Positions 1 through 64,000 of a stretch of 64,000 nucleotides of DNA are shown here, in pieces. Both the position numbers and the translations under genes were made by a program. Location of the stretch: positions 1,785,297 through 1,849,296 of the forward strand of contig NZ_CP019936.1 of assembly GCF_002009425.1 (NCBI RefSeq). Reading direction: 5' to 3'. The notes beneath the pieces were generated by a model. That model was not told the origin of the DNA, did no database searches, and saw only the letters and a list, made by a program, of their open reading frames with translations. Numbering within the stretch: the first letter of the stretch is position 1; each line of letters begins with the position of its first letter. Origin of the DNA: Thiosocius teredinicola (GTDB lineage: Bacteria; Pseudomonadota; Gammaproteobacteria; Chromatiales; Chromatiaceae).

Positions 1-1
1 T

Positions 2-151
2 TCAAAGGGATTCGGTTTCGTAGAAATGCCAGATAACTCGCAGGCCGAAGCAGCGATCAACGGGCTCAACGAGAAACCGTTGAGTGGTCGCAACATTCGT
101 GTAAACGAAGCCAAGCCGCGAGAAGATCGCCCGCGCCGTCCGCGGTACTGA
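2..151 (+). CDS. RRM-type RNA-binding protein, 3' end only
   Basis: The window opens inside this gene and shows its last 49 codons. The visible part holds the RNP1-like stretch KGFGFVEM, followed by the last helix and strand of an RRM (AEAAINGLNEKPLSGRNIRVNEA) and a short basic tail rich in Arg and Pro ending RRPRY. This is typical of small bacterial single-RRM proteins of about 80-100 residues, which bind single-stranded RNA and are often cold-induced. The start lies outside the window. It sits 66 bases before iscU with a strong hairpin in the gap, so it is probably a separate transcription unit. Family assignment is firm; the cellular role is unknown. Confidence 0.8.
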   Translation, partial: SKGFGFVEMPDNSQAEAAINGLNEKPLSGRNIRVNEAKPREDRPRRPRY

Positions 152-166
152 TCTGATGTAGCAGCT

Positions 167-193
167 GGTCACCCGGCGCAATGTCGGGTGACC
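167..193 (+). terminator. Hairpin between RRM gene and iscU
   Basis: A perfect 9-bp inverted repeat (GGTCACCCG / CGGGTGACC) with a 9-base loop lies 15 bases after the RRM gene stop. It is followed by TGAAAAACG rather than a U-tract, so it is not a classic intrinsic terminator. It could terminate weakly, protect an mRNA end or mark a processing site ahead of iscU, whose Shine-Dalgarno (GAGAGG, 202-207) begins 9 bases later. Confidence 0.5.
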
Positions 194-217
194 TGAAAAA
201 CGAGAGGTTTATTTACC

Positions 218-601
218 ATGGCTTACAGCGACAAAGTCATCGATCACTACGAAAACCCGCGCAATGTCGGGGTGCTGGATAAAGACGCCACCAACGTGGG
301 AACAGGTATGGTGGGTGCGCCGGCATGTGGTGACGTGATGCGGTTGCAGATTCAGGTCGGCGACGACGGCGTCATTCAGGATGCCAAGTTCAAGACTTAC
401 GGCTGTGGTTCGGCGATTGCCTCCAGCTCGCTGTTGACCGAATGGGTCAAGGGCAAGACGCTGGACGAGGCGCGCCAGATCAAAAATTCGGAGATCGCTG
501 AAGAGCTTGCCCTGCCGCCGGTCAAGGTGCATTGCTCGGTCCTGGCCGAAGACGCCATCAAGGCGGCGATTGCCGATTTCCAGTCCAAGCAGGGCGGTTG
601 A
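218..601 (+). CDS. iscU: Fe-S cluster assembly scaffold IscU
   Basis: Scaffold on which the ISC system builds [2Fe-2S] clusters from sulfur delivered by IscS, before transfer to apo-proteins with the help of HscA and HscB. The 127-residue product has normal family length. The three cluster-ligand cysteines are visible at C37 (PACGD), C63 (YGCGSA) and C106 (VHCSV), with the conserved D39 next to the first. The LPPVK motif recognised by the chaperone HscA is at residues 99-103. The ATG has GAGAGG 10 bases upstream. It heads a tight block iscU-iscA-hscB-hscA-fdx-iscX. Usually iscR and iscS precede it; here an RRM gene does, so IscS must be encoded elsewhere. Confidence 0.97.
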
Positions 602-620
602 TCGCGGCGGGGTTGAGGAT

Positions 621-944
621 ATGTCCATCACGTTGACCGAAGCCGCGGCAGATCGCGTGCAGAGTTTTTTGACCAACCGCGGCCATGGCCTGGGCGTGCG
701 CCTGGGCGTCAAGACCTCGGGTTGTTCAGGGCTTGCCTATGTACTCGAGTTCGTCGACGACCTTGATGAAGACGATCAGGTCTTTGAAGACCGCGGCGTC
801 AAGGTGATCATCGACAAGAAGAGCCTCCTCTATCTGGACGGCACCGAGCTGGACTATGGTAAAGAAGGTTTGAATGAAGGCTTCAAGTTCAACAATCCCA
901 ACGTTACCGATCAATGCGGTTGCGGCGAGAGTTTCAAGGTCTGA
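621..944 (+). CDS. iscA: Iron-sulfur cluster assembly protein IscA
   Basis: A-type Fe-S carrier (HesB/IscA/SufA family) that accepts or delivers clusters, especially [4Fe-4S], downstream of IscU. The ATG at 621 gives 107 residues, the usual length; the open frame runs further upstream, but that part overlaps iscU and has no family similarity. The three conserved cysteines are present: C35 in SGCSGLAY, and C99 and C101 in the C-terminal QCGCGESF. It starts 20 bases after the iscU stop in the same operon. Confidence 0.96.
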
Positions 945-969
945 GCTGCCGGTTGTCGTAGAAGCCGAA

Positions 970-990
970 ACGCCCGCGTCATGCGGGCGT
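970..990 (+). promoter_or_regulatory. Hairpin between iscA and hscB
   Basis: A GC-rich inverted repeat (ACGCCCGC / GCGGGCGT, 5-base loop) sits in the 64-base gap between iscA and hscB, ending 18 bases before the hscB ATG. There is no U-tract. Inside an operon this could be a processing or stability element that separates expression of the scaffold genes from the chaperone genes. Confidence 0.4.
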
Positions 991-1008
991 CGTTGATTGC
1001 ATACCCCG

Positions 1009-1551
1009 ATGTTCGATTTCTCCAAGAACTATTTTGAGCTGTTCGGCACGCCGGTCGGGTTTGTTGTCGATACCGCCGAGTTGGCCAACCGCTATCGTGA
1101 ACTGCAGAAAGTGGTACATCCCGATCGCTTCGCGGCAGCGGGCGAGCAGAGCCAGCGCCTTTCGTTGCAGAGCGCGACCATGGTCAACGAGGCCTATGAA
1201 ACGCTCAAGGATCCGCTGAAGCGTGCTCAATATCTGTTGGCGCTGAACGGTTACGACAACGACAAACAGCAGACCCTCGACGATCCGGCGTTCTTGATGC
1301 AGCAGATGGAGCTGCGCGAAACCCTCGAAGACATACCGTCGAGCAGTGACCCGTATGCGGCCATCGACAAGCTGATGCGCGAGATTGTCCAGTTGATCAA
1401 GACCCAGGTGGCGCAATTGGCCGTGCAATTCGAAGAGGCCAGCAGCGAGAGTCTCGATGCGGCGGCGAAGACGGTGCAGAAGATGCAGTTTCTGAACAAG
1501 CTGCATGCCGAAGCCGAAGCGGTCGAAGCAGACCTGGAAGAGACATACTGA
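1009..1551 (+). CDS. hscB: Fe-S assembly J-domain co-chaperone HscB
   Basis: J-domain protein (Hsc20) that brings IscU to the Hsp70-type chaperone HscA and stimulates its ATPase. The signature HPD tripeptide is at residues 37-39 (VVHPDRFA) inside the N-terminal J-domain; the helical C-terminal half is the IscU-binding domain. The ATG at 1009 gives [13 protein letters not shown] and a 180-residue protein, matching the short N-terminus of known HscB; a TTG four codons upstream at 997 is possible but less likely. Its stop overlaps the hscA start (TGATG), indicating translational coupling. Confidence 0.95.
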
Positions 1552-3449
1552 TGGCTTTGTTACAGATTGCCGAGCCCGGTCAATCGGATGCCCCGCACCA
1601 GCACCGCCTGGCGGCGGGTATCGACCTGGGTACAACCAACTCCCTGGTCGCGACGGTACGCAGCGCCCAGGCTGAGACGCTGCCGGATGCGAACGGGCAA
1701 CACCTGTTGCCTTCCGTTGTGCGTTACACGGCAGATGGCGTCGAGGTCGGCGAAGCGGCGCGCAAAGCGGCCGCCTCCGATCCGCTCAACACGATCTCGT
1801 CGGCCAAGCGCCTGATCGGGCGCGGCGTCGGCGATGTCAAAACGATCGGTAGCGAACTGCCCTACGAGTTCGTTACCGGTGACAGCGCGGTGCCGCGGAT
1901 TCACACCGTCGCCGGCGACGTCACTCCGATCGAGGTGTCGGCCGAGGTGCTCAAGGCGCTGCGTGCGCGCGCCGAAGATACGCTCGGCGGCGAACTCGGC
2001 GGCGTGGTGATCACCGTGCCGGCCTATTTCGACGACGCACAACGCCAGGCAACCAAAGACGCGGCGCGACTGGCGGGCCTGCATGTCTACCGCCTGTTGA
2101 ACGAACCGACCGCGGCTGCGGTTGCCTACGGGCTCGACCGTGGCGCCGACGGTGTGCATGCGATCTACGATCTCGGCGGCGGTACATTCGATGTCTCGAT
2201 CCTGCGCCTGAACAAGGGTGTGTTCGAAGTCATGGCGACCGGCGGCGACTCGGCGCTCGGCGGCGACGATTTCGATGCGGTCATCGCCACCTGGCTGTTG
2301 GCGCAGGCAGGCCTGACTGCGGATGCCGATCGCGGCACCTTGCGTCATGTGCTCGATCAGGCCCGCAGTGCCAAAGAGACACTGGCCGGCGCAACCGAGG
2401 CATCGGTGAACATCGATCTGCCGGGTGGAGCGTGTTGGCAGGGCTCGCTGTCGCGAGCACAACTTGCCGAGTTGATCGATCCGCTGATTCGCAAAACCAT
2501 CAACACCAGTCGCCGCGTGCTGCGCGACGCCGGTGTGTCGGCCGACGAGATCAAGGATGTCGTCATGGTCGGCGGCTCTACCCGCACCTTGCGCGTGCGC
2601 GAGATGGTGGGCGAGTTCTTCGGCCGTGAACCGCTGGTCGACATCGATCCCGACCGCGTGGTCGCGATTGGCGCAGCGATTCAGGCCGACGTACTCGCCG
2701 GCAACAAGCCGGACGATGAGATGCTGCTGCTCGACGTCAACCCGCTGTCGTTGGGTATCGAGACGATGGGCGGCTTGACCGAAAAGATCATTCCGCGCAA
2801 CACGACGATCCCCGTGGCGCGTGCGCAGGAGTTCACGACCTTCAAAGACGGCCAGACCGCGATGGCGATCCACGTGGTGCAGGGCGAACGCGAACTGGTC
2901 GCCGATTGTCGCTCGCTGGCGCGTTTCGAGCTGCGCGGTATCCCGCCGATGGTCGCCGGTGCGGCACGCATCCGTGTGACCTTCTCGGTGGATGCCGATG
3001 GATTGTTGCAGGTCGAGGCCAAGGAGCAGACCTCGGGCGTGACTGCGAGCGTTGAGGTCAAACCTTCCTACGGCCTGACCGACGACGAGATCACCGGCAT
3101 GTTGCAGGCCTCGATCGACCATGCGCGTGACGATATGGATACGCGGCGCCTGGTCGAAGAGAAGGTCGAGGCGCAGCGGGTTATCGAGGCACTGAATGCC
3201 GCGCTGGCGGCCGATGCCGAAGAGCTGCTCTCGTCTGATGAGCTGGAAGGTGTGCGCCAATCGCTGTCCCGGTTGGCCCAGACCGCCGAGTCGTCGACCG
3301 ATGCCGCCGCAGTGCAGGCGGCGATCAAGCAGCTCGAAAAAGATTGCGAGTTCTACGTGGAACGACGCATGAACAGCAATATTCGCAAGGCCATGGCGGG
3401 CCACCGGGTCGACGACTTTGCGTCCCCGGGCGACGACGAAAACAACTGA
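1551..3449 (+). CDS. hscA: Fe-S assembly Hsp70-type chaperone HscA
   Basis: Specialised Hsp70 ATPase that binds the LPPVK motif of IscU and drives cluster release. The 632-residue protein carries the Hsp70 phosphate-1 signature GIDLGTTNS at residues 23-31, [12 protein letters not shown] in the second half of the ATPase domain and [17 protein letters not shown], followed by the substrate-binding domain from about residue 390. It lacks the EEVD-like tail of DnaK, as HscA does. Its ATG overlaps the hscB stop by one base, and fdx starts 4 bases after its stop. Confidence 0.97.
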
Positions 3450-3453
3450 AGCT

Positions 3454-3792
3454 ATGCCACAAATTATTATTCTGCCCCATGAAGAGATCTGTCCCGAAGG
3501 CGCGGCGTTCGACGCCAAGCCGGGTCAGACCATCTGTGATGCCGCGTTGGCCCACGACATCGAGATCGAGCATGCCTGCGAAAAATCGTGCGCCTGCACC
3601 ACCTGTCACGTCATCGTGCGTGAAGGATTCGATTCGCTGAACGAATCGAGCGAAGAAGAAGACGATCTGCTCGATAAGGCATGGGGTCTCGAGCCGGAAT
3701 CACGACTCAGCTGCCAGGCCGTGATCGGCGATGCCGACCTGGTGGTCGAGATCCCCAAGTACACGATCAATCACGCCAAAGAAAATCACTGA
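3454..3792 (+). CDS. fdx: ISC-type [2Fe-2S] ferredoxin
   Basis: Adrenodoxin-type ferredoxin that supplies electrons for cluster assembly on IscU. The 112-residue product has the four ligands C42, C48, C51 and C87 in the C-x5-C-x2-C...C arrangement (HACEKSCACTTC, then LSCQAV), the layout of the Isc ferredoxin. The ATG at 3454 is 4 bases after the hscA stop; the longer upstream frame overlaps hscA and is not coding. It is followed after 28 bases by iscX. Confidence 0.96.
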   Translation: MPQIIILPHEEICPEGAAFDAKPGQTICDAALAHDIEIEHACEKSCACTTCHVIVREGFDSLNESSEEEDDLLDKAWGLEPESRLSCQAVIGDADLVVEIPKYTINHAKENH

Positions 3793-3820
3793 GCCGAATC
3801 CCGGCTGCGAGGACCTGCAC

Positions 3821-4021
3821 ATGGGCCTGAAGTGGACCGATGTCATTGAGATTGCCATCCAGCTCGACGAAGAACACCCGGATGTCGATCCGGCGACCGT
3901 CAATTTCGTCGACCTGATGAACTGGGTGCGCCAACTGCCGGAATTCGATGACGATCCTGCGCATTGTGGCGAGAAGGTCCTCGAAGCCATCCAGGCCGCG
4001 TGGATCGAAGAAAGCGACTAG
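3821..4021 (+). CDS. iscX: Fe-S assembly protein IscX
   Basis: Small acidic protein (66 residues, the same as E. coli IscX) that binds IscS and iron and modulates cluster assembly. MGLKWTDVIEIAIQLDEEHPD followed by the LMNWVRQLPEFDDDP block is diagnostic of the family. It is the last gene of the isc block. The 149-base gap to the next gene has no obvious terminator. Confidence 0.94.
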   Translation: MGLKWTDVIEIAIQLDEEHPDVDPATVNFVDLMNWVRQLPEFDDDPAHCGEKVLEAIQAAWIEESD

Positions 4022-4170
4022 ACGACACCCGCACTTTCGGTGACCGCCGACCACCGCCGCTGGCAATGGGTGGCGAAAGGTGTTCGGCATTCACGCGCGA
4101 CACTTGTTAAAATCCGGCGCTTGCTCCCATAAGCCGCTCGCCATCCATGCGTGCACCCGCAGGAGGACAC

Positions 4171-5415
4171 ATGTCGCTGATCAAACCCTTTCGTGGTCTT
4201 CGCCCGAACGACGGCCGTGCCGACGATGTGGTGGCACCGCCTTACGACGTCGTTGATCGTGGCGAGGCCAAGGCGCTCGCAGCGCATCGACCCTGGAGCT
4301 TCCTGCATATCTCGCGACCGGAAATCGATCTGGCCGATGACGTCGATCCGTACGATCCGGCCGTGTATGCCAAGGGTCGCGAGAACCTCGACCGGATGCT
4401 GACCGAGCAGGTACTCGTGCGCGACCCGGAACCCGCCTATTACGCCTACCGTCTGACGATGGGGGCGCATGTGCAGACCGGCTTGGTCGCGACCGCGTCG
4501 GTCGAGGCCTACGACCAGGATCGCATCAAGAAGCACGAGTTCACCCGGCCGGTGAAAGAAGATGACCGGGTGCGCCAGATCGATACGTTGAATGCACAGA
4601 CCGGCCCGGTGTTCTTAGTCTACAAGGCCGACGCCGTGGTCGACGGCATCCTGCACGAGGTAAGCGCAACGCCAGCGGACGTTGACGTCACGGCAGAGCG
4701 CGATGGCGTTCGCCACGAGCTGTGGCGCATCGACGACGCGCGCCGGATCGCGCAATTGACCACCGCTTTCGATGCAATGCCGGCGATCTATGTGGCCGAC
4801 GGGCACCATCGCTCGGCGGCCGGATCACGCGTCGGCAATGCGCGCCGTGAGGCCAATCCGCAGCACACTGGCGACGAGGGCTACAACTATTTCCTCAGCG
4901 TCGTCTTCCCGCACGACCAGATGCAGATCCTCGATTACAACCGCGTGGTTCGCGATCTGTACGGAATGAGCAAGGACGATTTCCTCGCCGCCGTCGGCGG
5001 AGCATTCGATCTCGAACTCAGCAATGAGCCGATCAAGCCGGCGGCCAGCGGCGAATACGGCATGTACCTGGATGGGCAGTGGTATCGCTTGAACATCCAT
5101 GACGAAACCATTCCACAGGACGACCCAGTGGCGCGGCTGGATGTCAGCTTGTTGCAAAACAACCTGATCGAACCCATCTTGGGTATCGCCGACCCGCGGC
5201 GCGACGAACGTATCGATTTCGTTGGCGGTATTCGCGGGTTGGAGGGCTTGGCCAAGCGCGTCGACAGCGGCAATTGGGCAGTGGCCTTTTCGTTGTATCC
5301 GACCACGATGGAGGCCCTGATGGCGGTTGCCGATGCCGGTGAGGTCATGCCACCGAAATCGACCTGGTTCGAGCCGAAGCTTGCCGACGGCCTGGTAAGC
5401 CACGTACTTGATTGA
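4171..5415 (+). CDS. DUF1015 family protein
   Basis: A 414-residue cytosolic protein of the DUF1015 family (N-terminal FRGLRPNDGRADDVVAPPYDVV; central YVADGHHRSAAGSR). Members are widespread in bacteria, often near serine or phosphoglycerate metabolism genes, but I know of no firmly established activity. The conserved HHR around residues 211-214 and several acidic residues suggest an enzyme. The ATG at 4171 is preferred because a perfect AGGAGG lies at 4161-4166; an ATG 8 codons upstream lacks one. No signal peptide or membrane segment. It stands alone between iscX and relA. Confidence 0.85.
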   Translation: MSLIKPFRGLRPNDGRADDVVAPPYDVVDRGEAKALAAHRPWSFLHISRPEIDLADDVDPYDPAVYAKGRENLDRMLTEQVLVRDPEPAYYAYRLTMGAHVQTGLVATASVEAYDQDRIKKHEFTRPVKEDDRVRQIDTLNAQTGPVFLVYKADAVVDGILHEVSATPADVDVTAERDGVRHELWRIDDARRIAQLTTAFDAMPAIYVADGHHRSAAGSRVGNARREANPQHTGDEGYNYFLSVVFPHDQMQILDYNRVVRDLYGMSKDDFLAAVGGAFDLELSNEPIKPAASGEYGMYLDGQWYRLNIHDETIPQDDPVARLDVSLLQNNLIEPILGIADPRRDERIDFVGGIRGLEGLAKRVDSGNWAVAFSLYPTTMEALMAVADAGEVMPPKSTWFEPKLADGLVSHVLD

Positions 5416-5473
5416 CGTAATGCGCGGTTGATGGTCCACCGCGCCATTCCCGAAGGAGCCGGCAAGCAGCACG

Positions 5474-7693
5474 ATGGTCTCGCTTGTAACCAACCTGCCG
5501 AAAGAGGGCACTGCATCCGAGCAGCAAGTCGAAGATTGGCTGACGGAACTGGCCGAGCGGCGCTCGCCGGAAGATGTGCAGGCGCTGCGTGCCGCCGCGC
5601 ACATCGCGCGCACTACGCATGCGGGTGAAAAAGCGCCCGACGGTTTTGATCGCTTCCTGTCGCTGCTGCACACGGTCGATACCCTCGACAGCCTCAAGCT
5701 CGATCGCGAACCGCTGATCGCCGCGATGCTGTCGGAGCTGCCCGGGCATCCGGCCTACAACGCAGCCGACATCACCAAGCGTTTCGGCCCGGCGGTCACC
5801 GCCATGGTGGAGCAGGTCTCGCGGATACGCGGGCTGTCGGCCAGCGGGTCCGAACACACCGACGAGAAAGCGGTCGAGAACCTGCGGCGCATGCTGCTTG
5901 GTATCGCCAACGACGTGCGCGCCATCCTGGTCGTGCTTGCAAAGCGTCTGCAGTTGATGCGCCGCCTCAAGCGCATGCCACCCGACGTGCAACGTCGCGT
6001 GGCGCGCGAGACGCAGCTGGTGCATGCACCACTGGCGAACCGCCTCGGCGTTTGGCAGTTGAAGTGGGAACTCGAAGATCTCTGCCTGCGTTACCTCGAG
6101 CCCGAGCAATACATCACGTTGGCCAAACAGCTCGACGGCAAGCGTCGCGAGCGCGAGGCCTTCGTCACATCGGTGATCGAGCGCCTCGGCGGGTCCTGTG
6201 CCGCGTCGGGGATCCCGGTCGAACTCACCGGGCGGCCGAAACACATTTACAGCATCTGGAAGAAGATGAAGCGCAAGCGCGTGGATTTCGACCAGGTGTT
6301 CGACGTGCGCGCAGTGCGAGCGCTGGTCGACACCGTGCCGCAGTGCTACGAGGTGCTGGGTATCGCGCACAGCATCTGGCGACCGGTGCCCGGAGAGTTC
6401 GACGACTACATCGCGCATCCCAAGCCGAACGGCTATCGGTCGTTGCACACGGCGGTGGTCGGCGATGACGGCAAGCCGCTCGAGATCCAGGTGCGTACCC
6501 GCGAGATGCACGAGCATGCCGAACGCGGTGTGGCGGCGCACTGGCGCTACAAAGAGGCCAGCCAGAAGGACGATGAACTCGAACGGCGTATCGAGTGGAT
6601 GCGGCGCTGGTTGGAGACGCAGGACGATGACAGTCAACAGTTCGAGCCGGGTGAGGAAGATGCCGAGTTCGAAGCGCGTCGCATCTACGTGCTGTCACCC
6701 AAGGGCGAGGTGATCGAGCTGCCCAATGGCGCCACGGCGCTGGATTTTGCCTATGCGATCCACACCTCGGTCGGTCATCGTTGCCGCGGCGCCAAGGTCG
6801 ATGGACATATCGCGCCGTTGGCCCAACCGTTAAAAAGCGGTGAAAAGGTCGAGATTCTGACCGTCAAGGAAGGCGGGCCGAGTCGCGACTGGGTGAATCC
6901 GCACTCGGGTTATCTGACGACGAGTCGTGCCCGCAACCGCGTTCGCCAGTGGTTCAAGCAGCAGGACTTCGACGAGCATGTGGCGATCGGTCGCAACAGT
7001 CTCGAACGCGAAGTCGCGCGCTTGAGCGTACCCAAGCCCGATCTCGACAAGCTCGCCGCACGTTTCAACTTCAAGACGCCCGACGATCTGCTCGCCGCGA
7101 TCGGACGCGGTGAACTCTCGGCGATCCAGCTTGCGAATACCCAGATCGAGCGGGCGCGTCGCGATCCCGCGCACATCGCCGATAAGGAGATTCCGGAGAA
7201 GGTTCGTCAACGGGCGCCCTCGAAGTCTGCAGGCGGTGCGGGGCAGATCGTCGTCGAGGGCATCGGCGACCTGATGACGCAGATGGCCAAATGCTGCAAA
7301 CCGGTGCCTTACGACGATATCGTTGGATATATCACCAAGGGGCGCGGCGTGACGGTCCATCGCGCAGACTGCGCCGTAGTGCGCAAGATGAACCCCGAAC
7401 ACCGGGCGCGCCTGGTGGACGTCTCGTGGGCGGATACACAGCGCGACTCGCGTTTCCTGGTCGACATCCACGTGTTCGCGGCCGACCGCAAAGGTCTGTT
7501 GCGGGACATTTCGTCGGTGTTCGCCAATGCCGAGATCGATGTGCTGGGCGTCAACACCCAGTCCGATCGGCGCAACGAGCGGGCGAATATGCGTTTCACC
7601 GCCGAGGTCAGCGACATGACTCAACTCAGCCGGGTCATGGAACGCCTGTCCCAGATTCCCGACGTGCTCGACGTGCGTCGGCAATTATCCTAA
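5474..7693 (+). CDS. relA: GTP pyrophosphokinase, RelA-type (p)ppGpp synthetase
   Basis: Makes (p)ppGpp from ATP and GTP/GDP during amino-acid starvation on ribosomes carrying uncharged tRNA. The 739-residue protein has the full RSH layout: degenerate HD domain (about 1-200), synthetase domain (about 230-370), TGS domain (about 400-465), helical and Cys-containing region with CCKPVPYDDIVGYI, and a C-terminal ACT/RRM domain. The synthetase substrate loop reads EFDD at residues 308-311, the acidic form of monofunctional RelA, not the basic RxKD form of SpoT/Rel. The HD diad is missing (SE at the equivalent place), so hydrolase activity is not expected. ATG at 5474; the nearest SD-like GAAGGAG (5452-5458) is rather far. 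Confidence 0.95.
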   Translation: MVSLVTNLPKEGTASEQQVEDWLTELAERRSPEDVQALRAAAHIARTTHAGEKAPDGFDRFLSLLHTVDTLDSLKLDREPLIAAMLSELPGHPAYNAADITKRFGPAVTAMVEQVSRIRGLSASGSEHTDEKAVENLRRMLLGIANDVRAILVVLAKRLQLMRRLKRMPPDVQRRVARETQLVHAPLANRLGVWQLKWELEDLCLRYLEPEQYITLAKQLDGKRREREAFVTSVIERLGGSCAASGIPVELTGRPKHIYSIWKKMKRKRVDFDQVFDVRAVRALVDTVPQCYEVLGIAHSIWRPVPGEFDDYIAHPKPNGYRSLHTAVVGDDGKPLEIQVRTREMHEHAERGVAAHWRYKEASQKDDELERRIEWMRRWLETQDDDSQQFEPGEEDAEFEARRIYVLSPKGEVIELPNGATALDFAYAIHTSVGHRCRGAKVDGHIAPLAQPLKSGEKVEILTVKEGGPSRDWVNPHSGYLTTSRARNRVRQWFKQQDFDEHVAIGRNSLEREVARLSVPKPDLDKLAARFNFKTPDDLLAAIGRGELSAIQLANTQIERARRDPAHIADKEIPEKVRQRAPSKSAGGAGQIVVEGIGDLMTQMAKCCKPVPYDDIVGYITKGRGVTVHRADCAVVRKMNPEHRARLVDVSWADTQRDSRFLVDIHVFAADRKGLLRDISSVFANAEIDVLGVNTQSDRRNERANMRFTAEVSDMTQLSRVMERLSQIPDVLDVRRQLS

Positions 7694-7778
7694 TTGCCGA
7701 CCCCGCTTGCCTGTGTTTCAATTACCAAACTAAGCCCCCGATTTAAAAGAGAAATTCTGTTATTCTTAAACCAGTTTC

Positions 7779-7806
7779 GAGTCGTTGCGTTAAAACCACA
7801 CGACTC
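7779..7806. promoter_or_regulatory. Inverted repeat in relA-ndk gap
   Basis: The 215-base gap between relA and ndk is AT-rich for this genome. It contains the 7-bp inverted repeat GAGTCGT / ACGACTC with a 14-base AT-rich loop, 102 bases before the ndk start. There is no U-tract. It could be an operator in the ndk promoter region or a weak relA terminator. I could not identify a convincing -35/-10 pair here. Confidence 0.3.
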
Positions 7807-7908
7807 TGGCGGGAAAAATAACGAAAAACAACACTCGGGTTCTATTCATCAGGCAGCCGCCGGCTGCTCGATTTCGTCTTTTTGTATCTGATCTTATTGG
7901 AGTTTTCG

Positions 7909-8337
7909 ATGGCCGTTGAACGTACCATTTCCATCATCAAACCGGATGCTGTGGCAAAAAATGTCATTGGCGATATCTACAACCGGTTTGAAAAAGGCGG
8001 TCTGCGCATTATTGCAGCGAAGATGATGCACCTGTCGCGCGAGCAGGCAGGCGAGTTCTACGCTGTCCACAAAGAGCGTCCGTTCTACAACGACCTGGTC
8101 GATTTCATGACTTCCGGTCCGGTTATGGTGCAGGTCCTCGAGGGCGAGGGCGCGATTGCCAAGAACCGTGAGCTGATGGGTGCAACCAACCCGCAGGAAG
8201 CCGCCGCGGGCACGATCCGCGCCGATCACGCCAAGACGGTCGACGAAAACGCGGTTCACGGATCCGACGGTCCCGACACCGCCGCCACCGAGATCGCTTT
8301 CTTCTTCCCCGAAGGCGTGTGTGAGCGCACCCGCTGA
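7909..8337 (+). CDS. ndk: Nucleoside diphosphate kinase
   Basis: Transfers the gamma-phosphate from ATP to NDPs to balance NTP pools, through a phosphohistidine. The 142-residue protein has the complete NDK fold signature: N-terminal [12 protein letters not shown], and the active-site histidine H117 in NAVHGSD. The ATG at 7909 has TTGGAG just upstream; a start nine codons earlier adds a non-family peptide. It is the first gene of the run ndk-rlmN-pilW-rodZ, a common gammaproteobacterial order. rlmN follows 10 bases after the stop. Confidence 0.97.
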
Positions 8338-8347
8338 GCCACACTTG

Positions 8348-9436
8348 ATGACCGAGGCGCCCAAGACCAATCTTGTCGGACTGACGAAGTCGGCCATCGA
8401 GGCCTATTTCGTCGGCCTGGGCGCCAAGGCTTTTCACGGTCGCAATGTGCTCAAGTGGATCCACAAGCACGGCGTGATCGATTTCGATGCGATGACCGAT
8501 GTACCGCAGAAGCTGCGCGATCAGCTCAAGCAGCAAGCGGAGATCGTCGTGCCGAAGATTGCGCTGGTGCAGCCGGCGCGTGACGGCACCACCAAGTGGG
8601 TGCTGGAACTGGCCGACGGCCAGCACATCGAGACCGTGCATATCCCGGAAGACAACCGCGACACCATCTGCGTGTCGTCGCAGGTGGGGTGCGCGCTCGA
8701 TTGTTCCTTCTGTTCGACCGCCCAGCAGGGCTTCAACCGCAACCTGACGACCGACGAGATCATCGGCCAGGTGTGGTTGGCGACGCGTGAACTCGGCAGG
8801 ATTCCGACCAACGTGGTGATGATGGGGATGGGTGAGCCGCTGGCCAACATCGACAATGTCGTCCCCGCGATGGATCTGATGCAGGAGGATCTCGCCTACA
8901 TGATCTCGAAGGCGAGGGTGACTCTGAGTACCTCGGGCATCGTGCCGGCGCTCAACCGGCTGCGCGACCTCAGCGATGTCAGCCTGGCGGTGTCGCTGCA
9001 TGCGCCAGACAATGAGCTGCGCGACCAGTTGGTGCCGATCAACAGGAAATACCCGCTAGAGCAGCTCATCCCGGCGTGTAAAAATTTTATAAGCAGCGAC
9101 AAACGCCGCAAGATCACCTGGGAATATGTCATGCTTGATGGTGTGAACGATTCGATTTCCCATGCCAAGGCCCTGATCCGGTTGCTTCAGGGTGTCCCGT
9201 CAAAGGTCAATCTGATCCCGTTCAATCCTTTCCCGGGCAGTGATTATCGAACCTCGCCCGAAGAGCGGGTTGAAGCGTTTCGTCAGCGCCTGAAGCGTGC
9301 CGGCATTATCGCGACTACGCGCAAAACGCGCGGCGAGGACATCGATGCGGCATGTGGTCAGCTCGTAGGCAAGGTGCGCGACCGCAGTCGGCGCCAGTTC
9401 AAACGGATTCCGGTAGTTCAGGAGCATGTTCAATGA
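8348..9436 (+). CDS. rlmN: Dual-specificity 23S rRNA/tRNA adenine-C2 methyltransferase RlmN
   Basis: Radical-SAM methyltransferase that makes m2A at 23S rRNA A2503 and m2A37 in some tRNAs. The 362-residue protein carries the RlmN/Cfr-type CxxxCxxC cluster motif at C115, C119 and C122 (CALDCSFC), the GMGEPLAN motif typical of the family, and a C-terminal conserved Cys (near residue 336, in DAACGQL) expected to form the methyl-carrying intermediate. The ATG at 8348 fits the family N-terminus; the open frame further upstream overlaps ndk. Its stop overlaps the pilW start (ATGA), so the two are translationally coupled. Confidence 0.96.
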   Translation: MTEAPKTNLVGLTKSAIEAYFVGLGAKAFHGRNVLKWIHKHGVIDFDAMTDVPQKLRDQLKQQAEIVVPKIALVQPARDGTTKWVLELADGQHIETVHIPEDNRDTICVSSQVGCALDCSFCSTAQQGFNRNLTTDEIIGQVWLATRELGRIPTNVVMMGMGEPLANIDNVVPAMDLMQEDLAYMISKARVTLSTSGIVPALNRLRDLSDVSLAVSLHAPDNELRDQLVPINRKYPLEQLIPACKNFISSDKRRKITWEYVMLDGVNDSISHAKALIRLLQGVPSKVNLIPFNPFPGSDYRTSPEERVEAFRQRLKRAGIIATTRKTRGEDIDAACGQLVGKVRDRSRRQFKRIPVVQEHVQ

Positions 9437-10221
9437 CGCAGGGTTGGGTTCGACTGCTGCTGCTCGTAGTCATCAGCGTCTCGCTGTCAGCCTGTAATAA
9501 GGCCACGGTACGCGACGACGATGCCGGCGCCACCGGCGACCTTGGTTCGCCGTTGGTCGGACCGAGCCCGGCGGATGTGTATATCGATCTGTCTGCCGTT
9601 TACCTGCAAGAAGGCAATCTCAGTGAAGCCCTGACGAATGCCAAGAAGGCGGTCATCGTCGATCCCAGGTCGAGCAATGCCCACTACGTCCTGGCGCTGG
9701 TGTACCAGCGACTTGGTCAGATGAAAGCCGCCGGCGAGTCGTTCCGCAAGGCCGTATCCGTCGGCCCGCGCAACCCGGTGGCGTTGAATGCCTACGGGTC
9801 TTATCTGTGCAAACAGAAGAACTACGAAGAGGCGGACAAATACTTCCGCCGGGCGCTGGCCAATCCTCTGTACAGCACCCCGTGGCTCGCATGGCATAAC
9901 GCCGGCCACTGTAACGAACTTGCCGGTGCGACCGGCAAAGCGGAGAGCGATTATCGTGGGGCCTTACGCACGAACCCGCGCTTCGGGCCAAGCCTGCTGG
10001 GCATGGCGAAACTCAGTTTTCAGGGAGGGAACTACCTTTCAGCGCGTGCCTATCTGCAACGCTACGGCGAAGTGGCTAAGCATACCCCTGAAAGTCTATG
10101 GCTAGGTGTACGCACCGAAAATCAGTTGGGCGACAAGGATCAGATGGCAAGTTACAGCCTGAAACTGAAAGCCAGATATCCGGATTCAGAAGAAGCCAAA
10201 TTCCTGCAATCGATTGAGTGA
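9433..10221 (+). CDS. pilW: Type IV pilus biogenesis lipoprotein PilW/PilF (TPR)
   Basis: Outer-membrane pilotin-type lipoprotein that helps the PilQ secretin assemble in type IV pilus systems. The 262-residue product begins with a lipoprotein signal peptide (lipobox LSAC, Cys at 22), then about six tetratricopeptide repeats from about residue 50 to the end (for example the block around PRSSNAHYVLALVYQRLG). The ATG at 9433 overlaps the rlmN stop by 4 bases. The position between rlmN and rodZ is the standard gammaproteobacterial place for pilW/pilF. No other pilus gene is in the window. Confidence 0.9.
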   Translation: MTQGWVRLLLLVVISVSLSACNKATVRDDDAGATGDLGSPLVGPSPADVYIDLSAVYLQEGNLSEALTNAKKAVIVDPRSSNAHYVLALVYQRLGQMKAAGESFRKAVSVGPRNPVALNAYGSYLCKQKNYEEADKYFRRALANPLYSTPWLAWHNAGHCNELAGATGKAESDYRGALRTNPRFGPSLLGMAKLSFQGGNYLSARAYLQRYGEVAKHTPESLWLGVRTENQLGDKDQMASYSLKLKARYPDSEEAKFLQSIE

Positions 10222-10224
10222 ACT

Positions 10225-11223
10225 ATGAGCGCTGTAATCCCCGAGCAAACCAATAACAACGTTACAGAATTCTACTCACCGGGACCTGGTGAGCGCTTGC
10301 GTGCCGCACGATTATCGAAAGGAATCGACCTGGCGAAGATCGCCAGCGAGTTGCACCTCACGAGCAGTGTTGTCGAAGCCCTCGAGGCCGACAAATTCGA
10401 CGAGGTCGGTGCGCGCGTTTTCGTCCGCGGCTACCTGCGCAACTACGCGCGGTTCGTCGATGTGCCGGTTGAATCGGTCATGCGACAGTTCGACGAGAAG
10501 TGGCCGGATGACAGCGCCAAACAGGCTATGGTCAAGCATGCCTCGCCGCGCCTGCCGGCAGATGGCGGACCGAGTCGCGGTCTGGCCGGGGCCGTCACCT
10601 GGTTGTTGCTGATCACCCTGATCGCACTTTTCCTGGTGTGGTGGCGCGGCTATCTCGACGACATCGTGCCCGGCTCGGCATCGACCGGCGATACCGCGAC
10701 CGAAGAAGCGGCGGCCGACGGCATACTGCCGCTGAATGATGGGACGGTGGAAGGCGGCCTGATGCAGCAGGACGACCCGTCGATGGCCGATGGCAGCCTG
10801 CGTCTGCCGGCGCCGTCGCCCGAGGTGCCGCTGGACAGTTCGGCAGCCGAGCCGGTCGATAGTGCGAATGAAGCCGCCGGCGAATTGAGCCTGCCCGCAG
10901 CACCGCCGAGCAGCGCGACGGATGCAGCGGAATCGGCGACGGGCACCGCGTTGGCCGACAGCCAGGCACCAGTAGCTCCGGCCGCGCCGGAGGTGGTCAT
11001 GACCTTCAATGCGCCGTGCTGGGTCGATGTGCGTGACAGCGATCGGCAGTTCAAATTGTTCGGCGAGATGCCGAAAGGCACGCGCAAGGTGCTTGGCGGA
11101 GAGCCACCCTATAAAATAGTGATCGGTAACGCGCGCGCGGTAACGATCAGCGTGAATGGCGTGCCGGTCGATCTGGCACCCTACGCCAAGGGCAATGTGG
11201 CGAGGTTCACGCTGGAACCCTGA
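10225..11223 (+). CDS. rodZ: Cytoskeletal protein RodZ
   Basis: Bitopic membrane protein that anchors MreB to the elongasome and sets rod shape. Domain order is visible in its 332 residues: N-terminal helix-turn-helix (about 18-90, starting GERLRAARLSKGIDL), one membrane helix at about 127-145, a long low-complexity Ala/Pro/Ser/Glu periplasmic linker, and a C-terminal DUF4115 beta domain from about residue 250. It starts 3 bases after pilW. ispG often follows rodZ; here an intrinsic terminator and then hisS do. Confidence 0.92.
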   Translation: MSAVIPEQTNNNVTEFYSPGPGERLRAARLSKGIDLAKIASELHLTSSVVEALEADKFDEVGARVFVRGYLRNYARFVDVPVESVMRQFDEKWPDDSAKQAMVKHASPRLPADGGPSRGLAGAVTWLLLITLIALFLVWWRGYLDDIVPGSASTGDTATEEAAADGILPLNDGTVEGGLMQQDDPSMADGSLRLPAPSPEVPLDSSAAEPVDSANEAAGELSLPAAPPSSATDAAESATGTALADSQAPVAPAAPEVVMTFNAPCWVDVRDSDRQFKLFGEMPKGTRKVLGGEPPYKIVIGNARAVTISVNGVPVDLAPYAKGNVARFTLEP

Positions 11224-11256
11224 CCGGCGTTCGCCTTTCACGGTAACGATCTCAAT

Positions 11257-11286
11257 GCCCCGCCTATGCGGGGCTTCGGTTTTTTC
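11257..11286 (+). terminator. Intrinsic terminator after rodZ
   Basis: A perfect 7-bp GC stem (GCCCCGC / GCGGGGC) with a 4-base loop is followed by TTCGG and six T residues. It lies 33 bases after the rodZ stop and 15 bases before hisS, closing the ndk-rlmN-pilW-rodZ unit and possibly attenuating hisS. Confidence 0.85.
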
Positions 11287-11300
11287 TACAAGACGTTTTC

Positions 11301-12572
11301 ATGGCTAAAAGCATTCAGGCAATCCGTGGCATGCACGACGTGCTGCCGCAACAGTCGCCCCTGTGGCAGTTCCTCGAGCAGCGCGTGGCGACTGTGCTCA
11401 AGGCCTACGGCTACCGCGAGATCCGCATGCCGATCCTCGAGGTGACCGAGCTGTTCAAACGCTCGATCGGTGAAGTGACCGACATCGTCGAGAAAGAGAT
11501 GTACACCTTCGATGATCGCAATGGCCTGAGCGTCACCATGCGGCCTGAGGGCACCGCCGGCTGCGTGCGTGCGGCGATGGAAAACGGCCTGCTGCACAAC
11601 CAGACGCAGCGCCTGTGGTACCAGGGGCCGATGTTCCGCTACGAAAAACCGCAGAAAGGGCGCTATCGCCAGTTTCACCAGATCGGCGTCGAAACGTACG
11701 GCATGGCCGGACCGGATATCGACGCCGAAGTCATCCTGATCACGGCGCGTATCTGGGCCGCCCTGGGCATTCCCGAGCTCGAACTGCAGCTCAATACGCT
11801 CGGCACGCCGGACGAGCGCCAGGCCTATCGCGAAGAGCTTGTTGCGTATTTTTCGGACAACGCCGCGCTGCTCGACGAAGACAGCCAGCGGCGCCTGACC
11901 ACCAACCCGCTGCGTATTCTGGACAGCAAAAATCCTGACATGCGCGATATGCTCGACAAGGCGCCGACCCTGATGAGTCATCTCGGCGAGGAATCGCAGT
12001 CGCATTTCGCGTTCATTCGCGAAACCCTCGACAGTGCCGGCGTGTCGTACACGATTAATCCCCGCTTGGTGCGCGGTCTCGATTATTATTCGCGCACCGT
12101 GTTCGAGTGGGTTACCGATCAGCTGGGTGCGCAGGGCACGGTGTGTGCCGGTGGCCGCTACGATGGACTGGTCGAACAGCTCGGCGGCAAGCCGGTGCCG
12201 GCAGTTGGATTTGCGATGGGCATCGAGCGCCTCATCGCGATACTCGAGATGCTGCAGCCGGACGCGGCGACCGTGAACGCGGACATCTACCTGGTGCTGC
12301 TGGGAGAAGAGGCAACGCGCTCTGGCCTGGTGATGGCTGAGCAACTGCGTGATGCCTTGCCGCAACTCGAAATCGTCGCCAACTGCGGGGGCGGCGGCAT
12401 GAAGGCGCAATTCAAACGTGCCGATCGCAGTGGTGCGCGCTTTGCCCTGGTTCTGGGCGACAGCGAACTGGAGAACGGTACCGTTGTGGTCAAGCCGCTG
12501 CGCAGCGATGACGCGCAGATCGAGATTTCACGCGACGATGTGGTCACGGCGCTCAAGCAGCGCTTTGCTTAA
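11301..12572 (+). CDS. hisS: Histidine-tRNA ligase
   Basis: Class II aminoacyl-tRNA synthetase charging tRNA-His. The 423-residue protein shows the N-terminal IRGMHDVLP, the motif 2 region ([21 protein letters not shown]), the histidine-specific [13 protein letters not shown], the motif 3 region [11 protein letters not shown], and a C-terminal anticodon-binding domain. Length is normal. It is followed after 36 bases by yfgM and bamB, the usual order. Confidence 0.97.
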
Positions 12573-12608
12573 CGAATAGAGAACGAAAGACAGACGGGGA
12601 AGGTTGAA

Positions 12609-13244
12609 ATGAGTGCCTACCAGACCGAAGAGGAACAGGTCGAAGCCATAAAGAAATGGTGGAAGGAGAACGGTAAATCGGTGATCGGCGGCGTGGTGTT
12701 GGGCTTCGCGATCATCGGTGGCTGGCAGGGATGGAAGTTCTACGAACGCAATCAGGGCGAAACCGCGTCTGCCTATTTCGATGTCATGATGCAGGCCGGC
12801 AACGCCGGCAATGTCGATGCTGCGCTGGAACACGGCAAGCGATTGGTCGGCGACTACGCCGGTACCGCTTATGCCAGCTTCGCCGGCATGGAGATGGCCA
12901 AGCTGTCGTACCAGAAGGGCGAAAAAGCGGCAGCGCGCGAGCACCTGCAGTGGGTCGCAGACCATGGCAGCGATCCGGCGATCAAAGAGGTTGCGCGTCT
13001 GCGCCTGGGCCGGCTGTTGCTCGATATGGGCGACCACGACGCCCTGCAGTCGGTGTTGAATGCCACGCCGTTGCCGGCCTTCGCCGGTGAGTTCGCCGTG
13101 CTGCGCGGCGATCTCGATGCGGCGCGTGGTGATCGGGATGCGGCGCGCGGCGCCTACCAAGAGGCGCTCGAAAAAGGCGTCGCCGACGAGACCCTGTTGC
13201 GCATGAAGCTCGTCGATGTCGGCGGCCAAGTGCCCACGAGCTGA
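12609..13244 (+). CDS. yfgM: YfgM family protein, SecYEG-associated ancillary subunit
   Basis: Single-span inner-membrane protein with a large periplasmic TPR-like domain. In E. coli YfgM associates with the Sec translocon and PpiD and helps hand over exported proteins. The 211-residue product has the family N-terminus (YQTEEEQVEAIKKWWKENGKSV), a membrane helix at about 24-42, and helical repeats to the end. Its place between hisS and bamB is the conserved context. The stop is 10 bases before the bamB ATG. Confidence 0.9.
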   Translation: MSAYQTEEEQVEAIKKWWKENGKSVIGGVVLGFAIIGGWQGWKFYERNQGETASAYFDVMMQAGNAGNVDAALEHGKRLVGDYAGTAYASFAGMEMAKLSYQKGEKAAAREHLQWVADHGSDPAIKEVARLRLGRLLLDMGDHDALQSVLNATPLPAFAGEFAVLRGDLDAARGDRDAARGAYQEALEKGVADETLLRMKLVDVGGQVPTS

Positions 13245-13254
13245 GGAGATCGGT

Positions 13255-14421
13255 ATGCGACGTTTGTTTTGGATACCGATGGTATTGGTGCTCGGCGGCT
13301 GTGGTACGTTCGCCGATCCTACCGAATGGTTCAGCAGTTCCAGCGTGGTCGAGCCGACGCCGTTGGTCGACCTCAGCAACAAGATTCAGCCGCGGGAGAT
13401 CTGGTCGCGTGATGTCGGTGCCGGCACTGACGAACAGCGCCTGAATCTCGAGCCCCGCGTGCTGGGCGACCGCGTCTATGTCGCCGATGGCGAAGGTCGC
13501 GTGCAGGCGCTCGACAGAGCGTCGGGCAAGGCGATCTGGGACGTAGACCTCGAGGTACCGGCATCCGGTGGGCCGGGTGTGGGCGAAGGCCTGGTCCTGA
13601 TCGGCACCAGCGACGGCGAGTTGATCGCCCTCGATGCGGCCTCCGGCGAAGAGCGGTGGCGCGCGCGTGTCAGCAGCGAGGTCTTGTCGATGCCCGCGGC
13701 CGAAGAAGGTGTCGTGGTCGTTCACACGATCGACGGCAAGCTGTTCGGCCTGGAAGCGACCAATGGTAACGAGCGCTGGCGCTACGAGCGCGAGGTGCCG
13801 ACCCTGACGCTGCATGGCACCGGTTCGCCGATTCTGTCACGTGGCGCAGCCTTCGTCGGTATGGCCGGCGGTAAGCTGATTGCGCTGCGCGTCGATAACG
13901 GCAACCTGGTGTGGGATATCAATGTCACGGTGCCGGGCGGGCGCTCGGAGCTCGAACGCCTGGCGGATATCGACGGTGACCCGATCATTCTCGGTGGCGG
14001 CGTGTTCGTTGGTACCTACCAAGGCGAAGTCGCTGCGATCGAGCAGGCCAGTGGTCGCACCGCCTGGCGTCGCAAGCTGTCGTCACACAACCGCATGGCG
14101 GCCAGTCGCGCCGGTCTGTTTGTCGGCGACGACGACGGCGTGGTGTGGGGACTCGACCTGCGCTCGGGCAACGCCCGCTGGAGTCAGGATGCCTTGAAAT
14201 ATCGCAAGCTGTCGAATGTCGCAGTACTCGAAGACTACGTCGTCGTCGGCGACTTCGAAGGCTATCTGCACTGGCTCGACGCCGAAGACGGCAAGATGGT
14301 CGCACGCACCCGCGTCGGCAGCGATGCGATCACCAGCGGCATGCTGGTGGTCGACGACGTGCTGTACGTTCAGGGTGACGGCGGCGAGCTGGCTGCGATC
14401 CGCTTACCTGAGGCGCAGTAG
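13255..14421 (+). CDS. bamB: Outer membrane protein assembly factor BamB
   Basis: Lipoprotein of the BAM complex that folds beta-barrel proteins into the outer membrane. The 388-residue product has a lipoprotein signal peptide (lipobox LGGC) followed by an eight-bladed PQQ-type beta-propeller, with recurring blades such as LDRASGKAIWDVDL and LDAASGEERWRARV. The ATG at 13255 is supported by GAGGAG at 13243-13248; the frame continues upstream into yfgM but that part is not similar to BamB. der follows after 9 bases. Confidence 0.95.
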   Translation: MRRLFWIPMVLVLGGCGTFADPTEWFSSSSVVEPTPLVDLSNKIQPREIWSRDVGAGTDEQRLNLEPRVLGDRVYVADGEGRVQALDRASGKAIWDVDLEVPASGGPGVGEGLVLIGTSDGELIALDAASGEERWRARVSSEVLSMPAAEEGVVVVHTIDGKLFGLEATNGNERWRYEREVPTLTLHGTGSPILSRGAAFVGMAGGKLIALRVDNGNLVWDINVTVPGGRSELERLADIDGDPIILGGGVFVGTYQGEVAAIEQASGRTAWRRKLSSHNRMAASRAGLFVGDDDGVVWGLDLRSGNARWSQDALKYRKLSNVAVLEDYVVVGDFEGYLHWLDAEDGKMVARTRVGSDAITSGMLVVDDVLYVQGDGGELAAIRLPEAQ

Positions 14422-14430
14422 GACGTCGCC

Positions 14431-15825
14431 ATGTTGCCGGTGATTGCCTTGGTCGGTCGGCCGAACGTCGGCAAGTCAACGCTGTTCAACCGGCTCACCC
14501 GTACGCGCGACGCGCTGGTGGCGGATCAGCCGGGCTTGACGCGGGATCGCAAATACGGGGTCGGCAAGCTGGGCGGCCGACCTTATCTGGTGGTCGACAC
14601 GGGTGGCATCAGCGGCGACCGCGAGGGCGTCGACATGCTGATGGAAAAGCAGGTGCAACTGGCCATCGGCGAGGCCGACCTGGTGTTCTTTATGCTCGAC
14701 GCGCGCGACGGTGTCACCGGCGGCGACGAGATCATCGCCGAAGGTCTGCGGCGTACCGGTAAGCCGATCGTGGCGGTCGTCAATAAAACCGAAAGCCTCG
14801 ACTACGACAGCATCAGCGGCGATTTTCACGCCTTGGGCCTGGGTGATCCGGTGCCGATCGCTGCTGCCCATGGGCGTGGCGTGCGCTCGCTGATCGATGA
14901 TGCCCTCGAAACATTCCCCGAACCCGGCGATGATGGCGACGCACCACATGACGCCGGCGTCCAGATCGCGGTGGTGGGTCGGCCCAACGTGGGCAAATCT
15001 ACCCTGGTAAACCGCCTGCTCGGTGAAGAGCGGGTGGTGGCGTTTGATCAGCCCGGCACGACGCGCGACAGCATCCACATTCCGTTCGAAGCCAACGGTC
15101 GGCACTACACGCTGATCGACACGGCTGGCGTCAGGCGCCGCGCGCGCATCAGCGAAACGATCGAAAAATTCAGCGTCATCAAAACGCTGCAGTCGATGGA
15201 GCAGGCCAACGTCGTACTGTTCGTGTTGGATGCGCAGCAGGGTATCGCCGACCAGGACGCCGGTCTCGCCGGGCACATCGTCGACAGCGGCCGTGCCCTG
15301 GTCGTCGTCATCAACAAATGGGATGGCCTGAGCGGCGATGAGCGTGAGCGAATCAAAAGCGAGATGCAGCGCCGCCTGCCGTTCCTGGATTTCGCCGAGT
15401 GGCGATTCATCTCGGCGCTGCACGGCAGCGGCGTAGGCCACCTGCTGGAGGCTGTCGACGCCGCCTATGCCGCGGCGACCTGTGATCTGAAGACACCGGA
15501 GCTGACCCGCATCCTCGAAGATGCGGTCAGCGAACACCAGCCGCCGTTGGTGCACGGGCGCCGTATCAAGTTGCGCTATGCGCACCAGGGCGGCAAGAAC
15601 CCGCCGATCGTGGTGATTCACGGCAACCAGACCGCCGAGGTGCCGGCGACCTACCAGCGTTACCTGATGAACCGGTTTCGCTCGGTGTTCAAGCTGCGTG
15701 GCACGCCGCTGCGTATCGAGTTCAAATCCGGCGACAACCCCTATGCCGGGCGCAAGAACAAGTTGACCGATCGGCAACAGAAGAAACGTGGGCGCATGAT
15801 GAAGTTCGTGCGCCGCAAAAAGTGA
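14431..15825 (+). CDS. der: Ribosome biogenesis GTPase Der (EngA)
   Basis: Essential GTPase acting in maturation of the 50S subunit. Two Era-type G domains in tandem are visible: the first P-loop GRPNVGKST near residue 8, the second GRPNVGKST near residue 185, each with DTxG and NK(W)D-type motifs (VNKTES and INKWDG). A KH-like domain and a basic tail ([23 protein letters not shown]) complete the 464 residues. It converges with xseA, with only 18 bases between stops. Confidence 0.97.
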
Positions 15826-15843
15826 TACCGCTCGCCGTGCGGG

Positions 15844-17235
15844 TCAGTCCTGCTCCTGCACATCGTCCAATGGCTTGAAAATCGATTGCTCGCTGACCCG
15901 TGTGACTTCCAGATCGAGCCGGCCATCGGCCAGCAGAGCTTCGACGGATTCTCCTACATCCACCTGACTGGTGTGCGTCACCACGCTCTTGTCGGCGCGC
16001 CGTAGCACGGCGAAGCCGCGCTGCATGGTGGCCAACGGGCTCACCGCATTGAGCTGGCGGGCGTTGGCGGAAAGCCGCGCATGGCGTCTCTCGTGAGCCC
16101 TTCGCCATGCCTGGTTCAAGCGGTCGGCCAACGGCGTGAAGCGTTGTTGGAGCAGCAGCAGGCGGCGCGCAGGGGAGTGGCTGAGCAAGCGCTGCGACAG
16201 CATGTCGATGTCCTTGTGCTTGCGCGCCAGTGCCGCACGCATGCCGCGAGCCAGGCGCAGGTCCAGGCTGTCGAGTCGTTGTTGTTGCTGGCGCAGGCGG
16301 CTGGCTGGGGCGGCGCGCTGCAGACGGCCCACCAGCGTGCCCAATTGCCGGCGTTCGGCCTGCAGTGAACGCCGCAATGCCCCGATGATCCGTTGGCGTT
16401 GCTTGTCGATCGACCGCAGCAGCGCATCGGTGTCGGGGCTGATCAGTTCGGCTGCTGCCGAAGGTGTGGGCGCCCGGCGATCGGCGACGAAATCGCTGAT
16501 GGTGAAATCGATTTCGTGTCCGACAGCACTGACGACCGGAATATGCGCGGCGGCGATCGCGCGTGCCAGCCGCTCGTCATTGAAGGCGGCCAGGTCTTCG
16601 ATCGAGCCGCCGCCTCGGGTGAGGAGCAGCACATCGCATTCGGCGCGGCTCAGCGCGAGTTGCAATGCATCGTGCAGCTCGCCGGGTGCACTCTGGCCCT
16701 GCACCTGGGCGGGATAGATGGTGATCTGAAGGTGCGGTGCGCGCCGCCGGAATACGTTCAGCACATCGCGGATGGCCGCGCCCGAGGGCGAGGTGACAAT
16801 GCCGACCCGCCGGGGAAACAGGGGCAGCTCGCGTTTACGTGCGCTGTCGAACAGGCCTTCGGCCTGCAACTTTGCCTTCAGTGCCTCGAACTCGCGTTGC
16901 GCCGTACCGGCACCGGCGGGTTCGAGGTGTTCGATGATCAGCTGAAAATCGCCGCGCGGTTCATAGAAGCTGATGCGCGCTCGGGCCAGTACCTGCTCGC
17001 CGTTGCCCGGTTCGAAGCGCAACAACTGGCGTTTGCCTTTGAACAGTGCGCAGCGCACCTGCGCGTGTGCGTCCTTGAGACTGAAGTAGAGGTGGCCGGA
17101 TCGTGGCGTGGCGAGGTTGGATATCTCGCCTTCGACCCATAGCAGCGGGAAGCTGCCTTCGAGGACGGCGCGCACCTCGCTGTTGAGGCGGCTGATGGTG
17201 AAGATATCGCGTTGCGTTGGATCGGCGGCGCTCAT
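15844..17235 (-). CDS. xseA: Exodeoxyribonuclease VII large subunit
   Basis: Catalytic subunit of the single-strand-specific exonuclease VII. The 463-residue protein has an N-terminal OB-fold (about 10-110, with LWVEGEISNLATPRSGHLYFSLKD), the central catalytic region (GIVTSPSGAAIRDVLNVFRRRAP; LLTRGGGSIEDLAAFNDERLARAI; SAVGHEIDFTISDFVADRRAPTPSAAAEL) and a long helical C-terminal part. The ATG at 17235 is chosen; a TTG three codons earlier is possible. The xseB small subunit is not in the window. Confidence 0.96.
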   Translation of the reverse strand: MSAADPTQRDIFTISRLNSEVRAVLEGSFPLLWVEGEISNLATPRSGHLYFSLKDAHAQVRCALFKGKRQLLRFEPGNGEQVLARARISFYEPRGDFQLIIEHLEPAGAGTAQREFEALKAKLQAEGLFDSARKRELPLFPRRVGIVTSPSGAAIRDVLNVFRRRAPHLQITIYPAQVQGQSAPGELHDALQLALSRAECDVLLLTRGGGSIEDLAAFNDERLARAIAAAHIPVVSAVGHEIDFTISDFVADRRAPTPSAAAELISPDTDALLRSIDKQRQRIIGALRRSLQAERRQLGTLVGRLQRAAPASRLRQQQQRLDSLDLRLARGMRAALARKHKDIDMLSQRLLSHSPARRLLLLQQRFTPLADRLNQAWRRAHERRHARLSANARQLNAVSPLATMQRGFAVLRRADKSVVTHTSQVDVGESVEALLADGRLDLEVTRVSEQSIFKPLDDVQEQD

Positions 17236-17252
17236 GGCCGTCAATCATGCAC

Positions 17253-17277
17253 AAAAAAGCCGGGCAATGCCCGGCTT
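17253..17277 (-). terminator. Intrinsic terminator of the small lipoprotein gene
   Basis: On the minus strand a perfect stem (AAGCCGGGC / GCCCGGCTT, 3-base loop) is followed by a run of T (six A on the plus strand at 17253-17258). It lies 24 bases after the lipoprotein stop and ends 18 bases before the xseA start, so it separates the two minus-strand genes. Confidence 0.88.
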
Positions 17278-17300
17278 GGTGTACGCGCTCCGGCAGCCGA

Positions 17301-19337
<2,037 letters not shown>

Positions 19338-19475
19338 GTCACGGCGGTAGCAACAGGGGCGCAATGAGCGTTCAGGGCAGGCTATAGCTGCCCGCGTTCC
19401 TTGCGCCTCTTGCGTTTCGCCGCACGGCTCGCAGGCATCGGTAGCGACACGCGACGGCGACAATGTATTTAAGAA

Positions 19476-19510
19476 AAGCGAGGAACGGTGTTTCTCGCTT
19501 CGTTTATTTT
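19476..19510 (+). terminator. Terminator-like hairpin between guaB and guaA
   Basis: An 11-bp stem with one G-U pair (AAGCGAGGAAC / GTTTCTCGCTT) and a 3-base loop is followed by the T-rich CGTTTATTTT. It lies in the 276-base guaB-guaA gap, which also has a smaller hairpin at 19375-19393 (GGGCAG / CTGCCC). guaA may therefore be partly or wholly separate from guaB. Confidence 0.6.
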
Positions 19511-19613
19511 CAGGCGGTGAATCCGGCCGGATGTGACGGCGTTGCCAGGCAGCGTGCACGAACGTCGATTCATTGAAGTTCGTCTAACCAGAAGTTGTTG
19601 ATGGAACGAGCGT

Positions 19614-21657
<2,044 letters not shown>

Positions 21658-21684
21658 CTTGCAACCAAACATCTGGGTGACGCG

Positions 21685-22629
21685 ATGCGTTTGTTGATCT
21701 GGCTGGCGATGGCGTGGTCGTCGTCTGTGTTCGCGATTGAATATCCGCCGGTCACGGTGGATGTGCCGATCCATCAGGTCTCCGAGCATGCCTATTACGC
21801 CGAAGGGGCGGCGGGTGCGGCGACCGACAACGAAGGGTTTATTTCGAACGCGGGCTTTGTCGTGACTGACGAAGGCGTCGTTGTGTTCGATGCCTTGGGC
21901 TCACCGTCGTTGGCCTGGACGTTACGTCAGCGTATTCGCGAACTGACGGACAAACCCGTGGTCAAGGTGGTGCTCAGCCACTATCACGCCGACCACATCT
22001 ATGGGCTGCAGGTGTTCAAAGACGAAGGCGCGGAGATACTGGCGCCGCGTGGTGCCTACGAATACCTCGATGCGCCGACAGCGACGCAGCGCCTGGATGA
22101 ACGCCGCGTGTCACTCTACCCTTGGGTAAATGAGGAGACGCGGCTCGTCAGGCCGGACCAGTTAATCGAAGGCGCGTACGCGTTTTCACTCGGTGGCATC
22201 GATTTTCAGCTCAACTATCTTGGCAGCGCCCATTCCGACGGCGACCTGACTCTGTACGTCAAGCAGGACAGGGTGCTGTTCTCGGGCGACATCATCTTCG
22301 AAGGGCGAGTTCCATTCGTCGGCGATGCCGACACCAAGCACTGGCTTGAGACGCTGCAGATGCTCGAAACCAACGAGCTGGTTGCATTGGTGCCCGGGCA
22401 TGGGCCGGCCGCGACCGATCCTGTGAAGGCGGTCGCCAGCACGCGCGACTACCTGGCCTATCTGCGCGAGATCATGGGCGCAGCGGTCGAAGACTTCCAG
22501 GATTTTGCCAGCGCGTACGAAGGCGCCGACTGGAGCCGCTTCGAAGATATGCCGGCGTTCGATGAGGCCAACCGGCGCAACGCCTATCAGGTGTTCTTGT
22601 CGATGGAAGCCGAGTCGCTCGGGCTCTGA
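21685..22629 (+). CDS. Exported metallo-beta-lactamase-fold hydrolase
   Basis: A 314-residue protein with a short N-terminal signal peptide (MRLLIWLAMAWSSSVFA) and a complete metallo-beta-lactamase fold: H99-x-H101-x-D103-H104 in SHYHADHIYG, H183 in GSAHSDGD, D202 in FSGDIIF and H239 in VPGHGP, so two metals should bind. The pattern resembles periplasmic SoxH-like/quinoprotein-associated zinc hydrolases; the substrate is unknown. It follows tadA by 27 bases and may be co-transcribed. The next 216 bases contain no gene. Confidence 0.85.
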   Translation: MRLLIWLAMAWSSSVFAIEYPPVTVDVPIHQVSEHAYYAEGAAGAATDNEGFISNAGFVVTDEGVVVFDALGSPSLAWTLRQRIRELTDKPVVKVVLSHYHADHIYGLQVFKDEGAEILAPRGAYEYLDAPTATQRLDERRVSLYPWVNEETRLVRPDQLIEGAYAFSLGGIDFQLNYLGSAHSDGDLTLYVKQDRVLFSGDIIFEGRVPFVGDADTKHWLETLQMLETNELVALVPGHGPAATDPVKAVASTRDYLAYLREIMGAAVEDFQDFASAYEGADWSRFEDMPAFDEANRRNAYQVFLSMEAESLGL

Positions 22630-22845
22630 CTGCCCGCCGAAATATGCCGATCGATCGTCGGTGCGAAGCGCCTATCCGAACATCCTGAGCGTCTTCGCAC
22701 AGGGCCGCGTGCCCGTCTATCCCGTCAGCGAAATACAGGCTATTGACGAATCCGATGACGTGCCCGGCCCGGTGGTTCGCATTTAAGGCACGCATGTGCT
22801 CTTATTGAAACTGCCCCATTCAGTTGTATCGGGGAGGGCAGTGCA

Positions 22846-23628
22846 ATGCAGTCGACGCCGTGGCCTCAGCGGCTTGAATCGACCTTACTGCGGGCGGCGA
22901 TCTGGGCGCTCGTGGGTGTCATCTTCGGCTTTATCTTTGTCGTTCTGGTTGAGTTCCTGCGAGATCATCTACCGTTCATGGCCGCCATCCTGGTGGGTGC
23001 CGTGGGGGCATCGGCGCTGACTGCGCTGTTCTACGGCAGCATGCGCCTGACCGTGATGGTCGCCAATCTCACGTTCGTCGCGATGCTGCTGGTGACCTGG
23101 CAGAGCGGCGGACAGGTCAGCCTCAATATGCTGGTGCTGGCCGGTGCCCTCGTCGGATTGCCGGTCGGCGCGCTATATGGTCGCACCGACAAGCTTTCGC
23201 GCGTGTTCTGTGCCGACGCCAAGATCATCGCCGGCGCCTTTGCCGGCGCCGTTGGCGGTTTGCTGGTGTTCGTGATCGGGCTGGTATCGCCCGATTGGGC
23301 GGCGTCGAGAGCGGCTTGGGTCATTGCCCCGACGTCCGCCCTGGTCTACGTGACCGCTGCGCATTGGTTTGTCAGGCGATGCCGGGGTGTCTTACCGCCC
23401 ACCGGCGACGGCGCATTGGTGGGCGTCGGTGTCGGTGCGATGACCGGGCTGCTGTTCATGATCATGGCCGGTTCGCTCGACCCATCGCTGCTCGACAGCG
23501 ACACCATGCGTGCCTTTGCAACGCGCGTAGAGCACGCGTGGGGCGTGACCGTGATTGCCTGCGGTCTCGTGTGTGCGGTGGTCGGGGTAGCCCGTGCGTT
23601 GCTGGATGTTCCCTGGTACGACCTCTGA
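22846..23628 (+). CDS. Multi-pass inner membrane protein, unknown function
   Basis: A 260-residue hydrophobic protein with about seven predicted membrane segments (first at about 15-38, then 42-60, 66-80, 88-108, 126-150, 160-176, 194-212, and a last one near 235-252), many rich in Gly and Ala. I recognise no family motif. The start is supported by a strong GGGGAGGG at 22831-22838. It converges with mltF on the other side of a long hairpin. Membrane location is clear; function is unknown. Confidence 0.65.
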   Translation: MQSTPWPQRLESTLLRAAIWALVGVIFGFIFVVLVEFLRDHLPFMAAILVGAVGASALTALFYGSMRLTVMVANLTFVAMLLVTWQSGGQVSLNMLVLAGALVGLPVGALYGRTDKLSRVFCADAKIIAGAFAGAVGGLLVFVIGLVSPDWAASRAAWVIAPTSALVYVTAAHWFVRRCRGVLPPTGDGALVGVGVGAMTGLLFMIMAGSLDPSLLDSDTMRAFATRVEHAWGVTVIACGLVCAVVGVARALLDVPWYDL

Positions 23629-23831
23629 CGAATGCAGTGTCGCCCGGCCGGTCGCACGAGCGACGAAATGTAGGTGCCATACCCCTTCGATGCGCCTGCC
23701 TTGGTGCAGGATGAAGAACCCGGTTACGCCATCGCTTGAACAGATCGAGCGTTTCGTCGAAGCCGTATGCCATCCGAACAATCGTCCGGCGCAACACGCC
23801 AACGCTCGTCCTATCTTGAAGTAGTCCCTTT

Positions 23832-23865
23832 GCGTTGCAGTCGGTATGGCTTCCGGCTGCAACGC
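23832..23865. terminator. Long hairpin between convergent genes
   Basis: A 13-bp stem with one G-T wobble (GCGTTGCAGTCGG / CCGGCTGCAACGC) and an 8-base loop sits between the stops of the membrane protein gene and mltF, 10 bases from the mltF stop. Neither side has a T-tract, but the position between convergent genes suggests a bidirectional terminator or an mRNA 3' end stabiliser. Confidence 0.5.
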
Positions 23866-23875
23866 CTGGTGGCGT

Positions 23876-25324
23876 CTACAGATCCGGCTTCTGCTCTTCT
23901 TCGGCGGCCAACAGGCGGTCGCGCGTCGCGACATCGGTGGTCGTGGTGTACCACACGAGCAGGTCGTAGTAGTTACGGATGTTGTCGACATAGTTAACCG
24001 GCTCATTACCGCGTGCGAAGCCGTTCTTAACAGTCGAGTAGTATTCCTTTTTCGTCAGCAACGGCAGACGCTGTTTCACTTCCAACCACAGGTCCGGATT
24101 GCCGCCGTCGCGCTCGGTCAGGATGCGGGCATCTTCGAGGTGACCGAAACCCACGTTATAGCCGGCAAGGGTCAACCACAGGTGATGCGGTTCCTTGATC
24201 CTGGTCGGAATCTTGCGGCCGACGACCTTGAGATATTTGGCGCCACCGATAATGCTCTGCTGCGGATCGTTACGATCGGTCACGCCGACCTGGCGGGCGG
24301 TACCCTGGGTCAGCATCATGATGCCGCGTACACCGGTGGGCGAGACAGCATCTGCTTGCCAATGTGACTCCTGATAACCGATGGCCGCCAGCAGGCGCCA
24401 GTCGATCCCGGTGATGTCGGCGGCTTCTTCAAAAAGGTGTTGATAGTCGGGCAGGCGATCGCGCACGTGGCGCCAGAAATCGCGCGTGTCGACGAAGTTC
24501 ATGCGGCCCGAGTGGCCGAAATAGCGTGCCTGCAGACGCTGCAGATGACCGGTCTTCTGCGCTTGGCGCAAGAAATCATTGGCTGCGCTGAGCAGCGTGC
24601 CGTCTCCGCGTCGCGGAAAGGCCCAGGCGATGGGTTGCGGGTCGCCAAGCTCGAATGCAGTGGCTGCATGCTTGTACACCCGCCGGCTCAGCTCGACTTC
24701 GTTGGAGTCGACCACGGTCAGGCGTAGTTTACCTTCGTCGAGTTGTGACAGCAGCGTCTCGGTGCCGATACCGACGTACCTTTGCCACGTCAGGTTGGGA
24801 CGGTCATTGGACTTCAGCCGGTTGAGCGTTTCCTCGTGACTTGAGTCGGCAACGACATGCAGCTCGCCTTCAGCAATCTCATCCAGGCTTTTCGGCCGCT
24901 TAGTACCGCGCCGGTAAACCACCTGCTCGGTGACATATTCGTAGGGAAACGAAAAGCTCACACGTTCTCTTCGTTGTGCCGTCGCGGTCAGGCCGGCGGC
25001 GGCCATGTTGACCTTGCCGCTCGAGGTCGCCCCCAACAGGTCATCCAGGGTTTCGGGAAACACGAACTTGGGTTTGACCCCGAGGTGCTTGGCGAATGCG
25101 CGGATCAAGGCTACTTCGAAGCCATCCGGGCCTTCGGCCCCCTGGTGGTACACGGTGGGCGCGTGGCGGGTAGCCACGACCAGTTCGCCGCGCTGTTGCA
25201 CGCGTTCGAGCTCGGTGCTGCTGCCGTGCCGATACATCAGGAACAGCGCGGCCACGCCACAGAACAACAGCGTGGCGGCCATGACGATGGCGGCAAACCG
25301 GGCTTCGCGTGCGGTGCGTTGCAT
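23876..25324 (-). CDS. mltF: Membrane-bound lytic murein transglycosylase F
   Basis: Cleaves peptidoglycan glycan strands to 1,6-anhydro products. The 482-residue protein has an N-terminal membrane anchor/signal (about 10-30), a periplasmic substrate-binding-protein-like domain (about 40-270, starting RGELVVATRHAPTVYHQG) and a C-terminal SLT domain (about 285-460) with the catalytic Glu in AIGYQESHWQ and the GIMMLTQGTA and GYNVGFGH motifs. The ATG at 25324 is chosen; upstream sequence in the frame shows no similarity. It is divergent from hrpB across 275 bases in which I see no gene or clear promoter. Confidence 0.93.
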   Translation of the reverse strand: MQRTAREARFAAIVMAATLLFCGVAALFLMYRHGSSTELERVQQRGELVVATRHAPTVYHQGAEGPDGFEVALIRAFAKHLGVKPKFVFPETLDDLLGATSSGKVNMAAAGLTATAQRRERVSFSFPYEYVTEQVVYRRGTKRPKSLDEIAEGELHVVADSSHEETLNRLKSNDRPNLTWQRYVGIGTETLLSQLDEGKLRLTVVDSNEVELSRRVYKHAATAFELGDPQPIAWAFPRRGDGTLLSAANDFLRQAQKTGHLQRLQARYFGHSGRMNFVDTRDFWRHVRDRLPDYQHLFEEAADITGIDWRLLAAIGYQESHWQADAVSPTGVRGIMMLTQGTARQVGVTDRNDPQQSIIGGAKYLKVVGRKIPTRIKEPHHLWLTLAGYNVGFGHLEDARILTERDGGNPDLWLEVKQRLPLLTKKEYYSTVKNGFARGNEPVNYVDNIRNYYDLLVWYTTTTDVATRDRLLAAEEEQKPDL

Positions 25325-25599
25325 GGCTGGGTGGGGTGTTATCCGCGCGCGGCGGCTACAGGTAGAATCGGCACAGTGAAAAGTTCCATATCGCTGTCGG
25401 CACTGGTTAGTTTTTCGATCGATCCGGGAGAAACTGAACCCGCATCTGCCGTGTTTCGCGGCGCAAGTCTTGGCCTTTGCGGATCGCCATTCCGGCGCCC
25501 GGCACGTCACTTCGTCCGCGGGGGCTGGCGAAAGGTTCCCACCTCGGCAGACGTGTCACGCAGATCGAGGCAGACGTCACCGTTTTCGGAAGATAGCCA

Positions 25600-28128
25600 G
25601 TGAAACGACAAAAAGCCACCATCGACGAGCTGCCGGATCTGCCAGTCAAGGCTAGGGCGGCCGAATTGTGCGCGGCTTTGCGTGATGGCCACCTGATACT
25701 CAGTGCGGAGCCGGGCTCCGGAAAGACGACCTTGGCGCCGTTGCTGCTGCTGGACGAGACCTGGCTTGCCGGGCGCAAGATCGTGATGCTCGAGCCGCGA
25801 CGACCGGCGGCGCGGATGGCGGCACGACGCATGGCGGCATTGCTGAACGAACCCGTCGGTGGAACCGTCGGCTACCAGGTGCGCTTCGACCGTAAGGTAT
25901 CGGCCGACACCCGGATCGAGGTGTTGACCGAGGGGCTCCTGCTGCGTCGCCTGCAGGCCGATCCCGAGCTCAGCGATGTCGGTCTGCTGATCTTCGATGA
26001 GTTTCACGAACGCAACCTGCAGACCGACCTGTCGCTGGCCTTGGCGCTCGATGTTGTCGACAGCCTGCGGCAAGACCTGCGATTGCTCGTGATGTCGGCA
26101 TCGATCGATGCCGCGCCGCTGGCCAGACTGCTGCCGGCGGCGGTGTTGTCCGTCGAAGGCCGTACCTTTCCGGTGTCGATCCGGCATGCCGACCAGGATG
26201 CCGAACTCCGCGACCCCGTGCCTGCCTGTCTGCGCGCCTTGGCTCAGGCAATCGACGAAACGAGCGGCGATGTGCTGGTCTTCCTGCCTGGCCGGCGTGA
26301 GATCGATTTGCTGCGCGAACAAGCAATCGAACGCTGGGGCCAGACACTGCGCGTTGAGTCGTTATACGGCGACATGAGCGCCGAAGAGCAGGACAGGGTG
26401 CTGTACGGTCACGGCCAACAGCGTCGCGTCATCTTGTCGACCGACATCGCCGAAACCAGCCTGACGATCGAAGGCATCGGTGCGGTCGTCGACAGCGGCC
26501 TGGCGCGCAAGCCGCTGTTCGATCCAAATACCGGCCTGACCCGATTGGAAACTCGCTGGATCAGCAAGGCCTCGGCGTTGCAGCGCAGCGGGCGTGCCGG
26601 GCGCTTGGGGCCTGGAAGCTGTTTCAGGGCATGGTCGACCGCCCGCCAGCAACGCTTGACCGATTGGACACCCGCCGAGATCAGTGAGGCGGATCTGGCG
26701 CCTCTCGTCTTGGAACTTGCGAACTGGGGCGTCGATTCGGCCGATCAGCTGCGCTGGCTCGATCCACCCAGCAAAGCGCATTGGACGCAGGCGGCCGACC
26801 TGTTGCATCAGCTCGGTGCGGTAGATGCAGAAGGGCGGATCAACGCCGTGGGTCGCGACATGGCCCGGCTGCCGGTGCACCCGCGCCTGGCGCACCTTCT
26901 GGCCGGTGCGGGTGCTCACAAGGCGCGCCGGCTGGCGGCGGATATCGCCGCCCTGTTGTCGGAACGCGATCCGCTACGCGCCGACCGGCGTATCGACGGC
27001 GGTGCCGACATTAGCTCGCGACTGGATGCACTCGCCAATTGGCGCTCCGACAAGGCGGGGGTGCGCAACGCCATCGGTCTGCGTCGGATCGACCAGACGG
27101 CGCAGCAATTGATGCGCCTGCTGGGCGACCGAGGCGACGACGGTGCGACCGTGATGTCGCCGGGCAGGGCGCTTGCGCTGGCGTATCCGGATCGCGTCGC
27201 GATGTGCACGTCGGCAGACGGTCGACGCTACCTGATGCGCAACGGTCGTGCCGCGCTGTTGCGCGAATCCGATGCCCTGGCGGGGGCACGCTACCTGGCG
27301 GTCGGCGAGGTCGACGCCGGTCGGCGAGATGGCGTGATTCGGCTCGCAGCGCCATTGTCGGAGCTTGAGTTCGATGAGCTGTTCGCCGATGCGATCGTGT
27401 CGCGTAGAGAGGTGCGCTGGGATGCAAAACAACAGGACGTGATCGCACGGCGCGTGCGCCGGCTCGATGCAATCACGCTCAGCGAAAAAGCCGATGCGCT
27501 TGGACCTGATGATCCGGTCGATCAGGTACTGTTCGAGCAGTTGCGCAGGCAGGGTCTGTTCAGTGTGTTCAAGGATCCGGCGCAACTGCGTGCGCGAATG
27601 ATGTGGATGCGCAGCGTCGATCCCGACAAGGACTGGCCCGACGTCTCGGAAAAAGCCTTGCTGGACAATCTCGACGAATGGCTGGCGCCCTGGTTGAAGT
27701 CGGGCGTGGGGGTAGCTCAACTGCGCAAGCTGTCACTAGCCGACATGCTGACCGCCTTTCTGGGCTGGGAGCGCATGCAACAACTGGATGCGCTGTTGCC
27801 GACGCATCTCGACACCCCGGCCGGTACCCGGCGCAGCATCGACTATGCGGTGGACGATGGTGCAGTGCTGGCTGTCCCGCTGCAGGAGGTGTTGGGGATG
27901 CACGAAAGCCCGCAGTTGGCTCATGGCAAGGTACCGCTCGTATTGCATTTGCTATCGCCGGCGGGACGGCCGCTGCAGGTCACGTCGGATCTATCCGCCT
28001 TTTGGGCGGGCGCCTACAACGAGGTCAAAAAGGAGATGCGGGGTCGTTACCCCAAGCACTACTGGCCCGATAATCCTGCCGACGCGCAGGCCACGCGGTT
28101 TACCAAGCGTCGGATGCGCGACGGCTGA
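25600..28128 (+). CDS. hrpB: ATP-dependent helicase HrpB
   Basis: DEAH/RHA-type helicase of unclear cellular role. The 842-residue protein shows Walker A GSGKTT at 39-44, DEFH at 133-136, the SAS-type motif III (VMSASIDAAP), motif V (STDIAETSLTIEG) and motif VI (QRSGRAGRLGPG), then HA2, OB and the HrpB-specific C-terminal domain ending RGRYPKHYWPDNP. The start is GTG at 25600 (KRQKATIDELPDLPV). It converges with the response regulator gene 7 bases away. Confidence 0.95.
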   Translation: MKRQKATIDELPDLPVKARAAELCAALRDGHLILSAEPGSGKTTLAPLLLLDETWLAGRKIVMLEPRRPAARMAARRMAALLNEPVGGTVGYQVRFDRKVSADTRIEVLTEGLLLRRLQADPELSDVGLLIFDEFHERNLQTDLSLALALDVVDSLRQDLRLLVMSASIDAAPLARLLPAAVLSVEGRTFPVSIRHADQDAELRDPVPACLRALAQAIDETSGDVLVFLPGRREIDLLREQAIERWGQTLRVESLYGDMSAEEQDRVLYGHGQQRRVILSTDIAETSLTIEGIGAVVDSGLARKPLFDPNTGLTRLETRWISKASALQRSGRAGRLGPGSCFRAWSTARQQRLTDWTPAEISEADLAPLVLELANWGVDSADQLRWLDPPSKAHWTQAADLLHQLGAVDAEGRINAVGRDMARLPVHPRLAHLLAGAGAHKARRLAADIAALLSERDPLRADRRIDGGADISSRLDALANWRSDKAGVRNAIGLRRIDQTAQQLMRLLGDRGDDGATVMSPGRALALAYPDRVAMCTSADGRRYLMRNGRAALLRESDALAGARYLAVGEVDAGRRDGVIRLAAPLSELEFDELFADAIVSRREVRWDAKQQDVIARRVRRLDAITLSEKADALGPDDPVDQVLFEQLRRQGLFSVFKDPAQLRARMMWMRSVDPDKDWPDVSEKALLDNLDEWLAPWLKSGVGVAQLRKLSLADMLTAFLGWERMQQLDALLPTHLDTPAGTRRSIDYAVDDGAVLAVPLQEVLGMHESPQLAHGKVPLVLHLLSPAGRPLQVTSDLSAFWAGAYNEVKKEMRGRYPKHYWPDNPADAQATRFTKRRMRDG

Positions 28129-28135
28129 AGCCGGC

Positions 28136-28939
28136 TCAGTCGGTCGTTGCCACCATCTGTCGGATCAGCTGGCGCACCGTCGACGGTTCAAACGGTTTGT
28201 CACAGATCGCCGAAACACCGCTCTCGTGCACCGCGGCGAGGCGGTTTTCGTTTTCTTCGCTGGTTACCATCAGTACGGGTAGCGAAGACTGGGTCGACTG
28301 TTGGCGGATGTGGTCCACCAGTTCTTTGCCATCCATGTGCGGCATGTTGTAGTCGGTAACGACGAAGTCATAGAAGTTCTGGTTGAGCATCTCCAAAGCA
28401 TGCAGACCGTTCTCGGCCTGATCGATGCGCTGGATACCCAAGGAACCAAGAATGCGCGCGATGTGTTTGCGCGCGAACGGGCTATCGTCAACCACCAGCA
28501 CCTGCAGGGCATCGGCGTCCAGTTCGCCCATCTCCATCGGGTTTTCGTCCAACAGGTCCAACGTGGTGCTCAACGCGGTGTTGAGCTCGGCGTCGGTAAA
28601 GGGTTTAGGCAGAATGCCCACAACGCCGGCCTGGCGGATCGGGTCGAGATAGCGAAAACGCGTCTCGCTGGAGATCAGCATGAACGGTGTGTCCGGGTGC
28701 GACTTTGATTCACGAATCCTGTGGACCAGGTCGGTACCGGTCATATCAGGCAGATATAAGGAGCTGATCACCAGGTCGGGTTCTTCCTGGTCCAACAGGG
28801 TCAGTGCCTGTTCCCCGGAATCGGCTTCGATGATCGAACAGATGCCGTTGTTTTCCAGTGCCCGGTTGATGATTCGACGTTGGGTGGATGACGGTTCCAC
28901 CACGAGAACAGCCAATTCCGTCAGACTGATTTCCGCCAT
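28136..28939 (-). CDS. Two-receiver response regulator, first receiver degenerate
   Basis: A 267-residue protein made of two CheY-like receiver domains and nothing else. The second (about 145-260) is canonical: acidic pair D151-D152, phosphoacceptor D196 (VVTDYNMP), T226 or S227 and K248 (CDKPF). In the first (about 8-125) the phosphoacceptor position is Ser 60 (DLVISSLYLP) and the acidic pair is replaced by EP, while K112 (PKPF) remains. The first domain should not be phosphorylated in the usual way and probably serves dimerisation or binding. No output domain, so it likely acts by protein contact. No kinase gene is adjacent. Confidence 0.88.
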   Translation of the reverse strand: MAEISLTELAVLVVEPSSTQRRIINRALENNGICSIIEADSGEQALTLLDQEEPDLVISSLYLPDMTGTDLVHRIRESKSHPDTPFMLISSETRFRYLDPIRQAGVVGILPKPFTDAELNTALSTTLDLLDENPMEMGELDADALQVLVVDDSPFARKHIARILGSLGIQRIDQAENGLHALEMLNQNFYDFVVTDYNMPHMDGKELVDHIRQQSTQSSLPVLMVTSEENENRLAAVHESGVSAICDKPFEPSTVRQLIRQMVATTD

Positions 28940-29086
28940 CCCTTTCCTCGGTGCAGTGTTGCGCTGAAACTTTATCGGCGGCTTGACCTATGTCTTTAAA
29001 AACGCTGGGAAACCTCAGACGGTACAGGGAAATTCTGGCAAACTGCGCAGCTATAACGAACTGAATTTGGTCGAGGTGTCAGCGAC

Positions 29087-29302
29087 GTGGCCGAGCAGAA
29101 AGATAAACTGTCGTTTTTTCAGGTGCTTGCCAGCGTGGCCTCATCATTCTTCGGGGTGCAGAAGAACGCCACCCGCGAACGCGACTTCAAACACGGGCGG
29201 GCGCGTGACTTCATCTTCGTCGGCATTTTTCTTACTGTCGCATTCATTCTTGTGGTTTGGGGCGTTGTCCAGTTGGTGATGAAGGTTGCCGCTCCGACGT
29301 GA
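29087..29302 (+). CDS. DUF2970 family small membrane protein
   Basis: A 71-residue protein with a GTG start (AEQKDKLSFFQVLASVASSFFGVQKNATRERDF) and one C-terminal membrane helix (about 42-65, FIFVGIFLTVAFILVVWGVV). The cytosolic VLASVxxSFFGVQ...RDF block is the DUF2970 signature found in many Gamma- and Betaproteobacteria. Function is unknown. It stands alone, 101 bases before the DUF937 gene. Confidence 0.8.
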   Translation: MAEQKDKLSFFQVLASVASSFFGVQKNATRERDFKHGRARDFIFVGIFLTVAFILVVWGVVQLVMKVAAPT

Positions 29303-29403
29303 GCCCCGCTGTCTGCCGTGGCGGCGGGATTGGTAGAGCATGGGGCTGTGCCGAGGTGGCTGCCCCGTATCGTTTTCGGGTTGATCCGAGGGGAGGACGA
29401 GCC

Positions 29404-29967
29404 ATGAATCTGTTGGAAATGGTGATGGGTGCGCAGGGCGGCGATGTCGTCAGCCAGGTGGCAAATCGCTTTCAGCTTGACGAGGGGCAGGCCAGGTCGG
29501 CCATGGGGGCATTGATCCCGGCCTTGTCGCGCGGGATAAGTCGCAACGCCAGCGAACCGCAGGGCTTAGACGACCTGATCGGTGCGCTGGCCAACGGCAA
29601 TCACAGTCAGTATCTGGAGCAGCCACAGAAACTCGGTGATCCGTCGACGGTTGACGAAGGTAACGGCATTCTCGGCCACGTGTTCGGTAGCAAGGACGTC
29701 AGCCGTCAAGTCGCGGCCAAGGCCTCAGAGAGCACCGGTATCGACAGTGGCATCCTGAAGCAGATGTTGCCGGTGCTGGCCAGCGTGGCCATGGGGGCGA
29801 TGTCGAAGAACGGATTCGGTTCGGCGGTCGGTGCGGGATCGGTCAACCAACTCGCGGGCGGTCAGGACAGCGGGATCGGCGGCATGTTGGCGAGCTTTCT
29901 CGATGCCGATAAGGACGGATCGGTCATCGACGATGTACTCGGTATGGCGAGCAAGTTTCTGCGTTGA
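29404..29967 (+). CDS. DUF937 domain protein
   Basis: A 187-residue protein with the DUF937 N-terminal half (MNLLEMVMGAQGGDVVSQVANRFQLDE) and a Gly/Ser/Met-rich C-terminal half. Related YidB-like families are common but lack an established function. The ATG at 29404 has GGGGAGGA upstream; the open frame extends further upstream but without family similarity. It converges with the GTPase gene across a strong hairpin. Confidence 0.8.
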   Translation: MNLLEMVMGAQGGDVVSQVANRFQLDEGQARSAMGALIPALSRGISRNASEPQGLDDLIGALANGNHSQYLEQPQKLGDPSTVDEGNGILGHVFGSKDVSRQVAAKASESTGIDSGILKQMLPVLASVAMGAMSKNGFGSAVGAGSVNQLAGGQDSGIGGMLASFLDADKDGSVIDDVLGMASKFLR

Positions 29968-29982
29968 TCCTTCTTGACTAGA

Positions 29983-30014
29983 CCGGTGTCGACGGCCAGC
30001 GTCGTCGATACCGG
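29983..30014. terminator. Hairpin between DUF937 and GTPase genes
   Basis: A 12-bp stem with one G-T pair (CCGGTGTCGACG / CGTCGATACCGG) and an 8-base loop fills the gap between the two convergent stop codons, 2 bases from the GTPase stop. No T-tract on either side. It is probably a bidirectional terminator or 3' end stabiliser. Confidence 0.55.
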
Positions 30015-30015
30015 C

Positions 30016-31389
30016 TCAACCTGCCTGTTCGCCGGGGCGCAAGCGCTGGCGGATGTCTTTCTTGGCCTGGTCGATGATCGAGTCGCGATCCAGGCTGTCG
30101 AGTATCTCGCGCACTGCGAGTTTGGGGCCTGCATCGCCCCACGATTTGCCGTTGGCGAGGTAACGCTCGGCGGCACGTCCGACCACGTAGGTGCTGTAGT
30201 ACGCAACTGCGCCCTGCGCAGCGCCGGTGACTGCGGCAGACAGGCCGCCGGTGCCCAGCTTCAACGCCGTGGAAACCAGATGCACCGCCCACACCGTGCC
30301 CATCAGCAGCAGCATCTGCGCGCCGATCGTCTTCACCAGGCTGCCGGCCTCGTTGCGACTCAGCGGCAGCCCGTAGGCCTTCGAGAGATGGACCACCATC
30401 GTGACGTCGACCACCGCGGCCGCAACCAGGTCGGCGACCGGCACCGGGTTGATTGCAACCGCCACACCCTTGGCGATACACCAAGTGCGAATCACGCGAT
30501 CCCCCAGCGTGCGTCGTGCGTCGAGTACGCGATCGGCAACCTGGTCGCTGAGTTCGCCGGCGAACAGTGAGGCATTGAGTGCCGCCAGCGTCTTGCCCTC
30601 CGCCTCGATAACCTTCCATAGACGCGCCTTGAGTTCGGCGATATCCGGCGGCGACTGGCGTTGTTGCTCCACCTCGTTGCCCGCCTCGTCGACCCTGATT
30701 ACCCACTGCGGTACCGGTTGTGCCGCGGCGAACACCAGGTTGGCCGGATTGATCAGGCCGCGGGTGCGTTCCAGCAAGACGTTGCCCAGTACCTCGCGTT
30801 CATGTTGGTTGTAGCGGTCGATCTTGTTGAGCACCAGGATCAGCGGGCGTTCCTGCTTGGCCAGCGCGCGCAGTGCCTGCAGCTCGATGTGGGTCAGGTC
30901 GCCGTCGACCACGAATAACACCAGGTCCGAACGGTTGGCGACGTCCTTGGCGAGTTGTTCGCGGCCTTCGCCATCTACCTCGTTGATGCCGGGAGTATCG
31001 ATCAGAAAGACGTTGCCGTCCTGAAACTCGTGCCATTGTCCCTGTTGCACGGTACGGGTTTCGCCATGCAAGGGGCTGGTGGAAAAAACGGCCTGGCCGA
31101 GCAGGGCATTGACCAATGCGGACTTGCCCACGCTGACGCGGCCGAACACGGCGATGTGAATATGGCCGTGCTCCAGCTTGTCGAGCATCGTTTGCACTTC
31201 GCGGTAGTCGTCGGCCAGCGATGACCGTACCTCTTCGGGTACGCGCTCGTCGGCCAACAGCTCGCGCAGGCTTTCGCGAGCGAGCGCAAGGTGGCTGTCG
31301 CCCGCGGTATCAGGGTTGTTGTCGGGCGTCGCGGGCTTGCTGGACAACCAGCTTGGCCACGCCACGCGCAGACGTTTCCATATTTTCAC
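30016..31389 (-). CDS. Membrane-associated GTPase with DUF697-like C-terminus (second of pair)
   Basis: A GTPase of the Era/dynamin-like group with P-loop GRVSVGKSALVNALLG, G3 DTPG and G4 NKID, in the order usual for the class, followed by helical and glycine/alanine-rich hydrophobic segments resembling DUF697 (VADLVAAAVVDVTMVVHLSKAYGLPLS). A GTG at 31389 is preferred (457 residues): AAGGA lies 8 bases upstream, and it overlaps the end of the upstream GTPase gene by 80 bases. A longer frame starts at 31440. It forms an operon with its paralogue; such pairs may assemble together on membranes. The exact role is unknown. Confidence 0.8.
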   Translation of the reverse strand: MKIWKRLRVAWPSWLSSKPATPDNNPDTAGDSHLALARESLRELLADERVPEEVRSSLADDYREVQTMLDKLEHGHIHIAVFGRVSVGKSALVNALLGQAVFSTSPLHGETRTVQQGQWHEFQDGNVFLIDTPGINEVDGEGREQLAKDVANRSDLVLFVVDGDLTHIELQALRALAKQERPLILVLNKIDRYNQHEREVLGNVLLERTRGLINPANLVFAAAQPVPQWVIRVDEAGNEVEQQRQSPPDIAELKARLWKVIEAEGKTLAALNASLFAGELSDQVADRVLDARRTLGDRVIRTWCIAKGVAVAINPVPVADLVAAAVVDVTMVVHLSKAYGLPLSRNEAGSLVKTIGAQMLLLMGTVWAVHLVSTALKLGTGGLSAAVTGAAQGAVAYYSTYVVGRAAERYLANGKSWGDAGPKLAVREILDSLDRDSIIDQAKKDIRQRLRPGEQAG

Positions 31390-32812
31390 CGAGCGTATCC
31401 TTGAACAACTGGGCGGTCTGTCTGGGGTGGAGCTCGCCACGGGTCGCCAATGTCGTGGTCAACGCGCGTCCGAGGGTTCGAAAGATGATGCCGTAGGCCA
31501 CCGCATGCAACGCACCGCCGGCCAGCGTACCGACGCCGGGAAAGGCCTTGAGCGCATTACCGGCGACCGCCAACAGCAGCGTATGGGCGCGCCCGACGTG
31601 CTTTTGCACCAGCTCCAACAGCAGATCGGTATCCACCTTGCGAACCTTGATGTCGTAGAGCGCAGAGAGCTCCTTGATCATCTGCGTTCCCAACCATCCT
31701 TGGATCAGGATATCCGAGCCAGGCGTCAGCGCGGCCAATGCGCCGACCACGGCTTTGACGGAATATTGATCGACAAGCTTTTCTGCCCTGGCTTTGCGCG
31801 AGACCGCGAGCGCCTCGTCGAGCTGTTGCGAGGCGAGCACGAAGGTGGCGCTGTCGCGCAGTTCGTCGAGGATGTGTTGGTCGCTGTCGAGGATGCGTTG
31901 CAGCGTGAGCCCCAAGGGTGTGACCTGGGGGGCGATGTTGCGCGTTTCGATCTGCTCGCCGCCATCCGGTAACAGGCGAACGAGCTGGCGTTGAGTGGCC
32001 GCCGATACCCGAACGAAATGGCCGTGCGGATGGCCGGCGATCACACGTTGCAGTTTGTCGGACAAGGCCTGCGCATCGGCTTCGCTGTACCGATCGGTCT
32101 TGTTCAGCACCAATACCAGGGGTTTGTTCAGCGCCATCAACTCACGTAGCGCTGCATCCTGGGCACGATTGATGTCGCTGTCGGTCACATAGATGACGAT
32201 ATGTGCACGCTTTGCTTCGTCGGCTGCGAGGCGGTCGAGGGTGCCATCCGCCTCTTCGGTACCCGGCATGTCGGTTATCAGCAACTGGTCGCCGGCGGGG
32301 CTTTGCCACCGATACTGCGTCAGTTCGCGGGTAGTGCCGCCGCGAACACCGCTTTCGATTTCGACGTCGGGTAGCAAGGCATTGATCAGTGACGATTTGC
32401 CCGTGGATATCTCGCCGAACAATGCGACGTGTACCTGGCCGGTCTGCTTGCGTCGGCGAAGCTCGGCCAGTTCGTTGCGGATCTCGCTGGTATCTGCGCC
32501 CAAGGCCTCTGCCTGTTCGATCGCGGCATGCACATCGGCTTCGCTGGGACCTGCAGGCTCTTTGTTCTCTGCCGGTTTGGTGCGCTTGCGTGGATTGAGT
32601 ACGCGCCAAACCAGCCAGCCGCTCAACAGGCCGCCGAGCATCATCAACCCCCACCAGCCGTAGCGCAGCCAGGGCGAGCTGTTTTCCAGGTGCGACTGAA
32701 CCGTCAGCGTCGACTCGCTGATGGTTAGAACGAGCAACAACGCCAGCAGGGAAAGCACGAGGACCGCGAGCGCGATCAGGGTTCGAATGCTACGAGGCAG
32801 CTTGTCGCTCAT
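31310..32812 (-). CDS. Membrane GTPase with two N-terminal helices and DUF697-like C-terminus (first of pair)
   Basis: A 500-residue protein: two membrane helices at about 10-31 and 50-70, a linker, then a G domain with P-loop GEISTGKS (133-140), G3 DMPG (181-184) and G4 NKTD (237-240), and a helical C-terminal region with DUF697-like features (VVGALAALTPGSDILIQGWLGTQMIKELSALYDIKV) and a Gly/Ala-rich amphipathic stretch. It overlaps the next GTPase gene. Both proteins keep all nucleotide-binding motifs. Possible roles are membrane stress response or membrane remodelling; neither is shown by the sequence. Confidence 0.82.
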   Translation of the reverse strand: MSDKLPRSIRTLIALAVLVLSLLALLLVLTISESTLTVQSHLENSSPWLRYGWWGLMMLGGLLSGWLVWRVLNPRKRTKPAENKEPAGPSEADVHAAIEQAEALGADTSEIRNELAELRRRKQTGQVHVALFGEISTGKSSLINALLPDVEIESGVRGGTTRELTQYRWQSPAGDQLLITDMPGTEEADGTLDRLAADEAKRAHIVIYVTDSDINRAQDAALRELMALNKPLVLVLNKTDRYSEADAQALSDKLQRVIAGHPHGHFVRVSAATQRQLVRLLPDGGEQIETRNIAPQVTPLGLTLQRILDSDQHILDELRDSATFVLASQQLDEALAVSRKARAEKLVDQYSVKAVVGALAALTPGSDILIQGWLGTQMIKELSALYDIKVRKVDTDLLLELVQKHVGRAHTLLLAVAGNALKAFPGVGTLAGGALHAVAYGIIFRTLGRALTTTLATRGELHPRQTAQLFKDTLGENMETSARGVAKLVVQQARDARQQP

Positions 32813-32928
32813 TGCGGGTCGATTCGGATCGAAGAAGAGTTCGATGATGGATTGGTAGACACGCTAACCCAGCCTTGGGTTCAGGGCAATAAACCCTGGT
32901 GGATGACCGGTTCGCACCAGCGGCGCGC

Positions 32929-32954
32929 AAAAAAAACCGCCCTTCAGGGCGGTT
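32929..32954 (-). terminator. Intrinsic terminator of the coiled-coil protein gene
   Basis: On the minus strand a stem AACCGCCC / GGGCGGTT with a TGAA loop is followed by a T run (eight A on the plus strand at 32929-32936). It is 22 bases after the stop of the coiled-coil/wHTH gene and upstream of the GTPase pair. Confidence 0.88.
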
Positions 32955-32976
32955 CTTTTTCAAGTACGTACTTGCT

Positions 32977-33393
32977 TCACGCTGCGGAGTAAACCGAGCG
33001 GGCAGGTGACGTGACTTTTCCCTGACGTTTCAGATAGGCCAGGGTTTGAGCAAGGTTGTTGGCGATAACGCCACGTTTATCGAGTTCGGCTTTGATTTGC
33101 TTGGTAGTGATCTTCTTGCTCTTACCGACGATCTCCATCACCTGATCGGTCACACTGCCACCGCTGCTGCGGCTTTTACGGCGCGGTGCACGGCCACCCA
33201 GGCTACGGATCTCGGCATCGATAGCGGCCAGCTCTTTGCGTTGGCGCGCCACGACGTCGCGCCGCTTCGCTTTCAGTTCATCGATTTGAGCACGGGTAGC
33301 TTCCTTTGCTTCTGCTTCCTCTTGTTCTTCACGCAGGCGTGCCATTTCGTACAGTTCTTCAGCACTCAGGTCTGAAAGACTTTTTCTCGCCAT
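32977..33393 (-). CDS. Coiled-coil protein with putative C-terminal winged helix
   Basis: A 138-residue charged protein. Residues about 1-65 are a predicted coiled coil rich in Glu, Ala, Arg and Lys; a basic linker follows (GGRAPRRKSRSSGG), then a small alpha/beta domain (about 83-135) that reads like a winged helix (VTDQVMEIVGKSKKITTKQIKAELDKRG, then a recognition-like helix and the KVTSPARSVY wing). This layout suggests an abundant DNA-binding or nucleoid-associated protein, but I recognise no named family. It has its own terminator and an inverted repeat 30 bases upstream of the start. Confidence is in the gene, not its function. Confidence 0.75.
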   Translation of the reverse strand: MARKSLSDLSAEELYEMARLREEQEEAEAKEATRAQIDELKAKRRDVVARQRKELAAIDAEIRSLGGRAPRRKSRSSGGSVTDQVMEIVGKSKKITTKQIKAELDKRGVIANNLAQTLAYLKRQGKVTSPARSVYSAA

Positions 33394-33422
33394 TCACGGA
33401 CTCCAGTTCATGTTTGCCAGCA

Positions 33423-33445
33423 GCCTCTTAAAACTTAAAAGAGGC
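33423..33445. promoter_or_regulatory. Inverted repeat upstream of the coiled-coil gene
   Basis: GCCTCTT / AAGAGGC with a 9-base AT-only loop core, 30 bases upstream of the coiled-coil gene start, in an AT-rich 156-base gap. It could be an operator (possibly autoregulatory) or the end of the protease-FHA transcript; there is no T-tract after it on the minus strand. Confidence 0.4.
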
Positions 33446-33549
33446 AAATGTAGAAAACTCTACGGCGGCAAAATATAGCGACCGATAGTAGCGCTTGCAA
33501 CTTCTAAGGTTCTTAAAATGTGAATTGGTAAGGCTATGCAGTATTAGTT

Positions 33550-34506
33550 TTATCTTTTTGTCGATGATTTAAGGTTCTGCAAACTCGTTTCAGCGAAATC
33601 ATCGATCGAAATAGTGTCCTGTAAACGATGATCCCACGGCACCAGATCGTCGCTATAAAAAGCAGCCGGACTGAAGTCATTGAGTAGGTTGTAGCGATCT
33701 GCGACAGCTTTGATGTTGAGAAACGCGTTCGGTACCAATACGGCGATCACCACGACGGCTCCAGCAAGAACATTGGCGTGATTTAAGCGAATTAGAAACC
33801 ATCCAATGATCCACGGCATGAGCACGATGCTCCACGCCAGCGTGATTGCGTAGCCGGGCAGGTCAGTTGTAAAGATGTAATTTACGTAGGGGATTACACC
33901 TTCAATCAGGATACTCGCGATAAGGATCAAACTCACCAGGCTCAGTGAAGCCGGGAAATCCCAATGATGAGACGCCAGCCTGTTGACCACGAACAGTCCC
34001 GCCGCGAGCACGATCACGCCGACCGTATTGGTGAGCAAGGTCTCGCCGAAAGATTCCCAAGTCAGCATGAAAGGCGTGGAAAGGTAGGTTTCGAGGCTGC
34101 TGACTACCATGAATGCCGCAAACAACAGCACCGCCCATCCCCAATGGCCAAAGATACAGGCGCTGCCGTTACGACAGCTGATCAGGCGGGTCGGTGCGAC
34201 CGGGTGCGATTGTTCAAGAATGCGCACACGGGTGCGCCCGGCCTCGAAGCTCAATGGCAGTCGTTCGAGGCTGATCGTGTCATTGACCTGTTTACCGCGA
34301 ACGCGAATACCGTTTTCGTCGGCCAGTGAACGCAACTCGTAGCGGCCATCCTCACGCTGCTGCAGGTTGAAGTGATAGGGCGAAACCGAGGGGTCGGCGA
34401 TGATAATGTCGTTGTCTAGCGCCCGACCGACTCGTAGGGTCGACTTGGTGACCTTATAAAATCGATGGTCGTGGCGATTCTGAATTTCGATGATCAGGGC
34501 TGCCAT
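33550..34506 (-). CDS. FHA-domain membrane protein
   Basis: A 318-residue protein with an N-terminal forkhead-associated domain (about 20-95) that binds phosphothreonine peptides; the conserved GR at the first loop (LRVGRALDND) and the SVSPYH loop are present. A membrane part follows, with about five or six helices between 120 and 265 (for example WAVLLFAAFMVVSSL and LAGAVVVIAVLVP), and a short cytosolic tail. It overlaps the end of the exported protease gene by 13 bases, so the two are co-translated. No Ser/Thr kinase gene is in the window. Confidence 0.82.
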   Translation of the reverse strand: MAALIIEIQNRHDHRFYKVTKSTLRVGRALDNDIIIADPSVSPYHFNLQQREDGRYELRSLADENGIRVRGKQVNDTISLERLPLSFEAGRTRVRILEQSHPVAPTRLISCRNGSACIFGHWGWAVLLFAAFMVVSSLETYLSTPFMLTWESFGETLLTNTVGVIVLAAGLFVVNRLASHHWDFPASLSLVSLILIASILIEGVIPYVNYIFTTDLPGYAITLAWSIVLMPWIIGWFLIRLNHANVLAGAVVVIAVLVPNAFLNIKAVADRYNLLNDFSPAAFYSDDLVPWDHRLQDTISIDDFAETSLQNLKSSTKR

Positions 34507-35780
34507 CGGATTTCCTTGAGAAACCGGGCGATCAGGCGAACCGCCGCGTTATAGTCGGTGCCGGATAAATCAATATTGAATATAAATCCGGTGCGCTCTT
34601 CGCCGAGCATGGCGGCGGTGAATAACACATCGCTCAAGCCCGGATAATTTTTATAATCCCTTTTACAAATTGTGGTTTTGAAATCGTGACCGTTGACGTC
34701 GACAAAGCGGGTCGTGCAGCGGAACCGTGTCACATCGTCTTTCTTCGCGCCCGCACTGAACTGGCTGTTGTTCAGCGAGCTGTACAGCCGATAGAAGCGC
34801 ATCGGTTCAAGCTGATCCGATTCGAGCCACAGGTACTCGTAGATGATGCGGCCTACGTTCAGGCGGTCCGTCAGGTAGATATCATTCTCGTTCTGACAAC
34901 GGATGCTGTAGCGGCGATAGAGGTCTTCCGGATCTTGCTTGGGGCTGCCGTCCCAACAGCGGATCGTCGGCGATACGGAGCCGGGCGCACGGATATGTCG
35001 AATGTCGGTCGGCGGCCACGCAGCGTTGTTGATGCGATCGATGTAGCCGACCTGATAGTCGTGGATTTGATTGCCGATCACCTTGAGAAAGGTCTTCGGC
35101 GACGCCTCATCAATCACCGGGATGCGTTCGAGGTAGCGCGCAGGCACGATGAAACTGATGTCGTTGCTTGCAGTCGACACATTGATACCGACGACCACGC
35201 CCTGTTCATCGAACGTTGGTCCGCCGCTCATGCCCGGGTTCAGGCTGCCGGAAAACAGGATTCGACTCTCATCGGTCTGGCTGAGCACGCCGCCGTTGGT
35301 GCCGGCGGCGATCGACAGGCCGAGATCGAGCGGATTACCCATGGCGAACAGCGTCGCGCCTTTAGGCGGCGGTTCACCGACGGTGAAGGGTGTACCGAGT
35401 GGATGGTCGGCCTCGACCAGCGCAAGGTCGTGCACCGCGTCGACGGCGACCAGCCGCAGCGCACCCTCGCTGCCGTTCGACGCCAGGTAACGCAACTCAA
35501 AATCGTCGGGCTTGTCGATGAAGGTGCTGACGACGTGGTAGTTGGTGGCGAGCCGGTTGTTGTACTGGTAGATGAAGCCGGAGCCGATGGTGTTCTTCTT
35601 ACCGGTCTGTCTGTTGATGACCCTGACCTGGTACACCGCATCTTCGCTGTTCTCGAAGACGGCTTGAGAATTCAACGCATTCGCACATAGCGGTGTGCCG
35701 GCGATCATTAATAGCGTCGCAGTACCGATCCGTTTGAACCAAGCAGTCAGGCTCGCGCTGTGACGCGCTTTCAACGGCAC
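34494..35780 (-). CDS. Exported trypsin-like serine protease
   Basis: A trypsin-fold (S1C/HtrA-like) protease with triad H82 (TNYHVVS), D118 (AVHDLALVE) and S185 (NPGMSGGP), and the oxyanion glycine before the Ser. There is no PDZ domain; instead a 180-residue C-terminal part carries several cysteines and no recognised domain. The start is uncertain: GTG at 35780 gives a proper signal peptide (MPLKARHSASLTAWFKRIG then a hydrophobic run and CANA cleavage) and 428 residues; the longer frame to 35945 overlaps selU. Its stop overlaps the FHA gene start, linking a periplasmic protease to a phosphopeptide-binding membrane protein. Confidence 0.82.
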   Translation of the reverse strand: MPLKARHSASLTAWFKRIGTATLLMIAGTPLCANALNSQAVFENSEDAVYQVRVINRQTGKKNTIGSGFIYQYNNRLATNYHVVSTFIDKPDDFELRYLASNGSEGALRLVAVDAVHDLALVEADHPLGTPFTVGEPPPKGATLFAMGNPLDLGLSIAAGTNGGVLSQTDESRILFSGSLNPGMSGGPTFDEQGVVVGINVSTASNDISFIVPARYLERIPVIDEASPKTFLKVIGNQIHDYQVGYIDRINNAAWPPTDIRHIRAPGSVSPTIRCWDGSPKQDPEDLYRRYSIRCQNENDIYLTDRLNVGRIIYEYLWLESDQLEPMRFYRLYSSLNNSQFSAGAKKDDVTRFRCTTRFVDVNGHDFKTTICKRDYKNYPGLSDVLFTAAMLGEERTGFIFNIDLSGTDYNAAVRLIARFLKEIRWQP

Positions 35781-35817
35781 ACAGTGTTGCACCCTTGTGC
35801 CGCGGTTGGCGGGTGTT

Positions 35818-36939
35818 TCAGGGGTGGGTTCGGATAGCAAACTCGTGCTGAATAAACTCGGCCACAGCCGTCTTGTCGCCGCGAAAAACGACGCGCTCGG
35901 CCTTTTTGCTGAGCTGATATTCATACATTCCATCGTAGTACTCATTCAGAAGATACTCGATCCAGGCGGCGTGCGCGGCCGTGTCACCGCTGGCGGCGTG
36001 CCTCTCGATGGCCTCGACAAGCAGCCCGCGGGCGGTTGCATGGCGTTCTCCGCCGAGGCGCTTGCTGATCCGATCCAGACTGTTCTGCAAATAGTCCGCC
36101 CAGTGCTGGAATCCTTCAGCGTCACCGTACTCGGTATTGAATTCGGCCAGGGCATCATGGACATACTCCTGCAGGGTGATCTCGACGCGCTGCGCGTCGC
36201 TGGCCTCGAGGATCACGACGGGCGCGGATTGCAGGCGCGCAAAGAAACAGGGCGGTATATGCCGGCTGCCGATGTTGCGGCCTTCGTCCTCGGCAACGAA
36301 GTGTCGATTGCCGGCGGCGACATGCTTCATCAAGGCGATGGCGACGGCGTTTTCAAAGTCGATCTGTGTAGGCTGCGGTCGGGCATGGTGGCCGAATGCC
36401 GACCCCCGGTGGTTGGCCAGGCCTTCCAGGTCGATATTGAATGCACATTGCTGCAGCAAACGCGTTTTACCGACGCCCGTTCTGCCGCCAATCACCACCG
36501 GTCGACACTCGGCGCTGTCGGTTTCGACTTGCTGCAGCAGAAAGCGCCGCATCGCCTTATAGCCGCCGTGCACGCGCGGGCATTCGATCCCGGTCTCTTC
36601 GGCCAGCCAGTGCTGGGATATCTTCGACCGCATGCCACCGCGAAAACAGTACAGCACGGCGTTTGGATGCGCGTCGAGGAAGGCCTTCCAGCGCGCGATG
36701 CGTTGTTGCTTGATCGTGCCGCTGACCAACTGCTCGCCCAGCTCGATCGCCTTGTCCTGGCCGGCGTGCTTGTACTCGATGCCGATGCGGTGCCGCTCTT
36801 CATCGTCGATCAAAGGGTGATTGACCGCCAGCGGGAAAGCACCTTCGGCAAACTCCACCGGCGCGCGAACATCCAGCAGTGGCACGTCGTTTAGAAACAG
36901 ATGGTAGAGATCGTCGATTTGCTGGAGGTTAGCGGGCAT
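35818..36939 (-). CDS. selU: tRNA 2-selenouridine synthase
   Basis: Converts 2-thiouridine (via a geranylated intermediate) to 2-selenouridine at the wobble base, using selenophosphate. The 373-residue protein has an N-terminal rhodanese domain (about 10-125) with the active-site Cys in LYCFRGGMRS and a P-loop domain with GGRTGVGKTRLL near 150-160. Also called MnmH/YbbB. The selenophosphate synthetase selD is not in the window. It is divergent from tcdA, another tRNA modification gene. Confidence 0.94.
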   Translation of the reverse strand: MPANLQQIDDLYHLFLNDVPLLDVRAPVEFAEGAFPLAVNHPLIDDEERHRIGIEYKHAGQDKAIELGEQLVSGTIKQQRIARWKAFLDAHPNAVLYCFRGGMRSKISQHWLAEETGIECPRVHGGYKAMRRFLLQQVETDSAECRPVVIGGRTGVGKTRLLQQCAFNIDLEGLANHRGSAFGHHARPQPTQIDFENAVAIALMKHVAAGNRHFVAEDEGRNIGSRHIPPCFFARLQSAPVVILEASDAQRVEITLQEYVHDALAEFNTEYGDAEGFQHWADYLQNSLDRISKRLGGERHATARGLLVEAIERHAASGDTAAHAAWIEYLLNEYYDGMYEYQLSKKAERVVFRGDKTAVAEFIQHEFAIRTHP

Positions 36940-37094
36940 CTAGCTGGCAGCGGTTGGTGCAGGTCGAGCCTGCCGTAAAAAGTGCATCACGGTCGATCGA
37001 CATCAGCGATGACCAGGGCCAGATGAGAAATGCGCCGGTACGACCGTCAGGCCGTTAATATAACGTGTAAAGCACTTTGCAGGGGAAATGGGCG

Positions 37095-37862
37095 TTGGAT
37101 TTCGAGCGACGGTTCGGCGGTATCACCAGGCTCTACGGTCAAGCGGCACTGGACAGGCTGAGCGGTGCGCGTGTCTGCGTGATCGGTGTCGGCGGTGTCG
37201 GCTCGTGGGTGGTCGAGGCGCTGGCACGCAGCGCGGTAGGGTCATTGACGTTGGTCGACATGGATCATGTCGCCGAATCGAACGTCAATCGTCAATTACC
37301 GGCGACCGAACCGGATTTCGGCAAGGCCAAGGTCGCGGTGCTCGCCGAACGTATTCGTACGATCAACCCGGACTGCCGGGTGACCTGCATCGAGGATTTC
37401 GTTACGCCCGACAACATCGACAGTGTGGTCAGTGCCGATCACGATTGGGTGATCGACTGCATCGACAATTTTCGGGTCAAGGCGGCGTTGATCGCCGCCT
37501 GTAAACGACGCCGCCAGGCGATTGTCACCACGGGTGGGGCGGGCGGTCAGCGTGACCCGACGCGAATCCGTGTCGGAGATCTGCGCAAGACCGAACAAGA
37601 TCCACTGTTGGCGAAAACGCGCAAGCTACTGCGCCAGGCGTATGGTTTTCCGTCGAATCCCAAGCGGCGTTTCGGCATTCCCTGCGTCTGGTCCGACGAG
37701 CCGCAGCATGCGCCGGAAAGCGCATGCGAGACAGCGGTGGAAGGGTCGCTCAACTGCGCCGGCTTTGGCGCCTGCATGCCGGTAACGGCGAGTTTCGGCA
37801 TGGCAGCGGCCGCCCTGGTGGTTGACCGCCTGGTGCAAGGCGGCGCACAAGACGAAGGCTGA
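37095..37862 (+). CDS. tcdA: tRNA threonylcarbamoyladenosine dehydratase
   Basis: E1-like enzyme that cyclises t6A37 to ct6A37 in tRNAs, with ATP. The Rossmann ATP-binding loop VIGVGGVGSWVVEALARS, the SNVNRQ segment and the catalytic-type Cys region (FGIPCVWSDEP; SLNCAGFG) are those of TcdA/CsdL. A TTG at 37095 (LDFERRFGG) is preferred because AGGGG lies at 37081-37085 and the homologous N-terminus is short; a TTG at 37077 in the same frame is the alternative. About 255 residues. Its gap to selU (155 bases) contains CGTTAATATAACG, a possible operator. Confidence 0.92.
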   Translation: MDFERRFGGITRLYGQAALDRLSGARVCVIGVGGVGSWVVEALARSAVGSLTLVDMDHVAESNVNRQLPATEPDFGKAKVAVLAERIRTINPDCRVTCIEDFVTPDNIDSVVSADHDWVIDCIDNFRVKAALIAACKRRRQAIVTTGGAGGQRDPTRIRVGDLRKTEQDPLLAKTRKLLRQAYGFPSNPKRRFGIPCVWSDEPQHAPESACETAVEGSLNCAGFGACMPVTASFGMAAAALVVDRLVQGGAQDEG

Positions 37863-37876
37863 GCAATCGCTGTAAG

Positions 37877-38782
37877 TCAGTCCTCGTCGAGCCCGCCGAA
37901 AGCGTCGACCACCGCAGGGAGAAAGTTCGCCAATTCCATGCTCATCAGGGCGAAGTCGGCGTCGAAGCGGGCGAGGGCGTCGTCGGCATCGACCTCTGCG
38001 GCCTGCTCCATGACCAGATCGAGAAACCGCAGGCGACGAATGCCCAGGTCGTCGCACAGCAGGCAGCTGATCCGTTCCTGCCAATCCACGGCGAGCTTGG
38101 CGACCATCATGCCGGTATCGAGATGCGATTTGACCTCGGCGCTGGCCACATCGATGCGTTTGCCGCGCATGACCCCGCCGTTGTCGACCGGCTCTTTGAG
38201 TTCGCATTCATCGCCCAGCACGAACTCGCGCGCCGGCTTTTTCTCCAGCCATTGGGTCAAGGTCTTTGCCGGGGAGCGTTGTACCGCCAGCGGCTTGGCG
38301 CGCAGGCTGCCGAGCGTTTCGCGCAGGGTGCTCAACAGTTCTTCGGCTTTCTTGGCCGTACCGCTGTCGATCACGATCCAGCCGTCCTTGGGGTCGATAT
38401 AGGCGTAGAGATGGCTTGAGCGGGTGAAAGCGCGTGGCAGCAGGTCGACGATGACCTCTTCCTTGATGCGCTGCTTTTCCTTGCGGCCGACCGGGCGTGC
38501 TTCGGCTTCTGCGATTGCTTCGGCCTTCTCTTCGACGTGTTCGCGGATCACCGCCGCCGGCAGGATGCGGTCCTCACGGCGCAGGCAGATCATCAGCCGC
38601 CCGGCAGTGGCGTGTACCAGCTGGGTCGCATCGCGACCGGCCGGCGGCACCCAACCCACACGATGGGTATCAAGGCCGGCGCATGGCTTGAAGGCGTGCT
38701 GCTGCAGGGTCTCGTGGAGGGCTTCGGGGTCGAGCCCGAACGGCTCGCTCAATCGATACAACTGCAGATTTCGAAACCACAT
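37877..38782 (-). CDS. rdgC: Recombination-associated protein RdgC
   Basis: Ring-shaped double-stranded-DNA-binding protein that restrains RecA. The 301-residue sequence has the family N-terminus MWFRNLQLYRL and the characteristic blocks VGWVPPAGRDATQLVH, GRLMICLRREDRILPAAVI, DLLPRAFTRSS, DPKDGWIVIDSGTAKKAEEL and SCLLCDDLGIRRLRF. It is convergent with tcdA and divergent from rapA (111-base gap). Confidence 0.95.
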   Translation of the reverse strand: MWFRNLQLYRLSEPFGLDPEALHETLQQHAFKPCAGLDTHRVGWVPPAGRDATQLVHATAGRLMICLRREDRILPAAVIREHVEEKAEAIAEAEARPVGRKEKQRIKEEVIVDLLPRAFTRSSHLYAYIDPKDGWIVIDSGTAKKAEELLSTLRETLGSLRAKPLAVQRSPAKTLTQWLEKKPAREFVLGDECELKEPVDNGGVMRGKRIDVASAEVKSHLDTGMMVAKLAVDWQERISCLLCDDLGIRRLRFLDLVMEQAAEVDADDALARFDADFALMSMELANFLPAVVDAFGGLDED

Positions 38783-38893
38783 GCCGGCAAGTACCCCGCT
38801 GTCAAAGGGCCGCGATTATGGCGAAGCGCACCACACATTGCCAATCTCGCAGCGGATGATGGTGACTACTTCGTTGCGGTCGCAGCCGCTACA

Positions 38894-41698
38894 ATGCCGA
38901 CCCTTTCGCAGATTTGGATCGACGACGTGCAGACGGAATTTGTGGCCGGACAACGCTGGCTCAGTGAGGCGGAACCCGACCTCGGCCTGGGTATCGTCGA
39001 GGAGGCCGACGCGCGGCATGTGCTGATCCGTTTCGCGGCGAGCGGTGAGACCCGCAACTACGCGGCACGCAACGCACCGTTGAGCCGGGTGCGGTTTGCC
39101 GCGGACGATCACATCCAGGACCAGGCGGGCATGGAGTTGCAGGTTGTTTCCGTCGAAGAGCGGGACGGCACCTTGGTCTACCATGCCGTGACGCCCGATG
39201 GCGACGAGATCAGTCTGCCCGAGCAGGGCCTGAGCGACCGCCTTCGCCTGAATCGGCCGCAAGACAAACTGTTGGCCAGGCGTATCGATCCGGACATCTG
39301 GTTCACCCTGCGTTATCAATCGTGGCTACAGCAAGCCACGCTGTGGTCTTCGCCCGTTTATGGTCTGCAAGGCGCGCGTATCGACCTGATCGCTCACCAG
39401 CTTTTCATTGCGGCGGAAGTCGCCTCGCGTGCGGCGCCGCGCGTGCTGTTGGCCGACGAAGTCGGCCTGGGAAAGACCATCGAAGCCGGCCTGATTCTGC
39501 ATCGCCTGGTGCTTACTCAGCGCGTACAGCGTGTATTGGTGATCGTGCCCGATGCGCTGGTCAACCAGTGGCTGATCGAGATGCTGCGCCGATTCAACCT
39601 GACGTTTGCGGTGTTCGATCAGGAACGTTTCGAAGCGTCGGATCACACCAACCCTTTCCAAGGCGAGCAGCGCGTATTGTGCAGCCTGTCTTTTCTCACC
39701 TCGTCACCCGAGGTGGCTCGCGCGGCGCTCGCCGGCGAGTGGGATATGTTGATCGTCGACGAGGCCCATCACCTCGCTTGGAGTGAGCACGAGACCAGTC
39801 TCGCCTACCAATTGGTCGAAGAACTCGCGCTGACGACGCCCGATGTGTTGCTGTTGACCGCTACGCCCGAGCAGCTCGGTCGTGCCGGTCACTTCGGACG
39901 GCTGCGCCTGCTGGATCCACAGCGTTTTCACGACTACCCGAGCTTCGTCGCCGAGGAAGAGGCATACGCGCCGGTCGCAGAGCTGGCGGCGAACCTGCTC
40001 GACGGCAAGCCGCTCACCCAAGCTCAGCAACGGCTGTTGCACAGCTTGCTCGGTGACGAGGCGGACCTGCCGACCCAACAGATCATCGAGCGTCTGATCG
40101 ACCGGCACGGCACCGGGCGCGTGTTGTTTCGCAACACCCGCCAGGCAATCAAGGGCTTTCCCGCGCGCCATTTGAACAGCTATGCCTTGCCGCAGCCCGA
40201 GGCCTACACCGACCTCAGCTCGGCCATCCAGCCCGAAGCCTTGTTCGGTGACGACTGGACGGCGATCGATCCGCGCGTCAACTGGCTGCGCGGTCTGCTG
40301 ACCCAGTTGGCGCCGGCAAAGGTCCTGGTGATCTGCGCGCAGGCGCAATCGGTGGTGGCGTTGCGCGATTTTCTGCTGGAGCGCTGTGCGATCCATGCGG
40401 CGATGTTCCACGAGCATATGGAGATCGTGGCGCGCGATCGCGCCGCTGCCTTCTTCGCCGATATGGATGAAGGTTCGCAGGTATTGATCTGCTCAGAAAT
40501 CGGCAGCGAGGGGCGCAACTTTCAGTTTGCCCATCACCTGGTGTTGTTCGATCTGCCGCTCGAGCCGGACCTGCTCGAACAGCGTATCGGTCGCCTCGAT
40601 CGTATCGGACAGCGTGAGACCATCGAGATCCATGTCCCCTATATCGAGGGTACGGCCAACGAGGTACTGCTGCGCTGGTATCGCAACGGCCTGTCCAGTT
40701 TCGAAGCGACCTGTCCGGCAGCGAGCGCGGTGTATGACCAACTCGGCGATGCACTCAAGGCGGCGCTGGCCGAGCCGGGCGACAGCAGCGCATTGGTCCG
40801 TGAAGCAGCAGCGCTCACCCAACAGATCAATGCCGAACTCGAAAATGGACGCGACCGCTTGCTGGAACTGCACTCGCACCAGCCTGAACAGGCGAAAGCG
40901 CTGGTAGAGGCGATGCGTCACTGCAGCGAAGTTACTCCCTTGCCGGATTACATGGCGGCCTATTGGGATGCTTTCGGCATCGAACACGAGCCCGGCCCGG
41001 GTGGCTCGACGGTTTTGCGGCCGGGTGCGCACATGTTGTCGGATCACTTTCCGACATTGAGTCACGAAGCTTCGACGGTCACTTTTAACCGCGGCCATGC
41101 ACTGGCGCACGAGGATCGCCAATTTCTCACCTGGGAACACCCGATGGTGCAGGGCTGTATGGAGATGCTGACCAGCGGCGAGCTTGGCGCTGCGTCGGTC
41201 ACGGTGTGCAGCCATCCGGATTTCAAAACCGGCACGGTGTTTCTCGAGGCGTTGTACCTGATCGAATGCCTCGCCCCGACCGGTTTGGAGATGCAGCGTT
41301 ATCTGCCGCCCACTTGTCTGCGCTTTCTACTCGACGCGCAAGGCCGCGATCGTGCCGGCGAACTGGCGCATGAACAGCTCAGTGGATTGTGCCTGTCGCA
41401 GAATCGCAAACTGGCAGAGACGGTGATCGCGTCGCAGACAGAGCGGGCGAAGGCGCTGCTGCAGTTTGCGACGGGACTTGCCGAAGGGACCGTTGGCGAC
41501 GTGGTGAACGCGGCCGTCGCACAGGTCGATGCTGAGCTGTCGGCGGAACGTCAGCGTCTTACCGCCTTGGCCAAGGTCAACCCCAATGTGCGCGAAGACG
41601 AGATCGAACGTCTGGAGGTGCGTCACCAAGCATTGCTCGACCACCTCGCCCTGACTCGGGTTCGGCTCGATGCGGTGCGCCTGGTCGTGATGCGGTGA
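38894..41698 (+). CDS. rapA: RNA polymerase-associated ATPase RapA
   Basis: Swi2/Snf2-type ATPase that binds RNA polymerase and promotes its recycling. The ATG at 38894 gives 934 residues, with tandem Tudor-like N-terminal domains (about 15-120), Walker A GLGKT at 191-195, DEAH at 289-292, the helicase C-terminal lobe (SEIGSEGRNFQFAHH; QRIGRLDRIGQ) and the RapA-specific C-terminal part. E. coli RapA aligns from GQRW near residue 19 here, so the true start may be the GTG at about 38945; the extra 16 residues are uncertain. Confidence 0.94.
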   Translation: MPTLSQIWIDDVQTEFVAGQRWLSEAEPDLGLGIVEEADARHVLIRFAASGETRNYAARNAPLSRVRFAADDHIQDQAGMELQVVSVEERDGTLVYHAVTPDGDEISLPEQGLSDRLRLNRPQDKLLARRIDPDIWFTLRYQSWLQQATLWSSPVYGLQGARIDLIAHQLFIAAEVASRAAPRVLLADEVGLGKTIEAGLILHRLVLTQRVQRVLVIVPDALVNQWLIEMLRRFNLTFAVFDQERFEASDHTNPFQGEQRVLCSLSFLTSSPEVARAALAGEWDMLIVDEAHHLAWSEHETSLAYQLVEELALTTPDVLLLTATPEQLGRAGHFGRLRLLDPQRFHDYPSFVAEEEAYAPVAELAANLLDGKPLTQAQQRLLHSLLGDEADLPTQQIIERLIDRHGTGRVLFRNTRQAIKGFPARHLNSYALPQPEAYTDLSSAIQPEALFGDDWTAIDPRVNWLRGLLTQLAPAKVLVICAQAQSVVALRDFLLERCAIHAAMFHEHMEIVARDRAAAFFADMDEGSQVLICSEIGSEGRNFQFAHHLVLFDLPLEPDLLEQRIGRLDRIGQRETIEIHVPYIEGTANEVLLRWYRNGLSSFEATCPAASAVYDQLGDALKAALAEPGDSSALVREAAALTQQINAELENGRDRLLELHSHQPEQAKALVEAMRHCSEVTPLPDYMAAYWDAFGIEHEPGPGGSTVLRPGAHMLSDHFPTLSHEASTVTFNRGHALAHEDRQFLTWEHPMVQGCMEMLTSGELGAASVTVCSHPDFKTGTVFLEALYLIECLAPTGLEMQRYLPPTCLRFLLDAQGRDRAGELAHEQLSGLCLSQNRKLAETVIASQTERAKALLQFATGLAEGTVGDVVNAAVAQVDAELSAERQRLTALAKVNPNVREDEIERLEVRHQALLDHLALTRVRLDAVRLVVMR

Positions 41699-41732
41699 TC
41701 ACCGCATCGATGGGTGGGGCGCGGTCGTCGGT

Positions 41733-42332
41733 TTAATCGGTGAGTGCCAGCCACCCCGGCAGCTCTTCGACGCGTGTCAGCCAGGCCTGCACCGCAGGGT
41801 AGGGTTGCAGTGAGAAATTGCCGTCGCCGGCAAGGGCAACGTAGGGATAGCAGGCGAGGTCGGCGATCGTGGGGCGATCGGTGGCCAGCCAGGGCGCGTC
41901 ACTGAGCTGGTGCTCCATTGCCTCCAATCCGGGCTTGGCCTCGCGGTGACACTGGTCCACATCGAAAGGCTTGCTGAACAGAACGGCGACGCGTGCGCGT
42001 GCGAGTCCGTACTGTAGTTCGTTTTCAGAAACCGCAAGCCATTGCATCACCCGCGCTTCGCCGAGCGCGTCGGCCGGCAGCCATTGGCCGTCGCCATGCC
42101 GTCGCGCCAAGTAGACAAGAATCGCCATTGAATCCCACAGCAGTATTTCGCCATCGGCCAACACCGGGATCTGCCCACGCGGGTTCAGGCGTTTGAACTC
42201 ATCGGTCTGGGTTTCGCCCTTGGTGCTGTCGACGGCGATGCGTTGGTAGTCGACGCCCAGCATCGACAGCAACAGTCGAACCTTGTAGCAATTACCTGAG
42301 CGGGGGAAGTCGTAGAGTTGCAGAGTAGACAT
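41733..42332 (-). CDS. Glutathione S-transferase family protein
   Basis: A 199-residue GST: N-terminal thioredoxin-like domain (MSTLQLYDFPRSGNCYKVRLLLSMLG) with the Ser of RSGNCYK as the likely catalytic residue and the NPRGQIPVL glutathione-site loop, then the all-helical C-terminal domain with RPTIADLACYPYVAL. The substrate is unknown. The ATG at 42332 fits the family; the longer frame upstream is not similar. It converges with rapA (34 bases). Confidence 0.9.
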   Translation of the reverse strand: MSTLQLYDFPRSGNCYKVRLLLSMLGVDYQRIAVDSTKGETQTDEFKRLNPRGQIPVLADGEILLWDSMAILVYLARRHGDGQWLPADALGEARVMQWLAVSENELQYGLARARVAVLFSKPFDVDQCHREAKPGLEAMEHQLSDAPWLATDRPTIADLACYPYVALAGDGNFSLQPYPAVQAWLTRVEELPGWLALTD

Positions 42333-42486
42333 CGCGGTTCTCTCCAGGGGGTGGGCTGCGTTTACAGCTGCTCGTGCTGCCGCGCATAGATCGAGGCCAA
42401 CCGGTGCAAATGTTGGCGGAAGGTGATGCTGACGGCATGACGGCGAGTTGCACCGGCCGATAGTAACAAGCCGAGCCCCGTCGATG

Positions 42487-43494
42487 TCAGGGCGTTCCGA
42501 TTCGCGTGCCCGACGATCTGCAGCGGGTGCGTACTGGCTTTTTAGCCTGCAACTCATCGAGCGTGGCCTGGATTGGCCCGAGCAGGGCAGGCTGATCGGT
42601 TTCTGCGATAGCCAGCGCGCGTTGCGCGGTGGCAATGGCCTGTGTGTGACAACCGAGCGCGGCTTGTACCTCAGCCAGGTTGTTCAGCGCGGCCGCGTGC
42701 CGCGGTTGCTGTTCGATGATCAGGCGATACTCTCGTTCTGCCTCGGTGAATCCGCCGGAAGCATAGAGTGCATGTGCATAGCCGAATCTGGCGGTTGGGT
42801 TCGACGGCCAGCGTTCAAGCATCACCCGATAAGCAGCCTGTCTTGCACGCGGCGTCAACAGCGGCTCTGCGACGGCGGTCGCACTGAGCATACGGTCCAG
42901 CGCTGGTTGTGCCGGCAAACTACCCGGACGCAAAGCGACAACGCCCCATCGTTCTGCCAGGCGCCAGCTACGTAAGAACTTGTGTGCCGACATCAGCTCC
43001 CTTCTTTGCGTCCCGGAGCGCAGCACAACAGTGTCGTCGATCGGGTTAAGTCCGACGACTACCGCATAGTGCCAAACCGGCCAAAAGCCGAGTCCCAGAT
43101 TCTGCATGACGAGAACCGGGTGCCCGGCGTCGATTTCCGCGCGCAGCGCAGACAGCGACGGTTCGATGACATAGGGAATGCGGCCGGCGCGACGTGTGGC
43201 GGCGAGCATCTCGACTTGCAGTGAACCCTTCTTGGCCGGGACATACACCTGGCCAACAAGGTCATCGGGCGATACACCGACACCGCTCGCATCGAGTACG
43301 GTCGCCAGGGCCGCCGGACCACATTGGTAGTCCTGCTGTGGATAGAAGGGGGTATCACTGAGCTCGATAGGCTGGCTCAGAGGCGGTGCCAATTCAGGGA
43401 GCACTGGCGGCCGGCTTGCGCAGGCCGCCAATGTGACGAGGCACGCGACTACAGCACAGCAGCGGAGGCTGCTTTTGATGCGACGCGTATTCAG
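42487..43494 (-). CDS. PA2778-family cysteine peptidase lipoprotein with TPRs
   Basis: A lipoprotein with a C39-like peptidase domain and C-terminal TPR repeats. The only standard start (TTG 43431) would give a lipobox Cys at residue 4 and no signal peptide. A CTG at 43494 overlaps the stop of the upstream gene (CTGA) and gives MNTRRIKSSLRCCAVVACLV-TLAAC, a perfect lipoprotein signal; I choose it (335 residues). With that start the catalytic Cys is C58 (YQCGPAAL) and His is H141 (WHYAVVVG). TPRs span about 230-310. It pairs with a PA2779-family gene as in Pseudomonas. Function unknown. Confidence 0.82.
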   Translation of the reverse strand: MNTRRIKSSLRCCAVVACLVTLAACASRPPVLPELAPPLSQPIELSDTPFYPQQDYQCGPAALATVLDASGVGVSPDDLVGQVYVPAKKGSLQVEMLAATRRAGRIPYVIEPSLSALRAEIDAGHPVLVMQNLGLGFWPVWHYAVVVGLNPIDDTVVLRSGTQRRELMSAHKFLRSWRLAERWGVVALRPGSLPAQPALDRMLSATAVAEPLLTPRARQAAYRVMLERWPSNPTARFGYAHALYASGGFTEAEREYRLIIEQQPRHAAALNNLAEVQAALGCHTQAIATAQRALAIAETDQPALLGPIQATLDELQAKKPVRTRCRSSGTRIGTP

Positions 43495-43871
43495 ACTTTG
43501 GTGAAGATATTGGTGACCCCGACCAGTTCGAGGATCAACAACACGACAAAGACCACGCCGATCACCGCGAGCACGCTGCCACCGGCCGGCAGTTCATCCA
43601 ACTGTGCCGACAGCATCTGCAATTCTTCGGTACTCAGTGCCGCAATACGTGCATCGACCTCGGCCGGTGAAACACCCTGCTGCAGAAACTGCGCACGAAT
43701 ATCGTCACGCGCCAGTTGGCCCTGGATGCGGTTCAACAACTCGCCCCGTTGATCGAGCTGTACCAGCGTATCGGTGCCGATCGGTGCCGCCAGACTCACG
43801 ACCGGCAGACCGAGCAGGCTGGTTGTCACGATCAGCAGCATGGCGATGAACTTTTTGAAGATATTTTTCAC
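43491..43871 (-). CDS. PA2779-family protein
   Basis: A 126-residue protein (GTG start) with a signal peptide or N-terminal helix (about 5-28, cleavage after SLA), a helical middle with QGVSPAEVDARIAALSTEEL, and a C-terminal membrane helix (about 98-118, VLAVIGVVFVVLLILELVGV). This matches the PA2779 family, always next to PA2778-type peptidases; it may be the peptidase's partner or substrate. SD-like GGGGGT precedes the GTG. The downstream peptidase gene starts within its stop codon. Confidence 0.85.
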   Translation of the reverse strand: MKNIFKKFIAMLLIVTTSLLGLPVVSLAAPIGTDTLVQLDQRGELLNRIQGQLARDDIRAQFLQQGVSPAEVDARIAALSTEELQMLSAQLDELPAGGSVLAVIGVVFVVLLILELVGVTNIFTKV

Positions 43872-43978
43872 TTAATGACCCCCTGGTACATTGTGATAGG
43901 GAGGATTGCGCCGCCAACGCCCAAGACGCTAGCACGCTTCCTCGCTGAACCGCAAACAGCGATTAGGGGAGCTTGAAC

Positions 43979-44009
43979 TCTGTAGCAGAACTGCGTCTGT
44001 AGCAGAACT
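43979..44009. repeat. Tandem direct repeat, 14 bp, period 17
   Basis: Two identical copies of TCTGTAGCAGAACT at 43979-43992 and 43996-44009, separated by GCG, at the left edge of the AT-rich island. Confidence 0.8.
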
Positions 44010-44124
44010 AGAGAGTAAACAAGGAACGTTTGTTCTCCCGAAGAAGCACGTTCGATCTTTAGTGCTGACGTCAGCGTCGGGTGACAGTGCGTTAATGTTG
44101 AAGAATTCGACCAACAAATTGGGC

Positions 44125-44143
44125 GTCGCTAAACATCGGTTGC
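44125..44143 (+). repeat. 19-bp direct repeat, copy 1
   Basis: GTCGCTAAACATCGGTTGC; 18 of 19 bases match copy 2 (44503-44521), with the single change C to A at the fifth base. The copies are 378 bases apart, both upstream of the NACHT gene. Confidence 0.8.
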
Positions 44144-44502
44144 CTTGGGTTCAGCAAACAAAATAGAAATGGAGCACGGCGGTGTATCGAGAAATACTAT
44201 TGTTTGATTTGCAGACCATGCTTAAATTGCGTGAAATCGTTGCTGAGTAAAGAGCCAGCTGCCAAAGGACTTTTACGAATCTGATGTTGAGCGATCAGGC
44301 TATTGTTTCTACAGTACAGGCTTAGCAAAAAGGGTGTTTTTTGAGCTTTCATGACGATGATCTTTCTGTCTTCATGAGATAGGAGAATTGGCCCGAGTGT
44401 CGCATAGACTTTATGGCTTAAGTGGCTTGTGTCATTTTAGTCTGATTTCCCTAGTCGCATCTGTGCTGGTTTTCGTACTAAAGTATACGTTTCACTAGAA
44501 TA

Positions 44503-44521
44503 GTCGATAAACATCGGTTGC
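44503..44521 (+). repeat. 19-bp direct repeat, copy 2
   Basis: GTCGATAAACATCGGTTGC, 81 bases before the NACHT gene start. Matches copy 1 at 18 of 19 positions. It may be a regulator site or the trace of an insertion or recombination event. Confidence 0.8.
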
Positions 44522-44601
44522 TACATAGATGGAAGCCATTTAGCGAGATATTGGACAATTTCAGACGGCAAGCACGTTTTTATGGTCACGCTGAATAACG
44601 C

Positions 44602-47376
44602 ATGAGCTTGGGGGTGCGAGTGTTTCTCGAATCTTTAATAACGGGTGTTGGAAGTGGAGTAGCGAAAGGGGTTTTTCGTGTTTGGTTGAAAGATCAAGCG
44701 TTGTTGCTTGGTGTGGGTGAGGAATTTACAGACGTATTGAAAGAAGCAATTCCCGATATTCGGAAACGTAGGTCTACCCAGCGACAGTTTGAACAGATTG
44801 CCGACAGAGCGGCGGAAAGTGTTCTGCAAATGCTCGAAAAAGAAGGCAAAGATATCAGCGATGAAAGGCTGGATATAGTTATAAGCGCAGCAGGGGCTAC
44901 TATTTTGACAACCAATATTACTGCGGAACTTGCAGCTAGTGAAAGCCTTAGCCCCGATAGATTGCTTAGGTATTTTCTGAACAAGAAAGGTAGTGAGGGG
45001 GGTAATCCGGGAAAAGAATTCTCAGACGAAGAATCTCAAATATACTCCAGGATTCTTCATCACGCATCGCAGTTAATTGTAGATATATCTTCTCAGCTAC
45101 CTAGGTTTCAGGAGGCTGTATTTTCTGAAATCTTGTCTCGACAGACAGTATTGATTGATAAAGCGAATGAAGTGGTGTCTGGAATAGATAAGATTCTCAA
45201 AAGTCAAGAAGGTGAAAGTATCGCGCACAAGAGGTTTGAATCTGACTACAGGATAGCGTGCATTCGAAAGTACGATCGCCTTCAGCTATTCGGTGTGGAT
45301 GTGCAGAACTCACATAGGCGTTATCAACTGAGCGTTGCTTACGTTGCGCTGGAAGTGGAGCTGTCGAAGCGTATGCGAATGGAGCAAGCTCTCAGCGCCA
45401 CAACTCGACTGTTTTTGCGGGGAGCCGCAGGATCAGGAAAAACGACTTTGCTGCAGTGGTTCGCGACTAAAGCAGCTGGTCGTGAACTTAATGGAACGCT
45501 TGCGGAGTTCAATGGCTCTGTCCCCTTTTTGATCAAGCTGAGGGACCTTCGGTCGGATAGTTTTCCGAGTTTGGAAGATTGGCCATATAAAGTCACAGAC
45601 GCACTCAGTGGTAAGCCTTCTGATTGGGTTCACGGGATTGTGAGTGACGGTAGAGCGATAATTTTGATAGACGGAGTCGACGAAGTATCGGAGTACAACC
45701 GAGGGCGCGTGTTGGATTGGATAGATCATCTAACGAGTCTTTATCCACGCAACTATTTTGTAGTTACTGCGAGGCCTCATGCTGTCCCGGCCCAGTGGTT
45801 AGAACGTGCAGGATTTACAGTGGCTGAAGTTAAGGAAATGGGGCGTGATGATATTGTCCAGTTTATCGACCATTGGCACAAGGCGATCCTTCTGAATTGC
45901 CAAGACGATAGAGAAAAAAAAGATATAGAGAAATTCTCCCATGCATTGAAGGTGAAGATCACTAATGATGTCTCGCTTTATCGTTTGGTTAGCAATCCAT
46001 TGCTGAATGCCATTATATGTGCGCTGCATCGCGAGCGCGTGGAAAATTTGCCTAGCGACAGAATTGAGCTTTATAGAGCTTGCGTGGACATGTTCTTCCG
46101 AAGAAATCGTGAACGAAAAGTGAACATGGAGGACTATGTTGAATTGACAGATAGGCAGTTGCTTTTCTTGCTACAGGATCTTGCCTGGTGGATGATTCGT
46201 AATGCGAAAACAACAGCCACACGGTTGGAAGTCGAGGATAGATTCAATAGAACGATGTTGTCTTTGGCTGAATGTCCAATTGATGCAGATGGCAAACAAT
46301 TGTGTAAATTGTTTGTTGAGCGGGTCGGTATTCTCAGAGAGCTTTCGCCGACGAATATCGATTTTCCACACAGGACTTTTCAAGAATACTTGGCAGCATA
46401 TGCTGCGGTTACAGAGAATGATCTTGGCTCGTTAATTAGTAATGCGCACGATCCACAATGGAGGGAGGTGGTAATAATAGCTGCAGCACTTATAGCAGAT
46501 GTGAAGAAGGCGGAGAAGTTCATTCTGCTGCTTCTGGAGAAGGGAGACAAAGGGTGGCATCGGGAGATATTGTATATTGTCGCTGCCGCGTCTCTTGAGA
46601 GCGTGGTTCATTTACCTCACATAAGGCGGGTTCAGACGCTAGTCGAAAAGCGCTTGGAAAAGATTGTGCCACCGAAGAGTATATCGGGAGCGAATGAACT
46701 AGCGAAAAGTGGTGATTTAGTTGTTTCCTTACTTCGCTACAATGAAGATTGGGATGTGGAGAGCTCATGCGCATCAATTCGGTCTTTGTCGATTATCGGG
46801 ACTGAAACTGCTACTTATTGTCTTATTGGATGGACGGCGGATCGCCGGCCCGAGATTCATAAGCAGATTAGTTTGTCGCTTAGGGATTCACAAGCGCGGA
46901 CTGTATCCAGGGTTTGCAAGGATTGGAAGAATCCTCAGCACGTTAAGGAGTTGGATTTGTCGACAATCCCGATGGATAATTTTGCATTTTTGGAGAAGTT
47001 TGTGAATTTGGAGGTTCTGAACTTAGCATATACAACAATAAATAATATTGATGCTTTACAAAGTTTGAAGTCGTTGCGTATTCTGAATCTCGAAGGTACG
47101 AAAGTTGATGATATCTCTGCGTTGCGCGAGTTGAGTTTAGTTGAGGATCTCAATTTGGCGTTGACTCTTGTCTCTGATATAGAGGTTTTGGGAGATAAGG
47201 AACAATTAACAACATTGAATTTGATGAACACAAATGTAGAGAGTGTTGCAGCGCTGACGGGCTGTCGTGCTCTTCGTGAATTGAGTGTATTGGGGGTTAG
47301 AGTAGATCGAAAAGAAATAGTGAAGCTGAGGCGGGAGAATAAAAAGGTTAGGATAATAGGTCGAGAATCACAATAA
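44602..47376 (+). CDS. NACHT-LRR protein, bacterial NLR-like STAND ATPase (probable anti-phage)
   Basis: A 924-residue protein with the plan of an NLR: an N-terminal helical region (about 1-200, no recognised effector motif), a NACHT ATPase with Walker A GAAGSGKTT (274-282) and Walker B ILIDGVDE (354-361, the DGxDE form typical of NACHT), sensor-like VVTARPHAVP (387-396), winged-helix and helical arms (FPHRTFQEYLAAYAAV), then about five 22-residue leucine-rich repeats near the C-terminus (LEVLNLAYTTINNIDALQSL, LRILNLEGTKVDDISALREL and so on). Bacterial NACHT proteins are known anti-phage sensors. The ATG at 44602 has a poor SD. It stands alone, in AT-rich DNA. NLR architecture is clear; ligand and effector action are unknown. 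Confidence 0.9.
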   Translation: MSLGVRVFLESLITGVGSGVAKGVFRVWLKDQALLLGVGEEFTDVLKEAIPDIRKRRSTQRQFEQIADRAAESVLQMLEKEGKDISDERLDIVISAAGATILTTNITAELAASESLSPDRLLRYFLNKKGSEGGNPGKEFSDEESQIYSRILHHASQLIVDISSQLPRFQEAVFSEILSRQTVLIDKANEVVSGIDKILKSQEGESIAHKRFESDYRIACIRKYDRLQLFGVDVQNSHRRYQLSVAYVALEVELSKRMRMEQALSATTRLFLRGAAGSGKTTLLQWFATKAAGRELNGTLAEFNGSVPFLIKLRDLRSDSFPSLEDWPYKVTDALSGKPSDWVHGIVSDGRAIILIDGVDEVSEYNRGRVLDWIDHLTSLYPRNYFVVTARPHAVPAQWLERAGFTVAEVKEMGRDDIVQFIDHWHKAILLNCQDDREKKDIEKFSHALKVKITNDVSLYRLVSNPLLNAIICALHRERVENLPSDRIELYRACVDMFFRRNRERKVNMEDYVELTDRQLLFLLQDLAWWMIRNAKTTATRLEVEDRFNRTMLSLAECPIDADGKQLCKLFVERVGILRELSPTNIDFPHRTFQEYLAAYAAVTENDLGSLISNAHDPQWREVVIIAAALIADVKKAEKFILLLLEKGDKGWHREILYIVAAASLESVVHLPHIRRVQTLVEKRLEKIVPPKSISGANELAKSGDLVVSLLRYNEDWDVESSCASIRSLSIIGTETATYCLIGWTADRRPEIHKQISLSLRDSQARTVSRVCKDWKNPQHVKELDLSTIPMDNFAFLEKFVNLEVLNLAYTTINNIDALQSLKSLRILNLEGTKVDDISALRELSLVEDLNLALTLVSDIEVLGDKEQLTTLNLMNTNVESVAALTGCRALRELSVLGVRVDRKEIVKLRRENKKVRIIGRESQ

Positions 47377-47490
47377 TTAAGCAGACCTAGAGATATATTG
47401 GGCTTGTTGATGAAAGAATGATTGAAGCCATTGGCGCGTCTGGCCATTCGTCTCCGGCCTACCCGGATTGCGTTACCTCCGCCATGCACA

Positions 47491-50343
47491 TCACAGCTTC
47501 CTGATCTTATCGGCCTGGGCCTTGAGGTCGGCGAGTGCCGCTTTGTCTGCTTCGAGCTTGTCACGCTCTTTCTGCACCACTGCCTCCGGTGCCTTGTCGA
47601 CGAAGTTCGGGTTCTGCAGTTTTTTCTCGGTGCGATCTATGTTTTGTTCGAGCCGCCCCATTTCCTTTTCGAGACGGGCGAGTTCGGCATCTTTGTCGAT
47701 CAGGCCGGCCAGCGGGATCAGGATCTTCATGTTGCCGACCAGCGCGGTCGCCGATTCGGGGCCGGCATCGCCCGGTGCGAGCACGTCGATCGATGCGATA
47801 CGTGCGAGAAAGTCGAGGAAGGCACGGTGTTTCTGCGCGTTCTCCCGGTCTTTCTCGTTGGCGTCGGCGAGCAGCACAGGAACGCGCTTGCTCGGCGCGA
47901 TATCCATCTCGCCCTTGATCTTGCGCACCCCGAGAATGAACTGCATAACCCACTGCATCTCGGCCTCGGCGGCATCGTCGACCAACGGTGCGCGATAGCT
48001 GGGGTAGGGCTGGTTCATGATCGTGTGCTGTGCCGACGCATCGATCTTGTCGGCGAGCGGTGCAACCCGCTGCCAGATCTCTTCGGTGATGAACGGCATG
48101 ATGGGGTGGGTCAAACGCAGCAGCGATTCAAGTACCCTGACCAGGGTGCGCCGTGTTCCGCGCTTGGCGGCCGCGGACGCATCGTCGTTGGTCAGTACCG
48201 GTTTGCACAGTTCAAGGTACCAGTCGCAGAACTCGTTCCAGGTGAATTCGTAGATCGCCTGTGCGGCCTGATCGAAGCGGTAACCTTCGATCGCATCGGC
48301 AACCGACTGCTTGGTCTTCTGCAGGCGTGACAGGATCCAGCGGTCTGCCAGCGAGCGTTCCAGCTCTTCGTTGTTTGCGCCGCAGTCCTCGCCTTCGGTA
48401 TTGCTCAGCACGTAGCGCGCGGCGTTCCACAGCTTGTTGCAGAAGTTGCGGTAGCCTTCGATACGCCCCATGTCGAACTTGATGTCGCGACCGGTGGCAG
48501 CGAGTGCGGCGAACGTGAAACGCAGGGCGTCGGTGCCGAAGCTCGGGATGCCGTCGGGGAACTCCTTGCGCGTCTGTTTCTCGATTTTCTTCGCCAGCTG
48601 CGGCTGCATCATGCCGCGCGTGCGCTTGTCGACCAGCGCTTCGAGGTCGATGCCGTCGATCAAGTCGATCGGATCGAGCACGTTGCCCTTCGACTTCGAC
48701 ATCTTCTGGCCCTGCGAGTCACGCACCAGGCCGTGCACGTAGACTTCATGAAACGGCACGTCGTCCATGAACTTCATGCCCATCATGATCATGCGTGCGA
48801 CCCAGAAGAAGATGATGTCGAAACCGGTCACCAGCACGCTGGTCGGGTAGAACATCTCCAGGCGCTGGGTCTGCTCGGGCCAGCCGAGGGTCGAGATCGG
48901 CCATAGCGCCGAGCTGAACCAGGTGTCGAGCACGTCTTCATCCTGGGTCAGCGGATAGTCGGCCGGCAGCTTGTGCTTTTCGCGCACCGCCTGTTCGTCG
49001 CGCGCCACGTAGACGTTACCGTTGTCGTCGTACCAGGCCGGGATGCGATGGCCCCACCAGATCTGGCGGCTGATGCACCAGTCCTGGATGTTGCGCATCC
49101 ACTCGTAGTAGGTGTTCTTCCAGTTGTCTGGCACGAAGCGGATCTTGCCGGTCTCGACGGCCTCGATCGCCGGCTTGGCCAGCGGGCCGACCTTCACATA
49201 CCACTGGTCGGTCAGGAAGGGTTCGATAACGGCGCTGGAACGATCGCCGCGTGGCACCATCAGCTTGTGGTCGACGACCTTTTCGAGCAGCCCTTGCGCA
49301 TCGAGATCGGCGACGATCTGTTTGCGCGCGTCGTAGCGATCCATGCCGATGTAGGCACTCGGGATCAGAGTATCTTCTTCGGCGAGGTTGTCGCGGATCG
49401 CCGCATCGATGGTGAAGATGTTGATCAGGCCACCATGGATCTGGCTGCTGATCGGGTTCTCGTCGCGATGACGCTGCCAGACCGCGTAGTCGTTGAAGTC
49501 GTGCGCCGGCGTGATCTTCACGCAGCCGGTGCCGAATTCGGGGTCGGCATGCTCGTCGGCGATGATCGGGATCTTGCGCCCGGTCAGCGGCAGTTCGACC
49601 AGCTCGCCGATCAGGTGTTTGTAGCGTTCGTCTTCCGGGTTCACGGCGACCGCGCAGTCGCCGAGCATCGTCTCAGGCCGGGTGGTCGACACCACCAGGT
49701 GGCCCTGGCCGTTGGTCAGCGGATAGCGCATGTGCCACATGTGGCCGCTTTCTTCCTCGGAGATCACTTCGAGGTCGGACACGGCGGTGTGCAGCTTCGG
49801 GTCCCAGTTCACCAGGCGTTTGCCGCGGTAGATCAGGCCTTCTTCGTACAGGCGGATGAAGACTTCCTGCACCGCATCGGACAGGCCGTCGTCCATCGTG
49901 AAGCGTTCGTGCTGCCAGTCGAGCGATGAGCCCAGGCGACGCAGCTGGCGGGTGATGTTGCCGCCGGATTCGCCCTTCCACTCCCATACGCGTTCGATGA
50001 ACTTGTCGCGGCCGAGGTCGTGGCGGGTCTTGCCGTCGGCCTCGAGCTGACGTTCGACGACCATCTGGGTCGCGATGCCGGCATGGTCGGTGCCGGGCTG
50101 CCACAGGGTGGGGCGGCCGCGCATGCGGTTGTAGCGGATCAGCGTGTCCATCACGGTGTTGTTGAAACCGTGGCCCATATGCAGGCTGCCGGTCACGTTC
50201 GGCGGCGGGATCATGATGCAGTAAGGCGCGCCTTCGGCTGCGCGTCCGTCGGCCTGATCGCTTACCGGCTGGAACCAGCCGTTCTTCTCCCAGATCTCGT
50301 ACCAGTGCTGTTCGATTGCGTGTGGGTTATAGGTTTTTTCCAT
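47491..50343 (-). CDS. valS: Valine-tRNA ligase
   Basis: Class I synthetase charging tRNA-Val, with an editing domain for threonine. The 950-residue protein (E. coli 951) has the HIGH-type motif HMGH in [15 protein letters not shown], the CP1 editing domain, KMSKS in [10 protein letters not shown], and a C-terminal coiled-coil arm ([19 protein letters not shown]). The ATG at 50343 is chosen ([18 protein letters not shown]); upstream residues in the frame are not conserved. It is not next to holC/pepA here. The 114 bases between it and the NACHT gene have no clear terminator. Confidence 0.97.
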
Positions 50344-50439
50344 CGAGTCGGGATCCGGCCAGTGCTTCCAATACAAAAGCAAAGTATACCGGTTCGCACC
50401 GCGCGACGGCACCGTCGGCGTGGTGTCGGAAAAGGCGTG

Positions 50440-52566
50440 TCAGAACAGTTCGATATCGCCGTCGTCAACGTTGTCGGCGACAGCCGGAGACGACCCGGCC
50501 GCCGAGGCGGTTGCCGCAGCGGGTTGGTTTCGCAGTTCTTTATGGTCGAGCAGAAATTGCTTCACCAGGTCCTGCAGCTGGCCGGCCATGATGGTGAATT
50601 CCTTGCTCGACATGTTGGCCGATTGGGCGGTGGCCGCGGCCTGGGTGGAGGTTTCGCGGATCGAGTCGACTTTGTGGTGCACGTCGACAACACCGGCGCT
50701 CTGCATGCCGGTGTGCTCGGCAATGCCCGCGTTGAGCTGGGTGATGCTGGCGACGGAATCGGTGATAGCCGCCAGCGCAGCCGTGGCGTTGGCGGTCTTC
50801 GCGGCGACCTCTTCGGCCTGTTGATCGCTGCGGCCGATAGCCGCCACCGCCGATTGGGCATTTTGCTGCAGGGTCTGGATGATCGACTCGATGTGGTCGG
50901 TCTCCGAGTGGATCTTCTTCGACAGCTTACGCACCTCGTCGGCGACCACCGCGAACCCGCGGCCGGCTTCTCCGGCCCGCGCCGCCTCGATCGCCGCGTT
51001 CAGTGCAAGCAGGTTGGTTTGCTCCGAGATGGTCCGAATGACCGAGAGCACCACGCCGATCTGGCTGCTGTCGGTCTCGAGTTGAGCGATGATGCCGGAC
51101 ACCGCGTCCACCTCGTTGACCAGCGACTCGATTGCGCCGGTTACCGCGCCCACCGCTTGTTGGCCAGCCTGCGCATGATCGTTGGCGGTCGCCGCGGCAT
51201 CGGCGGCCGCCTGGGCGTTCTCTTTCACCTGCAGCGCCGACCCTTCCATCTGCGTGATCGACACCGCAATTTCTTCGACATCCGCCTGTTGGCGAGAGGC
51301 ATAAGATTGGCTGATCTCCGTGGCCTCGCTCATGCGGGTCGACTCGCCGGCCAGCGAGCTGGACGACAAAACTACGAGGTCGACGACGCCCTTGATCTTG
51401 CTGACGAAGCGGTTGAAGTAGCGGGCCAGGTCGGCGATTTCGTCCTTGCCGATCTCGTCGAGTCTATGGGTCAGGTTGCCACTTTCAGCGACGTCGCGCA
51501 GCGCATCGACGGCGTTGGATATGCGGGAGGTCACGATGCGAATGATGCTCCACATCAAAGCCAGGCCGATAAACACTGCGGCAGGCACGCCCCACAAGGT
51601 GAGGTAGGTCTGCTGCTCGGTTTCGTCGAGCAGGGCGCGCGAGCGCGCATCGACCTTGGCGGTGATGCTGTCGGCAAGGCCGTTGATCAGGGCACCCGCG
51701 CGTTTCTGCAACGGTGTGATGTGGGTGCGGGCTTCGTAGGCGTCCTGGCGCCAGCGCGGTCCACTATGCAGCTCGGCGACTTTCTCGAAGGAGGCGGCTT
51801 GTTCGTCGATGTATCGGTCGAGCGAGCCAAGGATGCTTTCCAGTTCGAAGGGCAGGTTCGGCAGTCGGGCGATCTCTGCCTGCTTGTCTTCGATCGCCGC
51901 AAGGTAGTTGCGAACGTTGTCGGCCGCGTCTTCATTGCGATAGGCGAGAAAACCGCGGACCTCGGCGTTGATCCGCCCCCAATAGTGCAAAAGATCGTAA
52001 AGATGATCGTAAAGTGCGAAGTGCTCGGGCGTTTCACCACTCAGATCCAGGATCTCGATAACGCCGCGGATCTCGCCAATGGCTTCGGCGTTGGTCGGTG
52101 CCATGTCGCGCTGAGCAAGACCCAACGCCGGGATGCGTTGCAGCGGGGTGTTCGCCAGTTCGATCAAACGGGTTTCGACCGTTTCGATCTCGTGCCAGAT
52201 GTTGCGCAGGTCGGTCAGCGTTGCGCGCTGCTTGGCATCGCCTGCCTTCTCCAACATGACGTTGAGTTCGGCGATGGTCTCTTCGATCTGGTGTTCGTTG
52301 ACCTCATGGGTGGCGAGGTACTCGTCGTCTTCGCTGAGCAGAAACAGCCCCAGCGTGGCGATCTCGCTCTGCAGGAGATTGCGCAAGCGCATCACCGCTT
52401 GCAACTCCGGCAGTTCTTGATCGATCATTTTTGAAACGTCCGCACTGGTGCGCTGTTGGTTGTTGACCGCGAAAACTGCAACGACCGCGAGAACGAGCAC
52501 AAAGACCAGCGTGCCGCTCCACAGTTTCGTACGCAGCGAAAGATTATCCAGCATCAAACGCTTCAT
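50440..52566 (-). CDS. Methyl-accepting chemotaxis protein
   Basis: A 708-residue transducer (from the ATG at 52566; GTG 52575 and ATG 52554 are alternatives). Membrane helix at about 12-34, a large helical periplasmic sensor (about 35-325), second membrane helix (about 326-345, [20 protein letters not shown]), HAMP domain, then the signalling domain with the conserved hairpin tip [19 protein letters not shown]. No CheR-binding pentapeptide is visible at the C-terminus (DDGDIELF). The ligand is unknown. No other che gene is adjacent. Confidence 0.93.
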
Positions 52567-52617
52567 TAACCGCACGTGGAAACGGAGTGTGACAATTGCT
52601 CCGAGCTATCGGCTGGG

Positions 52618-52631
52618 AAAGGCATGCCTTT
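52618..52631. promoter_or_regulatory. 14-bp perfect palindrome between MCP and DUF2173 genes
   Basis: AAAGGCATGCCTTT, a perfect palindrome 52 bases upstream of the chemotaxis receptor start and 181 bases upstream of the first DUF2173 gene, in their shared divergent gap. A plausible operator for a dimeric regulator. Confidence 0.4.
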
Positions 52632-52738
52632 AGTCGTTTCGCCGTTCATCAGAAGTGGATCACATAAAAAATAGTAATGTGGGACGTCGAAAATTGCTGT
52701 TGCAACAAGGGTATGGCTAATGATGTTCAGGTGCTAAT

Positions 52739-52753
52739 CTCGGCTTAGCCGAG
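52739..52753. promoter_or_regulatory. Small hairpin in the DUF2173 leader
   Basis: CTCGGC / GCCGAG with a TTA loop, 59 bases before the first DUF2173 start and without a T-tract. It may lie in the 5' leader of the trio. Confidence 0.3.
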
Positions 52754-52811
52754 CAAGGCGAAATCAACGACAACAATTAAAAAAGCGTGGCCCAAGCAAG
52801 AGGAGTGGCAA

Positions 52812-53168
52812 ATGTCTGTGGCAGCCGAACTGGCGAACATGCCGGGGGTTATCGCTGCGGGGGAGTACTCGTACCGCGGTGACAGGTTTTCCTATAAAGG
52901 TCAGATGAACGACGACATGGCGCGCATGGCGGCAATCATGTGTCGTGCGACCACAATGAGCGAGCACATGCAGGTCGGCATGCTCGAACAACACTGCCCG
53001 GAGTGCGGCAGCAGCCCGCCGCAGGGATGGATCGTAAGAGGACCGGCCTATACGGTCTGCAATATCGCCAACGTTTTCTGTTTCATCGACAACCAGGGGG
53101 CCTCGCTGAATACGATCGTCGCCCTGATGCAGAAGCGTCTTGCCGGGGCATCGCACGACTTGGTGTAA
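52812..53168 (+). CDS. DUF2173 family protein 1 (with CxxC)
   Basis: A 118-residue soluble protein of the DUF2173 family, which resembles roadblock/LC7 domains in size and pattern. The family core is visible: N-terminal MPGVIAAGEYSYRGDRFSYKG and the conserved PPQGWIVRGPAYTVCNIANVFCFID. This copy adds a CPEC motif at 62-65 plus C44, C83 and C90, absent from its two neighbours, so it may bind metal or form disulfides. The start has AGGAG 6 bases upstream. First of three tandem paralogues, divergent from a chemotaxis receptor. Confidence 0.85.
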   Translation: MSVAAELANMPGVIAAGEYSYRGDRFSYKGQMNDDMARMAAIMCRATTMSEHMQVGMLEQHCPECGSSPPQGWIVRGPAYTVCNIANVFCFIDNQGASLNTIVALMQKRLAGASHDLV

Positions 53169-53215
53169 GTGGTGCGGATGAACGCAAAAGAATAAATCGA
53201 GGGGAAGTGACCAAA

Positions 53216-53566
53216 ATGACAGATTTGAATCAACTCATGACCTTGCAAGGCGCGCAGGCGGCCTTCGTGATGAACGATCGCGGCGAGCTGCAGGAGCATG
53301 TGATCGCAGAGGGATCCGCATTGAGCGAAACCGCCCTCGATCTGCTGGCCCATATGTGCGTCGCCAACAACGCGATCGCCACGATGCAGGCGCGCGGCTG
53401 GGAGACGAGTTCGGAATCGAAAGGATTTTATCCGATCAACGGCTTCACGCTGATCGGCATGGAGTGGTCGGCCATTACCGACGGCAACCTCGGTGTCGTC
53501 GTCGACAACAAGCAGGCGGACTACGAGGCGGCTTACCAGGCTCTGGCACAGCAGGGAGGTGCCTGA
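53216..53566 (+). CDS. DUF2173 family protein 2
   Basis: A 116-residue paralogue of its neighbours: LMTLQGAQAAFVMNDRGELQEHV, a helical middle with HMCVANNAIATMQARGWE, and the C-terminal GMEWSAITDGNLGVVVDN strand pair. It diverges most: the WxVRG motif is replaced by FTLIGMEW. The ATG at 53216 (GAGGGGAAG upstream) is used; the longer frame overlaps gene 1. Its stop overlaps the next start (TGATG). Confidence 0.82.
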   Translation: MTDLNQLMTLQGAQAAFVMNDRGELQEHVIAEGSALSETALDLLAHMCVANNAIATMQARGWETSSESKGFYPINGFTLIGMEWSAITDGNLGVVVDNKQADYEAAYQALAQQGGA

Positions 53567-53898
53567 TGATCAAACAGCTGCTTGCCGTCGATGGAGTAAC
53601 GGCGGTTTGTCAGTTTCGCGACGACGGCGCCTTTGTCGAAGGCTACGGGCTGATGACCGAGAGTGAGCTGCAGGCTCTGGCGCATTTCGCTCACGACTAC
53701 AAGCGCATCGTGCAGGGTAATGCCGACCAGTTGTCGATGTTCACCCAGATCAAGGGCTGGACGCCGCCCGGCGGCTGGATCGTGCGCGGCAAAGCGATGT
53801 CGGTTTGTAGCGTCGCCAATGTGGTGTGCACGGTGGAGAACGGCGACAGCAATCTGACCGAGGTGATGTCGATGCTCACCGAGGCCTCTCACTACTGA
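53566..53898 (+). CDS. DUF2173 family protein 3
   Basis: A 110-residue paralogue: LLAVDGVTAVCQFRDDGAFVEGYGLM, then ALAHFAHDYKRIVQGNADQLS and the conserved PPGGWIVRGKAMSVCSVANVVCTVE. It lacks the CxxC of gene 1. The ATG overlaps the stop of gene 2 by one base. Roadblock-type proteins often dimerise and regulate small GTPases or complexes; whether these three form a heteromer is inference. Confidence 0.84.
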   Translation: MIKQLLAVDGVTAVCQFRDDGAFVEGYGLMTESELQALAHFAHDYKRIVQGNADQLSMFTQIKGWTPPGGWIVRGKAMSVCSVANVVCTVENGDSNLTEVMSMLTEASHY

Positions 53899-53970
53899 TC
53901 GGGACAGCCGGATAACCGGTTCTGCGGGTGTGTCGCACGCTTTACGGTGAATGCGTGCGTACACCCGTGT

Positions 53971-53990
53971 ATTATTTGGGCGCAAATAAT
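53971..53990. promoter_or_regulatory. Inverted repeat upstream of pcnB
   Basis: ATTATTT / AAATAAT with a GGGCGC loop, 24 bases before the likely pcnB start. It lies where a promoter would be expected (TATTAT at 53970-53975 could be a -10) and could be an operator. Confidence 0.35.
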
Positions 53991-54014
53991 CGCAACAAGT
54001 ACCGGTAACCGCCC

Positions 54015-55310
54015 ATCGTCAATCCAGTCGTAATCTCGCGTGACAACCATTGCGTGTCGCGCTCGGCCATCTCGCCGAACGCGCTCAAGGTGTTGTATCG
54101 CCTGAAATCCGCCGGCTATCAGGCCCATCTGGTCGGTGGCGGTGTGCGTGATCTGCTGCTTGGGCGCGAACCCAAGGATTTCGATGTGGCGACGGATGCC
54201 AGCCCAGAGCAGGTGCGCGAGGTGTTCCGCAACTGCCGCCTGGTCGGCCGTCGATTCCGGCTGGCGCACGTACAATTCGGCCGCGAGATCATCGAGGTGG
54301 CCACGTTCCGCGCCGGTCAGGACCAGACCGAGGATCAGCATCAGACCGACGAAGGCAGGGTGTTGCGCGACAATATTTACGGCACGATCGAAGAGGATGC
54401 GCTGCGCCGCGACTTTTCGGTCAACGCGCTGTACTACAACATCGAGGATTTCTCGATCATCGATTATGTCGGCGGGGTCGAGGATCTCAACCAGGGCGTG
54501 TTGCGCCTGTTGGGCGATCCGGAGACGCGCTACCGCGAAGACCCGGTGCGGATGCTGCGGGCCATCCGGTTCGCCGCCAAGCTGGGTTTCCGTATCGCCG
54601 AAGACACCGAATCGCCGATTGCAGAGCTCTCATCGCTGCTTGCCGACGTGCCGCCGGCGCGTCTGTTCGAGGAAACGCTCAAGCTGTTCCTGGCCGGCAC
54701 CGCGGCCGGCACCTTCGAGAAGCTGCGCCAGTATGGCCTGTTCGGCCAGCTGTTCCCGGATACCGAGCACAGCCTGGAGCGGCTCGATCACGAATTCCCG
54801 TTGACCCTGGTACTCAAGGGCCTGGAAAACACCGACAACCGGATTCGCGAAGACAAGCCGGTTACGCCGGCATTTCTGTTCGCCGTGTTGTTGTGGGAGC
54901 CGGTACGGCAGCGCGCCGAAGCCTTGCAGTCGGATGACGTCCCGATGTTTCAGGCGATCCAGCGGGCCGGGGGCGAGATCGTTTCGCGGCAGGTCGCGCG
55001 GGTTGCGATTCCGCGGCGCTTCAGCACGCCGATGCAGGAGATCTGGACACTGCAGACGCGCTTCAACCAGACCCGCGGCAAACGTCCGACCCGCCTGCTG
55101 GCCCATCCCCGATTCCGCGCTGCCTACGATTTTCTGCTGCTACGGGCATCCGCCGGCGAGGCCGATTCGGAGCTCGCGGCCTGGTGGACTGATTTTCAGC
55201 AGGGCAATGCATCGACCCCGCCGGCCAGCGAGGAAGGGGAAGGCGGCAGGCGACGACCGCGACGGGGGCGTCGTCGGCGGCGCAAACCGGCATCCGTCGC
55301 CGAGGAATGA
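54015..55310 (+). CDS. pcnB: Poly(A) polymerase I, probably with a non-standard start codon
   Basis: Adds poly(A) tails that promote RNA decay. It shows the nucleotidyltransferase signature LVGGGVRDLLLG, the DFDVATDA metal-site Asp pair, and the RNA-binding domain with ETRYREDPVRMLRAIRFAAKLG, and it ends in a basic tail. The standard start is GTG 54054, but similarity to E. coli PcnB continues upstream (IVNPVVISRDNHCVSRSAISPNALKV against [21 protein letters not shown]) to a stop at 54006. No ATG, GTG or TTG lies there, so a non-standard start such as the ATC at 54015 is likely, as E. coli pcnB uses AUU. folK overlaps its end (ATGA). Confidence 0.85.
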   Translation: MVNPVVISRDNHCVSRSAISPNALKVLYRLKSAGYQAHLVGGGVRDLLLGREPKDFDVATDASPEQVREVFRNCRLVGRRFRLAHVQFGREIIEVATFRAGQDQTEDQHQTDEGRVLRDNIYGTIEEDALRRDFSVNALYYNIEDFSIIDYVGGVEDLNQGVLRLLGDPETRYREDPVRMLRAIRFAAKLGFRIAEDTESPIAELSSLLADVPPARLFEETLKLFLAGTAAGTFEKLRQYGLFGQLFPDTEHSLERLDHEFPLTLVLKGLENTDNRIREDKPVTPAFLFAVLLWEPVRQRAEALQSDDVPMFQAIQRAGGEIVSRQVARVAIPRRFSTPMQEIWTLQTRFNQTRGKRPTRLLAHPRFRAAYDFLLLRASAGEADSELAAWWTDFQQGNASTPPASEEGEGGRRRPRRGRRRRRKPASVAEE

Positions 55311-55813
55311 GCGATCTCACAACGGTTGTCTACGTTGGACTCGGTAGCAACCTCGACAATCCCGCCCGGCAGGTCTGCCGTGCGTTCGAAGAACTCGATG
55401 CCTTGCCGCGCACCCGCTTGTCGGCGCATTCGGCGCTGTACGGTTCGCCGCCACTAGGCCCGGCCGATCAACCGGATTACGTGAACGCGGTCGCTCAACT
55501 GCAAACCAGCTTGGCGCCGCTCGACCTGCTCGACGGCCTGCAGTCGATCGAGGCAGCGCATGCAAGGGTCCGGCGGCAGCACTGGGGTCCGCGGACTCTC
55601 GATCTGGATATCCTGCTGTTCGGTGATCGCACGATTGAATCGGAGCGCCTGCAGGTGCCGCATGCGCACATGCACACCCGGGCGTTCGTGCTGGTGCCGT
55701 TGGCCGAGGTCGTTCAGGACCTCGACATCCCCAGCGTCGGACGACTTGTCGATGTACTGCAGGCAGTGGATACCGACGATCTGCAGCGGTTGGGTGCTTG
55801 TACCGATGGATGA
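55307..55813 (+). CDS. folK: HPPK, 2-amino-4-hydroxy-6-hydroxymethyldihydropteridine pyrophosphokinase
   Basis: Folate pathway kinase that pyrophosphorylates hydroxymethyldihydropterin. The 168-residue protein has YVGLGSNLDNP near the start, the catalytic-loop arginine region RRQHWGPRTLDLDILLFG with its metal-binding Asp pair, and VPHAHMHTRAFVLVPLAEV. ATGA overlap with pcnB; the usual pcnB-folK pairing. Confidence 0.95.
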   Translation: MSDLTTVVYVGLGSNLDNPARQVCRAFEELDALPRTRLSAHSALYGSPPLGPADQPDYVNAVAQLQTSLAPLDLLDGLQSIEAAHARVRRQHWGPRTLDLDILLFGDRTIESERLQVPHAHMHTRAFVLVPLAEVVQDLDIPSVGRLVDVLQAVDTDDLQRLGACTDG

Positions 55814-56471
55814 AACGGCAGCCAAGGAAGCGCCCGAATTCATCGTGGTCGAGGGCCCGATCGGTGTCGGCAAGACCAGCCTGGTCAACCGCCTGGCCGA
55901 GAGCCTGGCCTGTCCCAGCCTGCTCGAGCGCGCCGAGGAAAATCCCTTTCTGGAGCGTTTCTATCGCGATGCGCAGGCAGCGGCATTTCCCACCCAGTTG
56001 CACTTTCTGTTTCAACGTAGCCGCCAGTTGGATCAGTTGAAACAACGCGACCTGTTCGATCGCCGGCTGGTGTCCGACTTCATGTTCGACAAGGACCGTC
56101 TGTTCGCCGAGCTGAACCTGCACCCCGATGAGCTGGCGCTGTACAACGAGGTCTACGGCCGCCTGGCCATGGATGCGCCGCTACCCGACCTGGTGGTCTA
56201 TCTGCAGGCCCCGGTCGAGGTGCTGATGGAGCGTATCCGAAAGCGCGATCGTGCTCAGGAAAAGACGCTCACACCCGACTATCTCGAACGGTTGTCCGAC
56301 GCCTACACCGAGTTCTTTTACTATTACGAGCAAGCGCCGGTGCTGATCGTCAATGCCGGCGAGATTAATCCTGTCGACAGCGAGGCCGACTACCAATCGC
56401 TGTTCGAGCAGATTTGTCAGCGACACCACGGTAAGCGCTATTTCAACCCTTCACCGCTGGCGATAAACTGA
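55806..56471 (+). CDS. Deoxynucleoside kinase family protein
   Basis: A 221-residue deoxynucleoside kinase-like protein: P-loop GPIGVGKT (17-24), the active-site Glu in LLERAEENPFLERFY, DRR-type DRRLVSDFMFDKDRL, and the LID arginines in RIRKRDRAQEK. It overlaps folK by 8 bases and is followed by panB. The folK-dNK-panB-panC order is common in Proteobacteria; its true substrate in this context is not established. Confidence 0.88.
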   Translation: MDETAAKEAPEFIVVEGPIGVGKTSLVNRLAESLACPSLLERAEENPFLERFYRDAQAAAFPTQLHFLFQRSRQLDQLKQRDLFDRRLVSDFMFDKDRLFAELNLHPDELALYNEVYGRLAMDAPLPDLVVYLQAPVEVLMERIRKRDRAQEKTLTPDYLERLSDAYTEFFYYYEQAPVLIVNAGEINPVDSEADYQSLFEQICQRHHGKRYFNPSPLAIN

Positions 56472-56514
56472 CATTCATCGCCACAGAGACGGTTTCGCAT
56501 CCGGAGGAGGCCAG

Positions 56515-57312
56515 GTGGGCAAAATCACGATAAGCACGCTCAACCGCATGAAAGCGGACGGTGAGAAGATCGCCGTCATGACCAGCTACGATGCAAGCTT
56601 CACGCAGCAGATCGAAGCCGCCGGCATGGATGTGATCCTGATCGGCGACTCGCTGGGCAACGTCATCCAGGGGCACGAAAGCACCCTGCCGGTAACGGTC
56701 GACGACATGGTGTACCACACCGCCAACGTCATGCGGGTCAGCCGGCGAACCATGGTCATTGCCGACATGCCGTTCATGAGCCACGGCACGCCGAAGCAGG
56801 CACTGGATACCGCCGGTCGCCTGATGAAAGAGGGCGGCGCGCACATGGTCAAGATCGAGGGTGGCGCGCCACAACTGGAAACGGTACATCACCTCACCGC
56901 GCGCGCGGTACCGGTATGCGGGCACCTCGGCCTGATGCCGCAGTCGATTCACCAGCTCGGCGCCTACCGGGTGCAGGGGCGTGGCGAACACGAAGGCGAA
57001 CGCATTCTCAAAGATGCAGTGGCGTTGCAGGAGGCCGGTGCGCAGATGCTGGTGCTCGAGTGTGTTCCTGCCGTGCTGGCCGAAGAGATCACCCGCGCCC
57101 TCGATATCCCGGTGATCGGCATCGGTGCCGGCGTCGAAACAGACGGTCAGGTATTGGTGCTGTACGACATGCTCGGGATCACGATGCACGGCAAGCCGAG
57201 CTTCGTGCACGATTTCCTCGCCGACACCGGCAGCGTTCAAGGTGCACTTGCCGCGTATGTGAAAGCGGTGAAGGACGCTACCTTCCCCGGCAAGGAGCAC
57301 AGCTTTTCGTGA
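56515..57312 (+). CDS. panB: 3-methyl-2-oxobutanoate hydroxymethyltransferase
   Basis: First enzyme of pantothenate synthesis: ketoisovalerate plus methylene-THF to ketopantoate. The 265-residue TIM-barrel protein shows [32 protein letters not shown], the catalytic region KIEGGA and GHLGLMPQS, and [14 protein letters not shown]. Start GTG at 56515 with a strong GGAGGAGG at 56503-56510. Its stop overlaps the panC start (GTGA). Confidence 0.96.
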
Positions 57313-58154
57313 TAACCATCAATGCAACAAGCGAGCTGCGCGCGCAGGTCGATATCTGGCGGCGTGGCGGCAATGTCGCTTTCGTTCCGACCATGGGCAA
57401 CCTGCACGCAGGGCATCTCTCGCTGGTGCGCGAGGCGCGCAAGTTGGCCGACCGGGTGGTTGTCAGCATCTTCGTCAACCCGATGCAGTTCGCCGAGGGT
57501 GAGGATTTCGACAAATACCCGCGCACGCTCGAGCGCGATAGCGAGATGCTCGAAGGCGAGGGCACCGATCTTCTTTTCGCCCCCAGCGTTGACGTGATGT
57601 ATCCCAAACCGCAGGCCGAGCAGACGCGGGTCGAGGTGCCGGGTATCTCGGACGTGCTGTGCGGCGTGTGCCGGCCGGGGCACTTTGTCGGCGTGGCGAC
57701 CGTGGTATGCAAGCTGTTCAACATGGTGCAACCGGATGTCGCCGTGTTCGGCAAGAAAGACTTTCAACAGCTGATGGTGATTCGGCGGATGGTCGAAGAC
57801 CTGGCGATGCCGGTACGCATCGTCGGCGCCGAGACCTTGCGTGAGAGTGACGGCCTGGCGATGAGTTCGCGCAATGGCTATCTGACCTCCGACGAGCGCG
57901 CCATCGCGCCGGTGTTGTACCGGGTTTTGACCGGTATCGCGACAAAGCTCAAGGAAGGCGACACCAACCTTGCCGGGCTGCAGTCGACCGCTGCGCAGGA
58001 GTTGTTGGACAGCGGGCTCAGGCCCGATTACGTCGCCATCAGGCGCGCCCGTGATCTGGCGGAGCCGAACGATGACGATCGCGATCTGGTGATCCTGGCG
58101 GCAGCCTACCTGGGCAAGGCGCGGCTGATCGACAACCTCGAGGTGAGCCGCTAA
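57309..58154 (+). CDS. panC: Pantothenate synthetase
   Basis: Joins pantoate and beta-alanine with ATP. The 281-residue protein has the HIGH-type HAGH in [21 protein letters not shown], the [12 protein letters not shown] and SSRNGYL (KMSKS-like) motifs. It starts at a GTG in a 4-base overlap (GTGA) with the panB stop, so the two are translationally coupled. panD is absent. It converges with the hybrid kinase gene. Confidence 0.96.
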
Positions 58155-58191
58155 CTCAGGCTTCGATAACGTCGCACTCGGGCGTATTCAG

Positions 58192-58209
58192 GTCGCCTGG
58201 CCAGGCGAC
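58192..58209. terminator. 18-bp perfect palindrome between panC and the hybrid kinase gene
   Basis: GTCGCCTGG / CCAGGCGAC lies between the convergent stops of panC and the kinase gene, 4 bases from the latter. It can form a hairpin with a GGCC loop on either strand, without a T-tract; probably a bidirectional terminator or 3' end stabiliser. Confidence 0.5.
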
Positions 58210-58213
58210 GTGA

Positions 58214-60286
58214 TCAGGTAACCGGACTCCAGCGCTCGATGATCTCGTCGAGCGCACCGGCCTCCACGGGTTTCGCCAGAAAATCGTCCATGCCGTCGGC
58301 CAGCAATCGCTCGCGGCTGTCTTTCTGCACGTCGGCGGTGGTGGCGATCAATGGCGGATAATTGCGTTTGCCGTTCAATTGGCGTTTCTGCAGTTCCTCG
58401 AGCACGTCCCAGCCGGTGAGTCCGGGCATATGCAGATCGAGAAACACCATATCGTAGGTGGCGTGTTCGATCTGGCGTAGCGCCATCGAGCCCGATTCGA
58501 CGCGCTCGGCGATCACATTGCGTGCCTGCAGCAGATAAACCAGCAGTTTGCCGTTGATCGGATCGTCGTCGACGACCAGTGCGCGGTTGTTGGTGGTCGA
58601 TGCGCTGACGCGGCGCTTGCTCAACGGCGAGGGTAGCGTCGCCGGCTGATCGCTGATCAGCAATGGCAGGCTCACGGTAAAGCACGAGCCGTGGCCTTCC
58701 TCGCTGGTCACCGCGATCGTACCGCCCAGGGACTCGGCGATGTTGCGTGCGATGACCAGGCCCAGGCCGGTGCCGCCGAACGGGCGACGACTGGTTTGGT
58801 CGACCTGGTAGAAGGGTTCGAACAACTTCGGCAGTTCGGATTCGGCAATACCGATACCCGTGTCGATCACCTTGAAGATCAGCAGCGGTTCTTGCTCGCT
58901 CTCGCGTATCTCGACTTCGACTTCCAGGCCGCCGCGCGGTGTGAACTTGATGGCGTTGTCGACGAGAATGCCGAGCAACTGCCGCAGGCGCAGACCGTCG
59001 GTATTGATCGTTGCCGGCAGTTCGGTCGCTTCGCGGTACACCAGCTCCAGTCCCTTGCTTTCAGCCTTGGCACGAAACAGCCGCACCGTGTCGTCGAGCA
59101 GCAGCGGCAGGTCGACGCTCGATTCACGAACCGAAAACTTGCCGGCCTCGATGCGCGAGAAATCCAGTACCTCTTCGATTACGCCCAGCAGGTTGCGGGC
59201 GGAAAGGTCGATCAGTTCGAGGTGTTCGCGTTGGTCGCGGCTCAGGTCGCCATTAGCGAGCACCTGGGTGAACCCGAGGATGCCGTTCAAAGGCGTTCGG
59301 ATCTCGTGACTCATCGTGGCGAGGAAGGTGCTCTTGGCGCGGCTGGCGGCGTCGGCCTTTTCCTTCTCGGCTGCGAGGCGTTTTTCGAACGCCTTTTCTT
59401 CGGTGATATCGATCAATCCGACTACCAGCAGTTCGCGTCCGTCGAGGGTCAGCGCGGTCGCCGTTGCCTTCACCGGCAGATCGCGACCGGTGAGGTGGAG
59501 CTCGGTTTCGAATGCCAGTCGTGTGCCCGGCTCGACCAGCAGCAGTTGCTCGAACGAGTGTCGGTCGAGCAGATCGCTGATGCGCGAATAGCTGAGCGGG
59601 ACCGCATCGAACAGATGCGTCGCGGCACCGTTGGTGTCGATGATGGTGCCGTGCGGACGACTGATCAGCAGCAGAGGGATGGGCGAGGTGTTGAAGATGG
59701 CCGCGGCACGCACATCGCTTTCATCCGAGTGGGTCTGAAACAGGCTCAAGGCCCACCAGCCGAGACTCATCAAGGCGAGCAGGCCGGCGGTCCAGATCAG
59801 GAAGCTCGCCCGCATATCGTCGCGCATCGCCTGGTAGAACACCGGGCTGCTCTTGATGCGCAATATCGCCATCAGATCACCCGAGTTCGGATCGAACAGC
59901 GGGATCTCGTTGGCGAAACAATCGGTACAGGAGTCGTCGCCCATGGCGAACGAAGCGCTCACCCAGGGTGGTGCGAACTCTATGCTGATTGCCGAGAAGA
60001 AGGGTCTCTCGGTGTTGGCGTCGGTCAGGATCAACATCTCGCTGACCGCGTCGCGAATCATCTGGATCTTGGGTTGATGGGAGCGACTGCCGATCAGCGG
60101 CTGCAGGCTGCGCGCCTCGGCGTGCGCCAGCGCGCGGGCCGTTGTCTGTGCCTCGCTGCGCAGACGCGGTTCGAGCACCAACAGCCAGTCGAGCGCGCCC
60201 AACGTCGCCAGGGTGAGCATCAGCACCAGGAAGACGGTCGCCACTGGGCTGCGTGGCCGGTGTTTATTCCGCAGCACCGGATCCAT
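58214..60286 (-). CDS. Hybrid sensor histidine kinase
   Basis: A 690-residue membrane kinase: membrane helix (about 15-40), periplasmic sensor with a CxxC (SCTDC, about 120-123), second helix (about 162-182), PAS domain, HisKA with H327 (SHEIRTPLNGIL), HATPase (NAIKFTPRGG; FGGTGLGL) and a C-terminal receiver with phosphoacceptor D617 (VFLDLHMPG). No HPt domain, so phosphotransfer is to an outside partner or the receiver tunes kinase activity. ATG at 60286 is chosen (TTG 60298 possible). It overlaps the YfiR-like gene by 23 bases, in an operon with a TonB-dependent receptor. Confidence 0.9.
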   Translation of the reverse strand: MDPVLRNKHRPRSPVATVFLVLMLTLATLGALDWLLVLEPRLRSEAQTTARALAHAEARSLQPLIGSRSHQPKIQMIRDAVSEMLILTDANTERPFFSAISIEFAPPWVSASFAMGDDSCTDCFANEIPLFDPNSGDLMAILRIKSSPVFYQAMRDDMRASFLIWTAGLLALMSLGWWALSLFQTHSDESDVRAAAIFNTSPIPLLLISRPHGTIIDTNGAATHLFDAVPLSYSRISDLLDRHSFEQLLLVEPGTRLAFETELHLTGRDLPVKATATALTLDGRELLVVGLIDITEEKAFEKRLAAEKEKADAASRAKSTFLATMSHEIRTPLNGILGFTQVLANGDLSRDQREHLELIDLSARNLLGVIEEVLDFSRIEAGKFSVRESSVDLPLLLDDTVRLFRAKAESKGLELVYREATELPATINTDGLRLRQLLGILVDNAIKFTPRGGLEVEVEIRESEQEPLLIFKVIDTGIGIAESELPKLFEPFYQVDQTSRRPFGGTGLGLVIARNIAESLGGTIAVTSEEGHGSCFTVSLPLLISDQPATLPSPLSKRRVSASTTNNRALVVDDDPINGKLLVYLLQARNVIAERVESGSMALRQIEHATYDMVFLDLHMPGLTGWDVLEELQKRQLNGKRNYPPLIATTADVQKDSRERLLADGMDDFLAKPVEAGALDEIIERWSPVT

Positions 60287-60875
60287 AGTGCCTGGCAACT
60301 CTCAGGAAAAAAGGTTTCAGTGAAATGCCGCTGCGGCGAAGCGTGCCCAGGTTGATCTCCGGTAAAATCCTGTCGGAAACAGCAATACCGCCGAGAATGC
60401 CACGTTCGACGTCGCCAGCGAAGGGCGAAAAGCTGATGATCTGCATAGAATCAGCAAATCGGGTGAGTTCGGCGATCTCGACCTCGCTGAGGTGTTGCGC
60501 GATGAACAGTGCGGTGATCGGTCGGTTGCGGTGTACGGCCGCCAGCGTGCCTGCCTTCGCCAAGCTGAGCGTGGTGTCGGGCATCGATCTGCGCAGACGA
60601 TCTTCCAGCAGATCGACGATCTGCTCGATTTCGCGATTCATCTCGACGAACACCACGACCGCGTGATCGGGGCGCTGCTCGGACTGCATGCGCGCCGCAA
60701 GGAACGCCGGAAACAGGTTGATGCCGACCCGCAACCGGGGGCCGATTACCGAGTTGGCCTGCAGTGAACCGAAACACACCAACAGCAGCAACGCCCAGAT
60801 CCATCGTCTGCGTATAGGCTTGTGCGGCGCTGCGTGCTTCGAATCGGACAAGGTGGTAAATCCTGCGGCGTTCAA
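60264..60875 (-). CDS. YfiR-like periplasmic protein
   Basis: A 203-residue protein with a membrane helix/signal (about 22-40), then a periplasmic domain that resembles the YfiR/DUF4154 family, especially the C-terminal ILGGIAVSDRILPEINLGTLRRSGISLKPFFLRVARHY. YfiR proteins restrain periplasmic sensors of signalling enzymes in a redox-sensitive way. The start is a TTG at 60875 or, with a better SD (AGGA), a TTG at 60851. It is sandwiched between the TonB receptor and the hybrid kinase, with overlaps, so it may tune that kinase. Confidence 0.78.
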   Translation of the reverse strand: MNAAGFTTLSDSKHAAPHKPIRRRWIWALLLLVCFGSLQANSVIGPRLRVGINLFPAFLAARMQSEQRPDHAVVVFVEMNREIEQIVDLLEDRLRRSMPDTTLSLAKAGTLAAVHRNRPITALFIAQHLSEVEIAELTRFADSMQIISFSPFAGDVERGILGGIAVSDRILPEINLGTLRRSGISLKPFFLRVARHYGSGAAE

Positions 60876-60884
60876 TCTTGTCCG

Positions 60885-62915
60885 TCAGATCCCGGGCTGA
60901 TAGATCAGGCCCAGCCAAAAGGTGCGCCCCTGCGTGGGAAAGTCATCGGCATAGGTAAATGCACGAGCGGGATAGGTGCGATCGACATCACCGACGTTGC
61001 GAATGCCCGAACGCACGATGAGATCCGGCGCGGCCTGCCAATCGGCGCTGACGTCGACGGTAATCGAATCGTCGATCGGATCGCGCGGGTCGTACCATGC
61101 GCGAACCCGTTCGCCGACATAATTCGCCTGCAGGTGAAAGCTCAGATCATGCGTGGGCGTGAAGCGGACCCCCGCGTTGGCCAGCCAGCGGGTGGAATCC
61201 ATGATGTCTTCGTCGACCGATTCATCGCGTGGTCGCGTGTAGCTGATGTTGCCGTCGATCGACACGAAGCGATTCAGACGGCGCTCGGCTTCGATCTCCA
61301 CCCCGCTGCTGTGGGCGCCGTCGAGGTTGAGATAGCCTGCGCCGGTGGGCGTGAAGTTGAACACGATCAGGTCGCGAATGTCGTGGTGAAACAGGGTGAC
61401 GGCGACGCGGTTGCCCTGCTGGCCGTAGATTGCGGCGATCTCGAAATTGTCGGATTCGACCGGCTCGAGGTCTTCCAGGCTGCCGCCGATCTCGTACAGG
61501 GTCGGCGGACGGAAGGCGTGCGCGAATTGCGCTTTGAGCGTCAGGTCGCGGCTCGCCCGATAGACTGCGGCCAAGCGCGGTGTGAATGCGCTACCGACAT
61601 CGTCGTAGTCGTCGAAGCGTGCGCCGTAGGTCAGTGACAGGCGGTCATCGATGCGCCATTCGTCCTGTGCGAGCAGGTGGTAATTCCAGCGGTCGTCGTC
61701 TTTCTCGACCACCGGGAAGAACGCATTCTTTTGCACGGTGGGCAGGAAGCTCGCCGGGTCGAGATTGATGAGCAGTCGCGATTTTGCGACGTCGGTATAG
61801 GCCACGCCGCCGCTCAACAAGAGCCCGTGATCGCCGTAACGGCGGCGCAGATCGAACTCGGCATAGGTATGGTCTTCCACCAGGTCGACGTCGGCCACGA
61901 TATCGTCACCGGGCGGGCCGCCGAAGAGCTCGGGCGGGCCGACATAACGTCTGTCGACATCGCGATTGATGCGTGTCCAGCCGAAACGCACGTCCAACTC
62001 GCCCAGCTCGCTGCTTCGCAGATGGCGCTCGCCTTGCAGGTTGAAGTAATCATTGGTCGAAATGATCTTCTGGCTGTCGGGCGGCAGGTATTCGTTGATA
62101 CCGAAGAAGTCGCCGGCGCCCAATTGCAGCCACTGCGCCTTGAAGCTGTAGTCGTCGCTGTCTGCGTTGAACAGTATGGAACGGTAGTGTTTCTTGGAGT
62201 TGGCCGGCCCTGGGGCATTGGAAAAAGCGCCGAAGCCGAACTGATACAGCGCATCACTCTGCGCATCGAGGTCGCCACCCTGGTGTGCGGCGGCTGCTGC
62301 GTTCAGCGCGAAATCCCAGTCGCGGTCTTCCGACTGCCAACTGTAGACGCCGCCTCCCGACCAAGTCGCATCTTCGTCGATCTCTCCGCTCAGGCGTTTG
62401 CCTTGGTTACGGGTAATGATGTTGACGATACCCATCAAGGCGAACTCGCCATGCACGGCCGAACCCGGCCCGCGAACGATCTCTATCCGTTCGACCTGGC
62501 TGATGGGTACCTCCAGGAATGCCGCATTGCCGCGCAATACCGGCGAGCTGAGGCTAACTCCATTGAGCATGACTTTTACCGTGCTCGACGCGAAGGCGGG
62601 GGTCATGCCGCGAACCAGGATTTGGCTGGCGCCGTGGCCATTCGAGGTGATGTTGAGTCCCGGCACCAAGGTCAGCGCCTCGGCGACCGTGCGCATCCCA
62701 CGCCGTTCCAGGTCGCGGCCGTCGAGCAGGGAAACCAGGCCGGGGACGAAATCCTTGTTCAGGCCGGTCTTGGTAGCGATCTCTGTCTGTTGCTCGAGCA
62801 TCTGCATCAGTGCGTCGAGTTCGGCATCGTTGTTGTTTTGCGGTTCGGCTGCCTGGCCGGAGGTGAAGAATACACAGGCGAGTACCAGGCACACCAACGC
62901 ACGGATCACGGCCAT
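60885..62915 (-). CDS. TonB-dependent outer membrane receptor
   Basis: A 676-residue receptor: signal peptide (about 1-22), a plug domain (about 45-165, with VAEALTLVPGLNITSNGHGASQILVRGM and VERIEIVRGPGSAVHG) and a 22-strand barrel ending in FWLGLIYQPGI. A TonB box is not obvious. The substrate is unknown. Strong GGAGG 5 bases before the ATG at 62915. It leads the operon receptor-YfiR-like-hybrid kinase. Confidence 0.92.
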   Translation of the reverse strand: MAVIRALVCLVLACVFFTSGQAAEPQNNNDAELDALMQMLEQQTEIATKTGLNKDFVPGLVSLLDGRDLERRGMRTVAEALTLVPGLNITSNGHGASQILVRGMTPAFASSTVKVMLNGVSLSSPVLRGNAAFLEVPISQVERIEIVRGPGSAVHGEFALMGIVNIITRNQGKRLSGEIDEDATWSGGGVYSWQSEDRDWDFALNAAAAAHQGGDLDAQSDALYQFGFGAFSNAPGPANSKKHYRSILFNADSDDYSFKAQWLQLGAGDFFGINEYLPPDSQKIISTNDYFNLQGERHLRSSELGELDVRFGWTRINRDVDRRYVGPPELFGGPPGDDIVADVDLVEDHTYAEFDLRRRYGDHGLLLSGGVAYTDVAKSRLLINLDPASFLPTVQKNAFFPVVEKDDDRWNYHLLAQDEWRIDDRLSLTYGARFDDYDDVGSAFTPRLAAVYRASRDLTLKAQFAHAFRPPTLYEIGGSLEDLEPVESDNFEIAAIYGQQGNRVAVTLFHHDIRDLIVFNFTPTGAGYLNLDGAHSSGVEIEAERRLNRFVSIDGNISYTRPRDESVDEDIMDSTRWLANAGVRFTPTHDLSFHLQANYVGERVRAWYDPRDPIDDSITVDVSADWQAAPDLIVRSGIRNVGDVDRTYPARAFTYADDFPTQGRTFWLGLIYQPGI

Positions 62916-63007
62916 CTATCCTCCTTATCCGTGGGCGTCTGCCGGCTCGGTTCCGACATGGTCGACGATCGATTGCTGATGCCGGGATTATACCGCCAGG
63001 TGTCCGG

Positions 63008-63027
63008 GCCTTGGGCGAACCCAAGGC
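63008..63027 (-). terminator. Hairpin after ppc
   Basis: On the minus strand GCCTTGGG / CCCAAGGC with a UUCG-type loop (TTCG), 24 bases after the ppc stop. Very stable, but no T-tract follows. Confidence 0.5.
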
Positions 63028-63050
63028 CTTGGCTGACGCATATCGAACAA

Positions 63051-64000
63051 CTAACCCGTGTTGCGCATACCGCCGGCGATCGCGTTGATCGAACGTAGCA
63101 GGGGGTCGAGGCTTGCCTCGCGGTCCACTTCGCGGGTGGACGGATCGCGGTAGCGACGCAGCAGTTCGAGCTGGATGTGGTTGAGGGGATCGAGATACGG
63201 ATCGCGTCGTTTCAATGACGTCTTGAGCAAGGGGTTCTCGTCGAGCAGCTCATCGATCTCGGCGACCTTGCGTACCCACTTGACCGCGCGCCAGTACTCC
63301 TCTTCGATCATCTCGAAAACCTGCTTGCTTGCCGCCGTGTCGCTGCACAGGTCGGCATATTCGCGCGCGATGTCCATGCGCGATTTACTCAGTGCCATCT
63401 GCGTATTGCTGAGCAGGGCGCGGAAGAAGGGCCATTCCTGGTACATCTTGCGTAGCGACTTCAGGCGTTTTTTCTCATTGCTGCAGCAAGCCTCCAACGC
63501 CGTGCCCAGGCCGTACCATGCGGGCAGCGTCTGCCGTGCTTGCGCCCAGCCGAAAACCCAGGCGATGGCGCGCACCGAAGACTTGGAACGATCGCCTTTG
63601 GCCCGGTGCGAGGGGCGTGAGCCGATATTCAGCATGCCGATCTCGGATACCGGGGTGGCCTCGTAGAAGTAGTCGAGGAACCCCGGGGTCTGCTCGGTGA
63701 GTTGGCGATACGCCTGCTCGCCCTTATGCACCAGGATGTCCATGTTGTTGTGAAACACCGGGTTGTCGGGCTCGACCTTGCGGATCAGGCCGGTGCTCGC
63801 GCTGACCACACCGGTCAGGCCCATGGTCAGCTCGTAGATCGCGGTCTCGCGGTTGCTGTACTTGTTCGACAGCACCTCACCTTGTTCGGTGAACTTGATC
63901 TGGCCGAGCAGCGTGCCGGCCGGCTGCGAGCGGATCGCCTCGTGGGTTGGGCCGCCGCCGCGGCCGATGGTACCGCCGCGGCCGTGAAACAGCCGGATGC
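63051..64000 (-). CDS. ppc: Phosphoenolpyruvate carboxylase, C-terminal part
   Basis: Carboxylates PEP to oxaloacetate, the main anaplerotic step. Only the last third (about 315 residues) is in the window; the 5' part lies beyond 64000. Visible hallmarks are the glycine-rich catalytic loop FHGRGGTIGRGGGP at the window edge, the VRAIAWVFGWAQARQTLPAWYG block, and the conserved end AGGMRNTG. The frame is intact. Confidence 0.96.
   Translation of the reverse strand, partial: IRLFHGRGGTIGRGGGPTHEAIRSQPAGTLLGQIKFTEQGEVLSNKYSNRETAIYELTMGLTGVVSASTGLIRKVEPDNPVFHNNMDILVHKGEQAYRQLTEQTPGFLDYFYEATPVSEIGMLNIGSRPSHRAKGDRSKSSVRAIAWVFGWAQARQTLPAWYGLGTALEACCSNEKKRLKSLRKMYQEWPFFRALLSNTQMALSKSRMDIAREYADLCSDTAASKQVFEMIEEEYWRAVKWVRKVAEIDELLDENPLLKTSLKRRDPYLDPLNHIQLELLRRYRDPSTREVDREASLDPLLRSINAIAGGMRNTG

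Follow-up and report, generated by a model that had tools for sequence, protein, structure and literature searches.

The PA2778-family peptidase gene of Thiosocius teredinicola, one of a pair that we studied within a 64,000-nt stretch of its genome (the window), is likely to start at a CTG codon (position 43494) that overlaps the TGA stop of the PA2779-family gene ahead of it, and its translation is likely to be coupled to termination of that gene. From an open frame, the absence of canonical starts, a conserved lipobox, the geometry of the overlap, the likeness of two other loci (L003 and L058) and the lack of a Shine-Dalgarno sequence, all of which are observed, we infer initiation at CTG.

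Results

The two genes are arranged head to tail on the minus strand, with PA2779 first. The upstream gene (43491–43871, GTG start) encodes a PA2779-family (DUF6627) protein that matches NF033919 at 102.2 bits, against a cut-off of 40, and the Pfam family PF20332. The downstream gene (42487–43494, 335 aa if read from CTG) encodes a C39-like cysteine peptidase with TPR repeats, predicted to be a lipoprotein, which matches NF033920 at 298.6 bits (cut-off 150) and contains Peptidase_C39_2 and TPR domains according to Pfam. Matches to solved structures were uninformative, the best 60 of 274 all falling in the TPR part. In the same region, and divergently oriented relative to the pair, a plus-strand gene (44602–47376) encodes a NACHT protein with an NNH1 N-terminal domain and C-terminal leucine-rich repeats (Pfam), which is a candidate bacterial NLR-like protein; PADLOC 2.0.0 gave it a weak PtuA match only (E 0.004).

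On the minus strand PA2779 ends in ACC AAA GTC TGA, and the same bases read AGT CTG AAT ACG CGT CGC ATC AAA in the frame of PA2778. The CTG (43494–43492) and the TGA (43493–43491) thus form a CTGA junction (43491–43494), which is the in-phase -4 nt overlap in which start and stop share TG, if CTG is the start. The open PA2778 frame runs from 43593 down to a stop whose last base is 42487; between the upstream in-frame stop and a TTG at 43431 (43429–43431) it contains no ATG, GTG or TTG. That TTG lies three codons ahead of the lipobox cysteine codon (TGC, 43420–43422) and would make the cysteine residue 4. Read from CTG, the peptide is (M)NTRRIKSSLRCCAVVACLVTLAA followed by the cysteine as residue 25, so that 24 residues (43423–43494) precede it and, judged by eye, provide the n-region and hydrophobic stretch of a lipoprotein signal. 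The preliminary description of this DNA had pointed out the lone, badly placed TTG, the 24-residue signal gained from CTG and the overlap with the stop, and all three are borne out by the sequence. No canonical start is thus found at a workable place.

Two lines of evidence indicate that a start upstream of TTG is needed. In an alignment of 14 chosen family members, the lipobox cysteine column is at least 90% conserved, and Q53, C58 and H142 of the C39 domain, which we take to be the catalytic Gln/Cys/His of a C39-type peptidase, are invariant (14/14). Between Thiosocius and its closest relative, L003 (69%), NG86 gives a dN of 0.26 and a dS of 2.7, the latter being saturated, and the differences at codon positions 1, 2 and 3 number 73, 65 and 193 (311 codons). 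By this substitution pattern the gene is under purifying selection and thus maintained, and because the cysteine is conserved as well, the product is most likely made as a lipoprotein, which requires initiation ahead of 43431. Initiation at the TTG, which would yield a cytoplasmic peptidase devoid of a signal, has in its favor that it is the lone ATG, GTG or TTG in frame before the cysteine. However, it would place a conserved lipobox cysteine at residue 4, it has no Shine-Dalgarno sequence, and most inspected relatives have a full signal with a start, so that the outcome that would have spoken against CTG, relatives keeping a short TTG start with no signal, does not hold. We therefore rejected TTG, to which we give very little credence. 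We consider it improbable, too, that the gene has no efficient start, either because it is decaying or because a sequence error hides an ATG. About nine of 189 family loci also have no canonical start (once L114 and L106 are discounted), some of which may be assembly errors, but this explanation is at odds with purifying selection, an intact family match (298.6 bits), the invariant Gln/Cys/His columns and the equal absence of a canonical start in L003, a separately assembled genome. The least probable explanation of all is a ribosomal frameshift from PA2779 into PA2778 producing a fusion. The PA2778 frame is indeed open 33 codons into PA2779, but no slippery heptamer was seen by eye, the phase between the two genes differs among relatives, and in the fusion the lipobox would sit behind the hydrophobic C-terminal part of PA2779.

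Initiation at the proposed CTG would occur without a Shine-Dalgarno sequence. The energy of pairing with the anti-Shine-Dalgarno core is 0 at the CTG, ACG, ATC and TTG codons of the Thiosocius gene, and -1.8 and -2.3 kcal/mol at the CTG of L003 and L058, respectively. Similarly, none of 20 in-phase ATGA, GTGA or TTGA junctions in the family reaches -4 kcal/mol or better. Since this value is reached by 16% of 169 background positions and 8% of 89 non-overlapping ATG starts, the measure is crude and we used it solely to state that the overlaps are without such a sequence. A 100-nt fold around the junction revealed no special structure (z = -1.56; 19 of 200 shuffled sequences folded at least as stably).

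Searches recovered the gene from six of the nine same-genus genomes (E up to 1e-30) and from 24 of 210 genomes of the same family (E up to 1e-20). Within the genus, CTGA is in phase in four copies (Thiosocius, L003, L004 and L006) and out of phase in L005 and L008; elsewhere it is also in phase in L009, among others. A C precedes the PA2779 TGA in all six copies. We rejected this as a sign of selection for a start: the C is present even in the two out-of-phase copies and therefore follows codon use. L003 comes closest to the Thiosocius arrangement, with an in-phase CTGA whose CTG is 23 codons before the cysteine and canonical starts (GTG at 8 codons, TTG at 3) that are not usable. Canonical starts other than at the CTGA site are found in the remaining four copies (three ATG and one GTG): L004 and L006 have a GTG 17 and an ATG 19 codons before the cysteine, both downstream of CTGA, while the ATG of L005 and L008 is at 18 and 14 codons. 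A more distant parallel is provided by L058, on a contig labelled Burkholderiales, whose product matches NF033920 at 304.8 bits and would begin LNTQR, compared with LNTRR in Thiosocius. The CTG of its in-phase CTGA precedes the cysteine by 21 codons, its sole canonical start is 136 codons before the cysteine, and there is no ATC, ATT or ATA between 12 and 36 codons before it. In a tree of 53 chosen proteins, Thiosocius and L003 are sisters with weak support (90/61), a clade (100/97) unites five of the six genus members and is joined weakly by the sixth (84/37), and L058, paired with the ATGA-bearing L139 (96/49), stands beside the genus (94/96 for the eight). The preliminary description had asked whether relatives have an ATG where Thiosocius has CTG. 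This is so in the wider family, where nine of 189 junctions carry an in-phase ATGA at a matching distance of 19–29 codons before the cysteine (in one, L084, a cysteine assigned by a looser rule), and in none of the six same-genus copies. Separately, L037 has 370 nt between the PA2779 stop and the cysteine and the closely related L039 has 112; the difference looks like an insertion ahead of the signal peptide.

The relatives also bring forward a serious rival. ATC is a near-cognate start codon, and one lies at 43479 (43477–43479), 12 nt past the PA2779 stop and 19 codons before the cysteine. An ancestral ATG may have become this ATC and translation may begin there, giving MKSSLRCCAVVACLVTLAAC (MKSSLRCC...), which has a more compact lipoprotein signal. 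An ATC stands at this distance in both Thiosocius and L003, the ATG of L006 is also placed there, and in the four same-genus copies that do have a usable canonical start it is 14–19 codons ahead of the cysteine. The codon is also within the coupling distance of less than 25 nt given in the part of PMC7538156 that we draw on. On the other hand, L058 has no ATC, ATT or ATA at a useful place yet has the CTG; the Thiosocius ATC is without a Shine-Dalgarno sequence, and the pairing in L003 (-5.9) is about 14 nt away; L044 and L045, whose start forms an ATGA, likewise have an ATC at 19 codons, so that such a coincidence is not rare; and the CTG, by overlapping the stop, is nearer the terminating ribosome. 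We consider CTG the likeliest start and ATC the next, although in itself a start at ATC seems unlikely.

How unusual the CTGA is was assessed at two scales. As a control we took the open frames in the window that end in TGA and span 100 codons or more; 30 of them have a frame in the overlapping phase that is open for at least 150 codons, and 13 of these junctions read CTGA. None of the 12 besides our own was accepted as a comparable site. In ten, the frame already contains a canonical start further upstream, and at 1548 an ATG follows one codon later. The last, at 37859, is followed by 88 codons free of canonical starts, but it is opposite a listed 301-aa minus-strand frame (37877–38782) and looks non-coding. 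For the family, 229 loci (L002 being excluded beforehand) yielded 212 in which the PA2778 match scored 80 bits or more. These formed 198 clusters at 97% identity, each represented by one row, with the cysteine assigned by the looser rule in 12, including L084 (ATGA) and L105 (TTGA). Removing five rows with no upstream stop and four with a stop-to-cysteine distance outside 30–300 nt left 189 junctions. CTGA is in phase with PA2778 in 21 of 45 CTGA junctions (p = 0.043), but six of these read TGATG, where the ATG is the obvious start, and leaving them out gives 15 of 39 (p = 0.30). The three canonical overlaps behave differently, being in phase in 9/10 (ATGA), 5/8 (GTGA) and 6/9 (TTGA) cases, while 29 of 117 TAA and TAG stops fall in that phase. 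We therefore rejected an overall surplus of CTGA in phase. A CTGA overlap by itself is not clearly commoner than chance would give; the unusual feature is its occurrence where a canonical start is missing.

Eleven of the 189 loci have no canonical start 13–40 codons before the cysteine. Three have an in-phase CTGA (Thiosocius, which is L001, L003 and L058), and the others are L158, L202, L106, L114, L161, L164, L174 and L212, for some of which a start lies outside that range: an ATG at 41 codons in L114 and at 50 in L212, TTGs at 42 and 46 in L106 and a TTG at 46 in L174. In-phase CTGA is found in 3/11 start-less loci versus 18/178 others (p = 0.11, or 0.29 without the Thiosocius locus). The CTG is thus kept in the start-less relatives L003 and L058, with no statistical excess over the 189 junctions. 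Since these statistics are not significant, the use of CTG is not proved by counts and the case rests on individual loci. For coupled CTG initiation as put forward in the preliminary description, this means that the absence of a canonical start, and the CTGA of L003 and L058 with no usable alternative, stand in its favor, while CTGA is not clearly enriched, the ATC persists as a rival and four of the six same-genus copies start elsewhere. Four start-less loci (L161, L164, L174 and L212) have neither a canonical start in range nor an in-phase CTGA; assembly error, frameshift, a longer N terminus and other near-cognate starts are all candidate explanations for them. L158 and L202, which are sisters in the tree (100/99), present a different picture. 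Both have a CTG 21 codons before the cysteine, after GGGGGG (-8.8 and -9.3), and because the frame of L202 opens only 22 codons before the cysteine, CTG is the best start candidate there. The signal read from it has no Lys or Arg. These two genes probably start at a CTG behind a strong Shine-Dalgarno sequence, and the family may therefore use CTG both by coupling and by direct recruitment.

PA2778 starts also appear weak when all loci are considered. We applied one rule to both genes, blind to which canonical codon was present: a start 13–40 codons before the end of the signal, with Lys or Arg after it. ATG accounts for 147/186 starts in PA2779 versus 80/172 in PA2778 (Fisher p = 2.3e-10), a comparison in which the loci are related, starts as well as the end of the PA2779 signal come from prediction, PA2779 is the single control gene and three further loci at contig edges are excluded. 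Among further PA2778 loci, ten have no candidate start and four have no candidate with Lys or Arg. Clustering at 80% gives 123/159 versus 66/148 (p = 3.4e-9), and a cruder count of any ATG in range gives 180/186 versus 105/186. That PA2778 starts are weaker than PA2779 starts family-wide is, from these predicted starts, a lead only.

Discussion

The mechanism that we favor for the Thiosocius gene is that ribosomes terminating PA2779 at TGA would halt with the CTG adjoining the P site and, with no Shine-Dalgarno sequence, the ribosome or its 30S subunit would take initiator tRNA and restart at CTG. The product would be a pre-lipoprotein with a 24-residue signal and presumably Met as its first residue despite the CTG codon. 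Translation of PA2778 would then depend on that of PA2779, and its expression level would be expected to be low. A broader and tentative idea, which we consider possible but on the doubtful side, is that PA2778 is kept on weak starts across the Gammaproteobacteria, probably holding the peptidase well below PA2779. CTG would be the extreme, arrived at on no fewer than three occasions (as coupled CTGA in the Thiosocius genus and in L058, and as Shine-Dalgarno-led CTG in L158/L202). If the weak starts are real, poor initiation would characterize PA2778 in general, with CTG at the far end, and start strength together with coupling would set the ratio of PA2779 to PA2778 protein. The coupled CTG start, if real, would show that an overlapping stop can aid initiation outside the usual three codons, and lipoprotein signals and other N termini located after CTGA may then be lost in annotation; start-site annotation can easily err at CTG-on-stop arrangements. 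The last PA2779 codon offers a clean natural test, since GTC could be replaced by its synonyms GTA, GTG or GTT, which would give ATGA, GTGA or TTGA.

The individual elements of this arrangement have precedents in the portions of the literature that we draw on. NTGA is given as the commonest bacterial stop/start spacing (PMC12548453), an AUGA overlap with no Shine-Dalgarno sequence required translation of the upstream frame (PMC11260477), and reinitiation at overlaps is supported by PMC6728339, although PMC7538156 questions whether one and the same ribosome reinitiates at coupled pairs in E. coli. As for the codon, the CTG start of FIB rep was established by N-terminal analysis and mutation, and annotations often place that start wrongly, at a GTG lying 14 codons further on (PMC11983097, which also cites Hecht et al. 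for CTG being some 10 times weaker than TTG). Other passages are less favorable. The CUG of Caulobacter dnaA bound ribosomes in vitro and was unused in vivo (PMC8443254), changing a leading-frame AUG to CUG (termed a "non-start codon") in mycobacteria severely lowered downstream expression (PMC11260477), and in the part of PMC2268962 consulted non-AUG reinitiation occurred only with altered initiator tRNAs, with no CUG among the cases. The parts of PMC13068326 and PMC11445065 consulted contain nothing on CTG starts, and we set aside PMC4648390 as support because it concerns eukaryotic cells. Among the papers listed in searches of a mainly open-access collection, no title or opening abstract describes a CTGA-coupled bacterial gene. 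We consider the Thiosocius gene a probable new case of a known arrangement, a CTG start on a neighbour's stop being uncommon though not without precedent.

The parallels with known systems can be drawn at three levels. Compared with coupled NTGA (-4 nt) pairs, the Thiosocius pair is alike in geometry, gene order and the lack of a Shine-Dalgarno sequence, which is likewise missing from the 20 canonical overlaps of the PA2779–PA2778 pair. The difference is that its N is C, giving CTG, whereas the sources, in the parts used here, name ATGA, GTGA and general NTGA and none names CTGA. With FIB rep, as described in the relevant part of PMC11983097, PA2778 would share a CTG start and the choice of a later canonical codon in annotation; FIB rep, however, has a good Shine-Dalgarno sequence and experimental proof, whereas PA2778 has no such sequence, overlaps a stop and is argued from sequence only. 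Finally, compared with other PA2778–PA2779 pairs defined by NF033920 and NF033919, the Thiosocius pair is alike in family match, gene order and lipobox, and differs in its start codon only.

Follow-up and report, generated by a model that had tools for sequence, protein, structure and literature searches.

The question raised by this locus is what a solitary, AT-rich gene of Thiosocius teredinicola encodes, and what role its product may play in the cell. The gene lies in the window, that is, the whole stretch of 64,000 nucleotides that was analyzed. As stated in PMC12169576, bacterial NACHT proteins defend against phages, and those combining NACHT with leucine-rich repeats (LRRs) are termed bona fide bacterial NLRs (citing Kibby et al. 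2023). Our overall reading, with a probability of about 0.75, is that the gene is a horizontally gained single-gene bacterial NLR, built as a STAND switch and most likely anti-phage, in which the NNH1 domain serves as effector or adaptor. Both the NACHT-LRR class and the NNH1 name are already known, and the window protein adds a member.

Domain Architecture and Structure Model

The ORF called in the first-pass annotation is real, with exact coordinates and a length of 924 aa (Table 1). Its product is a member of the NACHT clade of STAND NTPases with an NLR layout; the Pfam and AlphaFold analyses place NNH1, NACHT, helical arms and LRRs in sequence, in agreement with the NLR order and NACHT-LRR identity proposed from the letters. 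In the Pfam scan, NNH1 reaches 104.2 bits (curated cut-off 27) and NACHT 74.1 bits (curated cut-off 26.7), with the Walker A (GAAGSGKTT, containing K280) and Walker B (LIDGVDE) motifs of the latter intact. The LRR_4 match (E = 3.4e-12, 46.6 bits vs a cut-off of 27) is C-terminal to NACHT in the same ORF, and the combination that characterizes a bacterial NLR is thereby present in one protein. Each LRR unit is exactly 22 residues long, and the corresponding hydrophobic periodicity was reached in none of 5000 shuffles. A NACHT match in a profile search and an LRR in a structure model, two of the features on which the earlier reading had been staked, are both present, the latter as a solenoid.

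Table 1. Features of the NLR locus, in positions of the window
Feature	Position	Strand	Evidence
NNH1-NACHT-LRR protein gene (bacterial NLR), 924 aa	44602..47376	+	ORF with ATG start
NNH1 (residues 14-192), entirely helical; effector or adaptor candidate	44641..45177	+	Pfam PF22733, E = 1.1e-29; helical model
NACHT NTPase domain, residues 270-427	45409..45882	+	Pfam PF05729, E = 1.5e-20
Post-NACHT helical arms, ~residues 428-770, HEAT-like helices at the end	45883..46911	+	AlphaFold model
Six 22-residue LRRs, residues 779-910, internalin/SDS22 type, candidate sensor	46936..47331	+	
AT-rich leader 5' of the NLR gene, 43% GC	43975..44601		

The AlphaFold model was built from a three-sequence alignment and is weak overall (mean pLDDT 58). 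The LRR block is mostly at pLDDT 68-89, and the helical arms at 73-90 around residues 600-760 and low around 455-594; a weak HEAT_2 match is seen in the relative from a Thiosymbion symbiont described below. The top PDB fold match of the model is rabbit NOD2 (~820 alignment columns, E = 1e-7), with a global TM of only 0.16-0.19, so that the match backs the domain order and not the precise arrangement. Internalins and a Chlorobium Roco LRR follow it, and the best PDB sequence match of the NACHT domain is NLRC4, at a weak E = 0.002.

The first-pass annotation had considered the LRR layout closer to that of animal NLRs. This holds for the domain order, since NACHT, helical arms and a C-terminal LRR are shared with NOD2 and NLRC4, but not for the LRR class. 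The LRRs of animal NLRs are of the 28-29-residue ribonuclease-inhibitor type, whereas those of the window protein are 22-residue units of the internalin/SDS22 type, which match internalins and the Roco LRR; the likeness is therefore one of layout. The N-terminus, where animal-type NLRs carry CARD, PYD or BIR, is NNH1, and neither a CARD nor a PYD match was found in the protein.

Composition and Origin of the Locus

The composition of the gene differs markedly from that of its surroundings. The NLR gene has 44.8% GC and a GC3 of 0.44, as compared to GC3 values of 0.65-0.83 in the six surrounding genes (0.83 in valS), and GC is 44-46% at 44-47 kb vs about 60-63% on either side. The AT-rich stretch extends from ~43975 to ~47480, including a leader of ~630 bp. 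The NLR ORF is the sole clearly AT-rich coding stretch of the window, which has a milder dip (50% GC) at 33-34 kb. The earlier description of one clearly foreign-looking stretch with the NLR as its single gene is borne out by the GC and GC3 contrast and by the one AT-rich ORF.

The distribution of the gene is equally sparse. It is single copy in the genome, a full-length relative is found in none of 55 related genomes (8 of them congeneric), and among 399 sampled Pseudomonadota genomes NNH1 is above the cut-off only in that of Thiosocius teredinicola. Vertical inheritance in close relatives, which had been named as evidence against the proposal, was not seen, the gene being absent at the locus in the congeners examined. 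The spacing between rapA and valS is ~300 bp in one congener (G008) and ~11 bp in another (G007), vs 5.8 kb in the window, where the interval holds a GST gene, PA2778-like and PA2779-like genes (names assigned from the sequence) and the NLR gene. With rapA and valS adjacent in these two congeners, the whole 5.8-kb interval is extra relative to them; within it, only the NLR part is AT-rich, and the homology of the window to the congener valS flank ends at ~47480. The single NNH1 occurrence among the sampled Pseudomonadota, the lack of a congener copy and the rapA-valS adjacency together make a horizontal gain of the NLR gene likely.

Regarding the other genes of the interval, positions 41733-43871 (GST, PA2778/PA2779-like) lie between rapA and valS here and have no counterpart there in the two congeners; in congener G003 a GST homologue is located 5.7 kb from valS. 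No convincing flanking direct repeats or att sites were found at the boundaries of the stretch, no tRNA in the 64-kb window, no recognizable integrase among the ORFs at the rapA-valS interval and no Rfam family in the leader. The leader does contain a 19-nt direct repeat with one mismatch (44125-44143 and 44503-44521), and these two copies are the only ones genome-wide within one mismatch.

Relatives of the NLR Protein

Two full-length relatives were identified, one in a Thiosymbion symbiont MAG (L039; 42% identity over residues 7-901) and one in an Acidobacteriota MAG (L040; 32% over residues 8-901). Each of them carries NNH1 and NACHT, followed by a longer LRR array than the six units of the window protein; array length thus varies among relatives. 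Several tandem 22-residue units at L039:4800-5400 are nearly identical to each other, which suggests a recent expansion of that sensor array.

The fewer repeats of the window protein, together with its isolated position, might also be read as signs of a captured gene that is decaying and no longer functional. The intact 924-aa frame, the presence of both Walker motifs and a similarity to two distant relatives that is conserved over almost the entire protein make this explanation very improbable.

Relatives on Streptomyces plasmids share the same core, with LRR matches below the Pfam cut-off (an LRR-like core). NNH1 precedes it in one of them (L052), which like L039 and L040 has the same domain order as the window protein, and an HTH replaces NNH1 in three others (L051, L053 and L062), indicating an exchangeable N-terminus. 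Because of these HTH relatives, a main rival reading is that of a STAND-type transcription or stress regulator, in which NACHT-LRR would sense a cellular signal and the N-terminus would control gene expression rather than defense. The window protein, however, has NNH1 and no HTH, its gene is lone, foreign and patchily distributed with no obvious regulatory target adjoining, and HTH-STAND proteins may themselves belong to defense systems; a regulatory role is accordingly quite improbable.

No relatives were found on viral contigs, and in phage records just LRR or weak NACHT pieces were matched.

Genomic Context and Defense

The NLR gene of the Acidobacteriota MAG lies directly 3' of a Septu-type pair (PtuA, 1.7e-54; PtuB, 3.8e-60). 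It is the one relative among those examined in which a known defense system adjoins the NLR gene, and this linkage is the best contextual evidence for defense. In this pair (L040:4443-7392), the PtuA-like gene, which has an extra N-terminal AAA region, comes first, and the PtuB-like gene follows it, immediately upstream of the NACHT-LRR gene. A defense role of the window NLR is plausible given this relative behind a Septu-type pair and the sporadic distribution. Together with the phage defense provided by those bacterial NACHT proteins that have been tested (PMC12169576), these two observations make an anti-phage function the most likely role.

The immediate surroundings of the window gene are of a different kind, with no defense system beside it among the nine nearby genes scanned with PADLOC. 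No specific PADLOC or NCBIfam defense model matches the NLR protein, for which PADLOC gives just weak P-loop matches (best E = 0.004). The rapA, GST and PA2778-/PA2779-like neighbors have no PADLOC match or just generic helicase matches. The DrmD/BrxH matches on rapA were rejected as generic SNF2, because rapA adjoins valS in the congeners too. Elsewhere in the window, at 31310-33393, a GTPase adjoins a small basic protein not far from the milder AT-rich dip; the match of this GTPase to PADLOC LeoBC/LeoA (1.1e-22) is confined to the GTPase part.

The NNH1 Domain and a Possible Partner

The N-terminal 200 residues had been described as carrying no motif recognized as a nuclease, protease, TIR or pore domain. 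A recognized domain is nevertheless present there, an already named Pfam family, NNH1 or "NACHT N-terminal Helical domain 1"; the part of the claim that stands is the function, as the literature search found no paper on NNH1, no described activity and no tested NNH1 protein. The structure prediction and profile search suggested for residues 1-200 thus returned the NNH1 match and no known effector fold. The NNH1 model is helical (mean pLDDT 68.5), and Foldseek gave no match to the PDB or a known effector below E = 1.1 with this weak model from a three-sequence alignment; hmmsearch against the PDB gave no sequence relative. Across four members, most invariant NNH1 columns are hydrophobic; the charged ones are few and scattered, and no catalytic pattern was recognized among them. 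NNH1 is therefore less likely to be an enzyme than to serve in assembly or as an adaptor, and would probably act by forming a helical bundle, either at a membrane or through recruitment of a partner.

The second of these options has some basis in the Thiosymbion MAG, where the NLR gene is flanked by two genes of 174 aa that are 68% identical (L039:1856-2380 and 5654-6178), the second overlapping the stop codon of the NLR gene. The other main rival reading, possible though unlikely, is accordingly a defense-type NLR whose partner is encoded elsewhere or has been lost, with NNH1 as the adaptor recruiting a separate effector; the lack of a recognized catalytic signature in NNH1 fits it as well. 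It is opposed by the lack of a 174-aa gene homologue in the Thiosocius teredinicola genome, in a search run without a positive control, and by the neighborhoods of the Streptomyces NNH1 relative, where the annotation shows no gene of this type, and of the window copy, where none lies. The 174-aa genes have no Pfam family, and a HEPN identity suspected by eye was not retained, lacking Pfam support. Homologues of theirs occur on Rhizobium plasmids beside another small gene (L061).

An unlikely proposal along the lines of the membrane option is that NNH1 represents an effector class new to bacteria. Its N-terminal helix, as part of a helical bundle, would act on membranes upon NLR oligomerization, in functional analogy to plant coiled-coil or fungal HeLo domains. 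The idea of a membrane helix finds no direct support, as no 19-residue segment of the 924-aa protein has a Kyte-Doolittle mean above 1.5.

Proposed Mechanism

The best-supported model of the window protein is that of a STAND switch, with the C-terminal repeats as probable sensor and NNH1 as probable output. Following established STAND biology, the resting protein would be an autoinhibited, ADP-bound monomer. Binding of a phage product or of a phage-disturbed host factor to the C-terminal HEAT-like/LRR part would lead to ADP-ATP exchange and oligomerization through NACHT, and the clustered NNH1 domains would then stop the growth of the infected cell or kill it. What is observed here is the set of domains with the Walker motifs, whereas each functional step is taken from the family; the weakest step would be the NNH1 output by helical-bundle assembly, on the membrane or via a recruited partner.

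Comparison with Known Systems

With the bacterial NLRs of Kibby et al. 2023, as cited in PMC12169576, the window protein shares a central NACHT and a C-terminal LRR in one ORF and the tripartite STAND layout. It is, like bNACHT02/12 (clade 14) and bNACHT25/32 (clade 6), a single-gene NACHT STAND protein. In contrast to characterized bNACHT proteins, it carries LRRs and an N-terminal NNH1, and the Pfam scan gave no match to a PD-(D/E)XK nuclease, NCH1 or SNaCT. The CARD-NLR systems (Lysobacter; Caulobacter LypABC, PMC13236601) share the STAND ATPase, but they comprise several genes, among them those for proteases or gasdermin, and the repeats of LypB are TPR-like (PMC13236601), whereas the window has one gene with LRRs. 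No test of the window sequence was found in the literature.

As a gene-finding result, the locus is ordinary. Proteins of the NNH1-NACHT-LRR type are nevertheless bacterial NLRs in compact form, encoded by a single gene and equipped with a candidate LRR sensor. From a working member one could learn whether phage ligands are read by the LRRs of bacterial NLRs, and by what means a helical N-terminus brings about cell death or arrest.
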